Assembly: GCF_900109665.1 (NCBI RefSeq)
Contig: NZ_FOAO01000016.1
Location: forward strand, 1-64,000
Direction: 5' to 3'
Source of the DNA: Blastococcus sp. DSM 46786
GTDB taxonomy: Bacteria > Actinomycetota > Actinomycetes > Mycobacteriales > Geodermatophilaceae
Length of the DNA stretch: 64,000 bases
Shown: piece after piece, positions 1 through 64,000 of the stretch
How positions within the stretch are numbered: the stretch's first letter is position 1
How the letters are laid out: every line of letters begins with the position of its first letter
The notes under the pieces: model-generated
The model's input: the letters and a program-made list of their open reading frames with translations, nothing else
Databases searched by the model: none
What the model was told of the DNA's origin: nothing
Translations under genes and position numbers: made by a program

Positions 1-97
1 CGTCGTCGGCGGGGTCGTCGTCGTCGGCGGGGTCGTCGTCGTCGGCGGGGTCGTCGTCGTCGGCGGGGTCGTCGTCGTCGGCGGGGTCGTCGTCGGC
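1..97. repeat. 18-bp tandem repeat, about five copies
   Basis: The unit GGCGGGGTCGTCGTCGTC repeats head to tail from the window edge to about 97. The last copy differs slightly. Read on the minus strand in frame it encodes the hexapeptide TTTTPP, so it is a coding minisatellite inside the leftmost gene. Copy number is likely to vary between strains. There are no spacers, so it is not a CRISPR array. Confidence 0.9.
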
Positions 98-684
98 GCA
101 CTCGTGGTCGGCCCGCTGTCCGGCGCCGCGTCTCCCTGCCGGTCCACGCCCTCGAGGATGCGCCGGACCGCCGCCGGGAGCGTCGCAGTCCGACGATCGC
201 CGATGAAGACGCTGGAACCGGCGCGTCCGCCGACGCCGACGCCGCCGTCGCCGTCGCCGTCGCCGTCGCCTGCTGATCGCGCCCCGTCGCCGACCGGTGC
301 GGCCGGAACGCTCTCCTCAGCACCACCGTCCGGCGCGGACGCGAGCGGCGCGGCCTCCTGCTCTGCGGGTCCCCCGGTCAACCCGCCGAAGGGGAAGTTG
401 GCCGCGACGGGCACACCGTCGCGCGGTTGGTCGGAGAGCACACCACCCCAGGCGAGGACTGCCACCGCGCAGCCGACGAGCCCGGCCGCGCACGCCAGGC
501 CGATACCGAAGAGCGCGTCGAACGGATCGCGCTCCTCGACCCCCTCGAACTCTCGGTCCGGGTGGAAAGAACTGTCGCCGGCGTGACCTTCGTCATCCGG
601 TTCGGGAGGGACGCTCAGGGGTGCCTCCTTCGATGGACCACGACCACCTCGGGGGCCGGGTGCGCGTGGTGAGCGTTCTGCCAC
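1..684 (-). CDS. Membrane-anchored Thr/Pro-repeat protein, 3' end outside window
   Basis: The reading frame runs from about 684 leftwards off the window. It encodes an acidic N-terminus, one hydrophobic segment (DALFGIGLACAAGLVG...VLAWGGV), a Gly/Asp-rich linker with GD repeats, the short segment FIGDRRTATLPAAVRRILEG, then a tandem TTTTPP linker. This is the layout of a single-pass protein whose C-terminal part is held away from the membrane. The start is uncertain. GTG at 684 has only a weak ribosome site, while CTG at 618 is preceded by a perfect AAGGAGG five bases upstream. The function is unknown because the downstream domain is missing. Confidence 0.6.
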   Translation of the reverse strand, partial: MAERSPRAPGPRGGRGPSKEAPLSVPPEPDDEGHAGDSSFHPDREFEGVEERDPFDALFGIGLACAAGLVGCAVAVLAWGGVLSDQPRDGVPVAANFPFGGLTGGPAEQEAAPLASAPDGGAEESVPAAPVGDGARSAGDGDGDGDGGVGVGGRAGSSVFIGDRRTATLPAAVRRILEGVDRQGDAAPDSGPTTSAPTTTPPTTTTPPTTTTPPTTTTPPTTTTPPTT

Positions 685-995
685 GCCGGCACCCCGGCCG
701 CAAGGGGCGCCGACACGGCATCGGGAGGCAGGCCTCCGCCACCCTGCGCGGTTCACCGTTCGGTGGCCGGTCGGTGACGCTGGGATGACGAAAGCCCGAC
801 GTGCCGGTGACCGCTGCGGAGCAGGACTGAGAACGGCCTGGTCGGGGCCCCTGAGGTCCGACCCGCGCCTCGGGCACGACGCCACCGCTCGCCCACGGTC
901 GCGACGGAGTCGGGTTCGCATCGCTCGCTCAGGTGGTACACACGGCAGGCGGCGCAGAGCAGGCGGGCCAGCCGCTCCGTCGGGAAGGAGTGGTC
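685..995. other. Gene-free interval
   Basis: I see no convincing coding frame here. It is the shared upstream region of the leftmost minus-strand gene and the plus-strand microprotein at 996. A short inverted repeat CACCG-TT-CGGTG at 754-765 is the only structure noted. No clear promoter box could be assigned. Confidence 0.4.
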
Positions 996-1169
996 GTGAC
1001 GTCATCCCCACGCTTCGGCGGCCACCGGGTGCACGGTGCCGGATCCGCGCCTGCAGACCGCCGTGGCCCGGCGGTGCACCTGCACCTCTTCCGCTGGCTC
1101 GGCCCGGACGCCTTCAGTTCGGCGACGCTGTACCGGTGCCGGTGCGGCGAGGTCCGGTCCGGCTTCTGA
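996..1169 (+). CDS. Small hypothetical protein with C-terminal YRCRCG motif
   Basis: A 57-residue product starting at GTG 996, with GAAGGAG five bases upstream fixing the start. The C-terminal half reads HLFRWLGPDAFSSATLYRCR followed by CGEVRSGF, with a CxC pair. The family and function are not recognised. The strong ribosome site and stop codon support it as a real gene. Confidence 0.55.
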   Translation: MTSSPRFGGHRVHGAGSAPADRRGPAVHLHLFRWLGPDAFSSATLYRCRCGEVRSGF

Positions 1170-1196
1170 GGGATCCCCGCACCGGCCCGCCCGCCC

Positions 1197-2057
1197 TCAG
1201 CGCGGCTGGTCGCCGAGCGGTCGGACGACCTGCGGAGCCAGCTCCAGGGAGTGCGCGTCGTCGGCACGGCGAAGCACCCAGCCGGCGGGGAGCACGAGTC
1301 GCGGAGCGACACCGATGAGGACGGCGACCAGGAACGCCACACCGGCCAGCGCCTCGCCGGACTCCTCGATGAAGGTGGCGGCGATACCCAGCGACGCCGG
1401 CGCGAGGGCGGACAGCGCCGAGAGGCCGACGGAGGCGACGCCGTAGCCGGCGAGGCTGCCCAGGACGCGGCGCCGGTCACGGCGCTCGGTGCGGCTGAGG
1501 AAGAACAGCACCCCGACGACGGCGAGGGCCGCGACCGCGCTGACGGCGATGGCGGCGGGCCGGCCGACGGCGGAGTACAGGGCGGCCATCGCGTCGGCGT
1601 GCACGGTGCCCCCGGCCTTGACCGACGCGATGCCGGCGGCGACCACCCCCACGGCCAGCCACCAGGTGCGGCGGCCGGGGTTGCGGGCGGCCCCGGCGAC
1701 GGCGGCGATCGCGGCGACGGCGAAGAGGCCGGCCACGAACAGGCGGGGCAGGGAGAAGGGGGCGTCCATGGAGAGCAGCTGGGCGGCGGAGCCGGTGGCC
1801 CCGTTCAGGCGCAGCAGGAAGCCGGTGGCCATGAGCACGACCGCAGCAGCGGCCAGCCCGACCCCGACCGGGGGCAGCGGGACGGCGCGGCGGCGGGTGC
1901 GCACGACGGTGGCCGCGGGAGCGAGCTGCTCGACGGGGGCCCAGGACGGCGTCGTGAGGTCGTCCGCCCGGCGGATCACCTTCCCGAGCAGGACACCCAG
2001 GGACGCGGCGACCGCCATCCAGACGACCAGTCCACCGACGATCCAGGCCCACGACAC
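1197..2057 (-). CDS. Polytopic membrane protein of unknown function
   Basis: A 286-residue protein from GTG 2057. An N-terminal hydrophobic helix is followed by a cytoplasmic basic stretch (RTRRRAVPLPP) and about six further hydrophobic segments, among them GVGLAAAAVVLMATGFLL and LFVAGLFAVAAIAAVAG. A short charged tail follows. No catalytic or transport motif is recognised. It lies 75 bp downstream of rfbD on the same strand and could be co-transcribed with the rhamnose genes, but nothing links it functionally to them. Confidence 0.75.
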   Translation of the reverse strand: MSWAWIVGGLVVWMAVAASLGVLLGKVIRRADDLTTPSWAPVEQLAPAATVVRTRRRAVPLPPVGVGLAAAAVVLMATGFLLRLNGATGSAAQLLSMDAPFSLPRLFVAGLFAVAAIAAVAGAARNPGRRTWWLAVGVVAAGIASVKAGGTVHADAMAALYSAVGRPAAIAVSAVAALAVVGVLFFLSRTERRDRRRVLGSLAGYGVASVGLSALSALAPASLGIAATFIEESGEALAGVAFLVAVLIGVAPRLVLPAGWVLRRADDAHSLELAPQVVRPLGDQPR

Positions 2058-2132
2058 GCGCTGATCATCGGCAGGGCGGCGGCAGAGCTTGACCCATGCG
2101 CGCCACGTGTCGGTACCGGCGGGGCTGCGGGG

Positions 2133-4298
<2,166 letters not shown>

Positions 4299-5612
4299 AT
4301 GTCCATCGGCCGGCCGTCGGATGCCGCGCGGGTGCCGCGCGACCTCCGCTCGCCGGCCGCGGCTCCCCCCGGACGTGCGCGCTGGTCCCGGCGCCTGCTG
4401 GTGACCGCCTTCCTGCTGCTGGGCGCCTGGACGGTGCTCGCCGCCACCACCGACGACGCGGCCCGGGCCGAGGCCCGGGTGCCCACGGAGGGTGACACCC
4501 ACGTCGTCGCGCCGGCCGGTGCGGTGACGCCGCTCCCCGATCCGCCCGCCGGTCCGCCGCCCGAGGTTCCGGCCGACCCGCCGGTGGTCCCGCTCGACCC
4601 GCCCGTGGCCCCGCTCGACCCGCCCGTAATCCCGGTGGAGCCGCCGACGGTGCCGGTCGACCCGCCCGTGGTCGCGGTGGAGCCGCCGACGGTGCCGGTC
4701 GACCCGCCGGTGGTCCCGGTCGACCCGCCCGTGGTCCCGGTGGAGCCGCCGCCCGCCGGGGAGACGCCCGCCGGCGAAATCCCGGCCGACCCACCCCCCG
4801 CCGAGGAGATCCCCGCCGGCGAGACCCCGGCCGACCCGGCAGCACCTCCGGCGACCGAGACGCCCGCCGGCGAGACCCCGACCGACCCACCCCCCGCCGA
4901 GGAGACCCCCGCCGACCCGGCGGCACCTCCGGTGACCGAGACCCCGGACGAGCCGGCCCCGGCCACCGACGCGGACAGCCCGGCCACCGACACCGGGACC
5001 GACGCGGACCCCCCGGCCACCGAGACCCCGGCGTCGGAGCCGGCACCAGCCGCAGATCCCGCCGACGGCACGGAGGACCCGGCGCCGGCCGCTCCCGCGG
5101 CCGCCGACGAGCCGGCCGACCCGGCGCCCGCTGCCGAACCGGCGCCCGCTGCCGAACCGGCGGCGCCCCCCGAGGCGACCCCGCCAGTCCCCCCGGCCCC
5201 GACCGGGCCCACCGCGGCCGAGTGCGCCCCCGAACCCGGCACCGCGACCGTGGCACCGGCCTCCCCGGCGAAGGCCGCACCGGTGCCCGCGGGCGCGACC
5301 GGGCTCGGCCAGGCCCCGCCGGCCGACGCCCCCCCCGAGCCGGCGGCACCACCGGTGCGCCGGCCTCCCCCGCCCAGCCCGCCGGCGACGCCGGTCTCGC
5401 CGGTGCACGCGCCTGCCCCCGTGGGCCACACGTCGGCCTCGGTGTCCGGCGGCGGGTCGTGCGCCACGGGCCACACCGACCACGCGGACGCCGCGCTCGC
5501 GGTGCTCGACGCAGGTTTCCCCGCCTCCCTCGCCGGCTCGATCCGGATCGCTCGCGGGCACGACGCCGTCCTCCTGGGCCGCGTCGAGGACCCGGGTGCC
5601 AGCCCCGACTGA
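4299..5612 (+). CDS. Proline-rich, membrane-anchored repeat protein
   Basis: A 437-residue protein. An N-terminal basic stretch and the hydrophobic segment LLVTAFLLLGAWTVLAATT form a signal anchor or signal peptide. Residues 60-330 are a low-complexity Pro/Ala/Glu/Asp/Thr region with repeats such as VPVDPPVV and PAGETPADP, expected to be extended and wall-spanning. A short folded tail (GHTDHADAALAVLDAGFPAS and following) ends the protein. A strong AGGGGGA ribosome site precedes ATG. It lies between rfbB and a sugar transferase, so a surface or envelope role is likely but not shown. Confidence 0.8.
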   Translation: MSIGRPSDAARVPRDLRSPAAAPPGRARWSRRLLVTAFLLLGAWTVLAATTDDAARAEARVPTEGDTHVVAPAGAVTPLPDPPAGPPPEVPADPPVVPLDPPVAPLDPPVIPVEPPTVPVDPPVVAVEPPTVPVDPPVVPVDPPVVPVEPPPAGETPAGEIPADPPPAEEIPAGETPADPAAPPATETPAGETPTDPPPAEETPADPAAPPVTETPDEPAPATDADSPATDTGTDADPPATETPASEPAPAADPADGTEDPAPAAPAAADEPADPAPAAEPAPAAEPAAPPEATPPVPPAPTGPTAAECAPEPGTATVAPASPAKAAPVPAGATGLGQAPPADAPPEPAAPPVRRPPPPSPPATPVSPVHAPAPVGHTSASVSGGGSCATGHTDHADAALAVLDAGFPASLAGSIRIARGHDAVLLGRVEDPGASPD

Positions 5613-5757
5613 CGGGCGCACCCCCTCCGTCCTGCCCCGCCGGTCCCCCCCGATCGGCTCGTCGAACAGTCCATGACTCCGCACGTGCGCGACCGCCCCC
5701 GGTGACTTCTCCGCACCGGGTGCCGGACCGCCGTTCGCACCGCAGGGAACTCACGCG

Positions 5758-7263
5758 ATGAGCAGTGAAGCCGTTCCGTCCGAACACGTCACCCAGCACC
5801 GCGCCGCGCCGCTCCAGCGGCTGCCGCGGCCCGACCGGCTCCGCGGGGCCGGCACCGAAGCGCGCCGGGCCTGGCGCGGCCCCTACGTCCGCCGGCTCGT
5901 CGTGTGGGACGCGCTCTGCGCGAGCGCGGCCGCCGGCAGCGGTCTGCTCGCCCGCTTCGCCCCGCCGGACGCGGGGCTCACGACCGCCTCCCTGGCCATC
6001 GCCGTCGCCCTGCCGGCCGTCTGGCTGTTCGCCATGGTGGTCGCGCGCAGCTACGAGAGCCGGTACCTCTGGGAGGGGCCGGAGGAGTTCCGTCGGGTCT
6101 TCTTCGCCGCCGCGCTGCTGCTGGCCATCGTGGGCACGGTCTCGTGGGGCCTGAAGCTCGAGGTCGCCCGCGGGTTCGCCGTCGTCGCCCTGCCGCTGGC
6201 CACCCTGCTCACCCTCGCCCATCGGCAGGCGCACCGGTCGTGGCTGCGCCGGCAGCGGGCCCACGGGCGCTTCCAGCAGACGACGCTGCTCGTCGGCCAC
6301 CGCACCGGCGTGGCGGCGCTCCGGGAGCAGCTGCACCGCGAGGCCGACCAGGGCTACCGCGTGATCGGGTACTGCCTGCCGCACGGCTCCGGCCTCCGCA
6401 GCGGCCCCGGCGGCCTGCCGGTCCTCGGTGCCCTGGACGAGGTGGTCGACGTCGTCGAGCGCTACGAGGTGGACACCGTGGCCGTGCTGCCGTCACCGGA
6501 GCTGGACGGCGCGGCGCTGCGCCGGCTGGGCTGGGAGCTGGAGAAGACCCAGGCCGATCTGCTGCTCGCGCCGTCGGTCTCCGAGGTCGCCGGCCCGCGC
6601 ATCCGCGTGCGCCCGGTCTGCGGGCTCTCCCTGCTGCAGATGGAGCGCCCCGAGCTCCGCGGCCTCCACCGGCTGGTCAAGGAGTCGTTCGACCGGACTG
6701 CCGCTGTGCTGCTCCTGCTGCTGCTGGCGCCGGTCCTCCTCGCCGCCGCGGTGGCCGTCCGGTTCGACAGCCCGGGGCCGGTGCTGTTCCGCCAGGAGCG
6801 CGTGGGCCGCGACGGCCGCCGGTTCCCGATGCTGAAGTTCCGCAGCATGCACGTCGACGCGGAGCGCCAGGTCGCCCGGCTGGCGGCGGTGGACGAGGGC
6901 AACGGCGTGCTGTTCAAGATGCGCCAGGACCCGCGGGTGACGCGGGTCGGCCGGGTGCTGCGCCGGTACTCCATCGACGAGCTTCCCCAGCTGCTCAACA
7001 TCGTGCGGGGCGAGATGTCGCTGGTCGGGCCGCGCCCGCCGTTGCCCTCGGAGGTCGAGCGGTACGGGGTGGAGATGCACCGCCGGCTGGCGGTCAAGCC
7101 CGGCCTCACCGGTCTCTGGCAGGTGAGCGGCAGGTCCGACCTGTCCTGGAGCGACTCGGTGCGGCTGGACATCCACTACGTGGAGAACTGGTCGCTGACG
7201 CTGGACCTGATGATCCTCTGGCGGACGGTGGGGGCGGTCTTCACCGGCCGCGGCGCCTACTAG
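5758..7263 (+). CDS. Initiating sugar-phosphate transferase (WcaJ/WbaP-like), copy A
   Basis: Expected to transfer a sugar-1-phosphate from a nucleotide sugar to undecaprenyl phosphate at the inner membrane, starting an EPS repeat unit. The 501 residues comprise about four N-terminal membrane helices, a CoA-binding-like domain (LLVGHRTGVAALREQL), a further helix and the C-terminal bacterial sugar transferase domain with FRQERVGRDG, MLKFRSM, DELPQLLNIV, SLVGPRPPLP and KPGLTGLWQVSGRSDLSW. It is one of three close paralogues (with 12178-13686 and 28881-30377). The donor sugar cannot be read from sequence. It ends in TAG, and a strong hairpin follows at 7274. Confidence 0.93.
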   Translation: MSSEAVPSEHVTQHRAAPLQRLPRPDRLRGAGTEARRAWRGPYVRRLVVWDALCASAAAGSGLLARFAPPDAGLTTASLAIAVALPAVWLFAMVVARSYESRYLWEGPEEFRRVFFAAALLLAIVGTVSWGLKLEVARGFAVVALPLATLLTLAHRQAHRSWLRRQRAHGRFQQTTLLVGHRTGVAALREQLHREADQGYRVIGYCLPHGSGLRSGPGGLPVLGALDEVVDVVERYEVDTVAVLPSPELDGAALRRLGWELEKTQADLLLAPSVSEVAGPRIRVRPVCGLSLLQMERPELRGLHRLVKESFDRTAAVLLLLLLAPVLLAAAVAVRFDSPGPVLFRQERVGRDGRRFPMLKFRSMHVDAERQVARLAAVDEGNGVLFKMRQDPRVTRVGRVLRRYSIDELPQLLNIVRGEMSLVGPRPPLPSEVERYGVEMHRRLAVKPGLTGLWQVSGRSDLSWSDSVRLDIHYVENWSLTLDLMILWRTVGAVFTGRGAY

Positions 7264-7273
7264 GGACGACGAA

Positions 7274-7310
7274 GGGGCGGGCACCGCGCGTTCTGCGCGG
7301 CACCCGCCCC
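7274..7310. terminator. Bidirectional hairpin terminator
   Basis: GGGGCGGG-CA-CCGCGC, a 5-nt loop GTTCT, then GCGCGG-CA-CCCGCCCC: 14 paired bases with a small CA/CA internal loop. It lies between the convergent ends of the sugar transferase (7263) and the beta-helix gene (7324), the expected place for a shared terminator. There is no T-tract, which is usual in high-GC actinobacteria. Confidence 0.75.
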
Positions 7311-7323
7311 CTCGAGGGTCAGG

Positions 7324-8574
7324 TCAGCGGTAACCGGGAGAGACGTACCCGATGCCGACGGAGCCGGCCGGGACGAAGTCACCCGACGCGGGCTTGCCCT
7401 GGCTGAGGGTGCCGCTCAGGTTCCCGATCGACGGCCACGAGACGACGCCGTTGCTGATCTTCGCGGGGCAGCTGCGGTCATCGGTCTGCGGCCAGACGCT
7501 GTAGCCCATGTCCCGGCCGGAGCGCGGGTCGAGGTAGACGTTCTCGAGCGCCAGCGGGTAGGTGTTGCAGTCGATGCGGATGAACTGCCCGCCCCGCTCG
7601 ATCGGGTTCACCTCGGAGCTGCCGACGTTGGCGTTCCGGATGGTGCCCTTGCCGATGGCCCCGAGGTCCTGGCGCACCTGGATGCCCTGGTAGTTGGTCG
7701 TACCGGTGAGCCGGTCGATCCGGTACTCGCGCACCCCGCCCCAGGGCTGGAAGACGTCGGCGTGGTTCACCGAGTACGTGCCACGCAGGGCGTCCATCCG
7801 GACGTTCTGGATCTGCACGGTCGCCTCGGGGGCGTTCACGGCGATGCCGTCGGCCTGCGAGCCGGCGACGTTGCCGTTGATGAGGACGCCCTCGATGTGG
7901 ACGGTGCCGGTGCACTTGTGCACGTAGACGGCGCGCTGGTCGTCGTTGCCGATGCGGGCGGTGGGCAGGACGTTGATCTGCCCGCCCATGACGACGGCGT
8001 TGCGGCAGTTGGCGATGATGATCGGCGCGGCCGGGCGGTCGGCGGGCAGCTGGACCAGGACGTCCCCGCCCTTGCCGCTGACCGTGGTGACGGAGTTCGT
8101 CGAGGTGATGCGGGTGACCGGGTAGTTCTGCCAGCCGGCCGGCGGGGCCCAGCTGAGGGCGCCGGTGGAGGGGGTCGTCGCGCGGGCGGGCGGGGCGGTG
8201 GTCGTGCTGGGGGTGGTCGTGGCCGTGGTGGGCTTCGGAGCGGGGGCCGGGGTGGTGGTCGTGGCGGTGGGGGCCGGGCCCGTACCGGAGCGCGAGCCGG
8301 CCACCGGGGCCAGCTCCTCCGCCCGGGCCTGCGCCTGTGCCTCGGCCTGGGCGCCGGCGGCGGCCTGGTCGGCCGGGACCTCGCCGGCCGGGGCCGCGTC
8401 AGGGGCAGTGGCGGCCGGGGGCGGCTGCGTGGCGGGACGCGAGTCGCGGGACTCGACGGCAGGTGCGGCCTGCTCGGCGACGACGCCGGATCCCCCGCCC
8501 TGCACGATCGGATAGCTGAGGGGAAGGATCCCGATGAGCGCGAGGAGCAGCTGCGTCATGCGTCGGCGGGACAT
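7324..8574 (-). CDS. Secreted right-handed beta-helix protein with TTT/PA-rich linker
   Basis: A 416-residue protein from ATG 8574. A basic N-terminus and hydrophobic stretch (LLLALIGILPLSYPIVQGG) form a signal peptide or anchor. Residues about 35-150 are an Ala/Pro/Thr linker containing ATTTTPAPAPKPTTATTTPS. The C-terminal ~250 residues show short repeating strands (VLVQLP, IIIANCRNAVVMGG, TVHIEGVLINGN, ATVQIQNVRMDAL) typical of parallel beta-helices such as pectate-lyase folds. Such proteins usually bind or cleave polysaccharide, and its place in the EPS locus fits that. No catalytic residues could be assigned. Confidence 0.75.
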   Translation of the reverse strand: MSRRRMTQLLLALIGILPLSYPIVQGGGSGVVAEQAAPAVESRDSRPATQPPPAATAPDAAPAGEVPADQAAAGAQAEAQAQARAEELAPVAGSRSGTGPAPTATTTTPAPAPKPTTATTTPSTTTAPPARATTPSTGALSWAPPAGWQNYPVTRITSTNSVTTVSGKGGDVLVQLPADRPAAPIIIANCRNAVVMGGQINVLPTARIGNDDQRAVYVHKCTGTVHIEGVLINGNVAGSQADGIAVNAPEATVQIQNVRMDALRGTYSVNHADVFQPWGGVREYRIDRLTGTTNYQGIQVRQDLGAIGKGTIRNANVGSSEVNPIERGGQFIRIDCNTYPLALENVYLDPRSGRDMGYSVWPQTDDRSCPAKISNGVVSWPSIGNLSGTLSQGKPASGDFVPAGSVGIGYVSPGYR

Positions 8575-8836
8575 GCGCCGGCGACGACCGGGTCGGAGGC
8601 TTCGCCACTGTCGGTGAGCGTTTCGTGACACGCGACAGAAGGTAGCGTCACGGTTACATAACGCCAAGCCCGTTCGAGTGAATTTTTCGGGCCTCCCGCC
8701 GAGTCGTCACGGGTTCTGCTACGCGACTCGCGGCCTGACCAGCGCGGACGCCCAAACATGTGGGGGTGGACATTTTCGGCAGGTTCTGCCCGCGTCGGAC
8801 CGGACCCCGGGGCCTCCGCCCGCCTAGGAAGGTCCC

Positions 8837-9010
8837 ATGACGTGGGTACTGGTCCTCGTGGCCGCGTGGACGATGCTGGCCGTGCTCCTGGCGCTCGGCA
8901 TCGGCCGGGCGGTGCGCACGGCCGATCGGCGGCACGCGGCGGACACCGCTGCGGTGCCCGATTTCGTGCCCGCGGAGTGGACCGCCGCCCCGCCCGTCGC
9001 CCGCCAGTAA
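8837..9010 (+). CDS. Single-pass membrane microprotein, paralogue of 26271
   Basis: A 57-residue protein from ATG 8837 with AGGAAGG upstream. It begins MTWVLVLVAAWTMLAVLLAL, a membrane helix, then a basic AVRTADRRHA segment and an acidic tail. The N-terminal 35 residues closely resemble those of the protein at 26271 (MSWVLIFITVWVVVALAVAV, then RLAEHEAR), so the two are likely paralogues. Both stand alone beside EPS genes. The function is unknown. Confidence 0.65.
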   Translation: MTWVLVLVAAWTMLAVLLALGIGRAVRTADRRHAADTAAVPDFVPAEWTAAPPVARQ

Positions 9011-9164
9011 CCCGGCGAGAGCCCGCCAGGAGCCCGCCGCTGGTGGCGACGGAGTGCGCAGATGGTCAGTTCTCGGCACGGGACTTGCGCGTCCGCGCAC
9101 ACTGTCCTGACGCGAAGCGCTGGCCGGCCCACCGTGAACCAGTCGACGGTTGCGTGACGCGGTC

Positions 9165-9965
9165 CTAGGAGCTCGCCGGGCGCCGACGGCGGCCGAACGC
9201 GCCGAACGCACGCCGGGCACGTCCCGGGCCCGCGGACCGGTGGTCGAGCGCAGCCGGCAGCGACCCGTCCCCGTCGACCGCCCCGTCCGGCGCCGGGTGC
9301 CCACCGCTCCGGTCCACGTGCGCGGCGATCCGGACCGGCCCGGGCTCCACGGCGCCGTCGACCTCGGGGTGCAGCGAGATCAGCGCGGCCAGGACCGGCA
9401 GCAGGGCGTCCGCGACGGCCTGCCCGACCTCCTCGTGGCCCTCCAGGGAGCGGCCGATCGGATCCGCGATGTCGTCGCCCTCGTCGCCCCGGCGCCCGGG
9501 ACGGGCCGCGGCCAGGGCGGCGACCAGCCCGCGGGCCCGGCCGGTGAAGCCCTCGCCCTCGGGCGGCCGGTCCTCCAGCGCGCCCAGCAGCGCGGCGGCC
9601 TCCCGCAGGGTGAACGTGCGCGCCAGCGCCCGTGGCGCGAGCTCCAGCACCGTGCGGCGGTGGTCCCGGGTCAGCGTCAGGACGAGGTCGGCCTCGGCGA
9701 CCATCCCCGGCTCCAGCTGCCGGGCCACGAACCCCTCGGGGTCGCCGCCGAACCCGGAGATCACCAGGGCGCTCCGGGGGTGCATCGGGGAGCCGGTCAC
9801 CGCGCGGGTGCCCGCGCTGACCAGCCGGACGTCGGAGGCCGCGTCGCCGAGGAGCCCGCGCAGGTAGGACCGCCCCAGCCCCTCCCCCATGGCCGACCGG
9901 CAGATGTTCCCGGTGCACACCAGCAGGACGGTCAGGGGTGTGGCGGGGATCTGCTCGTCGGGCAC
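9165..9965 (-). CDS. Low-molecular-weight protein-tyrosine phosphatase (Wzb-like)
   Basis: Expected to remove phosphate from tyrosines of a Wzc-type autokinase. The P-loop VCTGNICRS (Cys17 to Arg23) is intact, and a DPIG motif about 160-190 residues later supplies the general acid Asp. At 266 residues it is longer than the usual ~150. The extra length is a C-terminal tail rich in Asp, Gly, Pro and Arg ending in RRAFGAFGRRRRP. GTG 9965 lies ten codons before the first strand. It diverges from the ATP-grasp gene at 10144. The two BY-kinases in this window are its obvious candidate substrates. Confidence 0.85.
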   Translation of the reverse strand: MPDEQIPATPLTVLLVCTGNICRSAMGEGLGRSYLRGLLGDAASDVRLVSAGTRAVTGSPMHPRSALVISGFGGDPEGFVARQLEPGMVAEADLVLTLTRDHRRTVLELAPRALARTFTLREAAALLGALEDRPPEGEGFTGRARGLVAALAAARPGRRGDEGDDIADPIGRSLEGHEEVGQAVADALLPVLAALISLHPEVDGAVEPGPVRIAAHVDRSGGHPAPDGAVDGDGSLPAALDHRSAGPGRARRAFGAFGRRRRPASS

Positions 9966-10143
9966 GCCCCCAGTCTGATCGGCGCCGGCCACCGCCCGAA
10001 ACCTCCGATGGGGTGGTTCGGTTCCGGAGGAAAGCCACGCCGGAGCCCGGGTACTAGGCTCGCCGCGACACCGGACGCACCGACGGAGCGCCCGGGAGCA
10101 GACACCGCCGGCGTGCCCACGTCTCACACCAGAAGGGGTCCGG

Positions 10144-11052
10144 ATGCCCCGGAGCGGCTTGAACGAGAGCCTCCGACACGTTTTCCAGCCGGCCCACCGC
10201 AGGGTCGCCGGGCTCCTCCCCCTACCCTTGCGGCGGCGGTACCTCTACCTGGCCGGGCACGGCCGGCTCCCGCGCCTGCGCGACCCGCAGACCTTCGGGG
10301 AGAAGATCAACTGGCGCATCATGCACGACCGGCGGCCGGTGCTGGCCTGGACGTGCGACAAGCTGGCGATGAAGGACCACGCTGCGCAGGTGGCGGAGGA
10401 GGCCGGCATCTCGGTGCCGGAGACCTTCTGGTCGGGCACCGACCTCACCGAGGTGGCCGGCCGGATGTTCGACCGCCCGTGGGTGCTCAAGCCCAACCAC
10501 CGCAGCGGGCTGGTCCGCTTCGGCCGGGCCGACGAGTCGGTGGACGCCCGCACGATCGCGGCGACGAAGACCTGGCTCCGCGACGACCAGAGCGTGCTGC
10601 TCGGCGAGTGGGCCTACAGCCAGGCGCGACCGCTCTACGTCCTCGAGGAGGCCATCGGCGACGGCGTGACGCCGCCCGACGACTACAAGTACCTGATGTT
10701 CGACGGCAAGATCGCCGCGGTGTCCGTGGACACGGGCCGCTTCACCAAGCAGCACTCGCGCACCTTCTACACGGCCGACTGGGAGCCGCTGCACGTGGCG
10801 ACCGCCCTGGGCAGCGGCGAGCCGGGCCCGCCGCCGGAGAACCTGGCCGCCCTGAACCACGCGGCCGAGGTGCTCGCCCGTCCCTTCGACTTCATGCGGG
10901 TCGACCTCTACAACGTCGACGGCGTGATCTGGTTCAGCGAGTACACGCCCTACCCGGGCGGAGGTGTGCTGCCGTTCGAGCCGCACAGCTTCGACGCCTG
11001 GCTCGGGGAGCAGTGGACGCTGCCCGAGCTCGACGACGTCGCGGCTCGGTGA
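10144..11052 (+). CDS. TupA-like ATP-grasp enzyme of polysaccharide synthesis
   Basis: A 302-residue protein resembling the TupA-like ATP-grasp family found in cell-surface polysaccharide clusters, where members are thought to form amide or similar bonds on polymers. Visible features include the N-terminal FGEKINWRIMHDRRP, the KLAMKDHA segment, WVLKPNHRSG (ATP-grasp lysine strand), EEAI and DDYKYLMFDGKI, and FMRVDLYNVDGVIWFSEYTP with the acidic metal site. AGAAGGGG lies six bases before ATG. A TAGGCT box at 10055-10060 could be its -10. The gene is followed 10 bp later by a glycosyltransferase. Confidence 0.85.
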   Translation: MPRSGLNESLRHVFQPAHRRVAGLLPLPLRRRYLYLAGHGRLPRLRDPQTFGEKINWRIMHDRRPVLAWTCDKLAMKDHAAQVAEEAGISVPETFWSGTDLTEVAGRMFDRPWVLKPNHRSGLVRFGRADESVDARTIAATKTWLRDDQSVLLGEWAYSQARPLYVLEEAIGDGVTPPDDYKYLMFDGKIAAVSVDTGRFTKQHSRTFYTADWEPLHVATALGSGEPGPPPENLAALNHAAEVLARPFDFMRVDLYNVDGVIWFSEYTPYPGGGVLPFEPHSFDAWLGEQWTLPELDDVAAR

Positions 11053-11062
11053 TCCGGGCACG

Positions 11063-12184
11063 ATGCGAGGATCGACGCCCGGCTCCGGCCGGCACCATCA
11101 CCACGACGACGGCGCACTCCGCGTCCTGAGCATCGGCCCCACCGGCGGCCAGTCCGGCGGCATGGCGTCGGTCGTCGCCGAACTCGAGGCGCAGAACGGC
11201 CTCAGCGACGCACCCGTGCAGCTGCGGGTCGTGGATTCCGGGGGCATCGGGCCGACCCCGCGGCGGGCCGCCAACTTCGCCCGCTCTCTGCTCACCGCCG
11301 GCACCGCGCGCGCCGACGTCGCCCACCTGCACGTGGCCAGCCGCGGGAGCACCTGGCGCAAGATGGCGGTCGCGGCGGCGTGCTCGCTGCGCGGCCTGCC
11401 CTACGGCATCCACCTGCACGGCGCCGGGTACCGCGGCTTCCTCGAGGCCGTCTCCCCGGCCGCGAAGCGCCGCATCGAGCGGTTCTTCCGCCGCGCCGCG
11501 TACGTGGTGGTCCTGGGCGGCCCCTGGGCCCAGCTGGTCACCGAGGAGCTGGGGGTGCCCGCCGAGCGGGTGCACGTCGTGCACAACGGCGTGGCCGACG
11601 GCGCCCCGCCCGTGACGCCCTGGCCGGCCGCCCGCCCCAGGCGGGTGGTGCTGATGGGGCGGATCGACGAGTCCAAGGGCGTGCCGGAGCTGCTGCGCGC
11701 CTTCGAGCGGCTCGACGGCCTCACCGACGTGGAGCTGGTCCTCGCCGGCCCGCCGGTCGACCCCCGCGTCGTCGCGCTGGTGGAGGAGGCCGTCCGCAGC
11801 CGACCCGGCCGGATCTCCTACGCCGGCTCGCTCCCGCGCTCGGAGGCCCAGGAGCTGCTGCGCACGGCCTACCTGCTCGCGCTGCCCAGCCACGCCGAGG
11901 GGCTGCCGATGGTGGTCATCGAGGCGATGTCCCGGGGCATCCCGGCCGTGACGACGCCGGTGGGTGCCATGGAGGAGCTGGTCACCCACGGCGCGAACGG
12001 CTTCCTCGTGCCTCCCGGCGACGTCGACGCCCTCGCCGAGCACCTGGTGTGCCTGCTGGGCAGCACGGAGCTGCGGGACGAGATGGCCCGGGCGGCCTAC
12101 GGCACGTGGGCGGCGGGCTTCGACGCCCGCACCATGTACGCCGACATCCGCGCGTGCTGGCGGAGCACGGCGGACGCTCAGTAG
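11063..12184 (+). CDS. GT4 family glycosyltransferase
   Basis: A 373-residue retaining glycosyltransferase of the GT-B fold. The N-terminal domain begins ALRVLSIGPTGGQSGGMASV. The C-terminal domain has VVLMGRIDESKGVPELLRAF and the acidic pair in SHAEGLPMVVIEAMSRG, the GT4 signature for nucleotide-sugar binding. ATG 11063 was chosen because it is just downstream of the previous stop. The N-terminus contains a natural HHHH run. Its 3' end (TAG) overlaps the end of the convergent sugar transferase by 7 bp. Donor and acceptor are unknown. Confidence 0.9.
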   Translation: MRGSTPGSGRHHHHDDGALRVLSIGPTGGQSGGMASVVAELEAQNGLSDAPVQLRVVDSGGIGPTPRRAANFARSLLTAGTARADVAHLHVASRGSTWRKMAVAAACSLRGLPYGIHLHGAGYRGFLEAVSPAAKRRIERFFRRAAYVVVLGGPWAQLVTEELGVPAERVHVVHNGVADGAPPVTPWPAARPRRVVLMGRIDESKGVPELLRAFERLDGLTDVELVLAGPPVDPRVVALVEEAVRSRPGRISYAGSLPRSEAQELLRTAYLLALPSHAEGLPMVVIEAMSRGIPAVTTPVGAMEELVTHGANGFLVPPGDVDALAEHLVCLLGSTELRDEMARAAYGTWAAGFDARTMYADIRACWRSTADAQ

Positions 12185-13686
12185 GCGCCGCGCCCGCGGA
12201 GGACCGCGCCGAGGGTCTTCCAGAGGATCATCATGTCGAAGCTCAGCGACCAGTTCTCCACGTACCGGACGTCGATGCGCACCGAGTCGTCCCAGGAGAG
12301 GTCCGAGCGACCGCTGATCTGCCACAGCCCGGTGATGCCGGGCTTGACCAGGAAGCGGCGGCGCATGTCGAAGCCGTAGCGCTCGGTCTCGCTGGGCAGC
12401 GGCGGGCGCGGGCCGACCAGGCTCATGTCGCCGCGCAGCACGTTGATCAGCTGAGGCAGCTCGTCGAGGGAGTACCGGCGCAGCAGGCGCCCGACGCGGG
12501 TCACGCGGGGGTCGACCTTGCGCTTGTAGAGCACGCCGTTGCCGTCGTTGTCGGCCTCCAGCACCTCGGCCATCCGGTCGGCGCCATGCACCATGCTGCG
12601 GAACTTGAGCATGGAGAACGTCTGCCCGTCACGGCCGACGCGGGTCTGCTCGAAGAAGACCGGCCCCCGGCTGGTCGTTTTCAGCGCCAGCGCGATGACG
12701 AGGAACAGCGGCAGCGTCACCAGCAGCGCCGTGGCGGCCAGCGAGGCGTCGACCGCCGTCTTGGCCAGCCGGCGCACCCCGCGCAGCTCCGGGCGCTCGA
12801 CGTGCAGCAGCGGGAGCCCGCAGACCGGGCGGATGGCTACCCGCGGGCCGACGACCTCGGTCACCGCGGGGGCGAGCAGCAGCTCGGCCTCGGTCTTCTC
12901 CAGATCCCAGCCCAGCCGGCGCAGCGAGGGGCCGTCCAGCTCGGGGCAGGGCATGACGGCGACGGTGTCGACCTCGAACCGCTGCACCACGTCGAGCACC
13001 TCGTCGAGGCCACCGAGGACGGGCAGGCCGTCGAAGTCGGTGGGGCCGTCGGCCGCCTTGCCGTCCGGCAGGCAGCACCCGATGACCCGGTAGCCGTGGT
13101 AGCCGGCGCGGTCCAGTTCGGCGTGAAGCGAGGCGACGGCGTTGCGGTGCCCGACGACGACCGTCGTCTGCTGGAAGGCCCCGCCGTTGCGGGCGCGGTG
13201 CAGCGCCTGCCGGCGCAGGTAGCGCTGCAGCAGCGTCAGCACCGTCGCGAGAGGGAGGGCGATGACGACGAAGCCGCGCGCGACGCGCAGGTCCAGCCCC
13301 CAGGAGACCACGGCCACCGCAGCCAGCAGGACGGCCGCGGCATGCAGGACCCGCCGGAACTCCTCGGCACCCACCCAGAGGAAGCGCTCCTCGTAGCTCC
13401 GCCCGATGTGCATGGCGGCCACCCACATCGCAGGCATCGCCAGCGCGGCCCACAGCGAGTACTGGGCGGCGCCGTCGACGTCGGTCCCGAAACGGCCGAA
13501 GTAGCCGATCGTGGCCGCGAGCACGGCGGCGACCGCGTCCCCGAGCACGATGCTGCGCACGTAGGCCGTGCGCCACGCCCGACGCGCCTCGGTGCCCTCC
13601 CCCCGCAGGCGGCGCAGGCCGGGGAAGCGGGTCCGCACCGTGGCCGGCAGCACCTCACGAGTGGTCTGGTCGTGAGAAACCTGCAT
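12178..13686 (-). CDS. Initiating sugar-phosphate transferase, copy B
   Basis: A polyprenyl-phosphate sugar-1-phosphate transferase of about 502 residues, closely similar along its length to copies A and C. It has N-terminal membrane helices, a central nucleotide/CoA-binding-like domain (VVVGHRNAVASLHAEL) and the C-terminal catalytic domain with FEQTRVGRDG, MLKFRSM, DELPQLINVLRGDMSLVGPR and KPGITGLWQISGRSDLSW, ending in RGRGAY. ATG 13686 follows a GGAGG. An upstream ATG at 13740 would add 18 residues. The BY-kinase at 13962 lies upstream on the same strand. Confidence 0.92.
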   Translation of the reverse strand: MQVSHDQTTREVLPATVRTRFPGLRRLRGEGTEARRAWRTAYVRSIVLGDAVAAVLAATIGYFGRFGTDVDGAAQYSLWAALAMPAMWVAAMHIGRSYEERFLWVGAEEFRRVLHAAAVLLAAVAVVSWGLDLRVARGFVVIALPLATVLTLLQRYLRRQALHRARNGGAFQQTTVVVGHRNAVASLHAELDRAGYHGYRVIGCCLPDGKAADGPTDFDGLPVLGGLDEVLDVVQRFEVDTVAVMPCPELDGPSLRRLGWDLEKTEAELLLAPAVTEVVGPRVAIRPVCGLPLLHVERPELRGVRRLAKTAVDASLAATALLVTLPLFLVIALALKTTSRGPVFFEQTRVGRDGQTFSMLKFRSMVHGADRMAEVLEADNDGNGVLYKRKVDPRVTRVGRLLRRYSLDELPQLINVLRGDMSLVGPRPPLPSETERYGFDMRRRFLVKPGITGLWQISGRSDLSWDDSVRIDVRYVENWSLSFDMMILWKTLGAVLRGRGAY

Positions 13687-13961
13687 GGGGTTACCGAGCC
13701 TCCTGGGTGCGTCTGGTCGTCGTCTCGGCGACTCGAACATCTCGCCGCCCCACTCTGGTCACGCTGAGTGAGCAGAAGAGGGCAGCGAGGCCCCTTTGCC
13801 TCGGCCGGTCGAACCGCCGAACTCGACGTTAGCGGTTGCGTGACGATTTGGCTCGCTCACGACATAACCCTACGTAACGGACATGTGCACCCACAGAGCG
13901 TGAGCGGTACAGGTCACATCCGTGTCGGCATCTGCTCGCGACGGAGCCGAGGCGCCCCCGA

Positions 13962-15572
13962 TCAGCTCCGACTGGCCGAGTCCGAGCGCTGGGGCGGCTG
14001 GGGCGGCCCGACGGCGGGGATCTCGGTGGTCGCCGGACCCGTCGGCACCTCGGCCCGAGTCGCGCCGGCCGGATCGGTGGTCGGCACCCCGGCCCGCGTC
14101 GCACCCCCCGGCTCCGTCCGCACGTCGCCCCCGGTTCGGTCACCCGGCGCCTGGGGCTTCTCCTGGGCGGCGACGGGCCGGGGCTTGGGGTCGGGCTCCG
14201 TGGGGGCGTCCCCGTCGTAGCCGTAGGAGTGCGGCGACGACGACGCCGGCGCCATGGTGAGGATGATGCCCAGGGTTCGCGCGCCCACCCGGTCGAGGAC
14301 GGCCGCGGCGCGCTCCAGCTCTTCCCGCCGGGTCTTGCCCTGGCGCACCGACAGCAGCACGCCGTCCATCACCACGGCGACGGCGCTGGCGTCGGCGACC
14401 GGCAGCAGCGGGGGCGTGTCGACGATGACGTAGTCGTGGGTGGCCCGCAGCCGGTCGACCAGGGCGCGCAGCTGGCTGGACGCCAGCAGCTCGCTGGGGT
14501 TGGGCGGGATGGACCCGGCGCCGAGGACCGAGAGCCGGCCGTTGGCGTAGGGCTGCAGGACGTCGTCGATGTCGGCGGCGCCGGTGAGGACGCTGGTCAG
14601 CCCGGCGCCGTCGACGAGCCCGAGGTACCGGACCACCCGGGGGTGCCGCAGGTCGGACTCGACCAGCGCGACCCGGTGCCCGCCCTCGGCCAGGGTGAGG
14701 GCGAGGTTGATCGCGACGGTGCTCTTCCCCTCGGCGGCGACCGCGCTGGACACCATGATGACCCGCGGCGGCTCGTCCACGTTGAGGAACTGCAGGTTGG
14801 TGCGCAGCTGGCGGAAGGCCTCGGCGTTGCCCGACCGGCTGTTCCGCTGCAGCACGTGCCCGGAGGCGAGCTTCGGGTCGCGGGCGACGGTGCCGATCAC
14901 GGGTGCGCCGGCCGCGTCGGAGGCGACCTTCGCGTCGCGCACCGAGCGGTCCATGCGCACCCGGGCGTAGGCGAGCGCCAGGCCGACGAGCAGGCCGATG
15001 AGCACGCCGACGGCGATGTTGGCGTAGAGGTTGGGGGCGGAGGGCTCCTCGGCGACCTCGGGGTTGTCGAGGACGGTCACCTTCACCGGCACGGTCGTCA
15101 CCGGCTCGACCTCGGGGTCGGTCGGCACCGTGGTGGTCGCCTCGACCTCGAGCACCAGGTCGGTGAACTCGGCGGCGACCGCCGCGGCGATGTCGCGCGC
15201 CCGCTGGGGCGAGGTGTCGGTCACCACGACCCCGAGGACGGTCGTGTCCGGCACCACCGAGGCCTCGACCCGCTCCTGCAGGCCCCCCGCCGTGAGGTCC
15301 AGGTCCAGCCGGTCGATGACACCTTCGGCCAGGCGCTCGCTGTCGAGGATCTGGACGTAGGAGGCCACCCGGTTCTGGGCGAACTGGCTGCCCTGGAACG
15401 CAGCGGTGGTGGAGGTGGCGTCCGTCGACGTCACCCACACCTGCGCCGCCGACGTGTACGTCGGCGTCATCATCAGGGCCATCGCGGCCCCGACGCCCCC
15501 ACCCAGGAGCATCCCGATCACGGGCAGGAACCACCCGGCCCGGAACGCCGCGATGGTGTCTCTGGATTCCAC
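13962..15572 (-). CDS. Polysaccharide co-polymerase/tyrosine autokinase (Wzc-like), copy 1
   Basis: A 536-residue inner-membrane protein controlling EPS chain length and export. The N-terminal Wzz domain has membrane helices near residues 15-35 and 180-205 (LYANIAVGVLIGLLVGLALA) around an extracytoplasmic region. The C-terminal BY-kinase has Walker A SSAVAAEGKSTVAINLA, Walker A' VALVESDLRHP and Walker B YVIVDTPPLLPVAD. The Tyr cluster is short (SYGYDGD). It is followed by an unusual ~75-residue Pro/Thr/Gly tail with the repeat GATRAGVPTTDPAGATRAEV. GTG 15572 has a GAGG upstream. It is probably the partner of the phosphatase at 9165. Confidence 0.92.
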   Translation of the reverse strand: MESRDTIAAFRAGWFLPVIGMLLGGGVGAAMALMMTPTYTSAAQVWVTSTDATSTTAAFQGSQFAQNRVASYVQILDSERLAEGVIDRLDLDLTAGGLQERVEASVVPDTTVLGVVVTDTSPQRARDIAAAVAAEFTDLVLEVEATTTVPTDPEVEPVTTVPVKVTVLDNPEVAEEPSAPNLYANIAVGVLIGLLVGLALAYARVRMDRSVRDAKVASDAAGAPVIGTVARDPKLASGHVLQRNSRSGNAEAFRQLRTNLQFLNVDEPPRVIMVSSAVAAEGKSTVAINLALTLAEGGHRVALVESDLRHPRVVRYLGLVDGAGLTSVLTGAADIDDVLQPYANGRLSVLGAGSIPPNPSELLASSQLRALVDRLRATHDYVIVDTPPLLPVADASAVAVVMDGVLLSVRQGKTRREELERAAAVLDRVGARTLGIILTMAPASSSPHSYGYDGDAPTEPDPKPRPVAAQEKPQAPGDRTGGDVRTEPGGATRAGVPTTDPAGATRAEVPTGPATTEIPAVGPPQPPQRSDSASRS

Positions 15573-15682
15573 TACTTCCTCGTCTCCGATGATCGAGGCC
15601 CACAGGTGTGAGCCGCAGTCGCGGTCGTCGCAGGGCCGCGGCTACCCCCCGTTCGATTCGTGCAGTTGCTGAGCGCCCTAGG

Positions 15683-16753
15683 CTAGATATCCTGCGCCCG
15701 ATCCGGGCGGGTGGCGTCACCCGTTCGGGCCTCTTCCACGCAGTTCTGCCAGTGCTCGACGAACACGCGCCGGACGACGGCGTTCGAGTGCCGCTCCCGG
15801 ACACGGTCCCACGCGCGGCGCCCGAGGCCCTGCGCCAGCTCCGGCGAGCCTGCCATCCGGCGGATCGCCGTCCCGAGGGCGTCGGCGTCGGCCGGCGGGA
15901 CCACCATGCCGGTGTCGTCGACCACCTCGGCGATCTGGCCGACGTCGCTGGCGATGACCGGGGTGGCCAGGCTCATCGACTCCAGGATGATCATCGGCAT
16001 CGCCTCGGCCCGGCTGGGCAGCACGAGCGCGACCGCGGTCCGCAGCCGGGCGCGCACCTCCTCGGGGGTGACCGGCCCCTCGAACACCACCCCGTGCGGG
16101 AGCGGGTCGGGCAGCCGGAACTGCGGGGCGAGGTCGCCGAACAGGACGAGCTGCTGGCCGTCGAGCCGGGCGGCCGACCACGCGTCCAGGAGGACGTCGG
16201 CGCCCTTGCGCGGCCCGATCTCGCCGGCGAAGACGAACCCGGAGCGGTCCGACCCGACCGGTTCCTCCTCGATCGGCACGGCGTTGGCCACCCGGACCGC
16301 GTCGACGCCGAGCGAGCGCAGCACCTCGGCGGCCGGCTCGGTGAGCACGAAGACCACCGCGGGCCGGCGCAGCACCAGGCGGGCGAGCCGGCGGTTGCCC
16401 TCGGCGAACGCGACGAACTGCGAGCCGTGCACGAGGACCGTGCAGCAGACCCCGCGCCGGCGGGCGAGGGCGAGCAGCAGGCCCTCGCGCAGGAACGAGC
16501 CCTGCTGGGTCAGGTGGAAGTGCCACACGTCGGTGGGCTCCACCTTGCTGAACAGCACGTTCAGCACCGTGCGGGCGAACGCGGAGAGCGTGCGCCGCCG
16601 GTCGCCGTGCCAGTAGGTGGGCCACTCCCGCACCTCGAGGTCGGGGCCGGACCAGGTGTTCGTCGTGCGCACCACGGAGGAGACACCGCCGCGCCCCTGC
16701 GAGGCGTTGCCGATCTGCGTCACGCGCAGCGCGGGCCGCGACGGCCGGCTCAC
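15683..16753 (-). CDS. GT4 family glycosyltransferase
   Basis: A 356-residue GT-B glycosyltransferase. The N-terminus is ALRVTQIGNASQGRGGVSSV. The C-terminal domain shows FVFAGEIGPRKGADVLLDAW and PSRAEAMPMIILESMSLATP, with the conserved E...E pair. The GTG start overlaps the stop of the Alg14/Alg13-like gene by 4 bp (GTGA). It probably adds a later sugar of the EPS repeat unit. The specificity is unknown. Confidence 0.9.
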   Translation of the reverse strand: MSRPSRPALRVTQIGNASQGRGGVSSVVRTTNTWSGPDLEVREWPTYWHGDRRRTLSAFARTVLNVLFSKVEPTDVWHFHLTQQGSFLREGLLLALARRRGVCCTVLVHGSQFVAFAEGNRRLARLVLRRPAVVFVLTEPAAEVLRSLGVDAVRVANAVPIEEEPVGSDRSGFVFAGEIGPRKGADVLLDAWSAARLDGQQLVLFGDLAPQFRLPDPLPHGVVFEGPVTPEEVRARLRTAVALVLPSRAEAMPMIILESMSLATPVIASDVGQIAEVVDDTGMVVPPADADALGTAIRRMAGSPELAQGLGRRAWDRVRERHSNAVVRRVFVEHWQNCVEEARTGDATRPDRAQDI

Positions 16754-17715
16754 GCCGACGTGTCCCCGGATCGGCGGATCACCACACCCGAGGGGTCGAG
16801 CTCGTCGGTGGTCAGCTCCCCGGGGGAACGCAGCAGGACCAGCCCGCGCCGGGCGAGCTCGCGGGCCACCTGCAGCTGGTGGTCGTCCACGTGCTCGCCG
16901 CGCGCGGCCAGCCGCGGGAGGACGACCGGCCGGACGCCGAGCTCGAGCGCGCGGAGCAGGGTGCCCACGCCGGCGTGGGTGACGAAGACGTCGCTCTCGG
17001 CCACCAGGCGGTCGAACTCCTCCGCGCGCAGCTCCTGGTTGACGTCGCCGGGCAGGTCGTCGCGCGTCGTGACCCCGAGTTGCCAGGTGACGGTGTCGCC
17101 GGGGCGCATCCGGTCCCGCACGGCGTCGACCAGCGCGTCGAAGCGGAACGGCTTGATGGTGCCGAGGCTGACGAAGATGCGGCGCCCCTCGCCGTCGCGG
17201 GCCGGGCGGTCGGCCGCCGGGACGGCGGTGTAGTCGTCGAGCAGCGAGGGGCCCAGCTGCCACCCGGGGCGGTCGGCCCAGGCGGCGTGCTGGCTGTAGC
17301 GCTGCACCCGCGGCAGCCGCTCGAGGATGCGGCCGGTGGCCGACGGCCCGTCGAAGCGGGAGACGCTCTCGATGTAGACGAACGGGAGCCGCCGCAGCTG
17401 GGCGATGGCCCAGGCGGCCGTCCCGACCGCGGCCCCGGTGCTCAGGACGACGTCGAAGCGCTCGCGGCGCGTGGCCCGGAACAGCCGGATGCCGGCGCGG
17501 ACCGCCGGGGCGAGGCCGCGCGGGGGCACGTAGTCGAGGGTGACCACGCGGCGGTCGCGCAGCAGCGACCGGCTCTGCTCCGAGTCGAACGTGGCGAAGA
17601 CGGAGTCCGGCTGGAGGCCGAACCGCTCGGACCACCGGACGATCTGGGCGAGATGGCCACCGGTCGAGGCGACCAGGAGCGCGCGCTTGCCGCTGAGCGC
17701 GGCGGACAGCTCCAC
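16750..17715 (-). CDS. Alg14-Alg13-type fused glycosyltransferase
   Basis: A 321-residue protein that looks like a fusion of the two parts of EpsE/EpsF or PssD/PssE type transferases. The N-terminal half resembles Alg14 (ALLVASTGGHLAQIVRWSER, then VLSTGAAVGTAAWAIAQL and FVYIESVSR). The C-terminal half resembles the Alg13/GT28 C-terminal domain (IFVSLGTIKPFRFDALVDAV, VFVTHAGVGTLLRALELGVR). These usually add the second sugar on the lipid carrier at the membrane. GTG 17715 with AGGTGAGC upstream sets the start. It overlaps the downstream GT4 gene. Confidence 0.85.
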   Translation of the reverse strand: MELSAALSGKRALLVASTGGHLAQIVRWSERFGLQPDSVFATFDSEQSRSLLRDRRVVTLDYVPPRGLAPAVRAGIRLFRATRRERFDVVLSTGAAVGTAAWAIAQLRRLPFVYIESVSRFDGPSATGRILERLPRVQRYSQHAAWADRPGWQLGPSLLDDYTAVPAADRPARDGEGRRIFVSLGTIKPFRFDALVDAVRDRMRPGDTVTWQLGVTTRDDLPGDVNQELRAEEFDRLVAESDVFVTHAGVGTLLRALELGVRPVVLPRLAARGEHVDDHQLQVARELARRGLVLLRSPGELTTDELDPSGVVIRRSGDTSA

Positions 17716-17830
17716 CCGCTCACCTGCCGGTTCGGCTCGATCCCGTCGTGGTGACACCACCGAAGCGTAATGGGGGCCGGCCGCGCAACCGACCTCGCGC
17801 TCGTGATGTCGCCGGTTGGTGTGGCCGATG

Positions 17831-19351
17831 TCAGCCGACGGGAGCCGGGGAGGTGACCCGGGCCACGTCGCCGCGCCCGCCCGCACCCGCGTGCCCGGCG
17901 CCGGCCGGCTGCTCGTCGGCGGCGGCGTCGGTGTCCTCGTCGGTGTCGGTGGCCCGGCCACCGAAGGATCCCAGCAGCCCGATCAGGACGAAGAGGGGGA
18001 TGTAGGACGGCGGGGAGACGAACACCGGGTTGCCGGTGGACTCCAGCAGGTACTGCACGATCCAGGCGATCCCGGTCAGCCCCAGGAAGCGGGCGACCGG
18101 CTGGTCGTCGCGCGAGAGCCGGCGCAGCCGCCGGAAGACGGCGACCAGCGCCACGAGGAACGCCAGCATCCCGAGGAAGCCGCTCTCGGCGAGCACCGCC
18201 GGCCACATGGTGTCGGTCAGGAACATCGCGTTGCCGGTGCGCTCGGAGAGGCCCCAGACGTTCTGGTAGCCGCGCTCGAGGTACAGCGGGCTGTAGAACT
18301 CCGAGGCCGTGTCGGAGCCGAAGCGGCCGAACCCGGCGCCGAGCGGGAAGTAGTCCTGGGCGACGAAGAAGGAGTCCCGGGTCATCAGCGTGCGGGCCGC
18401 GGTGCCCTCGGACTGGTCCAGGTAGGTGGCGACGATGCCCTGCAGCGCGTTGAGCAGCGTCGACCAGAACACGATGACGATGCCGACGACGGCGGTGATC
18501 GCCGCGGGGAAGACGCCGGACCGCCCGGCCCGCGAGCTCAGCCACAGGAAGCTGCCCATCATCCCCAGCCAGGTCTTGCGCCGGAAGGAGAGGATGGCGA
18601 CCAGGGCCATGCCGGCGGAGAGCAGCCAGGTGAAGCGGGTCGAGCCCATGGTGGTGTTCCACGCGACGACGGCGAGGAAGCCCAGGGCCGCCATGATCCC
18701 GAGCGTGCCGGGCTCGACGAACGGGCCGATCAGCGACGGGATGGCCGCGCGGAAGCTGAGCTGGTCGATGTTGCCGACCGTGCTCTGCCAGGTCTGCGGG
18801 ATGGCCAGGTTGACCACGCAGCAGGCGATGATGAAGAGGAGGACGCCGACCCCGCCCTTGGCGAGGCGGCGCACGTCGTCGCTGGTCCAGTGCAGCTGCG
18901 CCACGGCCAGCGCGAGCAGGATGCCCTTCCCGGCGAGCGTGGTGCCCGACGCCAGGACGGCGAGCGGCACGCCCACGACGAGCCCGCTTCCCACCCCGAG
19001 CGCGCCGTAGAGGGCCCACCAGACCAGCCCCGGGAAGCTCCGCAGCGGCTGGCCGCGGAAGAGTCGGGGCCCGATGCAGACCAGCAGCGACGCCGCGATC
19101 GCCAGCTCGTCGAGCAGGTCCACCGCCGCGCTGCCGCTCACCTGCGCGGCCGTCTTGCCGAAGATGCTCACCAGGATCGCGGCCGCCACGAAGCGCTTGG
19201 GGTGGTCGACGCCCCAGACGAGGACGGGCGCGGCGACCACCAGCACGAGGACGAGGACGGGCTGGTAGGCCGCGGCGGCGGTCAGCCCCGCGACGGCGAG
19301 CACGCAGACGGCCAGCGTGCGCGGCACGGTCCTGGTCAGCGCGTCGCCCAC
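17831..19351 (-). CDS. Wzy-like O-antigen/EPS polymerase, copy 1
   Basis: A 506-residue membrane protein with roughly ten to twelve hydrophobic helices and a large extracytoplasmic loop (SEGTAARTLMTRDSFFVAQD then YFPLGAGFGRFGSD), the pattern of O-antigen polymerase/ligase family proteins. It is expected to polymerise lipid-linked repeat units outside the membrane. The C-terminus is a hydrophilic tail rich in Asp, Ala and Gly. GTG 19351 is preceded by GGGAGGGGG. An upstream GTG at 19426 is less well supported. It probably heads the minus-strand operon with the two glycosyltransferases downstream. Confidence 0.83.
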   Translation of the reverse strand: MGDALTRTVPRTLAVCVLAVAGLTAAAAYQPVLVLVLVVAAPVLVWGVDHPKRFVAAAILVSIFGKTAAQVSGSAAVDLLDELAIAASLLVCIGPRLFRGQPLRSFPGLVWWALYGALGVGSGLVVGVPLAVLASGTTLAGKGILLALAVAQLHWTSDDVRRLAKGGVGVLLFIIACCVVNLAIPQTWQSTVGNIDQLSFRAAIPSLIGPFVEPGTLGIMAALGFLAVVAWNTTMGSTRFTWLLSAGMALVAILSFRRKTWLGMMGSFLWLSSRAGRSGVFPAAITAVVGIVIVFWSTLLNALQGIVATYLDQSEGTAARTLMTRDSFFVAQDYFPLGAGFGRFGSDTASEFYSPLYLERGYQNVWGLSERTGNAMFLTDTMWPAVLAESGFLGMLAFLVALVAVFRRLRRLSRDDQPVARFLGLTGIAWIVQYLLESTGNPVFVSPPSYIPLFVLIGLLGSFGGRATDTDEDTDAAADEQPAGAGHAGAGGRGDVARVTSPAPVG

Positions 19352-19665
19352 CTCGACCCCCTCCCGCCAGCCGGCCGCCCCGTCCGGGCGGTACGGTTCC
19401 CACCGGTCCGGTGCGGAGCGTTCCACTCGGGCCGACCCTCGACAATGCCACGCCGCAGCAAGCCTCCCCGGCGGTAGCGACCGGCGTCACACCCGTTCGG
19501 GTCGTCAGGGCACCTGCACGGACGATTCTCGCTGCTCCGGCGGCCACCCGGCTGGCGTTCGGGCCGGTGCGTGGTCGAACATGGCGGAGGCCCGCGGCGG
19601 ACGGACCGGGGAACCACCCCGGCCGACGCGCCGGACCACCTCGACCCGAACCACAGGAGCACTGC
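19352..19665. other. Divergent promoter region
   Basis: About 310 bp between the Wzy-like gene (minus) and the UDP-glucose dehydrogenase gene (plus). No protein-coding frame is convincing. Promoters for both operons are expected here, but no clear -35/-10 pair was assigned. The AGGAG before 19666 is the ribosome site of ugd. Confidence 0.45.
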
Positions 19666-20985
19666 GTGAAGATCTCGGTCATCGGCTGCGGGTACCTGGG
19701 CGCCGTCCACGCCGCGTCGATGGCCGAGCTCGGTCACGACGTCGTCGGCATCGACGTCGACCAGGCCAAGATCGCCTCGCTGTCGAAGGCCGAGGCGCCG
19801 TTCTTCGAGCCCGGCTTCGAGGAGCTGCTGGAGCGCACCCTGGCCACCGGGCGGCTGCGCTTCTCCACCGACTTCGCCGACGCCGCGGGCTCCGCCGTCC
19901 ACTTCGTCTGCGTGGGCACCCCGCAGAAGCGCGGCGAGTACGCCGCCGACATGCGCTACGTGCAGGGCGCGGTCGAGTCGCTGCTCGACGTCCTGGCCCC
20001 CGGCGAGCTCGTCGTCGGCAAGTCCACCGTGCCGGTGGGCACGGCCGCGCAGCTGGCCGAGCTGATCGCCGACAAGGCGCCCGGCGCGCTGCTGGCGTGG
20101 AACCCGGAGTTCCTGCGCGAGGGCTTCGCGGTGCAGGACACGCTGCACCCCGACCGGCTGGTCTACGGGCTGCCCGCCGGCGCCGACGGCGACACCGCCC
20201 GGGCGCTGCTCGACGAGGTGTACGCGTCGATCGTCGAGCGCGGCACGCCAAAGGTGGAGAGCGACTACGCCACCGCCGAGATGGTGAAGACGGCGGCGAA
20301 CTCGTTCCTCGCTACGAAGATCTCCTTCATCAACGCGATGGCCGAGCTGTGCGAGGCCACCGGCGCCGACGTGAAGCTGCTGGCCGACGCCATCGGTTTC
20401 GACGACCGGATCGGCCGCAAGTTCCTCAACGCCGGCCTCGGCTTCGGCGGCGGCTGCCTGCCCAAGGACATCCGCGCCTTCATGGCCCGCGCCGGTGAGC
20501 TCGGTGCCGACCAGGCGCTGACCTTCCTGCGCGAGGTCGACAACATCAACATGCGCCGCCGCATCCGCATGGTGGAGCTGGCCCGCGAGGTCTGCGACGG
20601 CTCGCTGCTGGGCAAGCGGGTCGCCGTCCTGGGCGCGGCCTTCAAGCCCGACAGCGACGACATCCGCGACTCGCCGGCGCTCAACGTCGCCGCGCAGCTG
20701 CAGCTGCAGGGCGCCGTCGTCCGGGTGACCGACCCGGCGGCCGTCGAGAACAGCCGCCGGCAGTGGCCGCAGCTGGACTACGCGGCCACCCCCGAGGAGG
20801 CCGCCGAGCGCGCCGACGCCGTCCTGGTGCTCACCGAGTGGAAGCAGTACCGCGAGCTGGACCCGGTGGCGTTCGGCCGGATCGTCAAGCAGAAGCGCGT
20901 CCTGGACGGGCGCAACGCCCTCGACCGCGAGGCCTGGACCGCCGCCGGCTGGACCTACCGGGCGCTCGGCCGCCGCGCCGGCTGA
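19666..20985 (+). CDS. ugd: UDP-glucose 6-dehydrogenase
   Basis: Oxidises UDP-glucose to UDP-glucuronate with two NAD+, supplying an acidic sugar precursor. The 439-residue length is standard. The N-terminal NAD-binding motif is VIGCGYLGAVHAA, and the catalytic Cys264 lies in GFGGGCLPKDIRAF. Substrate-binding elements KSTVPVG, NPEFLREG and FKPDSDDIRDSP are present. The GTG start has AGGAG seven bases upstream. It is the first gene of a plus-strand pair with the flippase at 21037. Confidence 0.96.
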   Translation: MKISVIGCGYLGAVHAASMAELGHDVVGIDVDQAKIASLSKAEAPFFEPGFEELLERTLATGRLRFSTDFADAAGSAVHFVCVGTPQKRGEYAADMRYVQGAVESLLDVLAPGELVVGKSTVPVGTAAQLAELIADKAPGALLAWNPEFLREGFAVQDTLHPDRLVYGLPAGADGDTARALLDEVYASIVERGTPKVESDYATAEMVKTAANSFLATKISFINAMAELCEATGADVKLLADAIGFDDRIGRKFLNAGLGFGGGCLPKDIRAFMARAGELGADQALTFLREVDNINMRRRIRMVELAREVCDGSLLGKRVAVLGAAFKPDSDDIRDSPALNVAAQLQLQGAVVRVTDPAAVENSRRQWPQLDYAATPEEAAERADAVLVLTEWKQYRELDPVAFGRIVKQKRVLDGRNALDREAWTAAGWTYRALGRRAG

Positions 20986-21036
20986 CCCCGGTCCACCGAA
21001 CTCCCCTGCCGTGCCCCTGACCCGCCGCGCCCGCCG

Positions 21037-22368
21037 ATGGTGATCCGTCGCGTGGGCCGGGCCGTGCGCGGGGGCAAGCTGGTCAGCCGGGGCCTCACCG
21101 TCGCCGACCAGGCGATCTCCAGCGCCAGCAACATGCTGCTGTCGGTGGCGATCGCCACCGGCGTCAGCGCCAGCGTCTTCGGTGAGTTCGCGCTGATCTA
21201 CAGCATCTACTGGCTGCTGCTGGGCGGCACGCGCGCCGCCGTCCTCGACCCGCTGCTGATCACCCAGCGGAACGTGCTCAAGGGCGCGCCGGTGCACCTG
21301 GTCGCCGCTGTGTCGGCGACGGCGGTCGGCGCGATCGGCATCCCGGTCGGCCTGCTGCTGCTGGCCACGCCGCTGGACCTCGCCTGGGCCGTGTTCTTCC
21401 TCGGCCTGCCCGTCCTGCTGCTGCAGGACGCCCTGCGCTACGTCGGCTTCCTCGAGCAGCGGCCGGGCCGGGCGGTGCTGCTGGACGGCGTGTGGCTGGT
21501 GGTCATGGTGGTCGCGACCGTCCTGGCGCTCACCGAGGCGATCTCGGGGACGGCGGCGGTGCTGGCGCTGTGGATCCTCGGCGCCCTGCTGGCCGACGTC
21601 ATCGGGCTGGTGGCGTTCGGCATCCGGCGGGAGCCGGTGCGGCTGAAGGCGCGGCTGAAGGCGATGTGGCCGGTCTCCGGCCCGCTGCTGGGCGACTTCG
21701 CGCTCTCCTCCGGCTCCGGCCAGCTGACGATCTTCGTGCTGCCGCTGGTGGCCGGCACGGCGCTGCTCGGCCAGCTGAAGGCCGCGCAGGTGGCCAACGG
21801 ACCGCTCAACATCACCGTCGCCGCCGCGAGCGTCATCTGCCTGCCGATGGTGGCGAGCGCGGTGGAGTCCGACGCCGGCCGGGCATTGCGCATCGGCCGG
21901 TTCGCCTCGCTGGCGCTGGCCGGGGTCGCGGTCGTCTACGGCACGGCGCTGGTGCTGCTGCCGGAGGGCGTGGGCCGGGCGCTGTTCGGCGAGTCGTGGG
22001 GCTCGGGCTGGCTGGTGGCCGCGGTGAGCCTGCAGATGGTGCTCTTCGGCATCACCCACGGCGCGCTGCTGGCGATGCGCGGTTCCCGCAACACCAAGGC
22101 GGCGCTGCGCGTGCGCATCGGCGTGGCGCCGCTCGCGGTGTTCCTGCCCGTCACCCTCACCGCCGTGTGGGGCCGCACCGGGCTGATGGCGGGGCTGGTG
22201 ATCGCCGCGGCCACCATGTCGCTGGTGAGCTGGCTGGTCGCCGTCCGGGTGGTGCCGCAGACGCCGCCCGCCGAGCCCGGGCCGGACGATGACGAGCCGG
22301 TCGACGCCCCATCGGACGCCCCGACCGGCAAGAACCCACTCGGCTCGCCGGCGTCAGCGGCGCAGTAG
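21037..22368 (+). CDS. Wzx-like polysaccharide flippase, copy 1
   Basis: A 443-residue protein with about twelve hydrophobic segments starting after VSRGLTVADQAISSASNMLL, the arrangement of the MOP superfamily of lipid-linked oligosaccharide exporters. It would flip undecaprenyl-linked repeat units for the Wzy at 17831. The C-terminus is a Pro/Asp-rich cytoplasmic tail. The gene is 51 bp after ugd. It converges on the lyase gene with only 2 bp between the stops. Confidence 0.85.
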   Translation: MVIRRVGRAVRGGKLVSRGLTVADQAISSASNMLLSVAIATGVSASVFGEFALIYSIYWLLLGGTRAAVLDPLLITQRNVLKGAPVHLVAAVSATAVGAIGIPVGLLLLATPLDLAWAVFFLGLPVLLLQDALRYVGFLEQRPGRAVLLDGVWLVVMVVATVLALTEAISGTAAVLALWILGALLADVIGLVAFGIRREPVRLKARLKAMWPVSGPLLGDFALSSGSGQLTIFVLPLVAGTALLGQLKAAQVANGPLNITVAAASVICLPMVASAVESDAGRALRIGRFASLALAGVAVVYGTALVLLPEGVGRALFGESWGSGWLVAAVSLQMVLFGITHGALLAMRGSRNTKAALRVRIGVAPLAVFLPVTLTAVWGRTGLMAGLVIAAATMSLVSWLVAVRVVPQTPPAEPGPDDDEPVDAPSDAPTGKNPLGSPASAAQ

Positions 22369-22370
22369 CG

Positions 22371-23354
22371 TCAGTCGCCCGCCGGCTCGATCGCGACGCT
22401 CGCCCGCGACTCGCCCCAGCGGGCGTCGGAGAAGTAGACGGTGTGCTCGCGCCGGGTGTTGCTGGCGGCGTAGATGCCCTGCTTGAAGTAGATGCTCTGG
22501 CCCTCGAACAGGGTGGCCCCGACGGCGTTGACCACCCGCTCCCCGTCGATCCACACCTGCACGTTGCCCTGGTCGGGGTCGGTGGACCACTCGATGCGCA
22601 CGGTGTGGTCCAGCCACTCCCCCCGCTCCAGCGGGCCGAGATCGTAGGTGGCGGCGTACTGGGCGGATTCGCGCCCCTGCAGCCCGCCGCGCACGGAGAG
22701 CCGGATCTCGGGGTCGGGGCCGGCGGTGACCCAGAGGTCGACGTTGGGCGAGCCCTCGTTCGCCGTCTGGTGCCACTGGGTGTAGATGAGGAACTCGTCG
22801 CCGCCGTCCCACACGAAGTCCTCGGGGAAGTACGTCGACCAGGAGTACCACTGGACGTCGCCCTCGCGGGGGACGCCGGCCTCCTGGATGGTGGAGCGCA
22901 CCTCGCCGCGGATGGTGGTGTCGACGCCGAAGGTGAAGTCGCCCGGGCGGGCGGAGAAGGCGGCGGAGTACTCGGAGCCGGGGCGGGCCGGCTCCTCGAC
23001 GACCCGGACCTGCTCGGAGCGGGCGGCCTGGACCTCGCTCCAGTCGGAGAGGTCGCCGCCGGCGTAGCTCCACACCTGCTCGGGCTCCGCCGTCTCCTCG
23101 GACGACGCCGATCCCGAGGGGGAGGCCTCCGTCGGGCGGGTGATGTCGAACCGGTCCCCCGTCGTCGGGACGGGCTCGAGGTCGGATCGCGGGATGGCCG
23201 TGGACTCGATCGGCGTCGACGTCGGCTCGGCCGTGGCGTGCGGGGCCTCGCCCTCGCCCTCGCCGGCGTCGGGCTCGTCGGAGCCGCAGGCGGTCAGGAC
23301 GAGCGACGCCGTCACCACCAGGGCGAGCGGGAGCCGGCGGCGTCCTCGAATCAC
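22371..23354 (-). CDS. Lipoprotein with polysaccharide-lyase (heparin lyase I-like) domain
   Basis: A 327-residue protein with a lipoprotein signal (RRLPLALVVTASLVLTACGS, lipobox LTAC). A Ser/Thr/Glu/Pro linker to about residue 95 follows, then a jelly-roll-like domain with VQWYSWSTYFPEDFVWDG, FLIYTQWHQ, WLDHTVRIEWSTDPDQGNVQ and VWIDGERVV, resembling heparin-lyase-I-like polysaccharide lyases. It is likely anchored outside the membrane and acts on the locally made polymer during release or turnover. GTG 23354 has GAGGGA six bases upstream. Confidence 0.82.
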   Translation of the reverse strand: MIRGRRRLPLALVVTASLVLTACGSDEPDAGEGEGEAPHATAEPTSTPIESTAIPRSDLEPVPTTGDRFDITRPTEASPSGSASSEETAEPEQVWSYAGGDLSDWSEVQAARSEQVRVVEEPARPGSEYSAAFSARPGDFTFGVDTTIRGEVRSTIQEAGVPREGDVQWYSWSTYFPEDFVWDGGDEFLIYTQWHQTANEGSPNVDLWVTAGPDPEIRLSVRGGLQGRESAQYAATYDLGPLERGEWLDHTVRIEWSTDPDQGNVQVWIDGERVVNAVGATLFEGQSIYFKQGIYAASNTRREHTVYFSDARWGESRASVAIEPAGD

Positions 23355-23587
23355 TTCGGTTCCCTCTTGGTCCTGGTCTCGGCACGGTGGGCGGCGCAGC
23401 GCCCCGGACGACGGTCGGCCCGCACGGCGCGGGCCCGCGCCGGGTGACCACGGGCGGGGTGCCCGAGGTTACCCATCGCGAGCTCGTGCCCGAGGGGTCA
23501 CCGGTACGCAGGAGGAAACGAGGTGTTCACGTCCTGTGTTCCCCGACGCCCAGCGGTGACGGCGAGCAGCCTCTACTGTGGAGAGCA

Positions 23588-23653
23588 ATGATCTTCTCCG
23601 GGCGTGTCGTCGACGAGCAGCCCGAGGTGCCCCGTGCGCCTCGGAAGGGCTAG
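23588..23653 (+). CDS. Possible 21-codon leader ORF
   Basis: ATG 23588 is preceded by GGAGAG and encodes MIFSGRVVDEQPEVPRAPRK plus a final Gly. Its last codons and TAG coincide with the ribosome site (GGAAGGG) of the acyltransferase gene that starts 2 bp after its stop. The arrangement would couple translation of the two. It may be a regulatory leader peptide or a chance frame. Confidence 0.3.
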   Translation: MIFSGRVVDEQPEVPRAPRKG

Positions 23654-23655
23654 CG

Positions 23656-24888
23656 GTGTCGGCACCACATCCCGGCACGACGTCCCGCGGCACCCCGGCC
23701 CGCTCGGCCGGCCAGCGCTCGGGCGAGCGGCAGGCCGGCCGCCCATCGGCGATCCCCGCCCGCCCGCGCGCCTCGTCGTCCGGCCCCACCCCCGCCCGGG
23801 CGACCGCGCGGCTGGACTCGCTGACCGGTCTGCGGTTCGTCGCCGCGTTGCTGGTCTTCGCCTCGCACTCGATCGCGTCGTTCGAGTTCACGCCGGTCGC
23901 GGAGGCGATCGACCCGTACCTGGAGCCGGGCGCGGCCGGGGTGAGCTTCTTCTTCATCCTCAGCGGGTTCGTGCTCACCTGGACCCACCGGCCGGGTGAC
24001 AAGGCGGGCCCCTTCTACCGACGGCGGTTCGCGCGCATCGCGCCGGCGTACTGGGTCGCCGTCCTGGCGTTCATCCCGCTCAACGCGCTGGCTCGGCCGG
24101 AGGAGACCGGGGAGCTCCTGTGGCACATGGCGCCGTCGTTCATCGGCCTGCACGCGTGGATCCCGGACAACGAGTACTACTGGGCCGGCAACGGCGTCAC
24201 GTGGTCGATCTCGTGCGAGATGTTCTTCTACGCGATGTTCCCGCTGCTCATCGTGCAGGCGCTGCGGCTGTCGCAGCGGGCGCGGTGGTGGGCGGCCGGG
24301 GTGCTCTGCGTGCTGGTGATCGTGCCGCCGTTCGTGCTGGCGCCGCTGACCCACGGCGAGACGGTCGCCGACTGGGCGATCTTCATCTTCCCCGTGCAGC
24401 GGCTGTGGGAGTTCTGCCTCGGCATCCTGATCGCGCTGTGGATCAAGGAGGGGCGCCGGATCCGGCGGATCGGGCTGGGCGGCTCGCTGGTGCTGGTCGC
24501 CGTCGCCTACCTCATCGCCGCCTACGCCCCGGCGTACCTGATCTGGGTGGCCATCCCGTTCATCCCCTTCGCGCTCACCATCGCGACGGCGGCGCAGGCC
24601 GACCTGGACGGGCGCCCGTCGGTGTTCCGCCACCCGGTGCTGGTGAAGCTCGGCGAGTGGTCGTTCGCCTTCTACCTGACCCACCAGCTGGTCATCCGGG
24701 CCGTGGACTACGTGCTCGAGCCCACCACCGTGGCGATCGCCCTCGGCGCGACGGTGCTGGCCCTGGCGGGCTCGATCGCCAGCGCCTACGTGCTGTTCAC
24801 GGTGGTCGAGAAACCGCTGGAGCGGCGGCTGCGCGGCGGCTCGCTGCCGGTCAGCACCGGCGGCGGCGGCCACACCCCGCGGCGGTAG
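23656..24888 (+). CDS. Membrane O-acyltransferase (acyltransferase-3 family)
   Basis: A 410-residue polytopic protein that would transfer acetyl or acyl groups to a sugar hydroxyl. After a ~50-residue Ser/Pro/Arg-rich N-terminus it has the family motif LDSLTGLRFVAALLVFASHS with the conserved Arg and His. PFYRRRFARIAPAYW and NGVTWSISCEMFFYAMFP follow, then about eight further helices. GTG 23656 with GGAAGGG six bases upstream is preferred over any earlier start. It likely decorates the EPS. Confidence 0.88.
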   Translation: MSAPHPGTTSRGTPARSAGQRSGERQAGRPSAIPARPRASSSGPTPARATARLDSLTGLRFVAALLVFASHSIASFEFTPVAEAIDPYLEPGAAGVSFFFILSGFVLTWTHRPGDKAGPFYRRRFARIAPAYWVAVLAFIPLNALARPEETGELLWHMAPSFIGLHAWIPDNEYYWAGNGVTWSISCEMFFYAMFPLLIVQALRLSQRARWWAAGVLCVLVIVPPFVLAPLTHGETVADWAIFIFPVQRLWEFCLGILIALWIKEGRRIRRIGLGGSLVLVAVAYLIAAYAPAYLIWVAIPFIPFALTIATAAQADLDGRPSVFRHPVLVKLGEWSFAFYLTHQLVIRAVDYVLEPTTVAIALGATVLALAGSIASAYVLFTVVEKPLERRLRGGSLPVSTGGGGHTPRR

Positions 24889-24995
24889 CAGGTCTCCTCG
24901 CACGGTCGCCCGCCCTGGCAGCCACGCCGGCCTGACGCACCAGGCTCCGGCCACTCCACCGAGGCAACGACCTCCGCCACCGCACGTTTCCTAGG

Positions 24996-25001
24996 TATCC
25001 T
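24996..25001 (+). promoter_or_regulatory. -10 box of leaderless antitoxin transcript
   Basis: TATCCT (TANNNT) followed by exactly 7 nt and the ATG of the antitoxin gene. With no ribosome site present, this predicts a transcript starting at the start codon. No clear -35 is seen. Confidence 0.6.
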
Positions 25002-25008
25002 CGCCGGT

Positions 25009-25242
25009 ATGCCCGACACGGTTACCACCATCAAGGTGCCGCGGAGCCTGCGCGAGCGCATCGCCGCACAGGCAGGTCGGCAACGGATGACCGCCGCCGA
25101 AGTGATCGCCGAACTGCTGGACGAAGCCGAACGGCGTGCGCGGTTCGAGGCCGTCCGCGAGGCCTACGCGAGCACTGACGCGTCCTACCGCGAGGAGACC
25201 GAGGCATGGGACTCGTTGGCTGACGACGGCCTGCAACCGTGA
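25009..25242 (+). CDS. Antitoxin, ribbon-helix-helix (MazE-like)
   Basis: A 77-residue protein. The N-terminal TTIKVPRSLRERIAAQAGRQ then RMTAAEVIAELLDEA has the strand-helix-helix pattern of RHH DNA-binding antitoxins. The acidic C-terminus (EETEAWDSLADDGLQP) would wrap the toxin. The next gene is a MazF/PemK toxin overlapping by 4 bp, so the pair is a type II toxin-antitoxin module and this protein should also repress its own promoter. Confidence 0.85.
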   Translation: MPDTVTTIKVPRSLRERIAAQAGRQRMTAAEVIAELLDEAERRARFEAVREAYASTDASYREETEAWDSLADDGLQP

Positions 25243-25613
25243 CGGACACGGCTCCCGCGCTCGAGCGTGGCGCCGTCGTCTGGGTCGACTCCGATCCGAC
25301 CGCAGGGCGGGAACAGCGTGGCACCCGACCCGCACTGATCGTGTGCAGCACGGACTACCTGGCCAGCGTCCGCGATCTGGCGATCGTCGTCCCGATCACG
25401 TCAGTGGACCGAGGTTGGCCCCACCACGTGCCCGTCGAGGGTGACCGCACCGGCCTCTCCAAGCCGAGCTTCGCCATGACCGAGCAGCCGCGGACGACCT
25501 CGACCACTCGGATCACGCGACGCACGGGGACTGCGGGCACCGACACCATGCGACGGGTCGACCGGTGGCTCCGCGACTTCCTCGACATGAGTCGTGGGCC
25601 CGGCCGCGAGTGA
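25239..25613 (+). CDS. MazF/PemK-type toxin endoribonuclease
   Basis: A 124-residue protein with the PemK/MazF barrel motifs ERGAVVWVDSDPTAGREQRG, RPALIVCSTDYLA, LAIVVPITS and LSKPSFAMTEQPRTTS. Such toxins cleave mRNA at short sequences. The GTG start overlaps the antitoxin stop (GTGA). Sequence and arrangement agree. The cleavage specificity is unknown. Confidence 0.9.
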   Translation: MTDTAPALERGAVVWVDSDPTAGREQRGTRPALIVCSTDYLASVRDLAIVVPITSVDRGWPHHVPVEGDRTGLSKPSFAMTEQPRTTSTTRITRRTGTAGTDTMRRVDRWLRDFLDMSRGPGRE

Positions 25614-25694
25614 TCCGGCGTACGCCACTGACGGCGCCTCCGCCTCACCACGCGAAGCGGCGCTCCGGAAGCACTGACGTGAATGGCATCGCAG

Positions 25695-25901
25695 CTAGGC
25701 CGGCTGTAGCTGCTCGTGGGCGACGTTCTTGGCGCCGCACGTCTGGCAGCGGTCGTAGTTGCGGACGGCCGGAACCCAGCGAGGGTTGATCAGCGCCAGG
25801 CCACTGCGAACCTCCTGGGCCTGCACGACGACGACGTCCGTGCTTCGGCAGAGCCCGCACGGATGGTTGCTCGGGCCAAGATGCACACGCTGCCACTTCA
25901 C
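25695..25901 (-). CDS. Small zinc-ribbon-like protein
   Basis: A 68-residue product from GTG 25901, with an in-frame stop five codons upstream limiting the start. Two CxxC pairs (CGLC and CQTC, about 33 residues apart) suggest a structural zinc site. The segment between them, VVVVQAQEVRSGLALINPRW, looks folded. No function is assigned. No strong ribosome site is visible. Confidence 0.5.
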   Translation of the reverse strand: MKWQRVHLGPSNHPCGLCRSTDVVVVQAQEVRSGLALINPRWVPAVRNYDRCQTCGAKNVAHEQLQPA

Positions 25902-26270
25902 GGTGTAAGGCTGTCATCGCGCAACGTCGCGGACGTAGACCGACACACCGCCGTCACCCCGCCTGTCCCACGTTGACCACACGGACCGTGAGCGGGCCCT
26001 GACGAAAGCCTCAGCGGCGGCGCCGCGACCTTTCGTCATCGCGCTTTTCACATTTGCCGCAGCACCGGCACACCCGTAACTCGATCACACTGAGTTCGTC
26101 GCGTGGAGCAACAACAGATCGACGAGCTCACGAGCGCGTTACCTGCGATGCAGCGCAGAGGCCCGCATCAGGGGATGCGCAGGTACCTTCGAACCCAGCT
26201 ACACGAATTGCGGAGAACGGCAATCCCCGGTCGGATCCGGCGCCGAGCCGGCGACACCAAGGAAGAGCCC
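25902..26270. other. Gene-free interval
   Basis: About 370 bp of relatively A/T-containing sequence between the zinc-ribbon-like gene and the membrane microprotein at 26271. No convincing coding frame was found. The promoter of 26271 should be here. The AAGGAAGAG just before 26271 is its ribosome site. Confidence 0.4.
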
Positions 26271-26603
26271 ATGAGCTGGGTGCTGATCTTCATCACGGTG
26301 TGGGTGGTTGTCGCCCTCGCCGTGGCTGTCGCGATCGGGGCCGTCGTCCGGTTGGCCGAGCACGAGGCGCGAGCCGCCCGCGACCGCTCCGTGTACCCGG
26401 ACACCTGGCCGGACCTCCATCCAGCGGACGTGGCGCTTCCCCACCCCGCCCTTCCGGCGGACGATGGGCCGTGGCGAGTGCCCGAGGGTAGTGCCGCGGA
26501 GCCACCGCCGCGGAAGGGCCGGCCAACCGGCCGTCCGGCCCCCCAGCGTTCCGCCTCCCCGACCGAGCGCGCGCCGTCCGACCGCGAGCCCGGGATCGCC
26601 TGA
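26271..26603 (+). CDS. Small single-pass membrane protein, paralogue of 8837
   Basis: A 110-residue protein starting MSWVLIFITVWVVVALAVAV (one membrane helix), then RLAEHEARAARDRS and a long Pro/Arg-rich hydrophilic tail. AAGGAAGAG lies just upstream of ATG 26271. Its first 35 residues match the microprotein at 8837, and it has a longer tail. It precedes the LCP gene by 87 bp on the same strand. The function is unknown. Confidence 0.65.
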   Translation: MSWVLIFITVWVVVALAVAVAIGAVVRLAEHEARAARDRSVYPDTWPDLHPADVALPHPALPADDGPWRVPEGSAAEPPPRKGRPTGRPAPQRSASPTERAPSDREPGIA

Positions 26604-26689
26604 CTTCACCCTCGCGAGGCAGGGGCGAGGTGCGGGCCTGCAGCGTCGCCGTACCCTCGGCCGGGTTCGACAGGGACGGGGGCTGGTGA

Positions 26690-27817
26690 ATGCGCAGCGA
26701 CGAGAACGGCGCGTCAGGGCACGGCACGGGTGACGCCGGCCGCGTCCGCGACACCGCACCCATCCCGCTCCTGCCTGCCTCGGCGGACGGGGCCGAGGAG
26801 GCGCAGCCACGCCGCCGCGGGCTGCGGCGGGTGCTGATAAGCCTCGGCGTCCTGGCGCTGGTGCTCGCCGTGCTGGTCGGGGGCGGCATGTGGTTCCTCG
26901 CCGACCGGTGGGGCGGCAACATCGACCGGGTCTCCGGCGTCTTCGCCGACCTGGAGGCCGAGGCCCGTCCCGCGCCGGCCACCCCGCAGCAGAGCGCCGG
27001 CGAGGACCCGGTCACCTTCCTGCTGGTCGGCTCCGACACCCGCAGCGAGGGCGGGCAGGGCGCCGACCCCGGCGGCCGCTCCGACGCGATCATGCTCGCC
27101 CGCCTCTCGGCCGACCGGCAGCACGCCCAGCTGATCTCCATCCCCCGCGACTCCTGGGTGGAGATCCCCGGCCACGGCATGAACAAGATCAACGCGAGCT
27201 ACGCCCTCGGCGGGCCCTCACTCCTGGTGCAGACCGTCGAGCAGCTCACCCAGGTGCGCATCGACCACTACGTCGCGATCGACTTCGAGGGCCTGGTCCA
27301 GGTGACCGACGACCTCGGCGGCGTGGACGTCGTGGTCGCCGAGACGACGAGAAACGGCCCGTACACCTTCACCGCCGGCGTCAACCACCTCAACGGGGAC
27401 GAGGCCCGCTGGTACCTCGCCCAGCGCTACGGCCTGACCGGCGGCGACTTCGACCGGGTGAAGCGGCAGCAGCAGTACCTGCGCGCCATGTTCGACAAGC
27501 TGTTCAGCGCCGAGACCTTCACCAGCCCGCCCAAGCTCGACGCGGCCATGCTGGCCGTCACCAGCGCGGTGAGCGTCGACGAGACGCTCAGCAACGCCGA
27601 CCTGGTCAGCCTGGCGTACTCGATGCGTGGTGTGACGCCGGGCGACATCGAGTACTTCACCGCACCGGTGCTGGGCACCGGCATGGAGGGGCCGGCCAGC
27701 GTCGTCTACCTCGACCACGTCACCGCCGAGCGCATGTGGGAGTACCTCCGCAGCGACTCGCTCGCCCAGAACGCCGACGAGTTCGCCGACGAGGCGCTCC
27801 CCGACGTCCCGCGCTGA
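26690..27817 (+). CDS. LytR-CpsA-Psr (LCP) family polymer ligase
   Basis: A 375-residue membrane-anchored enzyme expected to transfer completed polymers from the polyprenyl carrier to the cell wall. A cytoplasmic basic N-terminus precedes one helix (VLISLGVLALVLAVLVGGG). The extracytoplasmic LCP domain follows, with FLLVGSDTRSEGGQ, GRSDAIMLARLS, QLISIPRDSWVEIPGHGMNK, INASYALGG and RWYLAQRYGLTGGDFDRVKR, carrying the conserved Asp and Arg residues that bind the pyrophosphate. Its position in the EPS locus suggests it attaches one of these polymers. Confidence 0.92.
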   Translation: MRSDENGASGHGTGDAGRVRDTAPIPLLPASADGAEEAQPRRRGLRRVLISLGVLALVLAVLVGGGMWFLADRWGGNIDRVSGVFADLEAEARPAPATPQQSAGEDPVTFLLVGSDTRSEGGQGADPGGRSDAIMLARLSADRQHAQLISIPRDSWVEIPGHGMNKINASYALGGPSLLVQTVEQLTQVRIDHYVAIDFEGLVQVTDDLGGVDVVVAETTRNGPYTFTAGVNHLNGDEARWYLAQRYGLTGGDFDRVKRQQQYLRAMFDKLFSAETFTSPPKLDAAMLAVTSAVSVDETLSNADLVSLAYSMRGVTPGDIEYFTAPVLGTGMEGPASVVYLDHVTAERMWEYLRSDSLAQNADEFADEALPDVPR

Positions 27818-27834
27818 GCGGCGGACGGACCGGA

Positions 27835-28803
27835 TCAGGGCCGCGGCCACCCCGCCCAGGCGGACTCCACCATCTCCCGCACGCCGAACGAGGCCCGCCA
27901 TCCCAGGGCGCCCTCGATGACCTCCGCTGACGCCACCACCCGAGGGGGGTCCCCGGGTCGGCGGTCGAGAACCGTCGGCTCCGACCACTCCGCGCCGGCG
28001 GTGCCGGTGACCTCGCGGATGACGGCGATCATCTCCCGCACCGAGACGCCCTCGCCCCGGCCGATGTTGGCGACGAGGTCGGTGATGCGGCCCTCCGCCA
28101 GTGCGGCGGCGGCGGCGGCGTGCGCCGACGCGATGTCCTGCACGTGGATGAAGTCACGCACGCACGTGCCGTCGTGCGTCGAGTAGTCGTCTCCGAAGAT
28201 GACGGGCGGCTGCTGCTGGACCAGCCGCTGGAACACCATGGGCACGAGGTTGGACACGCCTCGATCGGCGAGCTCGGGGGTCGCGCAGCCCGCGACGTTG
28301 AAGTAGCGGAGGCTGGCGTAACGGAGCCCGGTGGCCGCAGCCACGTCGGCGACCATCTGCTCGCCGATCAGCTTGGTGCGGCCGTAGGGATTGATCGGCC
28401 GGCACTGCGTCCTCTCGTCGACCTGCTCGACGTCGGACTCCCCGTACACGGCCGCGCTCGACGAGAAGACGAAGGAGTCGACCCCCTCGGACGCGGCCGC
28501 CTCGAGCAGGCACCGCAGGCCCTCGACGTTCTCCCGGTAGTAGCTCAATGGCTCGCGGACGGACTCCTCCACCGCCTTCTTGGCGGCGAGGTGCACGACA
28601 CCGCGCACCCGGTGCTCGCGCAGCGTCCGGGCGACGAGTTCGCGGTCGAGCGTCGAGCCGACGACGAGCGGCACCTGCGCGACCCGCTTCTCGATGCCCG
28701 TGCTGAGGTCGTCGAGGACGACCACGTCCTGGCCGGCGGCTCGCATCGCCGCCACCACGTGAGCCCCGATGTAGCCCGCACCACCCGTGACCAGCCAGCT
28801 CAT
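27835..28803 (-). CDS. galE: UDP-glucose 4-epimerase
   Basis: Interconverts UDP-glucose and UDP-galactose using bound NAD. The 322-residue extended SDR has VTGGAGYIGAHVV at the N-terminus, SSSAAVYGE, the YGRTK (YxxxK) catalytic motif, RYFNVAGC and the RDFIHVQDIASAH element of GalE proteins. ATG 28803 directly begins the Rossmann strand. It converges on the LCP gene with 17 bp between stops. Confidence 0.93.
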   Translation of the reverse strand: MSWLVTGGAGYIGAHVVAAMRAAGQDVVVLDDLSTGIEKRVAQVPLVVGSTLDRELVARTLREHRVRGVVHLAAKKAVEESVREPLSYYRENVEGLRCLLEAAASEGVDSFVFSSSAAVYGESDVEQVDERTQCRPINPYGRTKLIGEQMVADVAAATGLRYASLRYFNVAGCATPELADRGVSNLVPMVFQRLVQQQPPVIFGDDYSTHDGTCVRDFIHVQDIASAHAAAAAALAEGRITDLVANIGRGEGVSVREMIAVIREVTGTAGAEWSEPTVLDRRPGDPPRVVASAEVIEGALGWRASFGVREMVESAWAGWPRP

Positions 28804-28880
28804 GGGGCCGCACCGTACGGGCAAGACATCGTTCGTGGGCCCCGCGAACGCACGAGCACGAATTCCGTGCACCGCGTGCC

Positions 28881-30377
28881 TCAGTACGCGCCCGAACCAC
28901 GGAGCACGGCGCCGACCGTCTTCCACAAGATCATCAGGTCGAGAGGCAGCGACCAGTTCTCGACATAGCGGACGTCCATCCGCACCGAGTCGTCCCAGGA
29001 GAGGGTGGACCGGCCGCTCACCTGCCACAAACCGGTGAGCCCAGGCTTCACCAGGAATCGGCGGTGCATGTCGTAGCCGTACTGCTCGACCTCGCTCTGC
29101 AGCGGCGGCCGCGGGCCCACCAGAGACATCTCGCCGCGCAGCACGTTGAAAAGCTGAGGCAATTCGTCGAGCGAATAGCGGCGCAAGATCTTGCCGATGC
29201 GAGTGACGCGCGGGTCGTCCTTCTTCTTGAAGAGGACACCGTTGCCGTCGCTCTCGGCGGCCAAGTCCCCCACCATCCGGTCAGCACCGACCACCATGCT
29301 GCGGAACTTCAGCATGTAGAACGGGCGGCCGTTACGACCGACCCGCTCCTGGCGGAAGAACACCGGGCCAGGGCTCGTGAACTTGACGGCCACAGCGAGC
29401 ATGATGAGCAGCGGTGCGATCACGAGAAGCCCGAAGGCGGCGGCCGAACGATCGAAGACGTCCTTGGTGAACCGGCGGACGCCCCGCAGTTCCGGCCGCT
29501 CCATGTGCAGCAGCGGCAGCCCGCACACCGGACGGATGCGCACACGGGGTCCCACGATCTCTGTGACGGCCGGCGCCAGCAACAACTCGGCGGCGGTGTC
29601 CTCCAACTCCCAGCCCAGGCGGCGCAACGCCGGCCCGTCCAGTTCCGGCGAGGGAAGCACGGCGACCGTGTCGATCTCGTGGCGGTGCACGACGTCGATG
29701 ACCTCGTCGAGCCGGCCCAGGACGGGCAACCCGTCGAAGCCGGCGCTCGTCGCATCCGGAAGGCAGCAGCCGACGACCCGGTAACCGTGGTGGGCCTCAC
29801 GCTGGATCTGCTCGTTCAGCCCCGCTACGCCGCTGCGGTGCCCGACGAGCAGCACGGTGGACCGGTATCGGCCGGCCCGACGCTGACGGTGCAGTCGATG
29901 CCGCTGGAAGTAGCGCTGCAGCAGCGTGAGCGCCGTGGCGAGCGGCAGTGCGAGGACGACGAAGCCACGAGCGACATCGAGCTGGAAGCCCCACGACACC
30001 GTGCCGACGGCGGCCAGCAGAAGGGCAGCAGCGAAGAAGATGCGCCGGAACTCCTCCGCCCCGACCCAGAGGAAGCGCTCCTCGTAGCTGCGGGCGACCA
30101 GCATGGCGAGCACCCAGACGACCGGAAGCACCACGGCCAAGAGGAAGGGCGTGTGGCCGGTGGTCGTCTCCTCGGCACCAAAACGCACCAGGTAACCAGC
30201 GACTGCGGCCGCGGCGGCGCAGAGTGCGTCTCCCAGCCCGATGCGCCGCACGTACGCGCTGCGCCAGGCCCGGCGAGCCGCCGTTCCGTCCCCGCGGAGT
30301 CGCATCCCGGAGATCTCAGCCTTGCCGACCGACTGCACCGAGTCACGAACCGTTCCGTCACCCACACGCGTTGCCAC
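28881..30377 (-). CDS. Initiating sugar-phosphate transferase, copy C
   Basis: The third paralogue of the polyprenyl-phosphate sugar transferase, about 498 residues. The order is N-terminal helices, a nucleotide-binding-like domain (LLVGHRSGVAGLNEQI), then a catalytic domain with FRQERVGRNG, MLKFRSM, DELPQLFNVLRGEMSLVGPR, KPGLTGLWQVSGRSTLSW and the C-terminus RGSGAY. GTG 30377 is the chosen start. GTG 30365 and an earlier in-frame start at 30458 are alternatives. It probably initiates the repeat unit of the second polymer, as the second BY-kinase lies directly upstream. Confidence 0.9.
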   Translation of the reverse strand: MATRVGDGTVRDSVQSVGKAEISGMRLRGDGTAARRAWRSAYVRRIGLGDALCAAAAAVAGYLVRFGAEETTTGHTPFLLAVVLPVVWVLAMLVARSYEERFLWVGAEEFRRIFFAAALLLAAVGTVSWGFQLDVARGFVVLALPLATALTLLQRYFQRHRLHRQRRAGRYRSTVLLVGHRSGVAGLNEQIQREAHHGYRVVGCCLPDATSAGFDGLPVLGRLDEVIDVVHRHEIDTVAVLPSPELDGPALRRLGWELEDTAAELLLAPAVTEIVGPRVRIRPVCGLPLLHMERPELRGVRRFTKDVFDRSAAAFGLLVIAPLLIMLAVAVKFTSPGPVFFRQERVGRNGRPFYMLKFRSMVVGADRMVGDLAAESDGNGVLFKKKDDPRVTRIGKILRRYSLDELPQLFNVLRGEMSLVGPRPPLQSEVEQYGYDMHRRFLVKPGLTGLWQVSGRSTLSWDDSVRMDVRYVENWSLPLDLMILWKTVGAVLRGSGAY

Positions 30378-30540
30378 TGCGCCACTACCCCCGTGAACCC
30401 GATGCGGCAGCCGCGCTCGGGCATCACAACCAGTCCGCCCGAGAACTCCAACGTTCAACCGCCGCAGCGAAGCTACCTGCTACAAGCGAACCTGAACAGG
30501 GCCGCAACACGAACTGGTCGTGAAGCCGTTGTGACCCGTA

Positions 30541-31962
30541 CTACTGCCCGTCCGCCGGCGCCTGTCCGTCGGGCGGCGGCACCTGCCGGTGCTTGCCGGG
30601 AGTTCGGTCGGGGTCGTAGCCGTAGCCGTAGCCGTAGCCGTAGGCCGATGCGAGCGCAGCCTTGGGCGGCACGATGTTGAGCACAACGCCGAGCAGGGAG
30701 GCGCCCACCCGCTCGAGAGTTGCGGCCGCCTGCTGCACCTGGTCTTTGCGCGTGCTGCCATAACGCACCGAGAGCACGACCCCGTCCATGTGGACCGCAA
30801 GACCGGTCGAGTCGGCCACAGGGAGCAACGGCGGAGCGTCGACCAGGACGAAGTCGTGGTCCGCCCGCAGCTTGTCGAGCAAGGAGGCCATCTGCCTGGA
30901 TCCCAGCAGTTCGCCGGGGTTGGGGGGCGTGGGCCCGGCCGCGACGACCGACAGGTTCTCGCGGTAGCGCTGGGCGATGTCCTCGACGTCGGCAGTTCCG
31001 GCGAGGACATTGGTGAGCCCGACGCCGCCCACGAGCCCGAGGTACCGCGTGACTTTCGGCCGGCGCAGGTCGGCCTCCACCACGACAACTCGCTGACCGG
31101 CATCCGACAGCGCAAGGGCGAGGTTGATGACCAGCGTGGTCTTGCCCTCGGCAGGCAGTGCGCTGGAAACCATGATGACCTTGGGCGGCTGGTCGACGTT
31201 GAGGAATTGCAGGTTGGTACGCAGCTGGCGGTAGTCCTCGACCGTCCGCCCGTCGCCGACGCGATCGATGGTGTGCGCCTTGTCCAGCGCAGCGTTCCGC
31301 AGCACGCTGCCGATGACCGGGGCGCCGGTCAGCTCGGCAGTCTCCTCGGGATCCTTGACCGAGCGGTCGAGTCGGGCGCGGAGGATCGCGAGACCGGCGC
31401 CGATGAGCAGGCCGACGAGCAGCCCGAGCGCGGTGTTGCGGCTGGTGTTCGGCGAGCTGGGCGCCGCCGGCACCTCGGGGCGGTCGGTGACCGTGACCTC
31501 CACCAGGGAGAACTCTTCGCCGTCCGGGGTCTCGAGCTCATCCACGAACTCGATGAACGTGTCCCCCACGGCGGCAGCGATGGCCGCAGTCAGCTCAGGG
31601 GAGGCGTCGGTGACCTCGACGTCGATGAGCACGGTGTCGGCCACCGCGGTGGCCGTGATCTGGTCGGCCAGCTCCGCCGGAGACACCGACAGGTCGAGCG
31701 CGTCGACGACCCGCGCCGCGACCTCCTCCCCAGCGATCAATCGGGCGTAGGAGGAGACCCGTTCCTGGGAGAATTGACTGCCCTGGAAGACGTCAGAGGT
31801 CGAGGTCGCGTCCCGCGTGGAGACGAAGAGCTGGGTCTCCGACGTGTAGAGCGGCGTCTGCAACTGGCTGGCACCGAAGGCGATCGCGCCACCGGTCAAC
31901 AGGCCGATCACTGGTAGCCACCACGCGGCGCGCAGCGCAGCCAGGACGTCCCTCAGTTCCAC
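30541..31962 (-). CDS. Polysaccharide co-polymerase/tyrosine autokinase (Wzc-like), copy 2
   Basis: A 473-residue paralogue of the protein at 13962. The Wzz domain has helices near residues 12-32 and 175-195 (GLLVGLLIGAGLAI). The kinase domain has Walker A SSALPAEGKTTLVINLA, Walker A' VVVVEADLRRP and Walker B FVLVDAPPLLPVAD. The tail has the tyrosine ladder AYGYGYGYGYDPD, five Tyr in ten residues, a likely autophosphorylation cluster encoded by a CCGTAG repeat near 30618-30645. GTG 31962 follows GGGGGC. It probably regulates the second EPS system (28.9-42.3 kb). Confidence 0.93.
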   Translation of the reverse strand: MELRDVLAALRAAWWLPVIGLLTGGAIAFGASQLQTPLYTSETQLFVSTRDATSTSDVFQGSQFSQERVSSYARLIAGEEVAARVVDALDLSVSPAELADQITATAVADTVLIDVEVTDASPELTAAIAAAVGDTFIEFVDELETPDGEEFSLVEVTVTDRPEVPAAPSSPNTSRNTALGLLVGLLIGAGLAILRARLDRSVKDPEETAELTGAPVIGSVLRNAALDKAHTIDRVGDGRTVEDYRQLRTNLQFLNVDQPPKVIMVSSALPAEGKTTLVINLALALSDAGQRVVVVEADLRRPKVTRYLGLVGGVGLTNVLAGTADVEDIAQRYRENLSVVAAGPTPPNPGELLGSRQMASLLDKLRADHDFVLVDAPPLLPVADSTGLAVHMDGVVLSVRYGSTRKDQVQQAAATLERVGASLLGVVLNIVPPKAALASAYGYGYGYGYDPDRTPGKHRQVPPPDGQAPADGQ

Positions 31963-32081
31963 GTCGCCCCCGATTCATCGACGCCGGCACGCTGGCGTCA
32001 GCACACTTGCCTTGAGTTGAGGACGATAGGTGACCGGTAGGAGTCGGGATCTCGATCGACTGCCGCCGTGCCCCTTGCGGG

Positions 32082-32636
32082 TCAGGTGAACCGCGGCCCG
32101 AGAACCTCTCCCGCCGGCTGGCCGAAGACCATGCCGTCGGGAACCTCGCCGCTCACCACGGTCCCCGGCTTGACCAGCGCCGAGACACCGATGCGGCTGC
32201 CACCGAGCACGATGCACCGGGCGGTCACCCAGGCGCCGTCCTCGATGGTCACCGGTCGGGTCAGCAGGGCCATGTCGCGCCGGTGGGCGTGCGAGCCGGT
32301 CGTGATGAACGTGCCCTGCGAGACGACAGCGTCGGAACCGATCGTGAGCTCGTCCTGGTTGTGCAGCCAGACGTCCTCGCCGATCCAGCTCCGATCACCG
32401 ATGGCGAGCTTCCACGGGAAGCGCACCCGCAGCCGAGGCCGCAGCACCACTCCGTCGCCGATCCGGGCACCGAACGCCACCAGGACCGCACGCCGGAGGC
32501 GGCTGCTGATCTGCCACGGGTTGCTGACCAGCAGGAGTTCGGCGACGCCCCAGGCATACACTTTCCAGGCCGGCGCCCCCCAGGACTCACCCGAACCGGG
32601 GGCAGCCGCGAGATCGATGACCGTCGGACGCTCCAC
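32082..32636 (-). CDS. WcaF-like sugar O-acetyltransferase
   Basis: A left-handed beta-helix acetyltransferase of 184 residues, the usual length of colanic-acid WcaF proteins. Hexapeptide repeats are visible (GARIGDGVVLRPRLRV, SWIGEDVWLHNQDELTIGSD, DGAWVTARCIVLGGSRIGVS) with the catalytic His region TGSHAHRRDM. It probably acetylates a repeat-unit sugar. GTG 32636 lies 7 nt after TATCCT, a leaderless arrangement. ATG 32672 with weak AGGT would add 12 residues. It diverges from the GT4 gene at 32695 with almost no space between. Confidence 0.85.
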   Translation of the reverse strand: MERPTVIDLAAAPGSGESWGAPAWKVYAWGVAELLLVSNPWQISSRLRRAVLVAFGARIGDGVVLRPRLRVRFPWKLAIGDRSWIGEDVWLHNQDELTIGSDAVVSQGTFITTGSHAHRRDMALLTRPVTIEDGAWVTARCIVLGGSRIGVSALVKPGTVVSGEVPDGMVFGQPAGEVLGPRFT

Positions 32637-32643
32637 GAGAGCG

Positions 32644-32649
32644 AGGATA
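32644..32649 (-). promoter_or_regulatory. -10 box of leaderless acetyltransferase transcript
   Basis: On the minus strand TATCCT is followed by 7 nt (CGCTCTC) and GTG 32636. It is the same box and spacing as at the antitoxin gene (24996). It lies only ~50 bp from the divergent GT4 start, so the two promoters must overlap. Confidence 0.5.
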
Positions 32650-32694
32650 CGGTTCGTTGAGTTCTCATACATGCACCGACCTGCGGGGGATTCT

Positions 32695-34020
32695 GTGCAA
32701 GCAACCACTGAACGGCCTGATCGGCATGAGCGCATCGTCGTCCTGGGCCTGAACTATGCGCCGGAGACGACCGGTATCGCACCGTACACAACTGGAATGG
32801 CGCGGCATCTTGCTGCCTGCGGCCACGAAGTGACGGCAATCACGGGGCATCCGCATTATCCGGAGTGGCAGCTACACCCCGGTTACGAAGATCCTCGCCG
32901 ACCGGAGGACGATGCCGGCGTTCGACTGATCCGCGTCTCCCATCCGGTGCCAGCGAATCCGCACGGCCTCTCCAGAGTGTGGATGGAAGCCGTCTTCGCC
33001 CTGCGCGCCGGCATGCGACTCGTCCGGGAGCGGCCTTCTGCGGTCATCGCCGTCAGTCCGGCCCTGTTGGCATTGCTCCCTGCGCTCCTGCTCCGGCCGG
33101 TGCTGCGCCATCGGGTCGGCGTCGTGGTCCAGGACCTCTACGGCGCCGCACTGTCGGAGACGGGACTGGGCGGCGGACTCGTCGCCCGGGCCACGGCCTG
33201 GCTCGAACTCTTCCTGCTGCGCCGGGTGGACGGAGTCGCCGTCATCCACGACGTCTTCCGTAGGCGACTCGTCGCCGCCGGACTGCCCAAGCACCGGATC
33301 GATGTCATCCCGAACTGGTCCCATGTGACGATGCCCGGCGCAGACCGGGCCGCTACGCGCCGCGACCTCGGCTGGCGCGAGGACGAATTCATCGCCCTGC
33401 ACGCCGGGAACATGGGCGCCAAGCAGGGCCTCGAAGGCCTGATCGACGTCCAGCGGCTCGCGAAGGAGCGAGGCAGCGCTGTGCGTGTCGTGCTCCTGGG
33501 GGACGGAGCACGCCGGGAGTACCTCCGCGACTACGCCGGCGAACTCTTCGACGCAACGTTCCTGGACCCCTTGCCCAAGGGGCGGTTCGAGGCTGCACTC
33601 GAGGCTGCCGACTGCCTCCTGCTCCACGAGCGACCGGGCGTCGTGGAGATGTCGGTGCCGAGCAAGTTGACGACGTACTTCACCGCGGGCCGCCCGGTGG
33701 TCGCGGCGACCGACCCGGCGAGCGGCGCCGCGGCGCTGATGGCCCTCTCCGATGCCGGATTGACCGTCCGGGCCGGCGATGCGGGAAGCCTCCTGGCGGC
33801 GATCGAGTCGTTGGCCTCTGCCCCCGCCATCGCGGAAGCCCATGGAGCCAACGGGCAGTACTACGCCGCGGAGCACTTGACCGGCGCCCGTTCGTTGGCC
33901 CTCATCGAGGCCTGGATCGAGGGGCTCGGCAGGGATCCGTTCAGGTCCGCTGAAGCTGCCCTGTCTCCAGTTGCTCGCAGTACCAGCGGTACGTCTGCTT
34001 CAGACCGTCCCGCAGCGTGA
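32695..34020 (+). CDS. GT4 glycosyltransferase (WcaI-like)
   Basis: A 441-residue GT-B enzyme. The N-terminus, IVVLGLNYAPETTGIAPYTT then HPHYPEWQ, is typical of WcaI-type transferases of colanic-acid-like clusters. The C-terminal domain shows FIALHAGNMGAKQGLEGLID and PLPKGRFEAALEAADCLLLH, then EMSVPSKLTTYFTAGRPVVA. GTG 32695 has GGGGGA upstream. ATG 32671 in frame is an alternative. The last 80 bp overlap the end of the convergent fcl gene, and the extra C-terminal residues ([15 protein letters not shown]) look like read-through of non-conserved sequence. Confidence 0.88.
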   Translation: MQATTERPDRHERIVVLGLNYAPETTGIAPYTTGMARHLAACGHEVTAITGHPHYPEWQLHPGYEDPRRPEDDAGVRLIRVSHPVPANPHGLSRVWMEAVFALRAGMRLVRERPSAVIAVSPALLALLPALLLRPVLRHRVGVVVQDLYGAALSETGLGGGLVARATAWLELFLLRRVDGVAVIHDVFRRRLVAAGLPKHRIDVIPNWSHVTMPGADRAATRRDLGWREDEFIALHAGNMGAKQGLEGLIDVQRLAKERGSAVRVVLLGDGARREYLRDYAGELFDATFLDPLPKGRFEAALEAADCLLLHERPGVVEMSVPSKLTTYFTAGRPVVAATDPASGAAALMALSDAGLTVRAGDAGSLLAAIESLASAPAIAEAHGANGQYYAAEHLTGARSLALIEAWIEGLGRDPFRSAEAALSPVARSTSGTSASDRPAA

Positions 34021-34906
34021 TCCTCGGCTCCCAGCCGAATGACTTGATCTTGCTGACGTCGAGCAGCTTGCGGGGGGTGCCGTCCGGCTTGCTGGTGTCG
34101 AACTCCAATTCGCCCTGGAAGCCCACCACCTCGGCGACGAGTTCGGCGATCTCCCGGATGGAAAGATCCTCACCGACGCCGATGTTGACGGGCTCCGGCT
34201 CGTCGTAGTGCTCGAGCAGGTGCACGCACGCGCGAGCCAGGTCATCGACGTGCAGGAACTCGCGTCGCGGCGCGCCCGTGCCCCAGACCGTGACGGACGA
34301 CGCGCCGGAGCGCGCTGCCTCGTCGAAGCGCCTGATCAGCGCCGGCAGCACGTGCGAACCCGTCGGATGGAAGTTGTCTCCCGGTCCGTAGAGGTTGGTG
34401 GGCATCGCCGAGATGTAGTGCAGCCCGTACTGCCGACGGAGCGCCTGCACGTGCAGCACGCCGGCGATCTTGGCAATGGCGTAGGCGTCGTTGGTCGGCT
34501 CCAGCGGGCCGGTCAGCAACGAGTCCTCACGGATCGGCTGGGGCGCGAACTTCGGGTAGATGCAGCTCGACCCTAGGAACAGAAGCTTGGTCGAACCGTG
34601 GCGCGCTGCCGCATCGAGCACGTTGACCTGGATGCGCAGGTTGTCGGAGAGAAAGTCCGCGGGGTAGGTGCTGTTCGCCAGGATCCCGCCCACCTTGGCG
34701 GCCGCGAGGATGACGGTGGCGGGTCGCTGCTCGGCGAAGAACGCTTCAACAGCCACGGGGTCACGCAGGTCCAGCTCGGACGACGACCGGGTCACCAGAT
34801 CGCCGAAGCCGAGCTGCTGGAGGTGGCGCAAGACAGCGCCGCCCACGAGGCCACGGTGCCCCGCGACGTAGGTGCGGGCACTCCTATCGAGCGAGGTTAC
34901 GGCCAC
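33941..34906 (-). CDS. fcl: GDP-L-fucose synthase
   Basis: Epimerises and reduces GDP-4-keto-6-deoxymannose to GDP-L-fucose. The 321-residue SDR has [35 protein letters not shown], the catalytic [11 protein letters not shown] (YxxxK) and [13 protein letters not shown] 34906 follows GGGGAG. It is divergent from gmd, which makes its substrate, so the pair supplies fucose for the polymer. Its 3' end overlaps the convergent glycosyltransferase by 80 bp. Confidence 0.94.
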
Positions 34907-34992
34907 AGTCAGTTCTCCCCGTGTCGGATGCGCACCTAGGCTATCCGTCGACCCACATGGAAGCTTCGAGTGACAACCGCACGGGGGACAGC

Positions 34993-36006
34993 ATGGCCAA
35001 GTCTGCTTTGATCACGGGCATCACCGGACAGGACGGCTCCTACCTGGCCGAGCTCCTGCTCAGCAAGGGCTACGAGGTGCACGGCATCGTCCGCCGATCG
35101 TCGTCGTTCAACACCGAGCGGCTCGACGACATCTACCAGGACCCTCATGTCGCCAACCAGCGGCTGTTCCTCCACTTCGGCGACCTGAACGACGGCGTCA
35201 CGCTGATCAACATCCTGCGCGACGTCAACCCCGACGAGGTCTACAACCTTGGCGCCCAGTCGCACGTGCGCGTGTCGTTCGACCAGCCGGTGTTCACGGG
35301 CGACGTGACCGGAGTGGCTGCGATGCGGCTGCTCGAGGCGGTCAGGGCAGCTCGGGTGCGGACGAAGATCTACCAGGCGTCCTCGTCCGAGATGTTCGGA
35401 GCGACCCCTCCCCCGCAGGACGAGTCGACGCCCTTCTACCCCCGCAGCCCTTACGGAGCGGCGAAGGTCTACGCGTACTGGGTCACCCGGAACTACCGCG
35501 AGGCATACGACCTGTTCGCGGTCAACGGCATTCTCTTCAACCACGAGTCGCCACGACGTGGCGCCACGTTCGTGACCCGCAAGGTGACCCGGGCCGTGGC
35601 CCGCATCCAGGCCGGCCTGCAGGACAAGTTGTACATGGGCAACCTCGATGCGGTGCGGGACTGGGGATACGCCCCGGAGTACGTCGAGGGCATGTGGCGG
35701 ATGCTCCAGGCCCCCAAGCCGGAGGACTACGTTCTTGCCACGAATACCGCGTACTCGGTCAGGGACTTCGTTCGCATGGCTTTTGAGCACGTGGGACTCG
35801 ACTGGGAGAAGTACGTCGACTACGACGCCCGCTACGAACGACCGACGGAAGTAGATGCACTCATCGGCGACTACTCGAAGGCCAGGGACGGGCTTGGCTG
35901 GAAGCCTAAGGTGCACACTCCCGAGCTCGTGCGCATTATGGTTGATGCCGACATAAAGTTGCTCGAAGACGAGCGGACCGGTCGACTTGTCCGGATTGAC
36001 AAGTAA
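34993..36006 (+). CDS. gmd: GDP-mannose 4,6-dehydratase
   Basis: Converts GDP-mannose to GDP-4-keto-6-deoxymannose, the substrate of Fcl. The 337-residue enzyme has [62 protein letters not shown] (YxxxK) and [13 protein letters not shown] 34993 has GGGGGA upstream. A TAGGCT box at 34937-34942 is a candidate -10, giving a ~45-nt leader. TAA overlaps the ATG of the next gene by one base (TAATG), so it heads the plus-strand operon to 42.3 kb. Confidence 0.95.
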
Positions 36007-36917
36007 TGGGAGTCAACAGTAGAGCTGGCAGTCGCACCCTAAAGACGAGCGACTTCGCACCCCGATCGATACCCGTCAGCGTTATCGTCCTGACCAAGAA
36101 TGAGTCGGCCAACATCGGTCACACCCTGCGTCAACTATCACCGTTCGATGACGTCATTGTCGTAGACTCGGACAGTACTGATGACACGCGCCAGATCGCC
36201 AGTTCGCAGGGTGCCAGAGTAGTGCTGTTCGAGTGGAACGGCCAATATCCCAAGAAGAAGCAGTGGTCCTTAGAGAACACAGGAGCCACGCATGACTGGG
36301 TGCTCCTTCTAGACGCGGACGAGTATCCAACTGCTGACTTGGTACGCGAGATCGACGCCCTGGTCCGCTCCGGAGCCTTGGCCACCGGACCTGACGCGTA
36401 CGATATCCAACTCTCCTACCGGTTCGCGGGGCGCATCCTGCGCTTCGGCCACCGAGTATCAAAGCGGAGCCTGCTGAACAAACACACTGTTCGCTTTCCT
36501 GAGGTTGGCGACCTCGACGCGCCTGGCATCCGCGAGGTCGAAGGTCACTATCAGCCGCAAGGCTGCGAAGAGCCGGGGCAGGCACAGGCAGCGCTAATCC
36601 ATGATGATCGCGATCCAGTATCTACCTGGTTCGAACGCCACAATCGTTACTCTGACTGGGAAGCTCATTTACGACGCAATCGTGCCGTACGTCGTCAGGT
36701 CGCCGCCTTGCGCTCGGACCGAGGAGCTCGCTTCGACAGCGTCCCAGGGAAGCCCGTACTCTTTTTCTTGTACTCGTACTTCGTCAAGCTTGGGTTCCTC
36801 GACGGCCGCGCTGGCCTAGATTACGCGCTTGCACTTTCCATGTACTATTGGCAGATTTCCGTCAAGGTTCGAGAGAAGAGCCAGGGCGGTGCTGAAACCT
36901 CCGCGCGCCGTAGCTGA
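36006..36917 (+). CDS. GT2 family glycosyltransferase
   Basis: A 303-residue inverting GT-A enzyme. It has PVSVIVLTKNESANIGHTLR, DVIVVDSDSTDDT and the metal-binding DxD in WVLLLDADEYPTADL, resembling WaaE/KdtX-type transferases. The C-terminus FLYSYFVKLGFLDGRAGLDY is typical of that subgroup and may touch the membrane. It starts inside the gmd stop (TAATG). From here the DNA becomes clearly less GC-rich, suggesting acquired sequence. Confidence 0.88.
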   Translation: MGVNSRAGSRTLKTSDFAPRSIPVSVIVLTKNESANIGHTLRQLSPFDDVIVVDSDSTDDTRQIASSQGARVVLFEWNGQYPKKKQWSLENTGATHDWVLLLDADEYPTADLVREIDALVRSGALATGPDAYDIQLSYRFAGRILRFGHRVSKRSLLNKHTVRFPEVGDLDAPGIREVEGHYQPQGCEEPGQAQAALIHDDRDPVSTWFERHNRYSDWEAHLRRNRAVRRQVAALRSDRGARFDSVPGKPVLFFLYSYFVKLGFLDGRAGLDYALALSMYYWQISVKVREKSQGGAETSARRS

Positions 36918-38163
36918 CGAGCAGCCGAGATGCGGCCACGTTGGCGCATCCCGGATTCTGCTAGCCAGCGTTTCGGCGACTCTTCCATTTGTCAGAGGCG
37001 CGATAGGCGACTACTCGGCGTACTGGTCGAGTGCCGTCATCGGCCTGGTACTCGTCATGACCATCACGGGCCGCGTAAGCGTTCCTCCGAGGGGAGGAGG
37101 CTTCCTTATTGTCGTGGCGCTACTTTCGTGCGCTGCCGTCGCTAGCTCTCCAGAGGCTGACGCCCCCTTAGGCTCTGTAGTGGTGACCATTCAGATGATC
37201 GCCATGGTCGGCTTTGCGCCCCTAGCCGCCTCCTGGATCCATAGGCACCGCCCTAGCCATATCCGCATCGCCGCCGTATGGTTCACGACTGCCCAGACGG
37301 CCTCCTCCCTCGCCGGCGTTCTCCAGGCTGCAGGACTTGAGGTGCTGGGAGAAAGCAGTCTCTACGGACGCTCCCCCGGACTCGCGGGGCACCCGAACAC
37401 CATGGGAGTCATGGCCTCCGTCGCCATCTTGATCACGATCGAGGGTTACAGGCGGCAGCACGCACAACGAAGCCCATTGCGAGGCATCCTCGTAGCGACG
37501 TTCATCGTGAATGCAACGGGTTTGCTGGTCACCGGGAGCACTTCATCGATGATCTCCTTCGTAGCTGCATTACTCGTTTATGCATACCTTCGGCGGACTT
37601 CGGCGCTCGTCTACGTGGTCGGTAGCGTCACAGCACTGCTAACCCTAGCTCTAGGGGTAACCATCGCTTCGTCTAGCGGCGCGTTCGCATCCCCCGTGGA
37701 CCGACTCGCCCAGGTGACCGGACAAACCGACGAGATCAGCACCATTGAAGACCGTATCCGCACCGTGGCATACGCGTGGAACGGCATCGTGGACAATCCC
37801 CTGTTCGGCGCAGGAATGGATGACGCGAGCGGTGGAACCTTCGATGGGGTCGTCCTCACGCATAATCTTCCGATTCGCGCTTGGTATCAGGGGGGACTTT
37901 TTGCTTTCATCGCCATCGCTACGGTCTATGGAATTATGATCGGCGCAATCATTAAGGCGAGTAGGCGGCGCCCCACCGATAGCGCGCTCCCCGTAGCCGT
38001 AGCCGCGATCCTCGCCGCATTCGCGTTAACATCGGCCATGTTACAACAACCGTTGTACTGGGCGATATTCTCGACATCGATCGCCGTAGCGCTTCACTCA
38101 AATGCTGAGACGTCTAAGCCGTCAGTCATAAAGGCGGTCCAATCGCGAGTGGCGTGCAGTTAG
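36889..38163 (+). CDS. Wzy-like O-antigen/EPS polymerase, copy 2
   Basis: A ~424-residue protein with ten or so hydrophobic helices and the conserved O-antigen ligase/polymerase stretch GRSPGLAGHPNTMGVMASVA, then LVTGSTSSMISFVAALLVYA and NPLFGAGMDD...HNLPIRAWYQGG. It would polymerise the second polymer. GTG 36889 overlaps the preceding gene by 29 bp. No cleaner start was found. Confidence 0.85.
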   Translation: MLKPPRAVADEQPRCGHVGASRILLASVSATLPFVRGAIGDYSAYWSSAVIGLVLVMTITGRVSVPPRGGGFLIVVALLSCAAVASSPEADAPLGSVVVTIQMIAMVGFAPLAASWIHRHRPSHIRIAAVWFTTAQTASSLAGVLQAAGLEVLGESSLYGRSPGLAGHPNTMGVMASVAILITIEGYRRQHAQRSPLRGILVATFIVNATGLLVTGSTSSMISFVAALLVYAYLRRTSALVYVVGSVTALLTLALGVTIASSSGAFASPVDRLAQVTGQTDEISTIEDRIRTVAYAWNGIVDNPLFGAGMDDASGGTFDGVVLTHNLPIRAWYQGGLFAFIAIATVYGIMIGAIIKASRRRPTDSALPVAVAAILAAFALTSAMLQQPLYWAIFSTSIAVALHSNAETSKPSVIKAVQSRVACS

Positions 38164-38164
38164 G

Positions 38165-39307
38165 ATGCGACTGATGATCGAGCCCCGCAAGACCGGCGCC
38201 CAACAGCCTGCGTATGCGCTTTACCTTGCCGTTATCCCGTCCTACAGGCGGGCGTGCGTTAGCATCCTGCGCGCCCGCCTAGGCCATGACCTGGAGATGT
38301 TCGCGAGCGATGCTCACCTTGATGTCAGCGTCAGGACTGGCATTCCGGAGGATCAGTATCGGCGAACTGGTGCACACCGCCTCTTCGGCTCTCGGCTACT
38401 GGTGCAGACGGGTCACTGGCGACGGGCGCTCGGCGTTAGGTCTTTGATTATCGACCTAAATCCTCGTAGTATTACGGCGTGGATGCTCTTGATCACAAGA
38501 CGGCTGCTTGGTCGACGCGTGATCGTCTGGGGACATCTACATCCGCAGGCCGGTGGCGACACTAGATTGGCTGTTTTGCGTCGCACGATGCGCCGACTGG
38601 CACACGGGACGGTCCTGTACGGATATGACAGCGTCAGGCCCGCGCGAGCCGAGTTGCCCTCTGGACCCCTCTGGGTCGCACCAAATTCCTTGTACCAAGC
38701 TGCCGACATGCGGCCTGCTAGTCCCCCGGAGTCGCCCAATCTTTTCTTGTACGTTGGAAGACTCGAGCCAGATAAGGATGTCGGCCTCCTGCTCGACGCC
38801 TTTGCCGATTCTGATGTTTGGCGTGGAGGATTCCGACTGGCGATTGTCGGCTTCGGGTCTCAAGCAGACCAGCTCAAAGAGCGCGCGAGGAAGCTCGGGA
38901 TCAGTGACCATGTCGACTTCCTCGGACGGATCGAGGGGCCCGACGCCCTACGGGGAATTTACGGCCGTACCCTCTGGAGCGTCAGCCCTGGCTACGTAGG
39001 ACTCACATTAACGCAGAGTTTGGGCTTCGGGGTACCTATTCTCATTCCGTCCGCGACGCGCCACTCTCCTGAGGTGGAATTGCAACGATTCGGTGGCGTG
39101 CAGATGTTCGAGCGCGGCCGAGAAGGCCTCGCGGTAGCACTGCGCCAGGCTTCCAATCGTCGCTTTTCACAGGAAAACGCGGCAAAGCTATCGCACACCG
39201 TGGCGCAGTACTACACCGCGGAGGCGATGGCCGAAGGGCTCATGGCTGCATTCGAGGGTCGTTGGCAGGAACTCGGAGAGGACGGATGGGGGACAATTTC
39301 AGCATGA
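38165..39307 (+). CDS. GT4-like glycosyltransferase
   Basis: A 380-residue GT-B glycosyltransferase. Its C-terminal domain has LFLYVGRLEPDKDVGLLLDA, RLAIVGFGSQADQLKERARK and VDFLGRIEGPDALRGIYG. The usual EAxxxG acidic motif is replaced by VGLTLTQSLGFGVPILIPSA, so the canonical Glu pair is not obvious. ATG 38165 begins 1 bp after the previous stop. A second ATG lies three codons on. The donor sugar is unknown. Confidence 0.82.
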   Translation: MRLMIEPRKTGAQQPAYALYLAVIPSYRRACVSILRARLGHDLEMFASDAHLDVSVRTGIPEDQYRRTGAHRLFGSRLLVQTGHWRRALGVRSLIIDLNPRSITAWMLLITRRLLGRRVIVWGHLHPQAGGDTRLAVLRRTMRRLAHGTVLYGYDSVRPARAELPSGPLWVAPNSLYQAADMRPASPPESPNLFLYVGRLEPDKDVGLLLDAFADSDVWRGGFRLAIVGFGSQADQLKERARKLGISDHVDFLGRIEGPDALRGIYGRTLWSVSPGYVGLTLTQSLGFGVPILIPSATRHSPEVELQRFGGVQMFERGREGLAVALRQASNRRFSQENAAKLSHTVAQYYTAEAMAEGLMAAFEGRWQELGEDGWGTISA

Positions 39308-39900
39308 AGCGCACAAAGTCGCGGTCGAGCCTTCCTCGCTTTGTCAGACTCGCAGTACGTAGCCTCTTGAACCGCTTGGCTCTAAACGAGAACGTGAGTG
39401 TGGGCCGGCGCTTCCGAGCCGGTCGCGGTGTTGTCATCAGTTCCCCGCACGGCCTGAGGCTTGGTAACGACGTAAGCGTCGGTCCGAATACGATCATACA
39501 AGTCGACGGCGAGATTGGCGATTATGTGATGATCGGCATGGGCGTTCAGATTGTCGGTCGCCAGGATCATGCGGTTGACATGTTGGGTGTCCCCATGCTG
39601 ATGGCGACGTGGGTGGGCGACCGGCCCGCTAACGATCGGGATCGTATAACGATCGGTCACGATGTGTGGATCGGCGGTGCCTCTGTTCTGCTTAGTGGGG
39701 TGTCGATCGGCGACGGAGCAATAGTTGGGGCTGGCTCGGTCGTAACCCACGATGTTCCACCGTTCGCGATAGTAGGTGGAGCTCCCGCTCGGACGATCGG
39801 ATGGAGGTTTCTTGACGAGGCCCAGCGTGAAGAGCACCTTCGGAGGCTTGGCCATTGGTCGGCCGACGAGTCACGCGACTCGCACTCACCAAGCACCTGA
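39304..39900 (+). CDS. Hexapeptide-repeat acetyltransferase
   Basis: A left-handed beta-helix O-acetyltransferase of about 198 residues. It has hexapeptide repeats (GLRLGNDVSVGPNTIIQVDG, DRITIGHDVWIGGASVLLSG, SIGDGAIVGAGSVVTHDVPP) and the C-terminal AIVGGAPARTIGWRF, as in CatB/WbbJ-type enzymes. ATG 39304 overlaps the preceding TGA (ATGA). An in-frame ATG at 39286 with GGAGAGG upstream is equally plausible. It probably acetylates the second polymer. Confidence 0.87.
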   Translation: MKRTKSRSSLPRFVRLAVRSLLNRLALNENVSVGRRFRAGRGVVISSPHGLRLGNDVSVGPNTIIQVDGEIGDYVMIGMGVQIVGRQDHAVDMLGVPMLMATWVGDRPANDRDRITIGHDVWIGGASVLLSGVSIGDGAIVGAGSVVTHDVPPFAIVGGAPARTIGWRFLDEAQREEHLRRLGHWSADESRDSHSPST

Positions 39901-39998
39901 CGGTCCATGTCCTATGTGACGGGACTGATGCCTCATCGCCAACGGAGAGCATCCCAGCATCGAGCGACGATGGGCTGGCGTTCCAAGAGGGGCGCCGA

Positions 39999-41228
39999 GT
40001 GAGCATGGGTCGTCAATTTGCCTGGCTCACTGTTAGCCGCCTTCTTGCGGCAGGCTTGCAGGCAGTCAGCTTGCTCGTGCTGGCGCGATTCGCCAGTGTC
40101 CCTGAGTTTGCGCTCGTAGCGGGCTTTTTGGGGTTGGCTGCCTTCGCCCAGATGGCCGTCGATTTTGGGCTCAGCACCCTTGCTATTCGCGAACGGGCAG
40201 CCGATCCGTCAAGCGACCTACCGGCAGCGTGCATGGCGCTTCACGCGAAGATTTCAATAGCGCTTTCATTACTGACGTTGGCGGTCTTCTTGCTGTTGGG
40301 CCTGATCGCCAACGACGTATTTTTGGCGCTCTTACCCCTAGGGCTATGGATCGGTGCGGACAGGAGTGCTGACGCCTGGGCTGCCCTATGGGTAGCGGAT
40401 GGTTACGCGTCCCGCAGCGCCCTTTCCGTTGTAATTCGTCGAGCCACCACGCTGGGCGGTTTCGCGACTCTAGCCTGGCTTGGCCTTGACGCCGTGCTCG
40501 CCTTCGCAAGCGCATCGGGCTTGGTTTCGGTTGCCGCCGCGGTGATCGTTAGACGAGCAGTTTCGGTCAGACTAGCGCCGAGAGCTAGTGAATCCAAGAC
40601 CCGTCTTGTCGCGAAGGGTAGGAGCTTCTGGGTGAACTCTGCGGTGACTCAGGCGAGGAACGTTGACGTTGCCTTAACGGGTGCCTTAGTCGGCGCTGTC
40701 GAGGCCGGCTTGTTTGCGATTCCAGCGCGCTTAACGGGACCTTTGCGATTGGTATCGGCTTCCTTAGCCACGGTCCTGCTTCCTGCTGCTGCGCGGGCTC
40801 GAAGCAGCGCTGAGGTAACGCGCCTTCTGCGAATCTCGGCCGTCGCGTGGCTAGCTCTTTCAGTCCTATATGTTGGGTGCGCCGCCGTCGTCCCAGCCGT
40901 GCTGCCTGTTGTACTGGGAGAGGCCTATTCCGGCGCCGTGGTGCCTCTACAGGTGACCCTAGTCGGACTAGCGGCGGCGAGCGCGGCATCGCTGTTGAAT
41001 GCTCTGCTGCAGGGCCTCGGGCGGCAGCGCGCCGTTGCGCTTACGTCAACGGCCACGACCGGCTTCTACATCGCATTTGTAGGGGCGGGAGCGATCGTCA
41101 ATGGAGCAATAGGAGCGGCAGTTGGCGGGGCGGTTGCCTACCTAGTGCAAGCGTGCCTTCTTGTGAGCTATATGTCTATCCGACCATCCGTTATTCGTTG
41201 TCGATCTGGCTGGGGGTCCATCGCGTGA
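39999..41228 (+). CDS. Wzx-like polysaccharide flippase, copy 2
   Basis: A 409-residue polytopic protein with about twelve helices, beginning GRQFAWLTVSRLLAAGLQAV, of the MOP-type oligosaccharide exporter family. It should export the lipid-linked repeat unit for the second Wzy. GTG 39999 has GAGGGG upstream. ATG 40005 is an alternative. The end overlaps the pyruvyltransferase gene by 4 bp (GTGA). Confidence 0.85.
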   Translation: MSMGRQFAWLTVSRLLAAGLQAVSLLVLARFASVPEFALVAGFLGLAAFAQMAVDFGLSTLAIRERAADPSSDLPAACMALHAKISIALSLLTLAVFLLLGLIANDVFLALLPLGLWIGADRSADAWAALWVADGYASRSALSVVIRRATTLGGFATLAWLGLDAVLAFASASGLVSVAAAVIVRRAVSVRLAPRASESKTRLVAKGRSFWVNSAVTQARNVDVALTGALVGAVEAGLFAIPARLTGPLRLVSASLATVLLPAAARARSSAEVTRLLRISAVAWLALSVLYVGCAAVVPAVLPVVLGEAYSGAVVPLQVTLVGLAAASAASLLNALLQGLGRQRAVALTSTATTGFYIAFVGAGAIVNGAIGAAVGGAVAYLVQACLLVSYMSIRPSVIRCRSGWGSIA

Positions 41229-42319
41229 GACGACTCGCGAAGCCAACCGCGGTCTATATGTCGATAGCCGCGCAGTCGGATAATCTGGGCGATATCGTCA
41301 TTCGGCGCAACTTAGTCCGATGGCTGTGCGGTACTTCGGCTCGGCTACACCTTGTCGCCGAGGGAATGCCGTGCGCGTACGTTGACGCGTTCGACTTGCC
41401 GCCCGGAGTCGTTTTGCACCGCCGCACATCAACTTGGCTCGCAAGCCTCCTTCGCGATGTGGCTATTGGCCGGGCAATGCTCGTATACGCACCTGGACCT
41501 CAGGGCCTGGAAGACACGACGAAGGCACTGGTTCGTGGTCTAGGTAATACCCTTCTATCGCTACTCTGTTCTAGCGCGGGCAAGGGGGTCCTCGTCATCG
41601 GAAGGGCCTACCGGGGTGAAGGTCCGCTCGCTGGCGCAATGGCGCGCCTGGTCGTACGCCGCTCGAGACTTGCCGCGCTGCGGGACAACGTGTCCTCATC
41701 TATAGTTGGCGCAGATAATGCGACAGTCTATCCCGATTTGGGGATTCTTCCTGAGCCTGGGCAAGACGTCCGCACCGGCACCACAAGTCGGCGGATACTC
41801 GCCTTGTCAATTAGGTCGGATCGAGAGCTGCCTTCGAATCTTATCCCGGAGTTAGTCGACTATGCTGATCAGAATCAGCTACGAATTGTATTCGTAACTC
41901 AAGTGCGCAGAGATGAAGAATGCCACCTATCCCTATCGAGCAAGGTCCCGGGAAGCGAGGTGGTGAGGTGGGCGGGATCGCATAAGGAGCAGCTTCAGCG
42001 CGTGCTCGAGGTCTACCGGTCCGCTAGTGTCGTTGTGAGCAACCGCCTGCATGGTCTCCTGCTGGGGTGGTCCCAAGGGGCTCAGCCTGTCCCCCTGGTC
42101 GACGCGCACGACAGCAAACTGCTACCCACGTTAGCGAGCATCGGGGCAGCGCTTAATGTGGCAGATGGGACTGCACCGGTTGGCGGCGTTTTGACCCGAG
42201 CAGTGGCCGACTCTGAAATATCGGAGTCCACGTTACTCGCGGGTTTGGAGCGGCTTGATGTCTTGCGGGAACTCGTTCAGCAGGCGGTCGAAGGCGCGCC
42301 GGGAAGGGCGGCTGTGTGA
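41225..42319 (+). CDS. Polysaccharide pyruvyl transferase family protein
   Basis: A 364-residue protein of the CsaB/WcaK type, which adds a pyruvate ketal to a sugar. The N-terminal AAQSDNLGDIVIRRNLVRWL and C-terminal RSASVVVSNRLHGLLLGWSQ (conserved SxRxHG) are the family landmarks. The GTG start overlaps the flippase stop. It is the last gene of the low-GC block. Pyruvylation would give the second polymer a negative charge. Confidence 0.85.
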   Translation: MRRLAKPTAVYMSIAAQSDNLGDIVIRRNLVRWLCGTSARLHLVAEGMPCAYVDAFDLPPGVVLHRRTSTWLASLLRDVAIGRAMLVYAPGPQGLEDTTKALVRGLGNTLLSLLCSSAGKGVLVIGRAYRGEGPLAGAMARLVVRRSRLAALRDNVSSSIVGADNATVYPDLGILPEPGQDVRTGTTSRRILALSIRSDRELPSNLIPELVDYADQNQLRIVFVTQVRRDEECHLSLSSKVPGSEVVRWAGSHKEQLQRVLEVYRSASVVVSNRLHGLLLGWSQGAQPVPLVDAHDSKLLPTLASIGAALNVADGTAPVGGVLTRAVADSEISESTLLAGLERLDVLRELVQQAVEGAPGRAAV

Positions 42320-42864
42320 GGCGGCATCATCATCGAATCTGACGTGGATGCGTGCCGGGCGGGCACTCGCGGGGGTCTATTGCCTCTTGAGTGTGGTCGA
42401 GTCACGTCTTTATCCAGACACCAAGTCGCGGCGGGAATGACGACCACGCAGGGGCATACCTCCCCGCGCACGTCTCGGCGCTCTGGGTTCCTTGAACGGT
42501 AGGTTGTCTGCGCTTTCTGGCTCTTTGGCGTTGTCGCGGCGCCTGACTCGGCGGCGCAGAAGGAACTGCCTGCACCACTAGACTCGTCAAAGGCGTGCAG
42601 CAGCATGACTCGACAGACACAAGCAGAGCTTCCATCCTTCTCCCAGCATTAATTGAGTACTGGGGCCTGCTCGACGGCGCGTGGCCGATGGGGCCAGGAG
42701 CGCGAAGGTAAGGTAGGGCTGACCGTCGAGTCGGGAGCCCCGGCACCTGTGGGACCTGGTCGCCACTGGGCCGCTCGTGACTCCTGTGGCTGTTGTGCCG
42801 ACGGGAACGGGGCACTGGGCCTTGGTCCGGTCTACGTCGGCTTTCCGCTCCTAGGCTCCGCGGT
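42320..42864. other. Gene-free interval at the edge of the low-GC block
   Basis: About 545 bp with no convincing gene on either strand. Frames up to 166 codons exist but lack sensible composition or ribosome sites. The sequence is mixed in composition and lies where the low-GC EPS block ends and high-GC DNA resumes, so it may be a decayed junction. No transposase fragment or att-like direct repeat could be identified by eye. The promoter of 42865 is at its right end. Confidence 0.4.
42852..42857 (+). promoter_or_regulatory. -10 box of leaderless CxxC-protein transcript
   Basis: TAGGCT followed by 7 nt (CCGCGGT) and ATG 42865, with no ribosome site. Spacing is identical to the other leaderless genes here. 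It decides the start codon of the gene. Confidence 0.6.
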
Positions 42865-43656
42865 ATGCCCTGTCCCTCCTGTGGGGCGACGGCCGCGCGC
42901 ACGCAGATCCTGACCGGCTACTGGCGGTGCGACGCCGACGTCCGCATCGACCAACTTGTCCCCGGCGGCACGGAGCCCACGGCGGTTCCGTCACCCGCTG
43001 AGACCCGACGCTGCGGCACCGTCTACATCCAGACCCGCGACGACGACGGCGCCACCTGCCGGTGCGGCGAGCCCGCCGTCGGTGAGTGCACCGAGTGCAC
43101 CCGCGCCGTCTGCGCCGACCACTCCGACCTGTGGCAGGGCTGGCGGGTGTGCGACCGCGACCTGGCCAACGCCCGGCTCCGCGCCCGCGCGGCCGCCGCC
43201 GCCGAGGAGAAGCGCCGCGAGGAGGAATCCGCCGCCGCCGAGGCCGAGCGGCTGCGGCAGCGCACCACGCTGCTCGAGCTCGCCGACGAGGACGCCGTCT
43301 GGCTGCTCTACGCACGCGACGAGCGGCGCACCGAGCAGCAGGTGCGCTCGGCGGTGCACGTGCTGCGCCGGCTCACCGCGGCCGAGTTCACCGACGTCTG
43401 CCTGTACCTGCTTCCCTACGCCCGCGAGCCCGAGAAGCGGCGCACCGGCCTCACGCGGCTGACTGGCTGGGCCTTCGAGGGCCCCGACTACCACGGCCGG
43501 TCGTGGTTCCTGACCCGCAAGGGCGAGTGGCACCGCGGCGGTCCGCTCGGAGACGAGAAGCGACGCTGGAAGGACGTGCGCTTCGACGACGTCGAGAAGC
43601 GCGCCGTCATCGACGAGATGGCCTGGCAGCAGTCGATCGACAGCGGCCTCGTCTGA
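42865..43656 (+). CDS. Cys-rich putative zinc-binding protein with coiled coil
   Basis: A 263-residue protein. The N-terminal ~110 residues hold several Cys pairs: MPCPSCGATAARTQILTGYW then RCD, RRCGTVY, CRCGEPAVGECTECTRAVCA (cross-brace-like) and CDRD. A highly charged Ala/Glu/Arg helix (about 110-145, EEKRREEESAAAEAERLRQR) follows, then a C-terminal domain with LTRLTGWAFEGPDYHGRSWF and a basic end. It is not a family I recognise. Zinc binding is inferred from the Cys spacing. The start is set by the leaderless promoter. Confidence 0.7.
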   Translation: MPCPSCGATAARTQILTGYWRCDADVRIDQLVPGGTEPTAVPSPAETRRCGTVYIQTRDDDGATCRCGEPAVGECTECTRAVCADHSDLWQGWRVCDRDLANARLRARAAAAAEEKRREEESAAAEAERLRQRTTLLELADEDAVWLLYARDERRTEQQVRSAVHVLRRLTAAEFTDVCLYLLPYAREPEKRRTGLTRLTGWAFEGPDYHGRSWFLTRKGEWHRGGPLGDEKRRWKDVRFDDVEKRAVIDEMAWQQSIDSGLV

Positions 43657-43672
43657 CCCGTCCGGGCCGGTA

Positions 43673-43695
43673 CAGCGGCGGGGTCACGGCCGCTG
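43673..43695 (+). terminator. Hairpin downstream of the Cys-rich gene
   Basis: CAGCGGC, a 9-nt loop, then GCCGCTG: a perfect 7-bp stem 17 bp after the stop at 43656, consistent with a terminator. There is no T-tract. Confidence 0.45.
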
Positions 43696-43880
43696 CACCC
43701 GCCCGCTCCGAACGACGCTGACCACCCCCGTGCGCGGTCAGCCCGCCCGGGGCGGAACGGTGCACGCGCTCCCGGTCCGACGTGGGTGCGCGCCCTCCTC
43801 CACTGAACCCGGCGCGGCCGCTCCCCGGCAACGCAGGCAGGGCGCAGACTGCGCGCAGGCCGACCTGCGCACGGCTCCAC

Positions 43881-43898
43881 CAGCGGGTTCGCCCGCTG
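43881..43898. promoter_or_regulatory. Inverted repeat in promoter region of 43940 gene
   Basis: CAGCGGG-TTCG-CCCGCTG is a perfect 7-bp inverted repeat. It is followed by TAAGTT (43902-43907), a candidate -10, so the repeat sits where a -35 or operator would be. It could be an operator or an unrelated hairpin. Confidence 0.35.
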
Positions 43899-43939
43899 CG
43901 CTAAGTTGCCCGAACCAGTTCCGCAGCACGGGGGTGCCG

Positions 43940-44746
43940 ATGACCGACACGAGCGACGACGCGGCCACCGACCCCTTCGTCACGCAGGTCGGCTGGCTGA
44001 TCGCCTCGGCGGGTGGGAGGGACCAGCTCGTCACGCGCAGTGGCGGCCTGGTCAGCGCCCGCACCCTCGACAACTGGATGGCCGGCAGCTACCCGCGCAC
44101 CAAGGTGACCGGCGCCGTCCGCGAACTGGACGCCTGGGCGCGCGCCGAGCTGCCCGGGTACCCCGAGGCCGCCGGGGTGCCGGCGCTCGTCGACTCCTGC
44201 GGCCCCTACCGCGGCGCCTCCGCGGTCGGCCCGGCGACGGCGGACGACCCGGTCGAGGAGACCCCCGCCGGGCCCGCGCCGCGCCGCCGCCGGCTGCCCA
44301 CCTGGGCGCTGCCGGCGGTCGCCCTGGTGCTGGTCGCCGTCCTCTCCTCCGCGCTCACCGCCCTCGTGCTCGGCGAGCGCAGCCCCGAGGCATCGGCGGC
44401 GGACCCGACCCTCGCCGCCAACGACCTGGTGGACGTGCCCCTGCCCAGCACCGGCGACGGCACCCCCCTCCAGGAGGAGGCCGGCAGCATCGGCGCCAAC
44501 ACCTTCGCCGACCCGCGGACGCTCTCCGGGCGCGGCGCACCCATCCCGCCGCACACCACGATCATGGTGCGCTGCCGCTACTACGCCCCGAGCGTGCCGA
44601 GCGTCAGCCCCGACGGCTTCTGGTACCTGATCGAGACCGAGCCCTGGAACGGGCTCTGGACGCCGGCGAACTCCTACATGAACGGCGACCCGCCCGGTGG
44701 GCCGTACCTGCACAACACCGACCTCGCCGTCCCCGTCTGCCGGTGA
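43940..44746 (+). CDS. Single-pass membrane protein with HTH-like N-terminus
   Basis: A 268-residue protein. The N-terminal ~70 residues (GGRDQLVTRSGGLVSARTLD, then NWMAGSYPRTKV and VRELDAWA) resemble an XRE-type helix-turn-helix. Residues ~115-140 (LPTWALPAVALVLVAVLSSA) form one membrane helix. The C-terminal ~120 residues would be extracellular, with two Cys (VRCRYY and PVCR) and a Trp-rich stretch GFWYLIETEPWNGLWTPANS. GGGGG lies six bases before ATG 43940. A membrane-bound sensor/regulator is possible but unproven. Confidence 0.7.
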   Translation: MTDTSDDAATDPFVTQVGWLIASAGGRDQLVTRSGGLVSARTLDNWMAGSYPRTKVTGAVRELDAWARAELPGYPEAAGVPALVDSCGPYRGASAVGPATADDPVEETPAGPAPRRRRLPTWALPAVALVLVAVLSSALTALVLGERSPEASAADPTLAANDLVDVPLPSTGDGTPLQEEAGSIGANTFADPRTLSGRGAPIPPHTTIMVRCRYYAPSVPSVSPDGFWYLIETEPWNGLWTPANSYMNGDPPGGPYLHNTDLAVPVCR

Positions 44747-44779
44747 GGTCGCGCCGGCGCTGACGTCGGCGTCCGAGCG

Positions 44780-45043
44780 CTACGCCACCTTGGGCAGCAG
44801 GCGCAGCCGGGCCCAGAACCCGCTGCTGCTCACCGCCGCCTCGCGCTCCGTCCGGGCGGGGGTGGCGGCAGCGGTGTCCTCCTCGGCGCGGTCCGCGGCC
44901 TCGACCTGCTCCGCCACCCGCAGGCGGGTGCGCGACACGGGAGGCAGCCGGTGGACGTCGGCCGGTCCGTAGGCGGACGGCGGTGCCGCGTGGCGGCCGT
45001 AGCTCTCGGCCGATCCGGTGCGGAAGGAGACCGTGCCGCTCAT
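44780..45043 (-). CDS. Small hypothetical protein
   Basis: An 87-residue hydrophilic protein from ATG 45043 with TGGAG four to five bases upstream. It is rich in Ala, Glu, Arg and Ser (RTRLRVAEQVEAADRAEEDT) and ends SSSGFWARLRLLPKVA, an amphipathic-looking tail. No membrane helix or known motif. It converges on the HTH-like gene and diverges from the GGDEF-EAL gene. Confidence 0.55.
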   Translation of the reverse strand: MSGTVSFRTGSAESYGRHAAPPSAYGPADVHRLPPVSRTRLRVAEQVEAADRAEEDTAAATPARTEREAAVSSSGFWARLRLLPKVA

Positions 45044-45205
45044 CGGCTCCAGGTCGGCACCGCGCTCCGCCGTCCCCGGCTCCTGCTCGTGCGTTCGCTC
45101 CACACGTGCTTCATCGGCAGTCGAGGTCCCGTCCGTGACGGTACGGCTCCCCCCACCGGGTGAGGAGCGCACGGGCAGCCCTGCAGTCCGGGCGTCCCCC
45201 GGCCG

Positions 45206-47536
45206 ATGTCCCCCTCCATGGAGTGGCGAGAGCAGGCGGCGACCAGGCGTCGCCGTCCCGGCCGTGCGCTGCTCCTGACGGTCGCGCTGACCGCGCTCTA
45301 CGCCACCGGCATCGGCCAGCGGCCCGCCGGCGCGGCGTGGGACCGCGCGTACGACGTCGTCCTCTACAATCTGCCCTACCTCGCGGCCGCGGCGGCGTGC
45401 CTGCTGACGGCGCGCCGGGTGCGCACCGAGCGGCTGGCCTGGGCCGCGCTCGCCGTCGCCCTCCTCCTCGGTGCGCTCGGCAACGCGCTGCGGGTCCTCT
45501 CCTCCGGCCTGCAGGGCAACGAGCCCGCCTCCGCGCTCGCGCTCGGGGTCATGTTCGCGGCCTACCTGGCCATGTACGTGCCCGTCGTCGTGCTCATCCG
45601 CGCCCGGGTGCCGCGCTTCCACCCCAGCATGTGGCTCGACGGCGTCGTCGCCGCGCTCGGCAGCCTCTCGGCCGGGGTCGCCTTCCTGCTGGGCCCCTAC
45701 CTGCTCATGGGGCCCGGCCGAGCCCCGGTGGCGGCCGCCGACCTCATGGCACCCATCACCACGGTGCTGCTCATCGCCGTCGTCATGGCCGTCGGCGGCA
45801 TCCTCGGCGTGCGCCTCGACCGCACCTTCGTGCTGCTCGGTGCGGCGCTGGGCCTGATCGCCGTCTCCGACCTCGTCCTCTTCGCCCTCAAGGTGCAGGG
45901 CACCTACGTCGACGGCGGGCCGCTGGAGCTCGGCTGGCTCGCCTCCGTGATCCTGGCCGCCGCCGCCGCGGAGGGCGCGGTCGAGCCCCCCCGCCGCCTC
46001 GGCAGCAGCGGCTCGCGCATCGGCTGGCGGCTGCTGGCCGTGCCGCTCGCCTGCCTGGTCGCCAGCCTCGTCGTGCTCAGCCCGTGGTCGCAGCCCGTGC
46101 CCGACGTCGCCGGCTGGCTGGCGATCGCCTGCGTGCTGGCCGGCGTCCTCCGCATCGCCGTCACCTTCCGCGAGGTGCGCGGCTACAACCAGGTGGTGCT
46201 GGAGTCGCGCACCGACGAGCTCACCGGGCTGGCCAACCGGCGCGCGCTGCTCGAGCAGGCCCAGCGCGTCGTCACCGCGGCCACTCCCGGACGGCCCGCC
46301 GCCCTGCTGCTGCTCGACCTCGACGGCTTCAAGGAGATCAACGACAGCCTCGGCCACACCGCCGGTGACGACCTGCTGCGCCAGATCGGGCCGCGGCTGC
46401 GCGGCTCGCTGCGGGCCGGCGAGCTGCTGGCCCGGCTCGGCGGCGACGAGTTCGCCGTCCTCATGCCCGCCGCGTCGACCGCCGAGGCCCGGGCGCTCGC
46501 CGAGCGGCTGCGCGACCTGCTGCTCGCCCCCTTCACGGTCGCCGACGTCCGGCTGCACGTCGGCGTGAGCATCGGCGTCGCCACCGCACCCGCTCCGGCG
46601 ACGACCGTCCAGGAGCTGCTGCACTGCGCCGACGTCGCCATGTACAGCGCCAAGCGCGCCCGCGAGGGCGTGCAGGTCTACGTGCCCGACCCCGTCACGG
46701 GCACCTCCGGCAGCGGCCGGCTGCGCACCATGGAGGAGCTGCGGACCGCCCTGGACGGCGACGAGCTGCGGGTCTTCCTCCAGCCCCAGATGGACATGCG
46801 CGACGGCCGCATCGTGGGCGCCGAGGCGCTGGTCCGGTGGGAGCACCCCACCCGCGGGCTGCTCTCCCCCGCCGAGCTGCTCCCGGCCGCCGAGCAGGCC
46901 GGGCTCCTGCGGCCGCTGACCGACCGCGTGCTCGAGCTGGCGCTCGAGGCGGCGGCCCGCTGGTGGCACGAGCGCGAGGTGCCGGTGTCGGTGAACCTGT
47001 CGGCGGCCAACGTCACCGACCTCGACCTGGCCGGCAAGGTCGCCGCCGCGCTGCACCGGCACGGGCTGCCCCCGCGGGCGCTCACGCTGGAGCTCGTCGA
47101 GGACACCCTCATGGCCGATCCCGAGCGCGGTCGCACGGTCCTCGCCGACCTGCGCGCCTCCGGCGTCCGCACGTCGATCGACGACTACGGCACCGGCTAC
47201 AGCTCGCTGGCCTACCTGCGGCACCTGCCGGCCGACGAGCTGAAGCTCGACCGCACCCTGACCGCCGACGTCGACCGCGACCCCCGCGCGGCGGCCATCG
47301 TGCAGAGCACCGTCGCGCTCGCGCACGCCCTCGGCCTGAGCCTGGTGGCCGAGGGGGTCGAGACCCTGGCGACGAGCGCCACCCTCGCCCGCCTCGGCTG
47401 CGACGTCGCCCAGGGGTACGCCATCGCCCGCCCCATGCCGGTGGAGGACTTCCTGGACTGGCTGGTCGCCTCGGACTCCGGGCTCGTCGACTGCGCGCTG
47501 ATCCCCCAGCTGCACCGCGGCGGGGCCCCGGGCTGA
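45206..47536 (+). CDS. Membrane GGDEF-EAL protein (c-di-GMP synthase/phosphodiesterase)
   Basis: A 776-residue protein. The N-terminal ~310 residues form about nine membrane helices (a MASE-like sensor region). The GGDEF domain has DLDGFKEINDSLGHTAGDD and an intact RLGGDEFA near residue 412, with RxxE rather than the RxxD inhibitory site. The EAL domain has GAEALVRWEHP (~539), LTLELVEDTLMAD, SIDDYGTGYSSLAYL and VAEGVET, so both activities look possible. ATG 45206 or 45218 may be the start. A short hairpin covers the stop. It likely links an envelope signal to c-di-GMP. Confidence 0.93.
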   Translation: MSPSMEWREQAATRRRRPGRALLLTVALTALYATGIGQRPAGAAWDRAYDVVLYNLPYLAAAAACLLTARRVRTERLAWAALAVALLLGALGNALRVLSSGLQGNEPASALALGVMFAAYLAMYVPVVVLIRARVPRFHPSMWLDGVVAALGSLSAGVAFLLGPYLLMGPGRAPVAAADLMAPITTVLLIAVVMAVGGILGVRLDRTFVLLGAALGLIAVSDLVLFALKVQGTYVDGGPLELGWLASVILAAAAAEGAVEPPRRLGSSGSRIGWRLLAVPLACLVASLVVLSPWSQPVPDVAGWLAIACVLAGVLRIAVTFREVRGYNQVVLESRTDELTGLANRRALLEQAQRVVTAATPGRPAALLLLDLDGFKEINDSLGHTAGDDLLRQIGPRLRGSLRAGELLARLGGDEFAVLMPAASTAEARALAERLRDLLLAPFTVADVRLHVGVSIGVATAPAPATTVQELLHCADVAMYSAKRAREGVQVYVPDPVTGTSGSGRLRTMEELRTALDGDELRVFLQPQMDMRDGRIVGAEALVRWEHPTRGLLSPAELLPAAEQAGLLRPLTDRVLELALEAAARWWHEREVPVSVNLSAANVTDLDLAGKVAAALHRHGLPPRALTLELVEDTLMADPERGRTVLADLRASGVRTSIDDYGTGYSSLAYLRHLPADELKLDRTLTADVDRDPRAAAIVQSTVALAHALGLSLVAEGVETLATSATLARLGCDVAQGYAIARPMPVEDFLDWLVASDSGLVDCALIPQLHRGGAPG

Positions 47537-47550
47537 CCCCGAAGGGTCAG
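47533..47550 (+). terminator. Hairpin over the stop of the GGDEF-EAL gene
   Basis: CTGACCC-CGAA-GGGTCAG, a perfect 7-bp stem with a tetraloop that includes the TGA stop (47534-47536). A terminator or mRNA-stabilising hairpin is likely. There is no T-tract. Confidence 0.45.
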
Positions 47551-47620
47551 GACGACGCCCTCGGGGTGACGCACGACCGGGCGACACGCCGACCTGGGTG
47601 AACACCCTGCGCTACCGGAT

Positions 47621-48025
47621 GTGGACGATGAGCCGGTGACGCCGTCCTCCCCTGCCCCTGACCTGCTCTCCCGCCCCGTCGCCTGGCGGGACCTCGCCCC
47701 GGAGATCCTCCGGCAGCGCCTGGTGATCGAGGGCTACCCGGCCGCGCCCGTGGACGACGCCCAGATCCGCACCTACCTCTCGGCGCTGTCCCGCGAGGTG
47801 GACATGGTGCAGCTGCTCGAGCCGGTGACGCACCGCTCCGACCTGTACGGCTGGGCCGGCTGGATCCACTGGGAGACCTCCGGCGCGCACTTCTACGCCT
47901 GGGAGCAGCCGCGGCTGTTCTTCTCGGTGGACATCTACACCTGCAAGGCGTTCGACCCCGACGTCGCGGTGGCCTTCACCGCCGACTTCTTCGCTGCCCG
48001 CACCGTCGTCGCGAAGGGGTTCTGA
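47621..48025 (+). CDS. S-adenosylmethionine decarboxylase-like protein
   Basis: A 134-residue protein resembling the SpeH/SpeD family. The stretch HWETSGAHFYAWEQPRLFFS then VDIYTC aligns with the SpeH core (ESH...HTW...VDVFTC). Ser87 sits at the self-cleaving, pyruvoyl-forming position and Cys108 at the conserved Cys. However, the His that follows the Ser and the His two residues before Trp94 are replaced by Gly and Tyr, with His90 shifted, so classical activity is uncertain. GTG 47621 is the likely start. The next gene begins 1 bp after the stop. Confidence 0.7.
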   Translation: MDDEPVTPSSPAPDLLSRPVAWRDLAPEILRQRLVIEGYPAAPVDDAQIRTYLSALSREVDMVQLLEPVTHRSDLYGWAGWIHWETSGAHFYAWEQPRLFFSVDIYTCKAFDPDVAVAFTADFFAARTVVAKGF

Positions 48026-48026
48026 C

Positions 48027-48806
48027 GTGGCCTTCCGGCTGCTGGTGGCGCACTCCCCCGCCGAGCGGGACGCCGCGCGTCAGGTCGAGGCCGACGTCTT
48101 CCTCCAGGCCTTCGGCAACACGCCGGAGCTCCTGGCGCAGGAGTACGGCCCCTACGAGGAGCGCTCGCGGTTCGTCGCGGTCATCGACGACGAGAGCGGC
48201 GTCGCCCTGGGCACCGCGCGGCTGATCACCGACGGCGCGGCCCCGGTGAAGACCGTGCTCGACATCGCCGGCGCGCCGTGGCACCTGCCCGTGGCCGAGA
48301 GCCTGGCCGCCGTCGACCTGGAGCCCGCGACGGTGTGGGACGTCGCCAGCCTCGCCGTCGACCCGCGCTACCGCGCCGGCGCGGCCGGCGCCGAGGTGAG
48401 CGTCGCCCTGTGCCACGGCATCTGGCGGTACGCCCGCAACTGCGGCGTCCCCGGCATGGTCACCATCCTCGACGACCGGGTGCACCGGCTCGTGCGCGCG
48501 ATGGGCCTGCCCTGGCACGCGATGGCGGGCGCCACCTCGCAGCCCTACCTCGGGTCGCCGGCCAGCACCCCGTGCGTCTTCGCCGTGGCGACGGCGGAGG
48601 CCGAGGTGTACGGCGCCCGCCCCGACCTGGCGCCGGCGCTGGACCACGGTGTGTTCCGCTCGATCACCGTGGACCCGGCCGACCTGGCGGCGACCCGGGG
48701 CACCTTCGTCGAGTCGGCCGAGCCGGCGCTCGTGGGGGTGCCCCGTCGGGGCACCACCGGCTGGCGGCCGCCGACGGTCCGCCGCGAGAGCGCGCCCCTC
48801 GGGTAG
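48027..48806 (+). CDS. GNAT/LuxI-like N-acyl synthase family protein
   Basis: A 259-residue protein with a GNAT-like fold. The segment RFVAVIDDESGVALGTARLI matches the region conserved in LuxI-type acyl-homoserine-lactone and N-acyl amino acid synthases. WDVASLAVDPRYRAGAAGAE is the usual beta4/alpha3 acyl-CoA or ACP region. A C-terminal ~60-residue extension is unassigned. GTG 48027 has AAGGGG seven bases upstream. It follows the AdoMet-decarboxylase-like gene by one base, so the two should act together, perhaps on an AdoMet-derived amine. That role is inference. Confidence 0.7.
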   Translation: MAFRLLVAHSPAERDAARQVEADVFLQAFGNTPELLAQEYGPYEERSRFVAVIDDESGVALGTARLITDGAAPVKTVLDIAGAPWHLPVAESLAAVDLEPATVWDVASLAVDPRYRAGAAGAEVSVALCHGIWRYARNCGVPGMVTILDDRVHRLVRAMGLPWHAMAGATSQPYLGSPASTPCVFAVATAEAEVYGARPDLAPALDHGVFRSITVDPADLAATRGTFVESAEPALVGVPRRGTTGWRPPTVRRESAPLG

Positions 48807-48853
48807 GCCGGCGGCCAGCGCCCCCTGGCTCCGGGGCAGGACCGTTGTCCCGT

Positions 48854-48900
48854 GGGCAGTCAGTCTCTGCCCGGCTCTGGTGGGCAGAGACTGACTGCCC
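48854..48900. terminator. Perfect 19-bp inverted repeat between convergent genes
   Basis: GGGCAGTCAGTCTCTGCCC (48854-48872), a 9-nt loop, then its exact reverse complement (48882-48900). It lies between the convergent stops at 48806 and 48959, so a bidirectional terminator is the simplest reading. Each arm is itself partly palindromic (GGGCAG...CTGCCC). The perfection and length exceed an ordinary terminator stem. Confidence 0.65.
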
Positions 48901-48958
48901 CGACATGGGGTGAGGGGCCCGGCAGGTCAGGCGGGACGGGCCACCGGGTGCGGTGCGC

Positions 48959-51109
48959 TCAGGACCTGACCCGGGCCGGGACCATCTCCTCGACGGCGGC
49001 CGCCACCATGTCCGCGGCCGCCGCGGTCAGGTGGGTCTCGTCCGTGCGCAGCAGCACGGAGCCGATGAAGGCGGGGCAGCGGCCGTCCGCGCAGAACATC
49101 TCCCGGGTGTCCACGTATGTCACGTCCGCACCGGCCGCCTGCAGCGACTCGACAGCGGACTGCTCGGCCTCGGACTTGTCCGGGAAGCCGCGGCCGATCG
49201 ACCTGACGCAGTCCTCCGGGCTGCCCAGGCGCGTCCCGCACTCGCGGGGGTCGGCGCCCAGCGGCGGGTTGCCCAGCACCACCACCGAGCCGGCGTGCGG
49301 CGTCACCGCCTCGAGGGTCGACTCCAGGCCGCGCCGCCACTCGTCGATGGCGGCCTCGCTGTCGCCGTCGCTGCCGCTCCCGCTGACGAAGTTGCCGAAG
49401 TACCCCTGCCCGGCCGACAGGACCAGCACGTCGGGCTCCGTCTCCTCGATGAACTGCTGCGTGGTCTCGCGCGCCGCCGCGCAGTCCTCCGGGAAGCCGG
49501 GCGGCTCGGCCGGCGGGGCCACGGCGACGTCGACGAACGGGCAGGAGGCGTAGCCCAGCCCGAGCACCTGCCAGTCGTCGCCCGCGAAGATCGCGTCGAC
49601 CGTGGGCCCCCAGCTCATCGCCACCGAGTCACCGACCAGGAGCGCCGTCCGGGCCGCGTCGGCCGGCCCGTCCTGGCAGACCAGCGGGTCGTCGATCTCG
49701 GTCACCGTGTTCCGGCACCCCGGGGCCTCGGTGAGCATCTCCTCGGCCTGCTGCTCGGGCCCCAGCCCGTCGAGGGAGGGCGTGAGGTCCGCCGGCCAGG
49801 AGTCGGCGGAGAGGGCGTCCTCCACCTGCTCCGCGAGCTCGGCCGCGGCGGGCCGTTCCCCGGTGGCGGAGATCGCCGGGCCCGCGCTGGCGGTGTCGGC
49901 GCCGCGCAGCCACGCCGGCCCCAGGAACTGGGCCGCGCTCACCACGAGCAGCACCCCGGCCACGGTGACGGGCAGCAGGACCCCCGTGCCGCGGCGCCGC
50001 TCCCACCCGGAGACGTAGCGGGGGCGGGAGCGGAGGTTCAGGACGGGCCGCTCGACCCACCGGTAGGAGGCGGCGGACAGCAGCACCGTGAGGGCCACGA
50101 GCGCCAGCTGCACCGGGACGGAGCTCCCGAAGGTGGCGACCCCGAACACCACGACCGGGAAGTGCCACAGGTAGATCGAGAACGACCACCGGCCGATCGC
50201 CTGCGCCACGGGGTTGGTCAGCAGGGCGGTGGCCGGGGACGGGGGCGGGTCGGCCAGCAGCACCATCGCCGCGCCGAGCACGGGCACCAGCACCCACGGG
50301 AAGGGGAAGGCCGAGGACGGCGAGATCACCACCGCGGAGCCGAGGATGACCACGAGCCCGCCGAGGCTCAGCCCCGGGCGGAGCCGGCCGGCGACGGCCG
50401 TCCGACCGGCGACGACGGCGACGAGCGCCCCGATCAGCAGCTCGCCGGCCCGCGCCAGGGTGTCGAAGTAGGCGGCCGTCGGGGCGGTGCTCGTCCGGTA
50501 GGCCGCCCACGCCAGCGAGACGGCGATCCCCACGCCGATGAACCAGACCAGCCGCTGCGGCCGGTGGCGGAGGTCGAGCAGCCGGAAGCCGGCGAAGAGG
50601 AGCAGCGGCCAGAGCGCGTAGAACTGCTCCTCGATCGAGAGCGACCAGTAGTGCTGCACCGGGGACACCGGCCCCTGCGCCTGCAGGTAGTCGGCCTCGA
50701 CGGCCACCAGGTGCCAGTTCTCGACGAACAGCGCCGCGGCCAGCGCGTCGAGCGCGGTCTCGTTCGCCCGCGGCAGGAAGAAGAGGGCGTACCCGACGGC
50801 CACGGTCACCGCCAGCACCACCATGGCCGCGGGCAGGATCCGCTTGGCGCGCCGGAGGTAGAAGTCGCGGAAGGAGACGGCGCCGGTCGAGGAGAGCTCG
50901 CGGAGCAGCAGCGAAGTGATCAGGTACCCGGAGATGACGAAGAAGACGTCGACACCCACGAACCCGCCGTGGGGCCAGCCGAGGACGTGGTCGGCGACGA
51001 CCAGCGCCACCGCCACGGCGCGCAGCCCCTGGATGTCGGCGCGGAAGCCCAGCGGACCGCCGGGGGGCCGGGGCGTCGTCCGGGTCGTCGCCTGATCCAT
51101 CGCGGACAT
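48959..51109 (-). CDS. O-acyltransferase with C-terminal SGNH domain (OafA-like)
   Basis: A 716-residue two-domain membrane protein. The N-terminal acyltransferase-3 domain has FRADIQGLRAVAVALVVADH, DVFFVISGYLIT, FYLRRAKRILPA and HYWSLSIEEQFYALWP, with about ten helices. The C-terminal extracytoplasmic SGNH domain has the GDS nucleophile in LLVGDSVAMSWG and the DxxH in DETHLTAAAADMV. These proteins carry acyl groups across the membrane onto wall or surface glycans. ATG 51109 lies 7 nt after TACGTT, a leaderless start. Confidence 0.93.
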   Translation of the reverse strand: MSAMDQATTRTTPRPPGGPLGFRADIQGLRAVAVALVVADHVLGWPHGGFVGVDVFFVISGYLITSLLLRELSSTGAVSFRDFYLRRAKRILPAAMVVLAVTVAVGYALFFLPRANETALDALAAALFVENWHLVAVEADYLQAQGPVSPVQHYWSLSIEEQFYALWPLLLFAGFRLLDLRHRPQRLVWFIGVGIAVSLAWAAYRTSTAPTAAYFDTLARAGELLIGALVAVVAGRTAVAGRLRPGLSLGGLVVILGSAVVISPSSAFPFPWVLVPVLGAAMVLLADPPPSPATALLTNPVAQAIGRWSFSIYLWHFPVVVFGVATFGSSVPVQLALVALTVLLSAASYRWVERPVLNLRSRPRYVSGWERRRGTGVLLPVTVAGVLLVVSAAQFLGPAWLRGADTASAGPAISATGERPAAAELAEQVEDALSADSWPADLTPSLDGLGPEQQAEEMLTEAPGCRNTVTEIDDPLVCQDGPADAARTALLVGDSVAMSWGPTVDAIFAGDDWQVLGLGYASCPFVDVAVAPPAEPPGFPEDCAAARETTQQFIEETEPDVLVLSAGQGYFGNFVSGSGSDGDSEAAIDEWRRGLESTLEAVTPHAGSVVVLGNPPLGADPRECGTRLGSPEDCVRSIGRGFPDKSEAEQSAVESLQAAGADVTYVDTREMFCADGRCPAFIGSVLLRTDETHLTAAAADMVAAAVEEMVPARVRS

Positions 51110-51116
51110 GGGCACG

Positions 51117-51122
51117 AACGTA
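51117..51122 (-). promoter_or_regulatory. -10 box of leaderless acyltransferase transcript
   Basis: TACGTT on the minus strand, then CGTGCCC (7 nt) and ATG 51109. There is no ribosome site. The spacing matches the other leaderless genes. Confidence 0.55.
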
Positions 51123-51318
51123 CTTGGCGCGGGTGGGTCCTCGGGGCACGGAGCCGGACGGGGCTCCCGGGCTGGGCAGGTGCCCACCCGTGCACCGACC
51201 GTGCGGCCCCACCCCCGGCTGCTCCGGGTGAGGGCCGTCGCGGGTGCCGGGCCGTGCAGCCCGGCACGGTCCGTCGGCCTCTCCTTCGCATCTCCTCGCC
51301 GTAGTGGCAGAGCGCTGG

Positions 51319-51324
51319 TAGCGT
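51319..51324 (+). promoter_or_regulatory. -10 box of leaderless vapB transcript
   Basis: TAGCGT followed by TCTCCCA (7 nt) and GTG 51332. There is no ribosome site. It has the same geometry as the MazE-like antitoxin promoter. Confidence 0.6.
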
Positions 51325-51331
51325 TCTCCCA

Positions 51332-51568
51332 GTGGAGACGACGATGGACAGCCTGGGACGGATCGTCGTCCCCAAGGCACTCCGTGACGCACTGGGGCTG
51401 ACCGCGGGGAGCACCGTGGACCTCAGCCGTTACGGCGTCGGCCTGCAACTCGTCCCCGCCGGCCGGACGGCCCGGTTGACCGAGGTCGATGGCGCGCTGG
51501 TCGCCGACTCCACGACGCAGGTGACCGACGAGGACGTGTTCGGTCTGCTGGACTCCGCACGCAGGTGA
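51332..51568 (+). CDS. vapB: VapB-type antitoxin (AbrB/SpoVT fold)
   Basis: A 78-residue protein with the swapped-hairpin AbrB signature METTMDSLGRIVVPKALRDA then LGLTAGSTVDL, a DNA-binding dimer. A C-terminal acidic segment (TDEDVFGLLDSARR) would bind the toxin. It is followed by a PIN-domain toxin with a 4-bp GTGA overlap. It starts on a leaderless GTG. Confidence 0.87.
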   Translation: METTMDSLGRIVVPKALRDALGLTAGSTVDLSRYGVGLQLVPAGRTARLTEVDGALVADSTTQVTDEDVFGLLDSARR

Positions 51569-51981
51569 CCCGTCTGGCGTTCGACACGAGCGCCGCCGTC
51601 CCCCTGCTGATGCGGTCCCACGGCGCGCACGCCTCGGTACGTCGGCACTCGGCCGGCCGCGCGGCACTCCTCACCACGCACTCCCTGGCGGAGACGTACT
51701 CCGTCCTGACCCGCCTGCCCGGTGACGCGCGGGTCACCGCGTCCGACGCCGTTCGACTTCTCGAGGCGAACTTCGGCGACCCGCTTCCCGTTCCCCGCGC
51801 CGAGCTCGCCGCTCTGCCCAGGGCCCTCGCCCCCCTCGGCATCGCCGGTGGAGCCGTCTACGACGCGCTGGTCGGCCTCGCTGCCCGAGCAGCCGGCGTC
51901 CCGCTCGTCACCCGCGATGCACGCGCACTCGGCACGTACGCAGCCCTCGGGGTGGACGTCGAGCTGATCGAGCCGAGCTGA
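51565..51981 (+). CDS. vapC: VapC-type PIN-domain toxin ribonuclease
   Basis: A 138-residue PIN protein with the four acidic metal-binding residues in place: Asp7 (LAFDTSA), Glu43 (SLAETY), Asp100 (AVYDALVGL) and Asp118 (LVTRDARAL). Such toxins cleave specific RNAs. GTG overlaps the vapB stop. It ends 11 bp before the convergent NrfD gene. Confidence 0.9.
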   Translation: MTRLAFDTSAAVPLLMRSHGAHASVRRHSAGRAALLTTHSLAETYSVLTRLPGDARVTASDAVRLLEANFGDPLPVPRAELAALPRALAPLGIAGGAVYDALVGLAARAAGVPLVTRDARALGTYAALGVDVELIEPS

Positions 51982-51992
51982 GGCGCGACGGG

Positions 51993-53036
51993 TCAGCGGG
52001 TGGTGGTGTCGGCGTGCTCCTGCTGCCGTGCGGCCAGCCGCTCCTTCTGCGGGATCACCACGTACTTCGGGTCCTTGGTGCTGGCGATGCCGGCCTCGAA
52101 GACGCCGAAGCGGGTGAGCAGCGAACCGGCCGCCAGCAGCGTGCCCGAGGCGACCGCGCCCCACCGCCGTCGTCCGGCCACCACGGTCAGCGTGGCGCCC
52201 GCCGCGGTGCACACCTGCGCCGCGCGCATCAGCGCGCCCGGCCGGCCCTCGTGGAAGGGCTCGCTGAGGAGCCCGTGGTCGGTCTCGACCTTGTGCATCG
52301 CGGCCAGTTCGATCGCGGCCCCGGCGATCGCCATCTTCCGCGCCGGCCCGGCCTCCTCCACCGGCGTGAACGCCATCGTGATGCCGCCGCCCGCGGCCAT
52401 CGCCGAGCCGCCGAAGACGTAGGGCAGCTGGGTGTGCGCCATGTGCCACGACGGCACCGCGGTGTTGGCCAGCAGCACCCCGGTGTAGGTGGCCAGCGGG
52501 CCGCCGAAGACCGCGCCCACCACGCCGCCGAAGCGCTTGAGCCGCGGGAACCAGCCCAGCAGCTCCACCGCCGCCGTCGCCCCGGCCGCCGCGCTGAACG
52601 GCGCCAGGATGTACGTGCCCACCGACAGCGGCGAGGTCGGCTTGAGCACCCGCAGCATGTGCAGGAACCGCTCCGGCCGGCCCAGGTCGTGGATCAGGTA
52701 GGCCACCGACAGGATCGACCCGCCGCCCGCGGTCAGCCGCGACACCCTCGTCAGCGTCGGCCGGTCGGTGAGGTCGGCGAGTGCGCCGAGGATCGCCGAG
52801 GAGCCGGCCGCCCCGCCCAGGAACAGGTACAGCGGCACGTCCGGTGACTTCCACACCGGCGTCTTCACGATCTGCCGGCCGTAGTACGAGGTGAACTCGA
52901 CGTCGTCGACCATCGCGACCTCGCCGCGGTGGCGCCCACGGCCGCGGCGGCGCTTCCGGCCGGTGCTGCGCTGCGTCGCCGGACCCCGGTCGGCCTGGCG
53001 CCACCCGGCGCCGGGGCTGGTGATACCGCCGGTCAT
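51993..53036 (-). CDS. NrfD-type membrane subunit of formate dehydrogenase
   Basis: A 347-residue protein with eight or so hydrophobic segments and NrfD-family landmarks (VPLYLFLGGAAGSSAILGAL, LIHDLGRPERFLHMLRVLKP, GPLATYTGVLLANTAVPSWH). It would pass electrons from the 4Fe-4S subunit to the quinone pool and replaces the cytochrome b subunit of FdnI type. The first ~40 residues are a basic, probably cytoplasmic extension. ATG 53036 is 1 bp from the stop of the 4Fe-4S gene. Confidence 0.88.
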   Translation of the reverse strand: MTGGITSPGAGWRQADRGPATQRSTGRKRRRGRGRHRGEVAMVDDVEFTSYYGRQIVKTPVWKSPDVPLYLFLGGAAGSSAILGALADLTDRPTLTRVSRLTAGGGSILSVAYLIHDLGRPERFLHMLRVLKPTSPLSVGTYILAPFSAAAGATAAVELLGWFPRLKRFGGVVGAVFGGPLATYTGVLLANTAVPSWHMAHTQLPYVFGGSAMAAGGGITMAFTPVEEAGPARKMAIAGAAIELAAMHKVETDHGLLSEPFHEGRPGALMRAAQVCTAAGATLTVVAGRRRWGAVASGTLLAAGSLLTRFGVFEAGIASTKDPKYVVIPQKERLAARQQEHADTTTR

Positions 53037-53037
53037 G

Positions 53038-54117
53038 TCAGCGCCTCCGGGAACCGAGGACGGCGGTGACCGCGACCCCGATCATCATCGCCGCGGCCTT
53101 GCCGGCCGCCTTCCACATCGCCGGCAGGTCCCGCGTGGTGACGATCGGGTCCGGCGGCAGGCCGTAGACCTCCGGCTCGTCGAGCAGCAGGAAGAACGCG
53201 CCGTCGCCACCGACGCCGTCGTTCTCGTCCCGCCCGTACAGCCGCGCCGTCTCCACGCCCTGCGCCTTGAGCGTCGCCAGCCGGGCGTCGGCGCGCTCCT
53301 GCAGCTCGTCGAGGTCGCCGAACTGGATCGACTGCGTCGGGCACGCGGTCGCGCACGCCGGCTGCAGTCCGTCGGTGAGCCGGTCGTAGCACATCGTGCA
53401 CTTGAAGACCCGGCCGTCGTCCTTGCGCTGGTCGATGACGCCGTAGGGGCAGGCCGCCACGCAGTAGCCGCAGCCGTTGCAGATGTCGCCCTGGACGACC
53501 ACGGTGCCGTACTCGGTGCGGAACAGCGCGCCGGTGGGGCAGACGTCCAGGCAGCCGGCGTGCGTGCAGTGCTTGCAGACGTCGGAGCTCATCAGCCAGC
53601 GGATCTGCTTGTCCGCACCGGTCTGGCCGGTCTGCGGGTCGAACTCGCTGAGCGCCTCGGCGTTGAGCACGCTCTGCTGCGCGTTGGCCAGGCTGACGTC
53701 GTCCCCGGCGACCGCCGGTGACGCGCCGCTGCCGGCGCGGTCGTCGCCGGGCCGCCCGAACGTGGGCATCGGCAGGTCGACGGCGCGGCTCTGCTCGATG
53801 AAGGCCACGTGCCGCCAGGAGTTCGCGCCCAGCTGGCCGGTGTTGTCATACGACATCCCGGACAGATCCCCGAGGGCGTCCCGCACGCCGTGCGAGTCGT
53901 CCATGGGCAGCGTGTTCCACTCCTTGCACGCCACCTCGCAGGCCTTGCAGCCGATGCAGACCGAGGTGTCGGTGAAGAAGCCGACCCGCTTGGGGTGCTG
54001 CTCCTCGTAGCCGGCCTCGGCCGTGACGTCGGGCAGCGGGCCGAACAGCCGGTTCTGGAACTTCTCCCGCCCACCCCCGCGGCCGGTGAAGGCCGGGCTC
54101 GCCGAGCTGATGGTCAT
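53038..54117 (-). CDS. Formate dehydrogenase beta subunit, 4Fe-4S ferredoxin type
   Basis: A 359-residue electron-transfer subunit with the four-cluster pattern of FdnH/FdoH. Visible are TDTSVCIGCKACEVACKEWN, SSDVCKHCTHAGCLDVCPTG, DICNGCGYCVAACPYGVI and KCTMCYDRL...ACATACPTQ. The C-terminal segment WKAAGKAAAMMIGVAVTAVL is a membrane anchor. ATG 54117 has GAGAGG upstream. A 127-bp gap with hairpins separates it from the alpha gene, whereas it abuts the NrfD gene, so transcripts may be processed or tuned here. Confidence 0.95.
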   Translation of the reverse strand: MTISSASPAFTGRGGGREKFQNRLFGPLPDVTAEAGYEEQHPKRVGFFTDTSVCIGCKACEVACKEWNTLPMDDSHGVRDALGDLSGMSYDNTGQLGANSWRHVAFIEQSRAVDLPMPTFGRPGDDRAGSGASPAVAGDDVSLANAQQSVLNAEALSEFDPQTGQTGADKQIRWLMSSDVCKHCTHAGCLDVCPTGALFRTEYGTVVVQGDICNGCGYCVAACPYGVIDQRKDDGRVFKCTMCYDRLTDGLQPACATACPTQSIQFGDLDELQERADARLATLKAQGVETARLYGRDENDGVGGDGAFFLLLDEPEVYGLPPDPIVTTRDLPAMWKAAGKAAAMMIGVAVTAVLGSRRR

Positions 54118-54150
54118 GCCGGCCTCTCGTCGTCGATGCGGCTGACCGCG

Positions 54151-54200
54151 TCCTGGCTCACCGTGGGGGGTCCTGGCCCACGACCGGTGCTGAGCCAGGA
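54151..54200. repeat. Nested hairpin between fdh alpha and beta genes
   Basis: TCCTGGCTCA (54151-54160) pairs perfectly with TGAGCCAGGA (54191-54200). Inside, CGTGGG (54162-54167) pairs with CCCACG (54177-54182). A second small inverted repeat GATCAG-CTGAC-CTGATC lies at 54209-54225. In the alpha-to-beta gap these could act as an attenuator, partial terminator or mRNA-stability element. Confidence 0.5.
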
Positions 54201-54244
54201 ACCGGAACGATCAGCTGACCTGATCATCAGGGGGACGCCGCCGC

Positions 54245-57200
54245 TCACGGGGAGGACCCCTCGCCGGCCTGGGCCGCCACCGGGTCGCGGCCGTTCACGC
54301 CGACCTGCCCCGACGGCACCCCGGCCCGGCGGCGGTAGGACTCGACGAACTCCAGCAGCTCCGGCCCCCGCGGCCGACGCCCGGCGACGATGTCGCAGGT
54401 GCTGACCTTGGACTCCTGGATGTGGGTGTTCGCGTCCATGACGATGCCCAGCAGGTCGTTGGCCGCGTCACCGGTGGAGATGCCGGCGTAGGACCAGTGG
54501 TACGGCATGCCGATCTGGTGCACCACCGTGCCGTCGCGCAGCTTGATCGGCCGCACCCGCTCGGTGACCAGCACCTTCGCCTCCACCGCCGTGCGCGCGC
54601 TCACCAGCGTCGCGAACTCGCCGTTGGTCAGCCCCCGCAGCCGCGCGAGCTCGGGGCTCACCTCGACGAAGAACTCCGGCTGGAGCTCCGACAGGTAGGG
54701 CAGCGTCCGGCTCATCCCACCGGCGGTGTGGTGCTCGGTCAGCCGGTAGGTGGTGACGGCGAACGGGTAGACGTCGCTGCGCGTGGGGTTGGCCCGGTTC
54801 CACGGGCCCTCGATCATCTCGAGCGTCGGGTTGGCCTGCTGCTTGTAGAACGCGTTCTCGACCACCGACTCGGCCGGCTCGTAGTGCGACGGCAGCGGGC
54901 CGTCGACCACGCCGGCGGGCGCGAACAGCCACGCCTTGCCGTCGCCCTGCATGACGAACGGGTCGGTACCGGCCAGCGCGTCCTGCGCCTTGGCGCCGTG
55001 CGGGGGCACGTAGTCCGGGCGCTTCTTCTTCTCGAAGTCGGGCACGTCGACGCCGGTCCACTCCCCGGCACCCTCGTCCCACCACACGTACTTCTTGCGC
55101 TCGCTCCACGGCCTGCCGTCCGGGTCGGCCGACGCGCGGTTGTAGAGCATCCGCCGGTTGAGCGGCCACGCCCAGCCCCACTCCGAGGCGACGACGCCCT
55201 GCTCCTTCGCGGGCTTGCGCCGCGCGGCCTGGTTCACCCCGTCGGCGTAGACGCCGCTGTAGATCCAGCAGCCACCGCTCGTCGAGCCGTCGTCCTTCAT
55301 CTCCAGGTAGGAGTTCAGGAGCCGCCCGTCGGGGCCGTAGCCGTTGATCTCGCGCAGCACCGCGTCGGCGCTGGGCTCGGCGTCGGGCCCGTGGGTCGGG
55401 TAGTCCCAGGTGAGGTCGAGCAGCGGGCGGTCCCGCGGGTCGGTGGAGTTCTTCAGCCGCTCGCGCAGGATCCGGCCGAGGTGGAAGTAGAACCACAGGT
55501 CGCTGCGGGCGTCGTTCGGCGGCTCGACCGCCTTGTGCCGCCACTGCAGCAGCCGCTGCGTCTGGGTGAAGGTGCCTTCCTTCTCCACGTGCGTGGCGGC
55601 CGGCATGAAGAAGACCTCGGTGCCGATCGTGTCCGGCGCCAGCTCGCCGGTCTCGTGCTCCGGGCCCTCCTTCCAGAAGGTCGCCGACTCGATCATCTGC
55701 AGGTCGCGGACGACCAGCCAGTCCAGGTTGGCCAGGCCGAACCGGTTCATCCGGCTGTTCGGGTGCCCGACGCCGGGGTTCTCGCCGACGAGGAAGTAGC
55801 CCGACACCTTCCCCTTGATCATGTCGGCGATCGTCCGGTAGGAGCTGTGGTCGCCGTCGATCTTCGGCAGGTAGTCGAACGCGAAGTCGTTCTCCGGCGT
55901 CGCGGCGTCGCCCCACCAGGCCTTGAGCAGGCTGGTCATGTAGGCGGGCTTGTTGCCCCAGAAGCCGCCCTTGCCGGCGGCGTCGGCGACGTAGTCCTCC
56001 AGCGAGTGGTGCTGGTGGGCGTGCGGCATCGGCAGGTAGCCCGGCAGCAGGTTGAACAGCGTCGGGACGTCGGTGGAGCCCTGGATGCTGGCGTGCCCGC
56101 GCAGCGCCATGATCCCGCCGCCGGGGCGGCCGATGTTGCCCAGCAGCGTCTGCAGGATCGAGCAGGTGCGGATGTACTGCGCGCCGACGCTGTGCTGCGT
56201 CCAGCCCACCGAGTACACCCACGCCGTCGTGCGGTCGCGCTTGCTGTTGCTGGTCACCCACTCGGCGACCTGCTCGAACACCGCCGGCTCGATGCCGCAG
56301 ACCTCCGACACCATCTCGGGGGTGTAGCGGGCGAAGTGCCGCTTGAGCACCTGGAACACCGTGCGCGGGTGCTGCAGCGTCTCGTCGCGCTTGGGCTTCG
56401 CCGGGATCGGCGGGCCGCCGCTGCCCGACGCCTGTGCGCGGTCGGAGTGCGTGACGTCGGGGTCGTCCTCGAGCCGGTCCTGCTCGGCGGCCCGGCCCGG
56501 GTCGTCGGCGCCCGCGTGCGGCGGCTCCTCGAACTCGTACTGCCAGCTGTCCACGTCGTACACGCGGTTCTCGGCGTCGAAGCCGGAGAACAGGCCGTCG
56601 AGGTCCTCGGAGTCGACGTACTCCTCGCCCACCAGCGCCGCGGCGTTGGTGTAGGCGACGACGTACTCCTCGAAGTACAGCTCGTTGGTCAGGACGTGGT
56701 TGATCAGGCCGCCGAGGAACGCGATGTCGGTGCCGATGCGCAGCGGCACGTGCAGGTCGGCGATCGCGCTGGTGCGGGTGAACCGCGGGTCGATGTGCAC
56801 GATCTTCGCGCCGCGGGCCTTGGCCTCACCCACCCACTGGAAGCCCACCGGGTGGCACTCGGCCATGTTCGAACCCTCGATGACGATGCAGTCGGAGTTC
56901 GCGAGGTCTTCCAGGAAGTTCGTGGCGCCGCCACGACCGAACGAGGCACCCAGACCGGGCACCGTCGCGGAGTGCTATATGCGGGCCTGGTTCTCGATCT
57001 GGATCGCGCCCAGGGCGCTGTAGAGCTTCTTCATGAGGTAGTTCTCCTCGTTGTCGAGGGTCGCCCCTCCGAGGCTCGCTACTCCCATGGTGCGGTTGAC
57101 GCGCTTGCCCTCGTTCTCGTCCTGCCAGCCCTTGCGCCGGGCCTCCAGGACGCGGTCGGCGATCATCTCCATCGCCGTGCCGAGCTCGAGGTCCTCCCAC

Positions 57201-57544
57201 TCCGTCCCGAACGGACGGCGGTACTTCACCGTGGTGACCCGCGACGGGCTGGTGACCAGCTGCTTGCTCGCCGCACCCTTGGGGCACAGCCGGCCGCGGT
57301 TGATCGGCGAGTCCGGGTCGCCCTCGATCTGGACGACCGCGTCGTCCTTCACGTAGACGTTCTGCGCGCAGCCGACGGCGCAGAACGGGCAGACGCTCTT
57401 CACGACCCGGTCGGCGGTGGCGGTGCGCGACACCGTGGCCTCGGTGGCCTTGCTGCGCGCGGCCTTGCCGCGGCCCAGCGGGTCGGAGCCGGTGAGCTGG
57501 CGGTACAGCGGCCAGCTGTCGAGCCAGGTCTTCACGGGCGTCAC
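54245..57544 (-). CDS. fdhA: Formate dehydrogenase alpha subunit, selenoprotein with UAG-encoded Sec
   Basis: A molybdopterin-dependent formate dehydrogenase catalytic subunit of about 1,099 residues if TAG at 56975-56977 is read through. The N-terminal 4Fe-4S site is Cys52, 55, 59 and 87 (VCPFCAVGCAQ, GRLCPKG). Before the TAG comes ALGAIQIENQARI; after it, in the same frame, HSATVPGLGASFGRGG, so TAG is codon 190, exactly the Sec position of the family. Downstream homology is complete (SNMAECHPVG, GENPGVGHPNSRMNR, PYHWSYAG). A SECIS-like hairpin follows. No twin-arginine signal is visible. The start is GTG 57544 or 57535. A split pseudogene is unlikely. Confidence 0.93.
56945..56963 (-). promoter_or_regulatory. 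Bacterial SECIS-like hairpin
   Basis: Minus strand: GGTGCCC, loop GGTCT, GGGTGCC. All seven positions pair (two G-U wobbles). The loop carries the GGUCU found at the tip of the E. coli fdhF SECIS (from memory), and 18 nt separate the TAG codon from the loop, the same as in fdhF. This is the SelB-binding signal expected for selenocysteine insertion. Confidence 0.8.
56975..56977 (-). other. In-frame TAG codon predicted to encode selenocysteine
   Basis: Minus-strand TAG at codon 190 of fdhA, between ARI and HSATV. TAG also ends ordinary genes in this window (for example at 7263, 12184, 24888 and 48806), so it must be recoded only in this context. It needs a tRNA-Sec with a CUA anticodon, which is not in the window. 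Confidence 0.85.
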
Positions 57545-57626
57545 TCTGCCACCCGCTGCCGGGCGCGGCGCGATGACAGGCCCGCGCACCGGCCCGGTGC
57601 CGTCCGGAAGGGTGACGACGACGGCG

Positions 57627-57866
57627 TCAGCCGCGGGACCGGGCCTCCGCGCCCGCGAGCCGGCCGGGGGCCGCCGCGAGGAGGACCAGCGCGAGCACGG
57701 CGACCGCCCACCCCGCGAGGACGAACAGATCGCCGGCGTGCACCCCGTGGTTGCCGACCAGCGTGAGCAGCACCGGCCCCTCGTTGCGGTACTCACCGGT
57801 GATCAGGAGGGCGGCGAACCCGGAGACGACCGCCCCGGCGGCGAGGGCGCAGGACCAGCGGAGCAT
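57627..57866 (-). CDS. Small two-helix membrane protein
   Basis: A 79-residue protein from ATG 57866 with helices LRWSCALAAGAVVSGFAALL and DLFVLAGWAVAVLALVLLAA, joined by an extracytoplasmic loop TGEYRNEGPVLLTLVGNHGV. TACCGT six bases upstream of ATG suggests a leaderless start. It lies 82 bp upstream of fdhA on the same strand. The function is unknown. Confidence 0.6.
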   Translation of the reverse strand: MLRWSCALAAGAVVSGFAALLITGEYRNEGPVLLTLVGNHGVHAGDLFVLAGWAVAVLALVLLAAAPGRLAGAEARSRG

Positions 57867-57930
57867 CCGCCCACGGTAGGCGCGCGCGGGCACCGCGCGG
57901 TCCGTCGCGCGGACGGCGGCCCCGCGCGGC

Positions 57931-58668
57931 TCAGCCACCCGCCGGCACCAGCGGCTCGACCAGCGGCCGGATCTGGTCGGCCAGGAAGCGGTGCCCCTCC
58001 TCGGTGGGGGTCTCGCCGTCGTCCCCGACCGGTCCGGGCCCGGTCAGCCAGGTCTGCGCCAGCGGGTCGGCGAAGGTGGTCCCGGTCGCCTCCGCGGCCG
58101 CGGCGACGGCGTCCCGGTCGGTCTGCACGTAGCCCGGCGCAGGGATCTCCGGCCACGCCGGTCCGACGGCCAGCAGCGCGGCGTCCGGCGACGCCGCCCG
58201 GACCGCCTCGATCGTCTGCTGCGCGGCCGCCTGCACGTCGGGGAAGGCGGCGTTGTCGTCGCGGGAGCCGGAGAGGACGACGACGTCCCAGTCGCCGCCG
58301 GCACCCTCGGCGAGCTGGGCGAAGGTCTGGCCGTCGGGCGGGGCCACGAGGTAGCCGCTGCCGTCGGCCGCGGCGACGGTCAGCTCCACGGGGCGGCCTC
58401 CTTCGCCGGAGATCTCCTCGGCGACCAGCTGCGGCCACGCGGGAACCCCCTCGGGCGCGACCGTGGTGCCGTCGCCGACGACGAGCATGCGCACCGGGGC
58501 GGCAGCGGCGGCGGTCTCCGCCGTGCCGAGCCCGGCCGCAGCGGGGGCGGTGAACCCCGGCGGCGGCGGCCGGTTCACCAGGAGGAACGCCAGGGCGGCG
58601 ACCGCGAGCACGCCGAGCACCATGACCGCCCACGCCCAGCGCGGCGCCGGGGGGAGTCCGCCCACCAC
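57931..58668 (-). CDS. Membrane-anchored SGNH/GDSL-type hydrolase-like protein
   Basis: A 245-residue protein. One N-terminal helix (WAWAVMVLGVLAVAALAFLL) anchors an extracytoplasmic domain of SGNH layout: VRMLVVGDGTTVAP at the nucleophile strand (GDG replaces GDS), VVVLSGSRDDNAAF (Asn block) and TPTEEGHRFLADQI (ExxH-like). The missing Ser suggests a non-catalytic or altered site. GTG 58668 lies 7 nt after TACCGT. Confidence 0.72.
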   Translation of the reverse strand: MVGGLPPAPRWAWAVMVLGVLAVAALAFLLVNRPPPPGFTAPAAAGLGTAETAAAAAPVRMLVVGDGTTVAPEGVPAWPQLVAEEISGEGGRPVELTVAAADGSGYLVAPPDGQTFAQLAEGAGGDWDVVVLSGSRDDNAAFPDVQAAAQQTIEAVRAASPDAALLAVGPAWPEIPAPGYVQTDRDAVAAAAEATGTTFADPLAQTWLTGPGPVGDDGETPTEEGHRFLADQIRPLVEPLVPAGG

Positions 58669-58675
58669 GGCGCGA

Positions 58676-58681
58676 ACGGTA
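58676..58681 (-). promoter_or_regulatory. -10 box of leaderless SGNH-like transcript
   Basis: TACCGT on the minus strand, 7 nt (TCGCGCC), then GTG 58668. No ribosome site is visible. Confidence 0.5.
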
Positions 58682-58705
58682 CGCCGCCGGGCCCCGCCGG
58701 GGAGG

Positions 58706-58963
58706 TCAGCCCGACGCGCTGCTCCCCGCGACCGGCGGCGCACCCGCCCCCGGGCGCCCGCCCGGCGGGAGCGGGCCGGCGGACGCCAGGCGCGCGGCCT
58801 GCGCGCGGCGCTGGGCCGACCGGCGCAGCAGCACCTGGGCCTGGGCCGCATCGGCGGTGCGGGCGGCCCGCTCGGCGAGGACGTCGGCGGTCTCGAGCAG
58901 CAGCGCGATCCGCCGCCGGTCCGCACCTCCCGCCTGCGGCACGGGCAGGTGACCTGTGGTCAT
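58706..58963 (-). CDS. Small Ala/Arg-rich helical protein
   Basis: An 85-residue protein from ATG 58963. The middle, RRRIALLLETADVLAERAAR then TADAAQAQVLLRRSAQRRAQ, is a long amphipathic helix or coiled coil. The C-terminus is Pro/Gly-rich. No known domain is recognised. It diverges from the c-di-GMP gene at 59056. Confidence 0.55.
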   Translation of the reverse strand: MTTGHLPVPQAGGADRRRIALLLETADVLAERAARTADAAQAQVLLRRSAQRRAQAARLASAGPLPPGGRPGAGAPPVAGSSASG

Positions 58964-59055
58964 GCCCGCATCGTGCGGGAGGCCCGCCCGGCCCGCGACC
59001 CGGCGCCGGTCCCCCCGATCGGGTGACCACGCGGGCATCCCGGCTGGAGCACGCG

Positions 59056-60960
59056 GTGCGCGCTCCCGATGACCACGACGTGACCACCGCCGCCGCCCCG
59101 GGGCCGCCCCTGGCCGCGTCCCCGTCCGGGCGCGCGGCTGCGCCGGCGTGCCTCCTCGCGCTGGTCGCGGTCGTGCTCGGCGGCTGGTCCGCCCCCGCCC
59201 CCGCCCGGCTGCTCTGCCTGGGCGGCGCGGCCGTCCTCGCGCGTGCCCTGTTCGTGCTGTGGCGCCGCCAGGCCCGGCTCACGGGCGCGCTGCGCACCAG
59301 CCGCGCCCAGTTCACCGCCCTCGTGCGCAGCAGCGCCGACCCCGTGGTGCTCCTCGACGACTCCCTGCGCGTCACCTTCGCCTCCCCCGCGATCGCCGCC
59401 CTCCTCGGCCGCGATCCCGCCGAGCTCCCCGGCCTGCCACTGGCCCACGCCGTGCACCCGGACGACCGCCGCACGCTCTTCGCCACCCTGCGCACCCGGG
59501 CCGACGAGCACGGCGAGCTCGCCGTCCGCACCGCCCGCATCCGCACCGGCGACGGCGGGTGGCGGCTGGTCCAGGCCACCGTCCGCGACCTGCGCGCCGA
59601 CCCCGAGGTCGGTGCGCTCGTGCTGTTCTGCTCCGACGTCACCACCCGCCGCGAAGGCCCCGACCCCGAGCTGCTCGAGCTGGCCCTCACCGACCCGGTC
59701 ACCGGGCTGCCCAACCGCAGCGCGCTCGTCCGCCGGCTGGCCGCCGTCCAGCGGCAGGGGCCGGCGCACCGCGCGTCGCTCGTGCTGCTCTCGGTCGACG
59801 GCGCGGCCTCCGCCGGGCCCGGCGCCGAGACCGCCGTGCTGCGCGCGCTCACCTCCCGGCTGGCGCGCGAGCTGCGCGGGGAGGACTGGCTCGCCCGCGG
59901 CAAGGACGGCGACTTCGTCGTCCTCGTCGACGGCGGCGTCGCCGACGCGGAGGTCGTCGCGGCCCGGCTGATCGCCACCCTCGGCTGGCTGGCCACCCCG
60001 GCCGGCCGCCTCACCGCCACCGCCGGCGTCACCGGCCTGGCCGCCGACGTCGACCCCGGCGAGGCGCTGCGCCGCGCCGACCTCGCCCTGCACAGCGCCC
60101 GCACCGCCGGCGCCGGCTCGGTGCACCGCTTCGACGACGCGCTGCGCTCCGCCGAGGACCGGCGCAGCGCGCTGAGCACCGACCTCGCCGGCGCCCTGGC
60201 CCGCGGCGAGCTGCGGCTGGTGTTCCAGCCGGTCGTCGACGTCGTCCTGCAGCGCACCGTCTCCGTCGAGGCGCTGCTGCGCTGGCGCCACTCCGAGCTC
60301 GGCGACGTCTCCCCGCAGGAGTTCGTGCCGCTCGCCGAGGAGTCGCCGCTGATCACCGAGCTGAGCCGCTGGGTGCTGCGCGAGGCGTGCGCCACCGTCG
60401 CCGGGCTGCCCGGTGAGGAGCTCGCCGTCGCCGTCAACGTCTCGGCGCGCCACGTGCACAGCGGCGAGCTGGTGGCCGACGTCGTCGCCGCGCTCGGGAC
60501 CAGCGGCCTGCCCGCCTCCCGGCTCGTCGTCGAGCTCACCGAGTCGATGCTGCTCGACAGCCACGTGGCCGACGAGCTGCAGACCCTGCGCGGGCTCGGC
60601 GTCCGCATCGCCGTGGACGACTTCGGCACCGGCTGGTCCTCCCTGGCCTACCTCGCCGGCATGCCGGTCGACCTGCTCAAGATGGACCAGCACTTCCTGG
60701 CCGACGTCGAGCACGACCCGCAGCGCCGGGCGCTGTGCCGGGGGGTGCTCCAGCTGGGCACCAGCCTCGGGCTGCCCGTGGTCGTGGAGGGCGTGACCAC
60801 CACCGATCAGCTCGCGCTGCTGCGGGACATGGGGCACCGGTACCTGCAGGGTTACGCCTTCGCCCGGCCGCTGGAGGCCGAGCAGCTCGCCGACGGCGGC
60901 TGGCGCACCGCCGTCGCCGTCGGGCTCGACGCCCCGGCCGGGCCGGCGGTGCCGTCGTGA
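59056..60960 (+). CDS. PAS-GGDEF-EAL protein with degenerate GGDEF, intact EAL
   Basis: About 634 residues. One or two N-terminal helices (ACLLALVAVVLGG) precede a PAS domain (ALVRSSADPVVLLDDSLRVT). The GGDEF domain motif is GKDGDF instead of GGDEF, so cyclase activity is probably lost. The EAL domain is complete: SVEALLRWRH, VNVSARHVHSG, LVVELTESMLLDS, VDDFGTGWSSLAYL and LLKMDQHFLADV, so a c-di-GMP phosphodiesterase is predicted. GTG 59056 has TGGAG upstream. GTG 59023 and 59080 are alternatives. The next gene overlaps by 4 bp. Confidence 0.9.
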   Translation: MRAPDDHDVTTAAAPGPPLAASPSGRAAAPACLLALVAVVLGGWSAPAPARLLCLGGAAVLARALFVLWRRQARLTGALRTSRAQFTALVRSSADPVVLLDDSLRVTFASPAIAALLGRDPAELPGLPLAHAVHPDDRRTLFATLRTRADEHGELAVRTARIRTGDGGWRLVQATVRDLRADPEVGALVLFCSDVTTRREGPDPELLELALTDPVTGLPNRSALVRRLAAVQRQGPAHRASLVLLSVDGAASAGPGAETAVLRALTSRLARELRGEDWLARGKDGDFVVLVDGGVADAEVVAARLIATLGWLATPAGRLTATAGVTGLAADVDPGEALRRADLALHSARTAGAGSVHRFDDALRSAEDRRSALSTDLAGALARGELRLVFQPVVDVVLQRTVSVEALLRWRHSELGDVSPQEFVPLAEESPLITELSRWVLREACATVAGLPGEELAVAVNVSARHVHSGELVADVVAALGTSGLPASRLVVELTESMLLDSHVADELQTLRGLGVRIAVDDFGTGWSSLAYLAGMPVDLLKMDQHFLADVEHDPQRRALCRGVLQLGTSLGLPVVVEGVTTTDQLALLRDMGHRYLQGYAFARPLEAEQLADGGWRTAVAVGLDAPAGPAVPS

Positions 60961-63530
60961 TCGGGCCGCGGGACCTCCCGGGCCGGCTCCGGTGGACGGC
61001 GCTGCTCGGCCTGCTCGGTCTGGTGCTCGCCGTGCCCTTCAGCGCGCCCGGCGGCACCGGCATGCAGTGGGACGAGCTCGTGCTCGGCTCGGTCGCCACC
61101 AGCTGCGCGGTCGTCGTGGTGCGCCGGCTGCGCACTCTGGAGCCGGCCGCGGCCCGCCCCTGGTGGCCGGTGGCCGTCGGCGCCGGCTGCTTCGCCGTCG
61201 CCCAGTTCCTGGCCGGCGCCTTCCCCGGCCCGGCCTTCGACGGGTTCGGCCTCGACGAGGTGCTGCTCGTGGTCGGCGCGGCCACCCCGCTGGTCACCGC
61301 CGGCCTGCTGGCCCGGCGGGTCATCCGCACCCGCTGGAGCGCCCTGGTCGTCGACGGCACCGTCGTGGCCACCGCCGTGCTCGTCGTCACCGAGGTGCTG
61401 CGCGCACCGCTGGTCAACCCGGCGGGCGCCCCCGAGGACCTGCGCACCCTCGTCCTGCTCTACGGCTGCCACGCCGCGCTCATGCTGGGCGCCGGCGGGG
61501 CCGTGTGCACCGTCTCCACCGCCGGTCTCCGCCGCTCGGTGACCACGCTCATGGCCGCCATCGCCGCCCAGTCGGTGGGCGCGGGCGCCGAGGCCATGTC
61601 GATCGTCTCCCCCGGCACGTTCTGGACGGCGGTCTCCGACCTCAGCGTCGCCATCTCCCTGCTCGCCACCGCCCTCGCCGTCGTCCTCGCTCCCGCGGCC
61701 TTCACCGAGCGCAGCGCCCGCGCGGCCGCACCGGTCGTCAGCCCGGTGGGCCTGCTGCTGGTCGTGGCCGCGCTGCTCGCCCTGCCCGCCTCGACCCTGT
61801 ACATGGACCTGCGGGGCGAGGGGCACTCCGTGCTCGCGGACCTCGGCATGGCCGTCGTCTTCGTCCTGATGGCCGGCCGCGTGGTGCTGCGCATCCGCGA
61901 GGACGGCCGCATGACCGAGGACCTGGTGCGCAACGAGGAGGACTTCCGCGAGCTCATCGAGGCAAGCTCCGACGGCATCGCGATCATGGACGCCGGGTTC
62001 CGGCTGCTGTTCACCTCCCCGGCGGCCCGCAGCCTGCTGGGGGTCCGCGCCGACGACGCCGAGGTGTCGCTGCTGGAGCTCGTCGCGCCCGAGGACCGCG
62101 AGCTGCTGCGCCTGGCGACCCTGGACCACCCCGCGGGCGAGGGCCCGCCGCTGCAGTTCCGCGTGCCCCTCGACGGCGGGCTCCGCCGCGAGCTGGAGGT
62201 CACCTCCTCCGAGCGGCCGGGGGGCAGCCGGCGGGTGCTCTACCTGCGCGACGTCACCACCCGCCGCCGCCGCGAGCGCGAGCTCGAGCGCATGGCCTAC
62301 ACCGACCACCTCACCGGGCTGGCCAACCGCGCGATGCTCTTCCAGGAGCTCGCCGCGCCGGCTCCCGAGGAGCGCTGCCTGCTGATCGTCGACCTGGACG
62401 GGTTCAAGGCGGTCAACGACGTCGCGGGCCACGAGGCCGGCGACCAGCTCCTGGTCGACGTCGCGCGTCGGCTGCACACCGTCGTGCGCGAGGACGACCT
62501 CGTCGCCCGGCTCGGCGGCGACGAGTTCGCCGTGCTGGTCAGCGGCACGCTCCCCGACGGCGAGGACGTCGCCCAGCGGGTCGTCGACGTCATGGCCATG
62601 CCGTTCCGCTCGGGCGGGCACACCTTCGCCACCGGGGCCAGCGTCGGCGTCGCGCCGCTCACCGCGGCGGGCGGGCAGAGCGCCTTCCGCGAGGCCGACG
62701 CCGCGCTGCGGTCGGCGAAGCGGGCCGGCAAGGGTTGCGTGCGGCTCGCCGGTGAGGACCTGCGGGAGGGCGTGGAGCAGGGGCCCGACTTCGACGACGT
62801 GGTCGCCGAGGGTGTGTTCACCGTGCGCCTGGACGCCGCGTGCGGGCCCGGGCGGCGCATCGAGATGGTGCACGCCGTCCCGACCTGGTCCCACCCGGAG
62901 CACGAGGACGTCCGCGGGCTGGAGCTGTGGGGCTTCGCCGACCGCCAGGGCCGCGCCGGCGAGCTGCAGACCTGGCTGCTGCACGAGGCCTGCCACGTCG
63001 CCGCCGGGCTGCCCGACGAGGAGGTCGCGGTCGCGGTCAGCCTGCCCGCGGGCCTGGTGACCGTCGACGGGCTGGCGACGACGGTCGCGGGGGCGCTGGC
63101 GGCCTCGGGGCTGCCGGCCACGCGGCTGGTCCTCTCCTTCACCGAGGAGACCCTGCTCATCTCGTCGGCCGGCCTGGTGCCCGAGCTGGAGGCGGTGCGC
63201 CGCACCGGCGTCCGGCTCTGCCTCGACAACTACGGCATGGGGCACAGCATCTTCGCCCTGCTCGCCCGCGTCGCCCTGGACCTCGTCCGGGTCGACCTCA
63301 CCGCGCTCGCCGCCCGCGACGACACGACCCGCGCGCTCCAGGTGCTCGCCGCCATCGCCCGCACGAGCGGCGGTTTCGGCCTCACCTCGATCGCCGGCGG
63401 CATCAGCACCCCCGAGCTGTGCGACGCCGCGTTCGCCGTCGGCGTCCACCTGGTGCACGGCCGCGCGCTGCCCCACGACCTGTCGCCCGACGACCTCGCC
63501 CGCCGGGTCGCCGTCGTCCCCAGCGCCTGA
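60957..63530 (+). CDS. Membrane PAS-GGDEF-EAL protein with intact GGDEF, degenerate EAL
   Basis: 857 residues from GTG 60957 (GTGA overlap with the previous gene). About nine membrane helices to residue ~310 precede a PAS domain (LIEASSDGIAIMDAGFRLLF). The GGDEF domain is intact (DLDGFKAVNDVAGHEAGDQL, RLGGDEFAVL) with a proper RxxD inhibitory site (REDD) five residues before. The EAL domain has lost its motif (HAVPTWSHPEHE) and carries LDNYGMGHS in place of DDFGTG, so it should not hydrolyse c-di-GMP. It is a predicted diguanylate cyclase paired with the phosphodiesterase upstream. Confidence 0.9.
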   Translation: MIGPRDLPGRLRWTALLGLLGLVLAVPFSAPGGTGMQWDELVLGSVATSCAVVVVRRLRTLEPAAARPWWPVAVGAGCFAVAQFLAGAFPGPAFDGFGLDEVLLVVGAATPLVTAGLLARRVIRTRWSALVVDGTVVATAVLVVTEVLRAPLVNPAGAPEDLRTLVLLYGCHAALMLGAGGAVCTVSTAGLRRSVTTLMAAIAAQSVGAGAEAMSIVSPGTFWTAVSDLSVAISLLATALAVVLAPAAFTERSARAAAPVVSPVGLLLVVAALLALPASTLYMDLRGEGHSVLADLGMAVVFVLMAGRVVLRIREDGRMTEDLVRNEEDFRELIEASSDGIAIMDAGFRLLFTSPAARSLLGVRADDAEVSLLELVAPEDRELLRLATLDHPAGEGPPLQFRVPLDGGLRRELEVTSSERPGGSRRVLYLRDVTTRRRRERELERMAYTDHLTGLANRAMLFQELAAPAPEERCLLIVDLDGFKAVNDVAGHEAGDQLLVDVARRLHTVVREDDLVARLGGDEFAVLVSGTLPDGEDVAQRVVDVMAMPFRSGGHTFATGASVGVAPLTAAGGQSAFREADAALRSAKRAGKGCVRLAGEDLREGVEQGPDFDDVVAEGVFTVRLDAACGPGRRIEMVHAVPTWSHPEHEDVRGLELWGFADRQGRAGELQTWLLHEACHVAAGLPDEEVAVAVSLPAGLVTVDGLATTVAGALAASGLPATRLVLSFTEETLLISSAGLVPELEAVRRTGVRLCLDNYGMGHSIFALLARVALDLVRVDLTALAARDDTTRALQVLAAIARTSGGFGLTSIAGGISTPELCDAAFAVGVHLVHGRALPHDLSPDDLARRVAVVPSA

Positions 63531-63659
63531 ACGCTCCGGCGCCCCGGGCCCGACCGCTCCGGCATCCCGGCCGGACCGCGGGGAACGTTCCCGTGACGGG
63601 CCGGTGAACACCACCACCCCCGCCTGGTGCCGGCTCACGACCTGCCCGACAGTGGTCGC

Positions 63660-64000
63660 GTGAGACCCGACGCCCGCGCCTGGTTCGCCGACCGCACGTC
63701 GAGCGCGCGATCCCTCGACGAGATCGACGTGGCGGCGCTGCTGCACGCCAAGCGCCGGGGCGGCCACCGGGTCAGCGTCGTCCTCCCCGCCCGCAACGAG
63801 GAGGCGACCGTGGGCCGGCTGGTCGCCGACCTGCACGCGCACTGGGTGCGCGGCGTGCCGCTGATCGACGAGCTCGTCGTCGTCGACTCCGACAGCACCG
63901 ACGCCACCGCCGCCGTCGCGCGGGCCGCCGGGGCCGAGGTCGTGGCCACCACCGAGGTGCTGCCCGCCGCGGGCACCCGCCGCGGCAAGGGCGAGGCCCT
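63660..64000 (+). CDS. GT2 glycosyltransferase, glucosyl-3-phosphoglycerate synthase-like, partial
   Basis: The frame from GTG 63660 runs off the right edge (113 codons seen). It begins WFADRTSSARSLDEIDVAAL then KRRGGHRVSVVLPARNEEAT, with LIDELVVVDSDSTDATAAVA and a GKGEAL near the end. This is the N-terminus of GpgS-type enzymes, which make glucosyl-3-phosphoglycerate, the precursor of glucosylglycerate and methylglucose lipopolysaccharides. There is no clear ribosome site. The start fits the family N-terminus. Confidence 0.82.
   Translation, partial: MRPDARAWFADRTSSARSLDEIDVAALLHAKRRGGHRVSVVLPARNEEATVGRLVADLHAHWVRGVPLIDELVVVDSDSTDATAAVARAAGAEVVATTEVLPAAGTRRGKGEA

Follow-up and report, generated by a model that had tools for sequence, protein, structure and literature searches.

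The formate dehydrogenase locus

The window analysed here is a 64,000-nt stretch of DNA from Blastococcus sp. DSM 46786. On its reverse strand it carries fdhA, the gene for an actinobacterial formate dehydrogenase (FDH) alpha subunit, followed downstream by genes for a 4Fe-4S protein and then an NrfD-like protein (Table 1). The fdhA frame runs from a GTG start at 57544 to a TGA stop at 54245-54247 and encodes 1099 aa, including the residue at a single in-frame TAG that is preceded by 189 open codons and followed by 909. The sequence around this codon reads ENQARI-TAG-HSATVPGL. When FdhA is aligned to solved formate dehydrogenases, residue 190 falls on a position that is Cys in 9qm0 and is printed as X in 1h0h, where we take X to stand for selenocysteine (Sec). 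An earlier note on this DNA had described fdhA as open on both sides of one TAG at the family's Sec position, and the frame and the alignment bear this out.

Table 1. Features discussed in the text. Positions are those of the window unless a contig (C) is named.
Feature	Position	Strand	Evidence
fdhA, actinobacterial formate dehydrogenase alpha subunit	54245..57544	-	NCBIfam NF041513, 1898.9 bits (cut-off 1400)
In-frame UAG, predicted to be read as selenocysteine, residue 190 of FdhA	56975..56977	-	aligned to X of QARI-X-HSATV in 1h0h
AUA isoleucine codon directly 5' of the Sec-UAG	56978..56980	-	locus comparison
Predicted SECIS hairpin, 7 pairs, loop GGUCU at 56952-56956	56945..56963	-	fold, Rfam, covariation
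4Fe-4S dicluster protein, probable FDH beta subunit	53038..54117	-	TIGR01582, 181.7 bits (below its cut-off of 334.7)
NrfD-like membrane protein, probable FDH membrane anchor	51993..53036	-	profile match
tRNA-Sec, anticodon CUA, source genome (G000)	C18:67468-67559		tRNA-Sec family, 67.7 bits (gathering 47)
UCA tRNA-Sec, Geodermatophilus sp. LHW52908	C17:1173-1263		81.8 bits
AhpD-like gene with in-frame TGA, Geodermatophilus sp. LHW52908	C17:1579-2154		TIGR01926, 112.6 bits (cut-off 81.8)

UAG is also used as an ordinary stop in the window, as the earlier note had stated. Besides the N-terminal part of fdhA, 7 of 36 ORFs selected by codon-position GC end in TAG, five of them with Pfam domains and two without. 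At locus L097, the stop codon of fdhA is also a TAG, which gives a single gene with UAG both at the Sec site and as terminator.

tRNA-Sec, sel genes and further UAG candidates in the source genome

The source genome is a 99.99% complete draft of 4.59 Mb in 47 contigs. The earlier note had proposed searching it for a tRNA-Sec with a CUA anticodon and for selA, selB and selD. One such tRNA passed the gathering score of the family model and is the sole tRNA-Sec of the genome; no UCA tRNA-Sec scored over the cut-off in the 47-contig draft. The only other match over this cut-off is a tRNA-Ser(UGA), 16 kb beyond the window. All three sel genes are found beside the CUA tRNA-Sec, each over its curated cut-off (selA 420.7 bits, selB 279 bits, selD 390 bits), and selB matches its profile over positions 2-355 of 581 only. 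The tRNA has a long variable arm. ARAGORN labels it ‘tRNA-Pyl(cta)’, and automatic annotation may mislabel the gene in this way across the family.

Additional UAG selenoprotein candidates were identified. A second FDH, on contig C21, has an in-frame TAG at the same site as fdhA. Two UGSC-family proteins read D-TAG-GSC with a hairpin after the codon, one at C16:75516 (133 bits) and one at C14:189547 (102.9 bits, below the cut-off of 125). The first of these genes (C16:75516-75941) adjoins a peroxidase-related, AhpD-like gene (C16:76126-76512) that has no in-frame stop.

UAG- and UGA-type formate dehydrogenases

A scan of GTDB contigs with a UAG-motif pattern returned 100 stretches, all 100 of which lie in open FDH frames; the pattern includes the TAG itself, detects only UAG FDH of that motif and is silent on UAG-Sec in other genes. 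Among the 80 titles listed, 77 name Geodermatophilus, Blastococcus, Modestobacter, Klenkia, Goekera, Trujillonella or ‘Geodermatophilaceae’, the six genera being, we assume, members of that family. The remaining three, a Frankiales MAG, a Marmoricola MAG (L096) and ‘UNVERIFIED_ORG: Bacillus sp. AZ43’ (L098), all have a UAG FDH and are probably mislabelled or contaminated records.

A second scan, independent of the TAG pattern, covered 112 Geodermatophilaceae genomes. FDH of the fdhA type was detected in 100 of them at E 1e-100, and every full-length FDH among the matches listed has an in-frame TAG. At the same threshold, none was found in the nine genomes of genera g5-g7. In one genome (G079), two FDH copies (L298 and L299) are missing the region around the Sec codon and the hairpin and have a shifted frame, reflecting either an assembly error or a real loss.

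Outside the family, the best-scoring 29 of 95 matching genomes of the class all have TGA instead of TAG at the Sec site, followed by the same hairpin with the loop GGTCT (27 loci) or AGTCT (2 loci). These UGA-type proteins are 64-68% identical to FdhA. The alignment to UGA-type homologues that the earlier note had called for thus places both types over the same SECIS. Some other members of the class, outside the 29, give a full-length FDH match without a stop.

The SECIS hairpin

The earlier note had placed a hairpin with a GGUCU loop 18 nt after the TAG. The loop is as described, whereas 18 nt is the distance from the TAG to the loop, and the stem begins 11 nt after the TAG. Counting the T of TAG as 1, positions 15-21 pair with 27-33 around the loop at 22-26. 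Folding of the single fdhA sequence yielded an energy within that of shuffles (z -1.1, no significance). Rfam SECIS_3 matches the hairpin weakly (23.6 bits vs gathering 63), and a search of the whole window with Rfam at gathering thresholds gave no match.

Because the single-sequence fold was not significant, the hairpin was assessed by covariation. The element of the window was combined with 99 pattern loci (one of the 100 was too short and was left out), giving 100 elements, 53 of them distinct. Both partners of pair 18-30 are synonymous third positions, and the pairing is intact in all 53 distinct elements with four pair types (C-G 25, G-U 17, G-C 8, U-A 3), compared with a mean of 25 and a maximum of 39 under 5000 shuffles that preserve columns and do not correct for relatedness of the elements. 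For pair 15-33 the count is 49 of 53, a level reached in 1 of the 5000 shuffles. Pair 17-31 gave no signal, since its count of 52 of 53 is that of every shuffle.

At the level of single bases, T17, G23 and T24 are invariant in the 100 elements, 99 of which have the loop GGTCT and one AGTCT. T17, G22 and G23 are fixed by the protein sequence (T17 by a Val codon, G23 by a Gly codon). T24, at a loop position where any third base would be synonymous, is T in 100/100 elements; of the 102 Gly codons in fdhA itself, 11 are GGT. Close to the Sec site GGT is not unusual, as three other Gly codons at most 34 codons downstream are GGT in 52-68 of 94 rows (six of the 100 pattern loci, with fewer than 150 bases on a side, were left out of this comparison). 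Counted from its Sec codon, UGA, E. coli fdhF likewise has T at position 17 and GGTCT at positions 22-26, bases that contact SelB. The two differ in the codon and the one before it (GUC-UGA in E. coli, AUA-UAG in the window) and in the stem, which consists of seven continuous pairs in the window and contains a bulged U17 in E. coli. A hairpin just downstream of the codon, with G in the loop and kept by covariation, is what characterizes a bacterial SECIS at the sequence level, and fdhA has such a predicted element.

Anticodons of tRNA-Sec across the family

In the scan of Geodermatophilaceae, tRNA-Sec was detected in 108 of the 112 genomes; the four without a match at 1e-10 are all at most 82% complete. 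The 110 tRNA-Sec matches comprise 102 with a CUA and eight with a UCA anticodon. By genome, 101 of the 108 have CUA and seven have UCA only. The latter are drafts of at least 190 contigs from three genera, namely g5 (three genomes), g6 (one) and g7 (three; in all G066, G068, G069, G070, G072, G073 and G074). The consistent differences between the UCA and CUA genes of the family are the anticodon and one anticodon-stem pair, which is U-A in UCA and C-G in CUA tRNAs. In two of the UCA genomes, G066 and G072, the UGSC matches contain no in-frame stop, and the motif scan there was empty; no UGA selenoprotein was found in g5-g7 among FDH, UGSC and the AhpD-like protein.

Among 29 selA loci of the outgroup, 16 include a tRNA-Sec, all UCA. 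In a SelA tree, 19 SelA sequences of CUA genomes from four genera (g1, g2, g8 and g9) form one clade with support 100/99. The tree does not put g6 and g7 beside this clade, with weak support in that region; it was midpoint-rooted, contains 51 of 59 loci after rows shorter than 250 aa were left out, and is without g3-g5 and g10-g12. The simplest reading is a single joint change of codon and anticodon, in a common ancestor of the majority of Geodermatophilaceae. The tree is compatible both with a replacement of UGA by UAG within the family and with one that preceded the branching of g5-g7. The resulting family-wide map joins relatives with UGA-Sec to a UAG switch that is marked by two anticodon changes and one compensated stem pair.

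UAG as a probable selenocysteine codon in fdhA

We estimate at about 96% the probability that fdhA encodes a formate dehydrogenase with an active-site selenocysteine programmed by UAG. The roles of SelA, SelB and SelD are established for the bacterial Sec pathway, and by analogy they would be the same in the source strain. SelD would make selenophosphate, SelA would convert Ser-tRNA to Sec-tRNA on the CUA tRNA-Sec, and SelB would carry this Sec-tRNA to a ribosome held at the fdhA UAG by the downstream SECIS hairpin, while UAG codons without such a hairpin would terminate as usual. Apart from the paired change of codon and anticodon, this would be the usual Sec pathway of bacteria. The genomic data show fdhA, a tRNA-Sec with a CUA anticodon, the three sel genes and a hairpin that is conserved, and from these we infer Sec insertion in the source strain.

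Three other explanations were weighed. Suppression of UAG by another tRNA, or low-level readthrough giving a mostly short product, would agree with the ordinary genes that also end in UAG, but the conserved SECIS and the matching tRNA-Sec amount to a dedicated Sec route, and we regard this explanation as very unlikely. The TAG may also be seen as a sequencing error (a misread TGA) or as the nonsense mutation of a pseudogene, which is what a lone in-frame stop in an intact gene looks like. A read error is excluded because other genomes carry the same TAG, and the explanation as a whole is refuted because relatives share the TAG (part of the pattern in one of the two scans) and the genome contains the cognate CUA tRNA-Sec; we give it almost no credence. 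Insertion of pyrrolysine, a system that has a UAG codon and a CUA tRNA in common with the source genome and is what the ARAGORN label points to, is extremely improbable, since the tRNA passes the gathering score of the tRNA-Sec family, with its long variable arm, closely resembles the UCA tRNA-Sec of the same bacterial family and sits in the selA-selB-selD locus.

Sec insertion at the fdhA UAG thus stands as the preferred reading, as the earlier note had proposed, and the genomic tests it named came out in its favour. The source genome combines a CUA tRNA-Sec, selA, selB and selD and a TAG at the Sec site with no competing UCA tRNA-Sec in the draft, a set of genomic features by which it is a predicted UAG-Sec genome. 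A natural change of stop-codon meaning is thereby confirmed from the raw sequence, with its genomic parts in place.

UAG-Sec is said to have been demonstrated in Mukai 2016 by 75Se labelling or mass spectrometry. PMC5330540 cites Mukai 2016 for three Geodermatophilaceae genomes that combine a CUA tRNA-Sec with UAG in FDH and UGSC proteins, and it names Blastococcus saxobsidens as having an AhpC with UAG. PMC5133445 gives Sec as specified by UAG in Blastococcus, and PMC10778597 mentions recoding of both UAG and UAA to Sec in some species. The statement of the earlier note that UAG-Sec has already been reported for Geodermatophilus and Blastococcus agrees with PMC5330540 and PMC5133445. The predicted UAG-Sec of the source genome is therefore a known variant, already published for Geodermatophilaceae: the genome shares the CUA tRNA-Sec, carries UAG at the Sec position in both FDH and UGSC proteins and belongs to the same family, nothing essential differs, and it is another of that kind.

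A second tRNA-Sec in Geodermatophilus sp. LHW52908

Geodermatophilus sp. LHW52908 (G058) is the sole one of the 101 CUA genomes that also has a UCA tRNA-Sec. Its FDH reads ATA-TAG, on a stretch that agrees with locus L071 at 4501 of 4501 bases, and its CUA tRNA-Sec is located on contig C11. The UCA tRNA-Sec lies on contig C17, approximately 0.3 kb from an AhpD-like gene that reads NRCFY-TGA-MESH, with a candidate hairpin beginning 10 nt after the TGA. Against NF041238, the AhpD-related (seleno)protein family, this gene scores 51.8 bits, below the cut-off of 175. ORFs near the UCA tRNA-Sec are transposase-like, as judged from their translations, and GC is 64% in the first 6 kb of C17 vs 76% in the last 49 kb. 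A segment of 8 kb from C17 (41001-49000) has matches in all 26 genus genomes searched, LHW52908 itself included, with the best pieces mostly at 75-89%; the contig as a whole is therefore not foreign. C17 is possibly a chimeric join.

The TGA of the AhpD-like gene is ambiguous and may be a candidate Sec codon. Its column in 120 AhpD-like homologues contains Cys (60), Trp (59) and Leu (1), with Trp in the two nearest. Trp in the homologues could be UGA read by another table, which is suspected because Trp would break CxxC; the TGA could also be a broken Trp codon. Other matches to this protein in the family scan are distant (at most 40% identity) and have no stops. At E 1e-40 it had no match in 396 genomes of the phylum, a sample without G058 and so without a positive control.

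We tentatively suggest, at slightly less than even odds, that LHW52908 uses two Sec codons, with the CUA tRNA-Sec reading the FDH UAG and an acquired UCA tRNA-Sec restoring UGA-Sec, so that codon and tRNA would travel as a small mobile cassette using the SelA, SelB and SelD of the host. With UGA-Sec possibly regained on mobile DNA as its last element, the family-wide map makes the order and cost of a code change testable. The seven UCA-only genomes of the family and LHW52908 with both anticodons are possibly new: the available parts of the open-licence literature yielded no description of UCA Geodermatophilaceae, nor of any genome in which the two Sec codons occur together.

The codon preceding UAG

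All 100 UAG-type FDH loci have AUA as the codon directly preceding the Sec-UAG, and in fdhA itself AUA accounts for 1 of 36 Ile codons. A role of this codon in pausing or in weakening termination would be a guess. The codon before the Sec-TGA in the 29 UGA-type loci is AUU (19), AUA (8) or GUU (2). At 24 TAG-GSC sites of UGSC genes, the TAG is preceded by GAT (14) or GAC (10), and AUA is therefore not necessary for every UAG-Sec.
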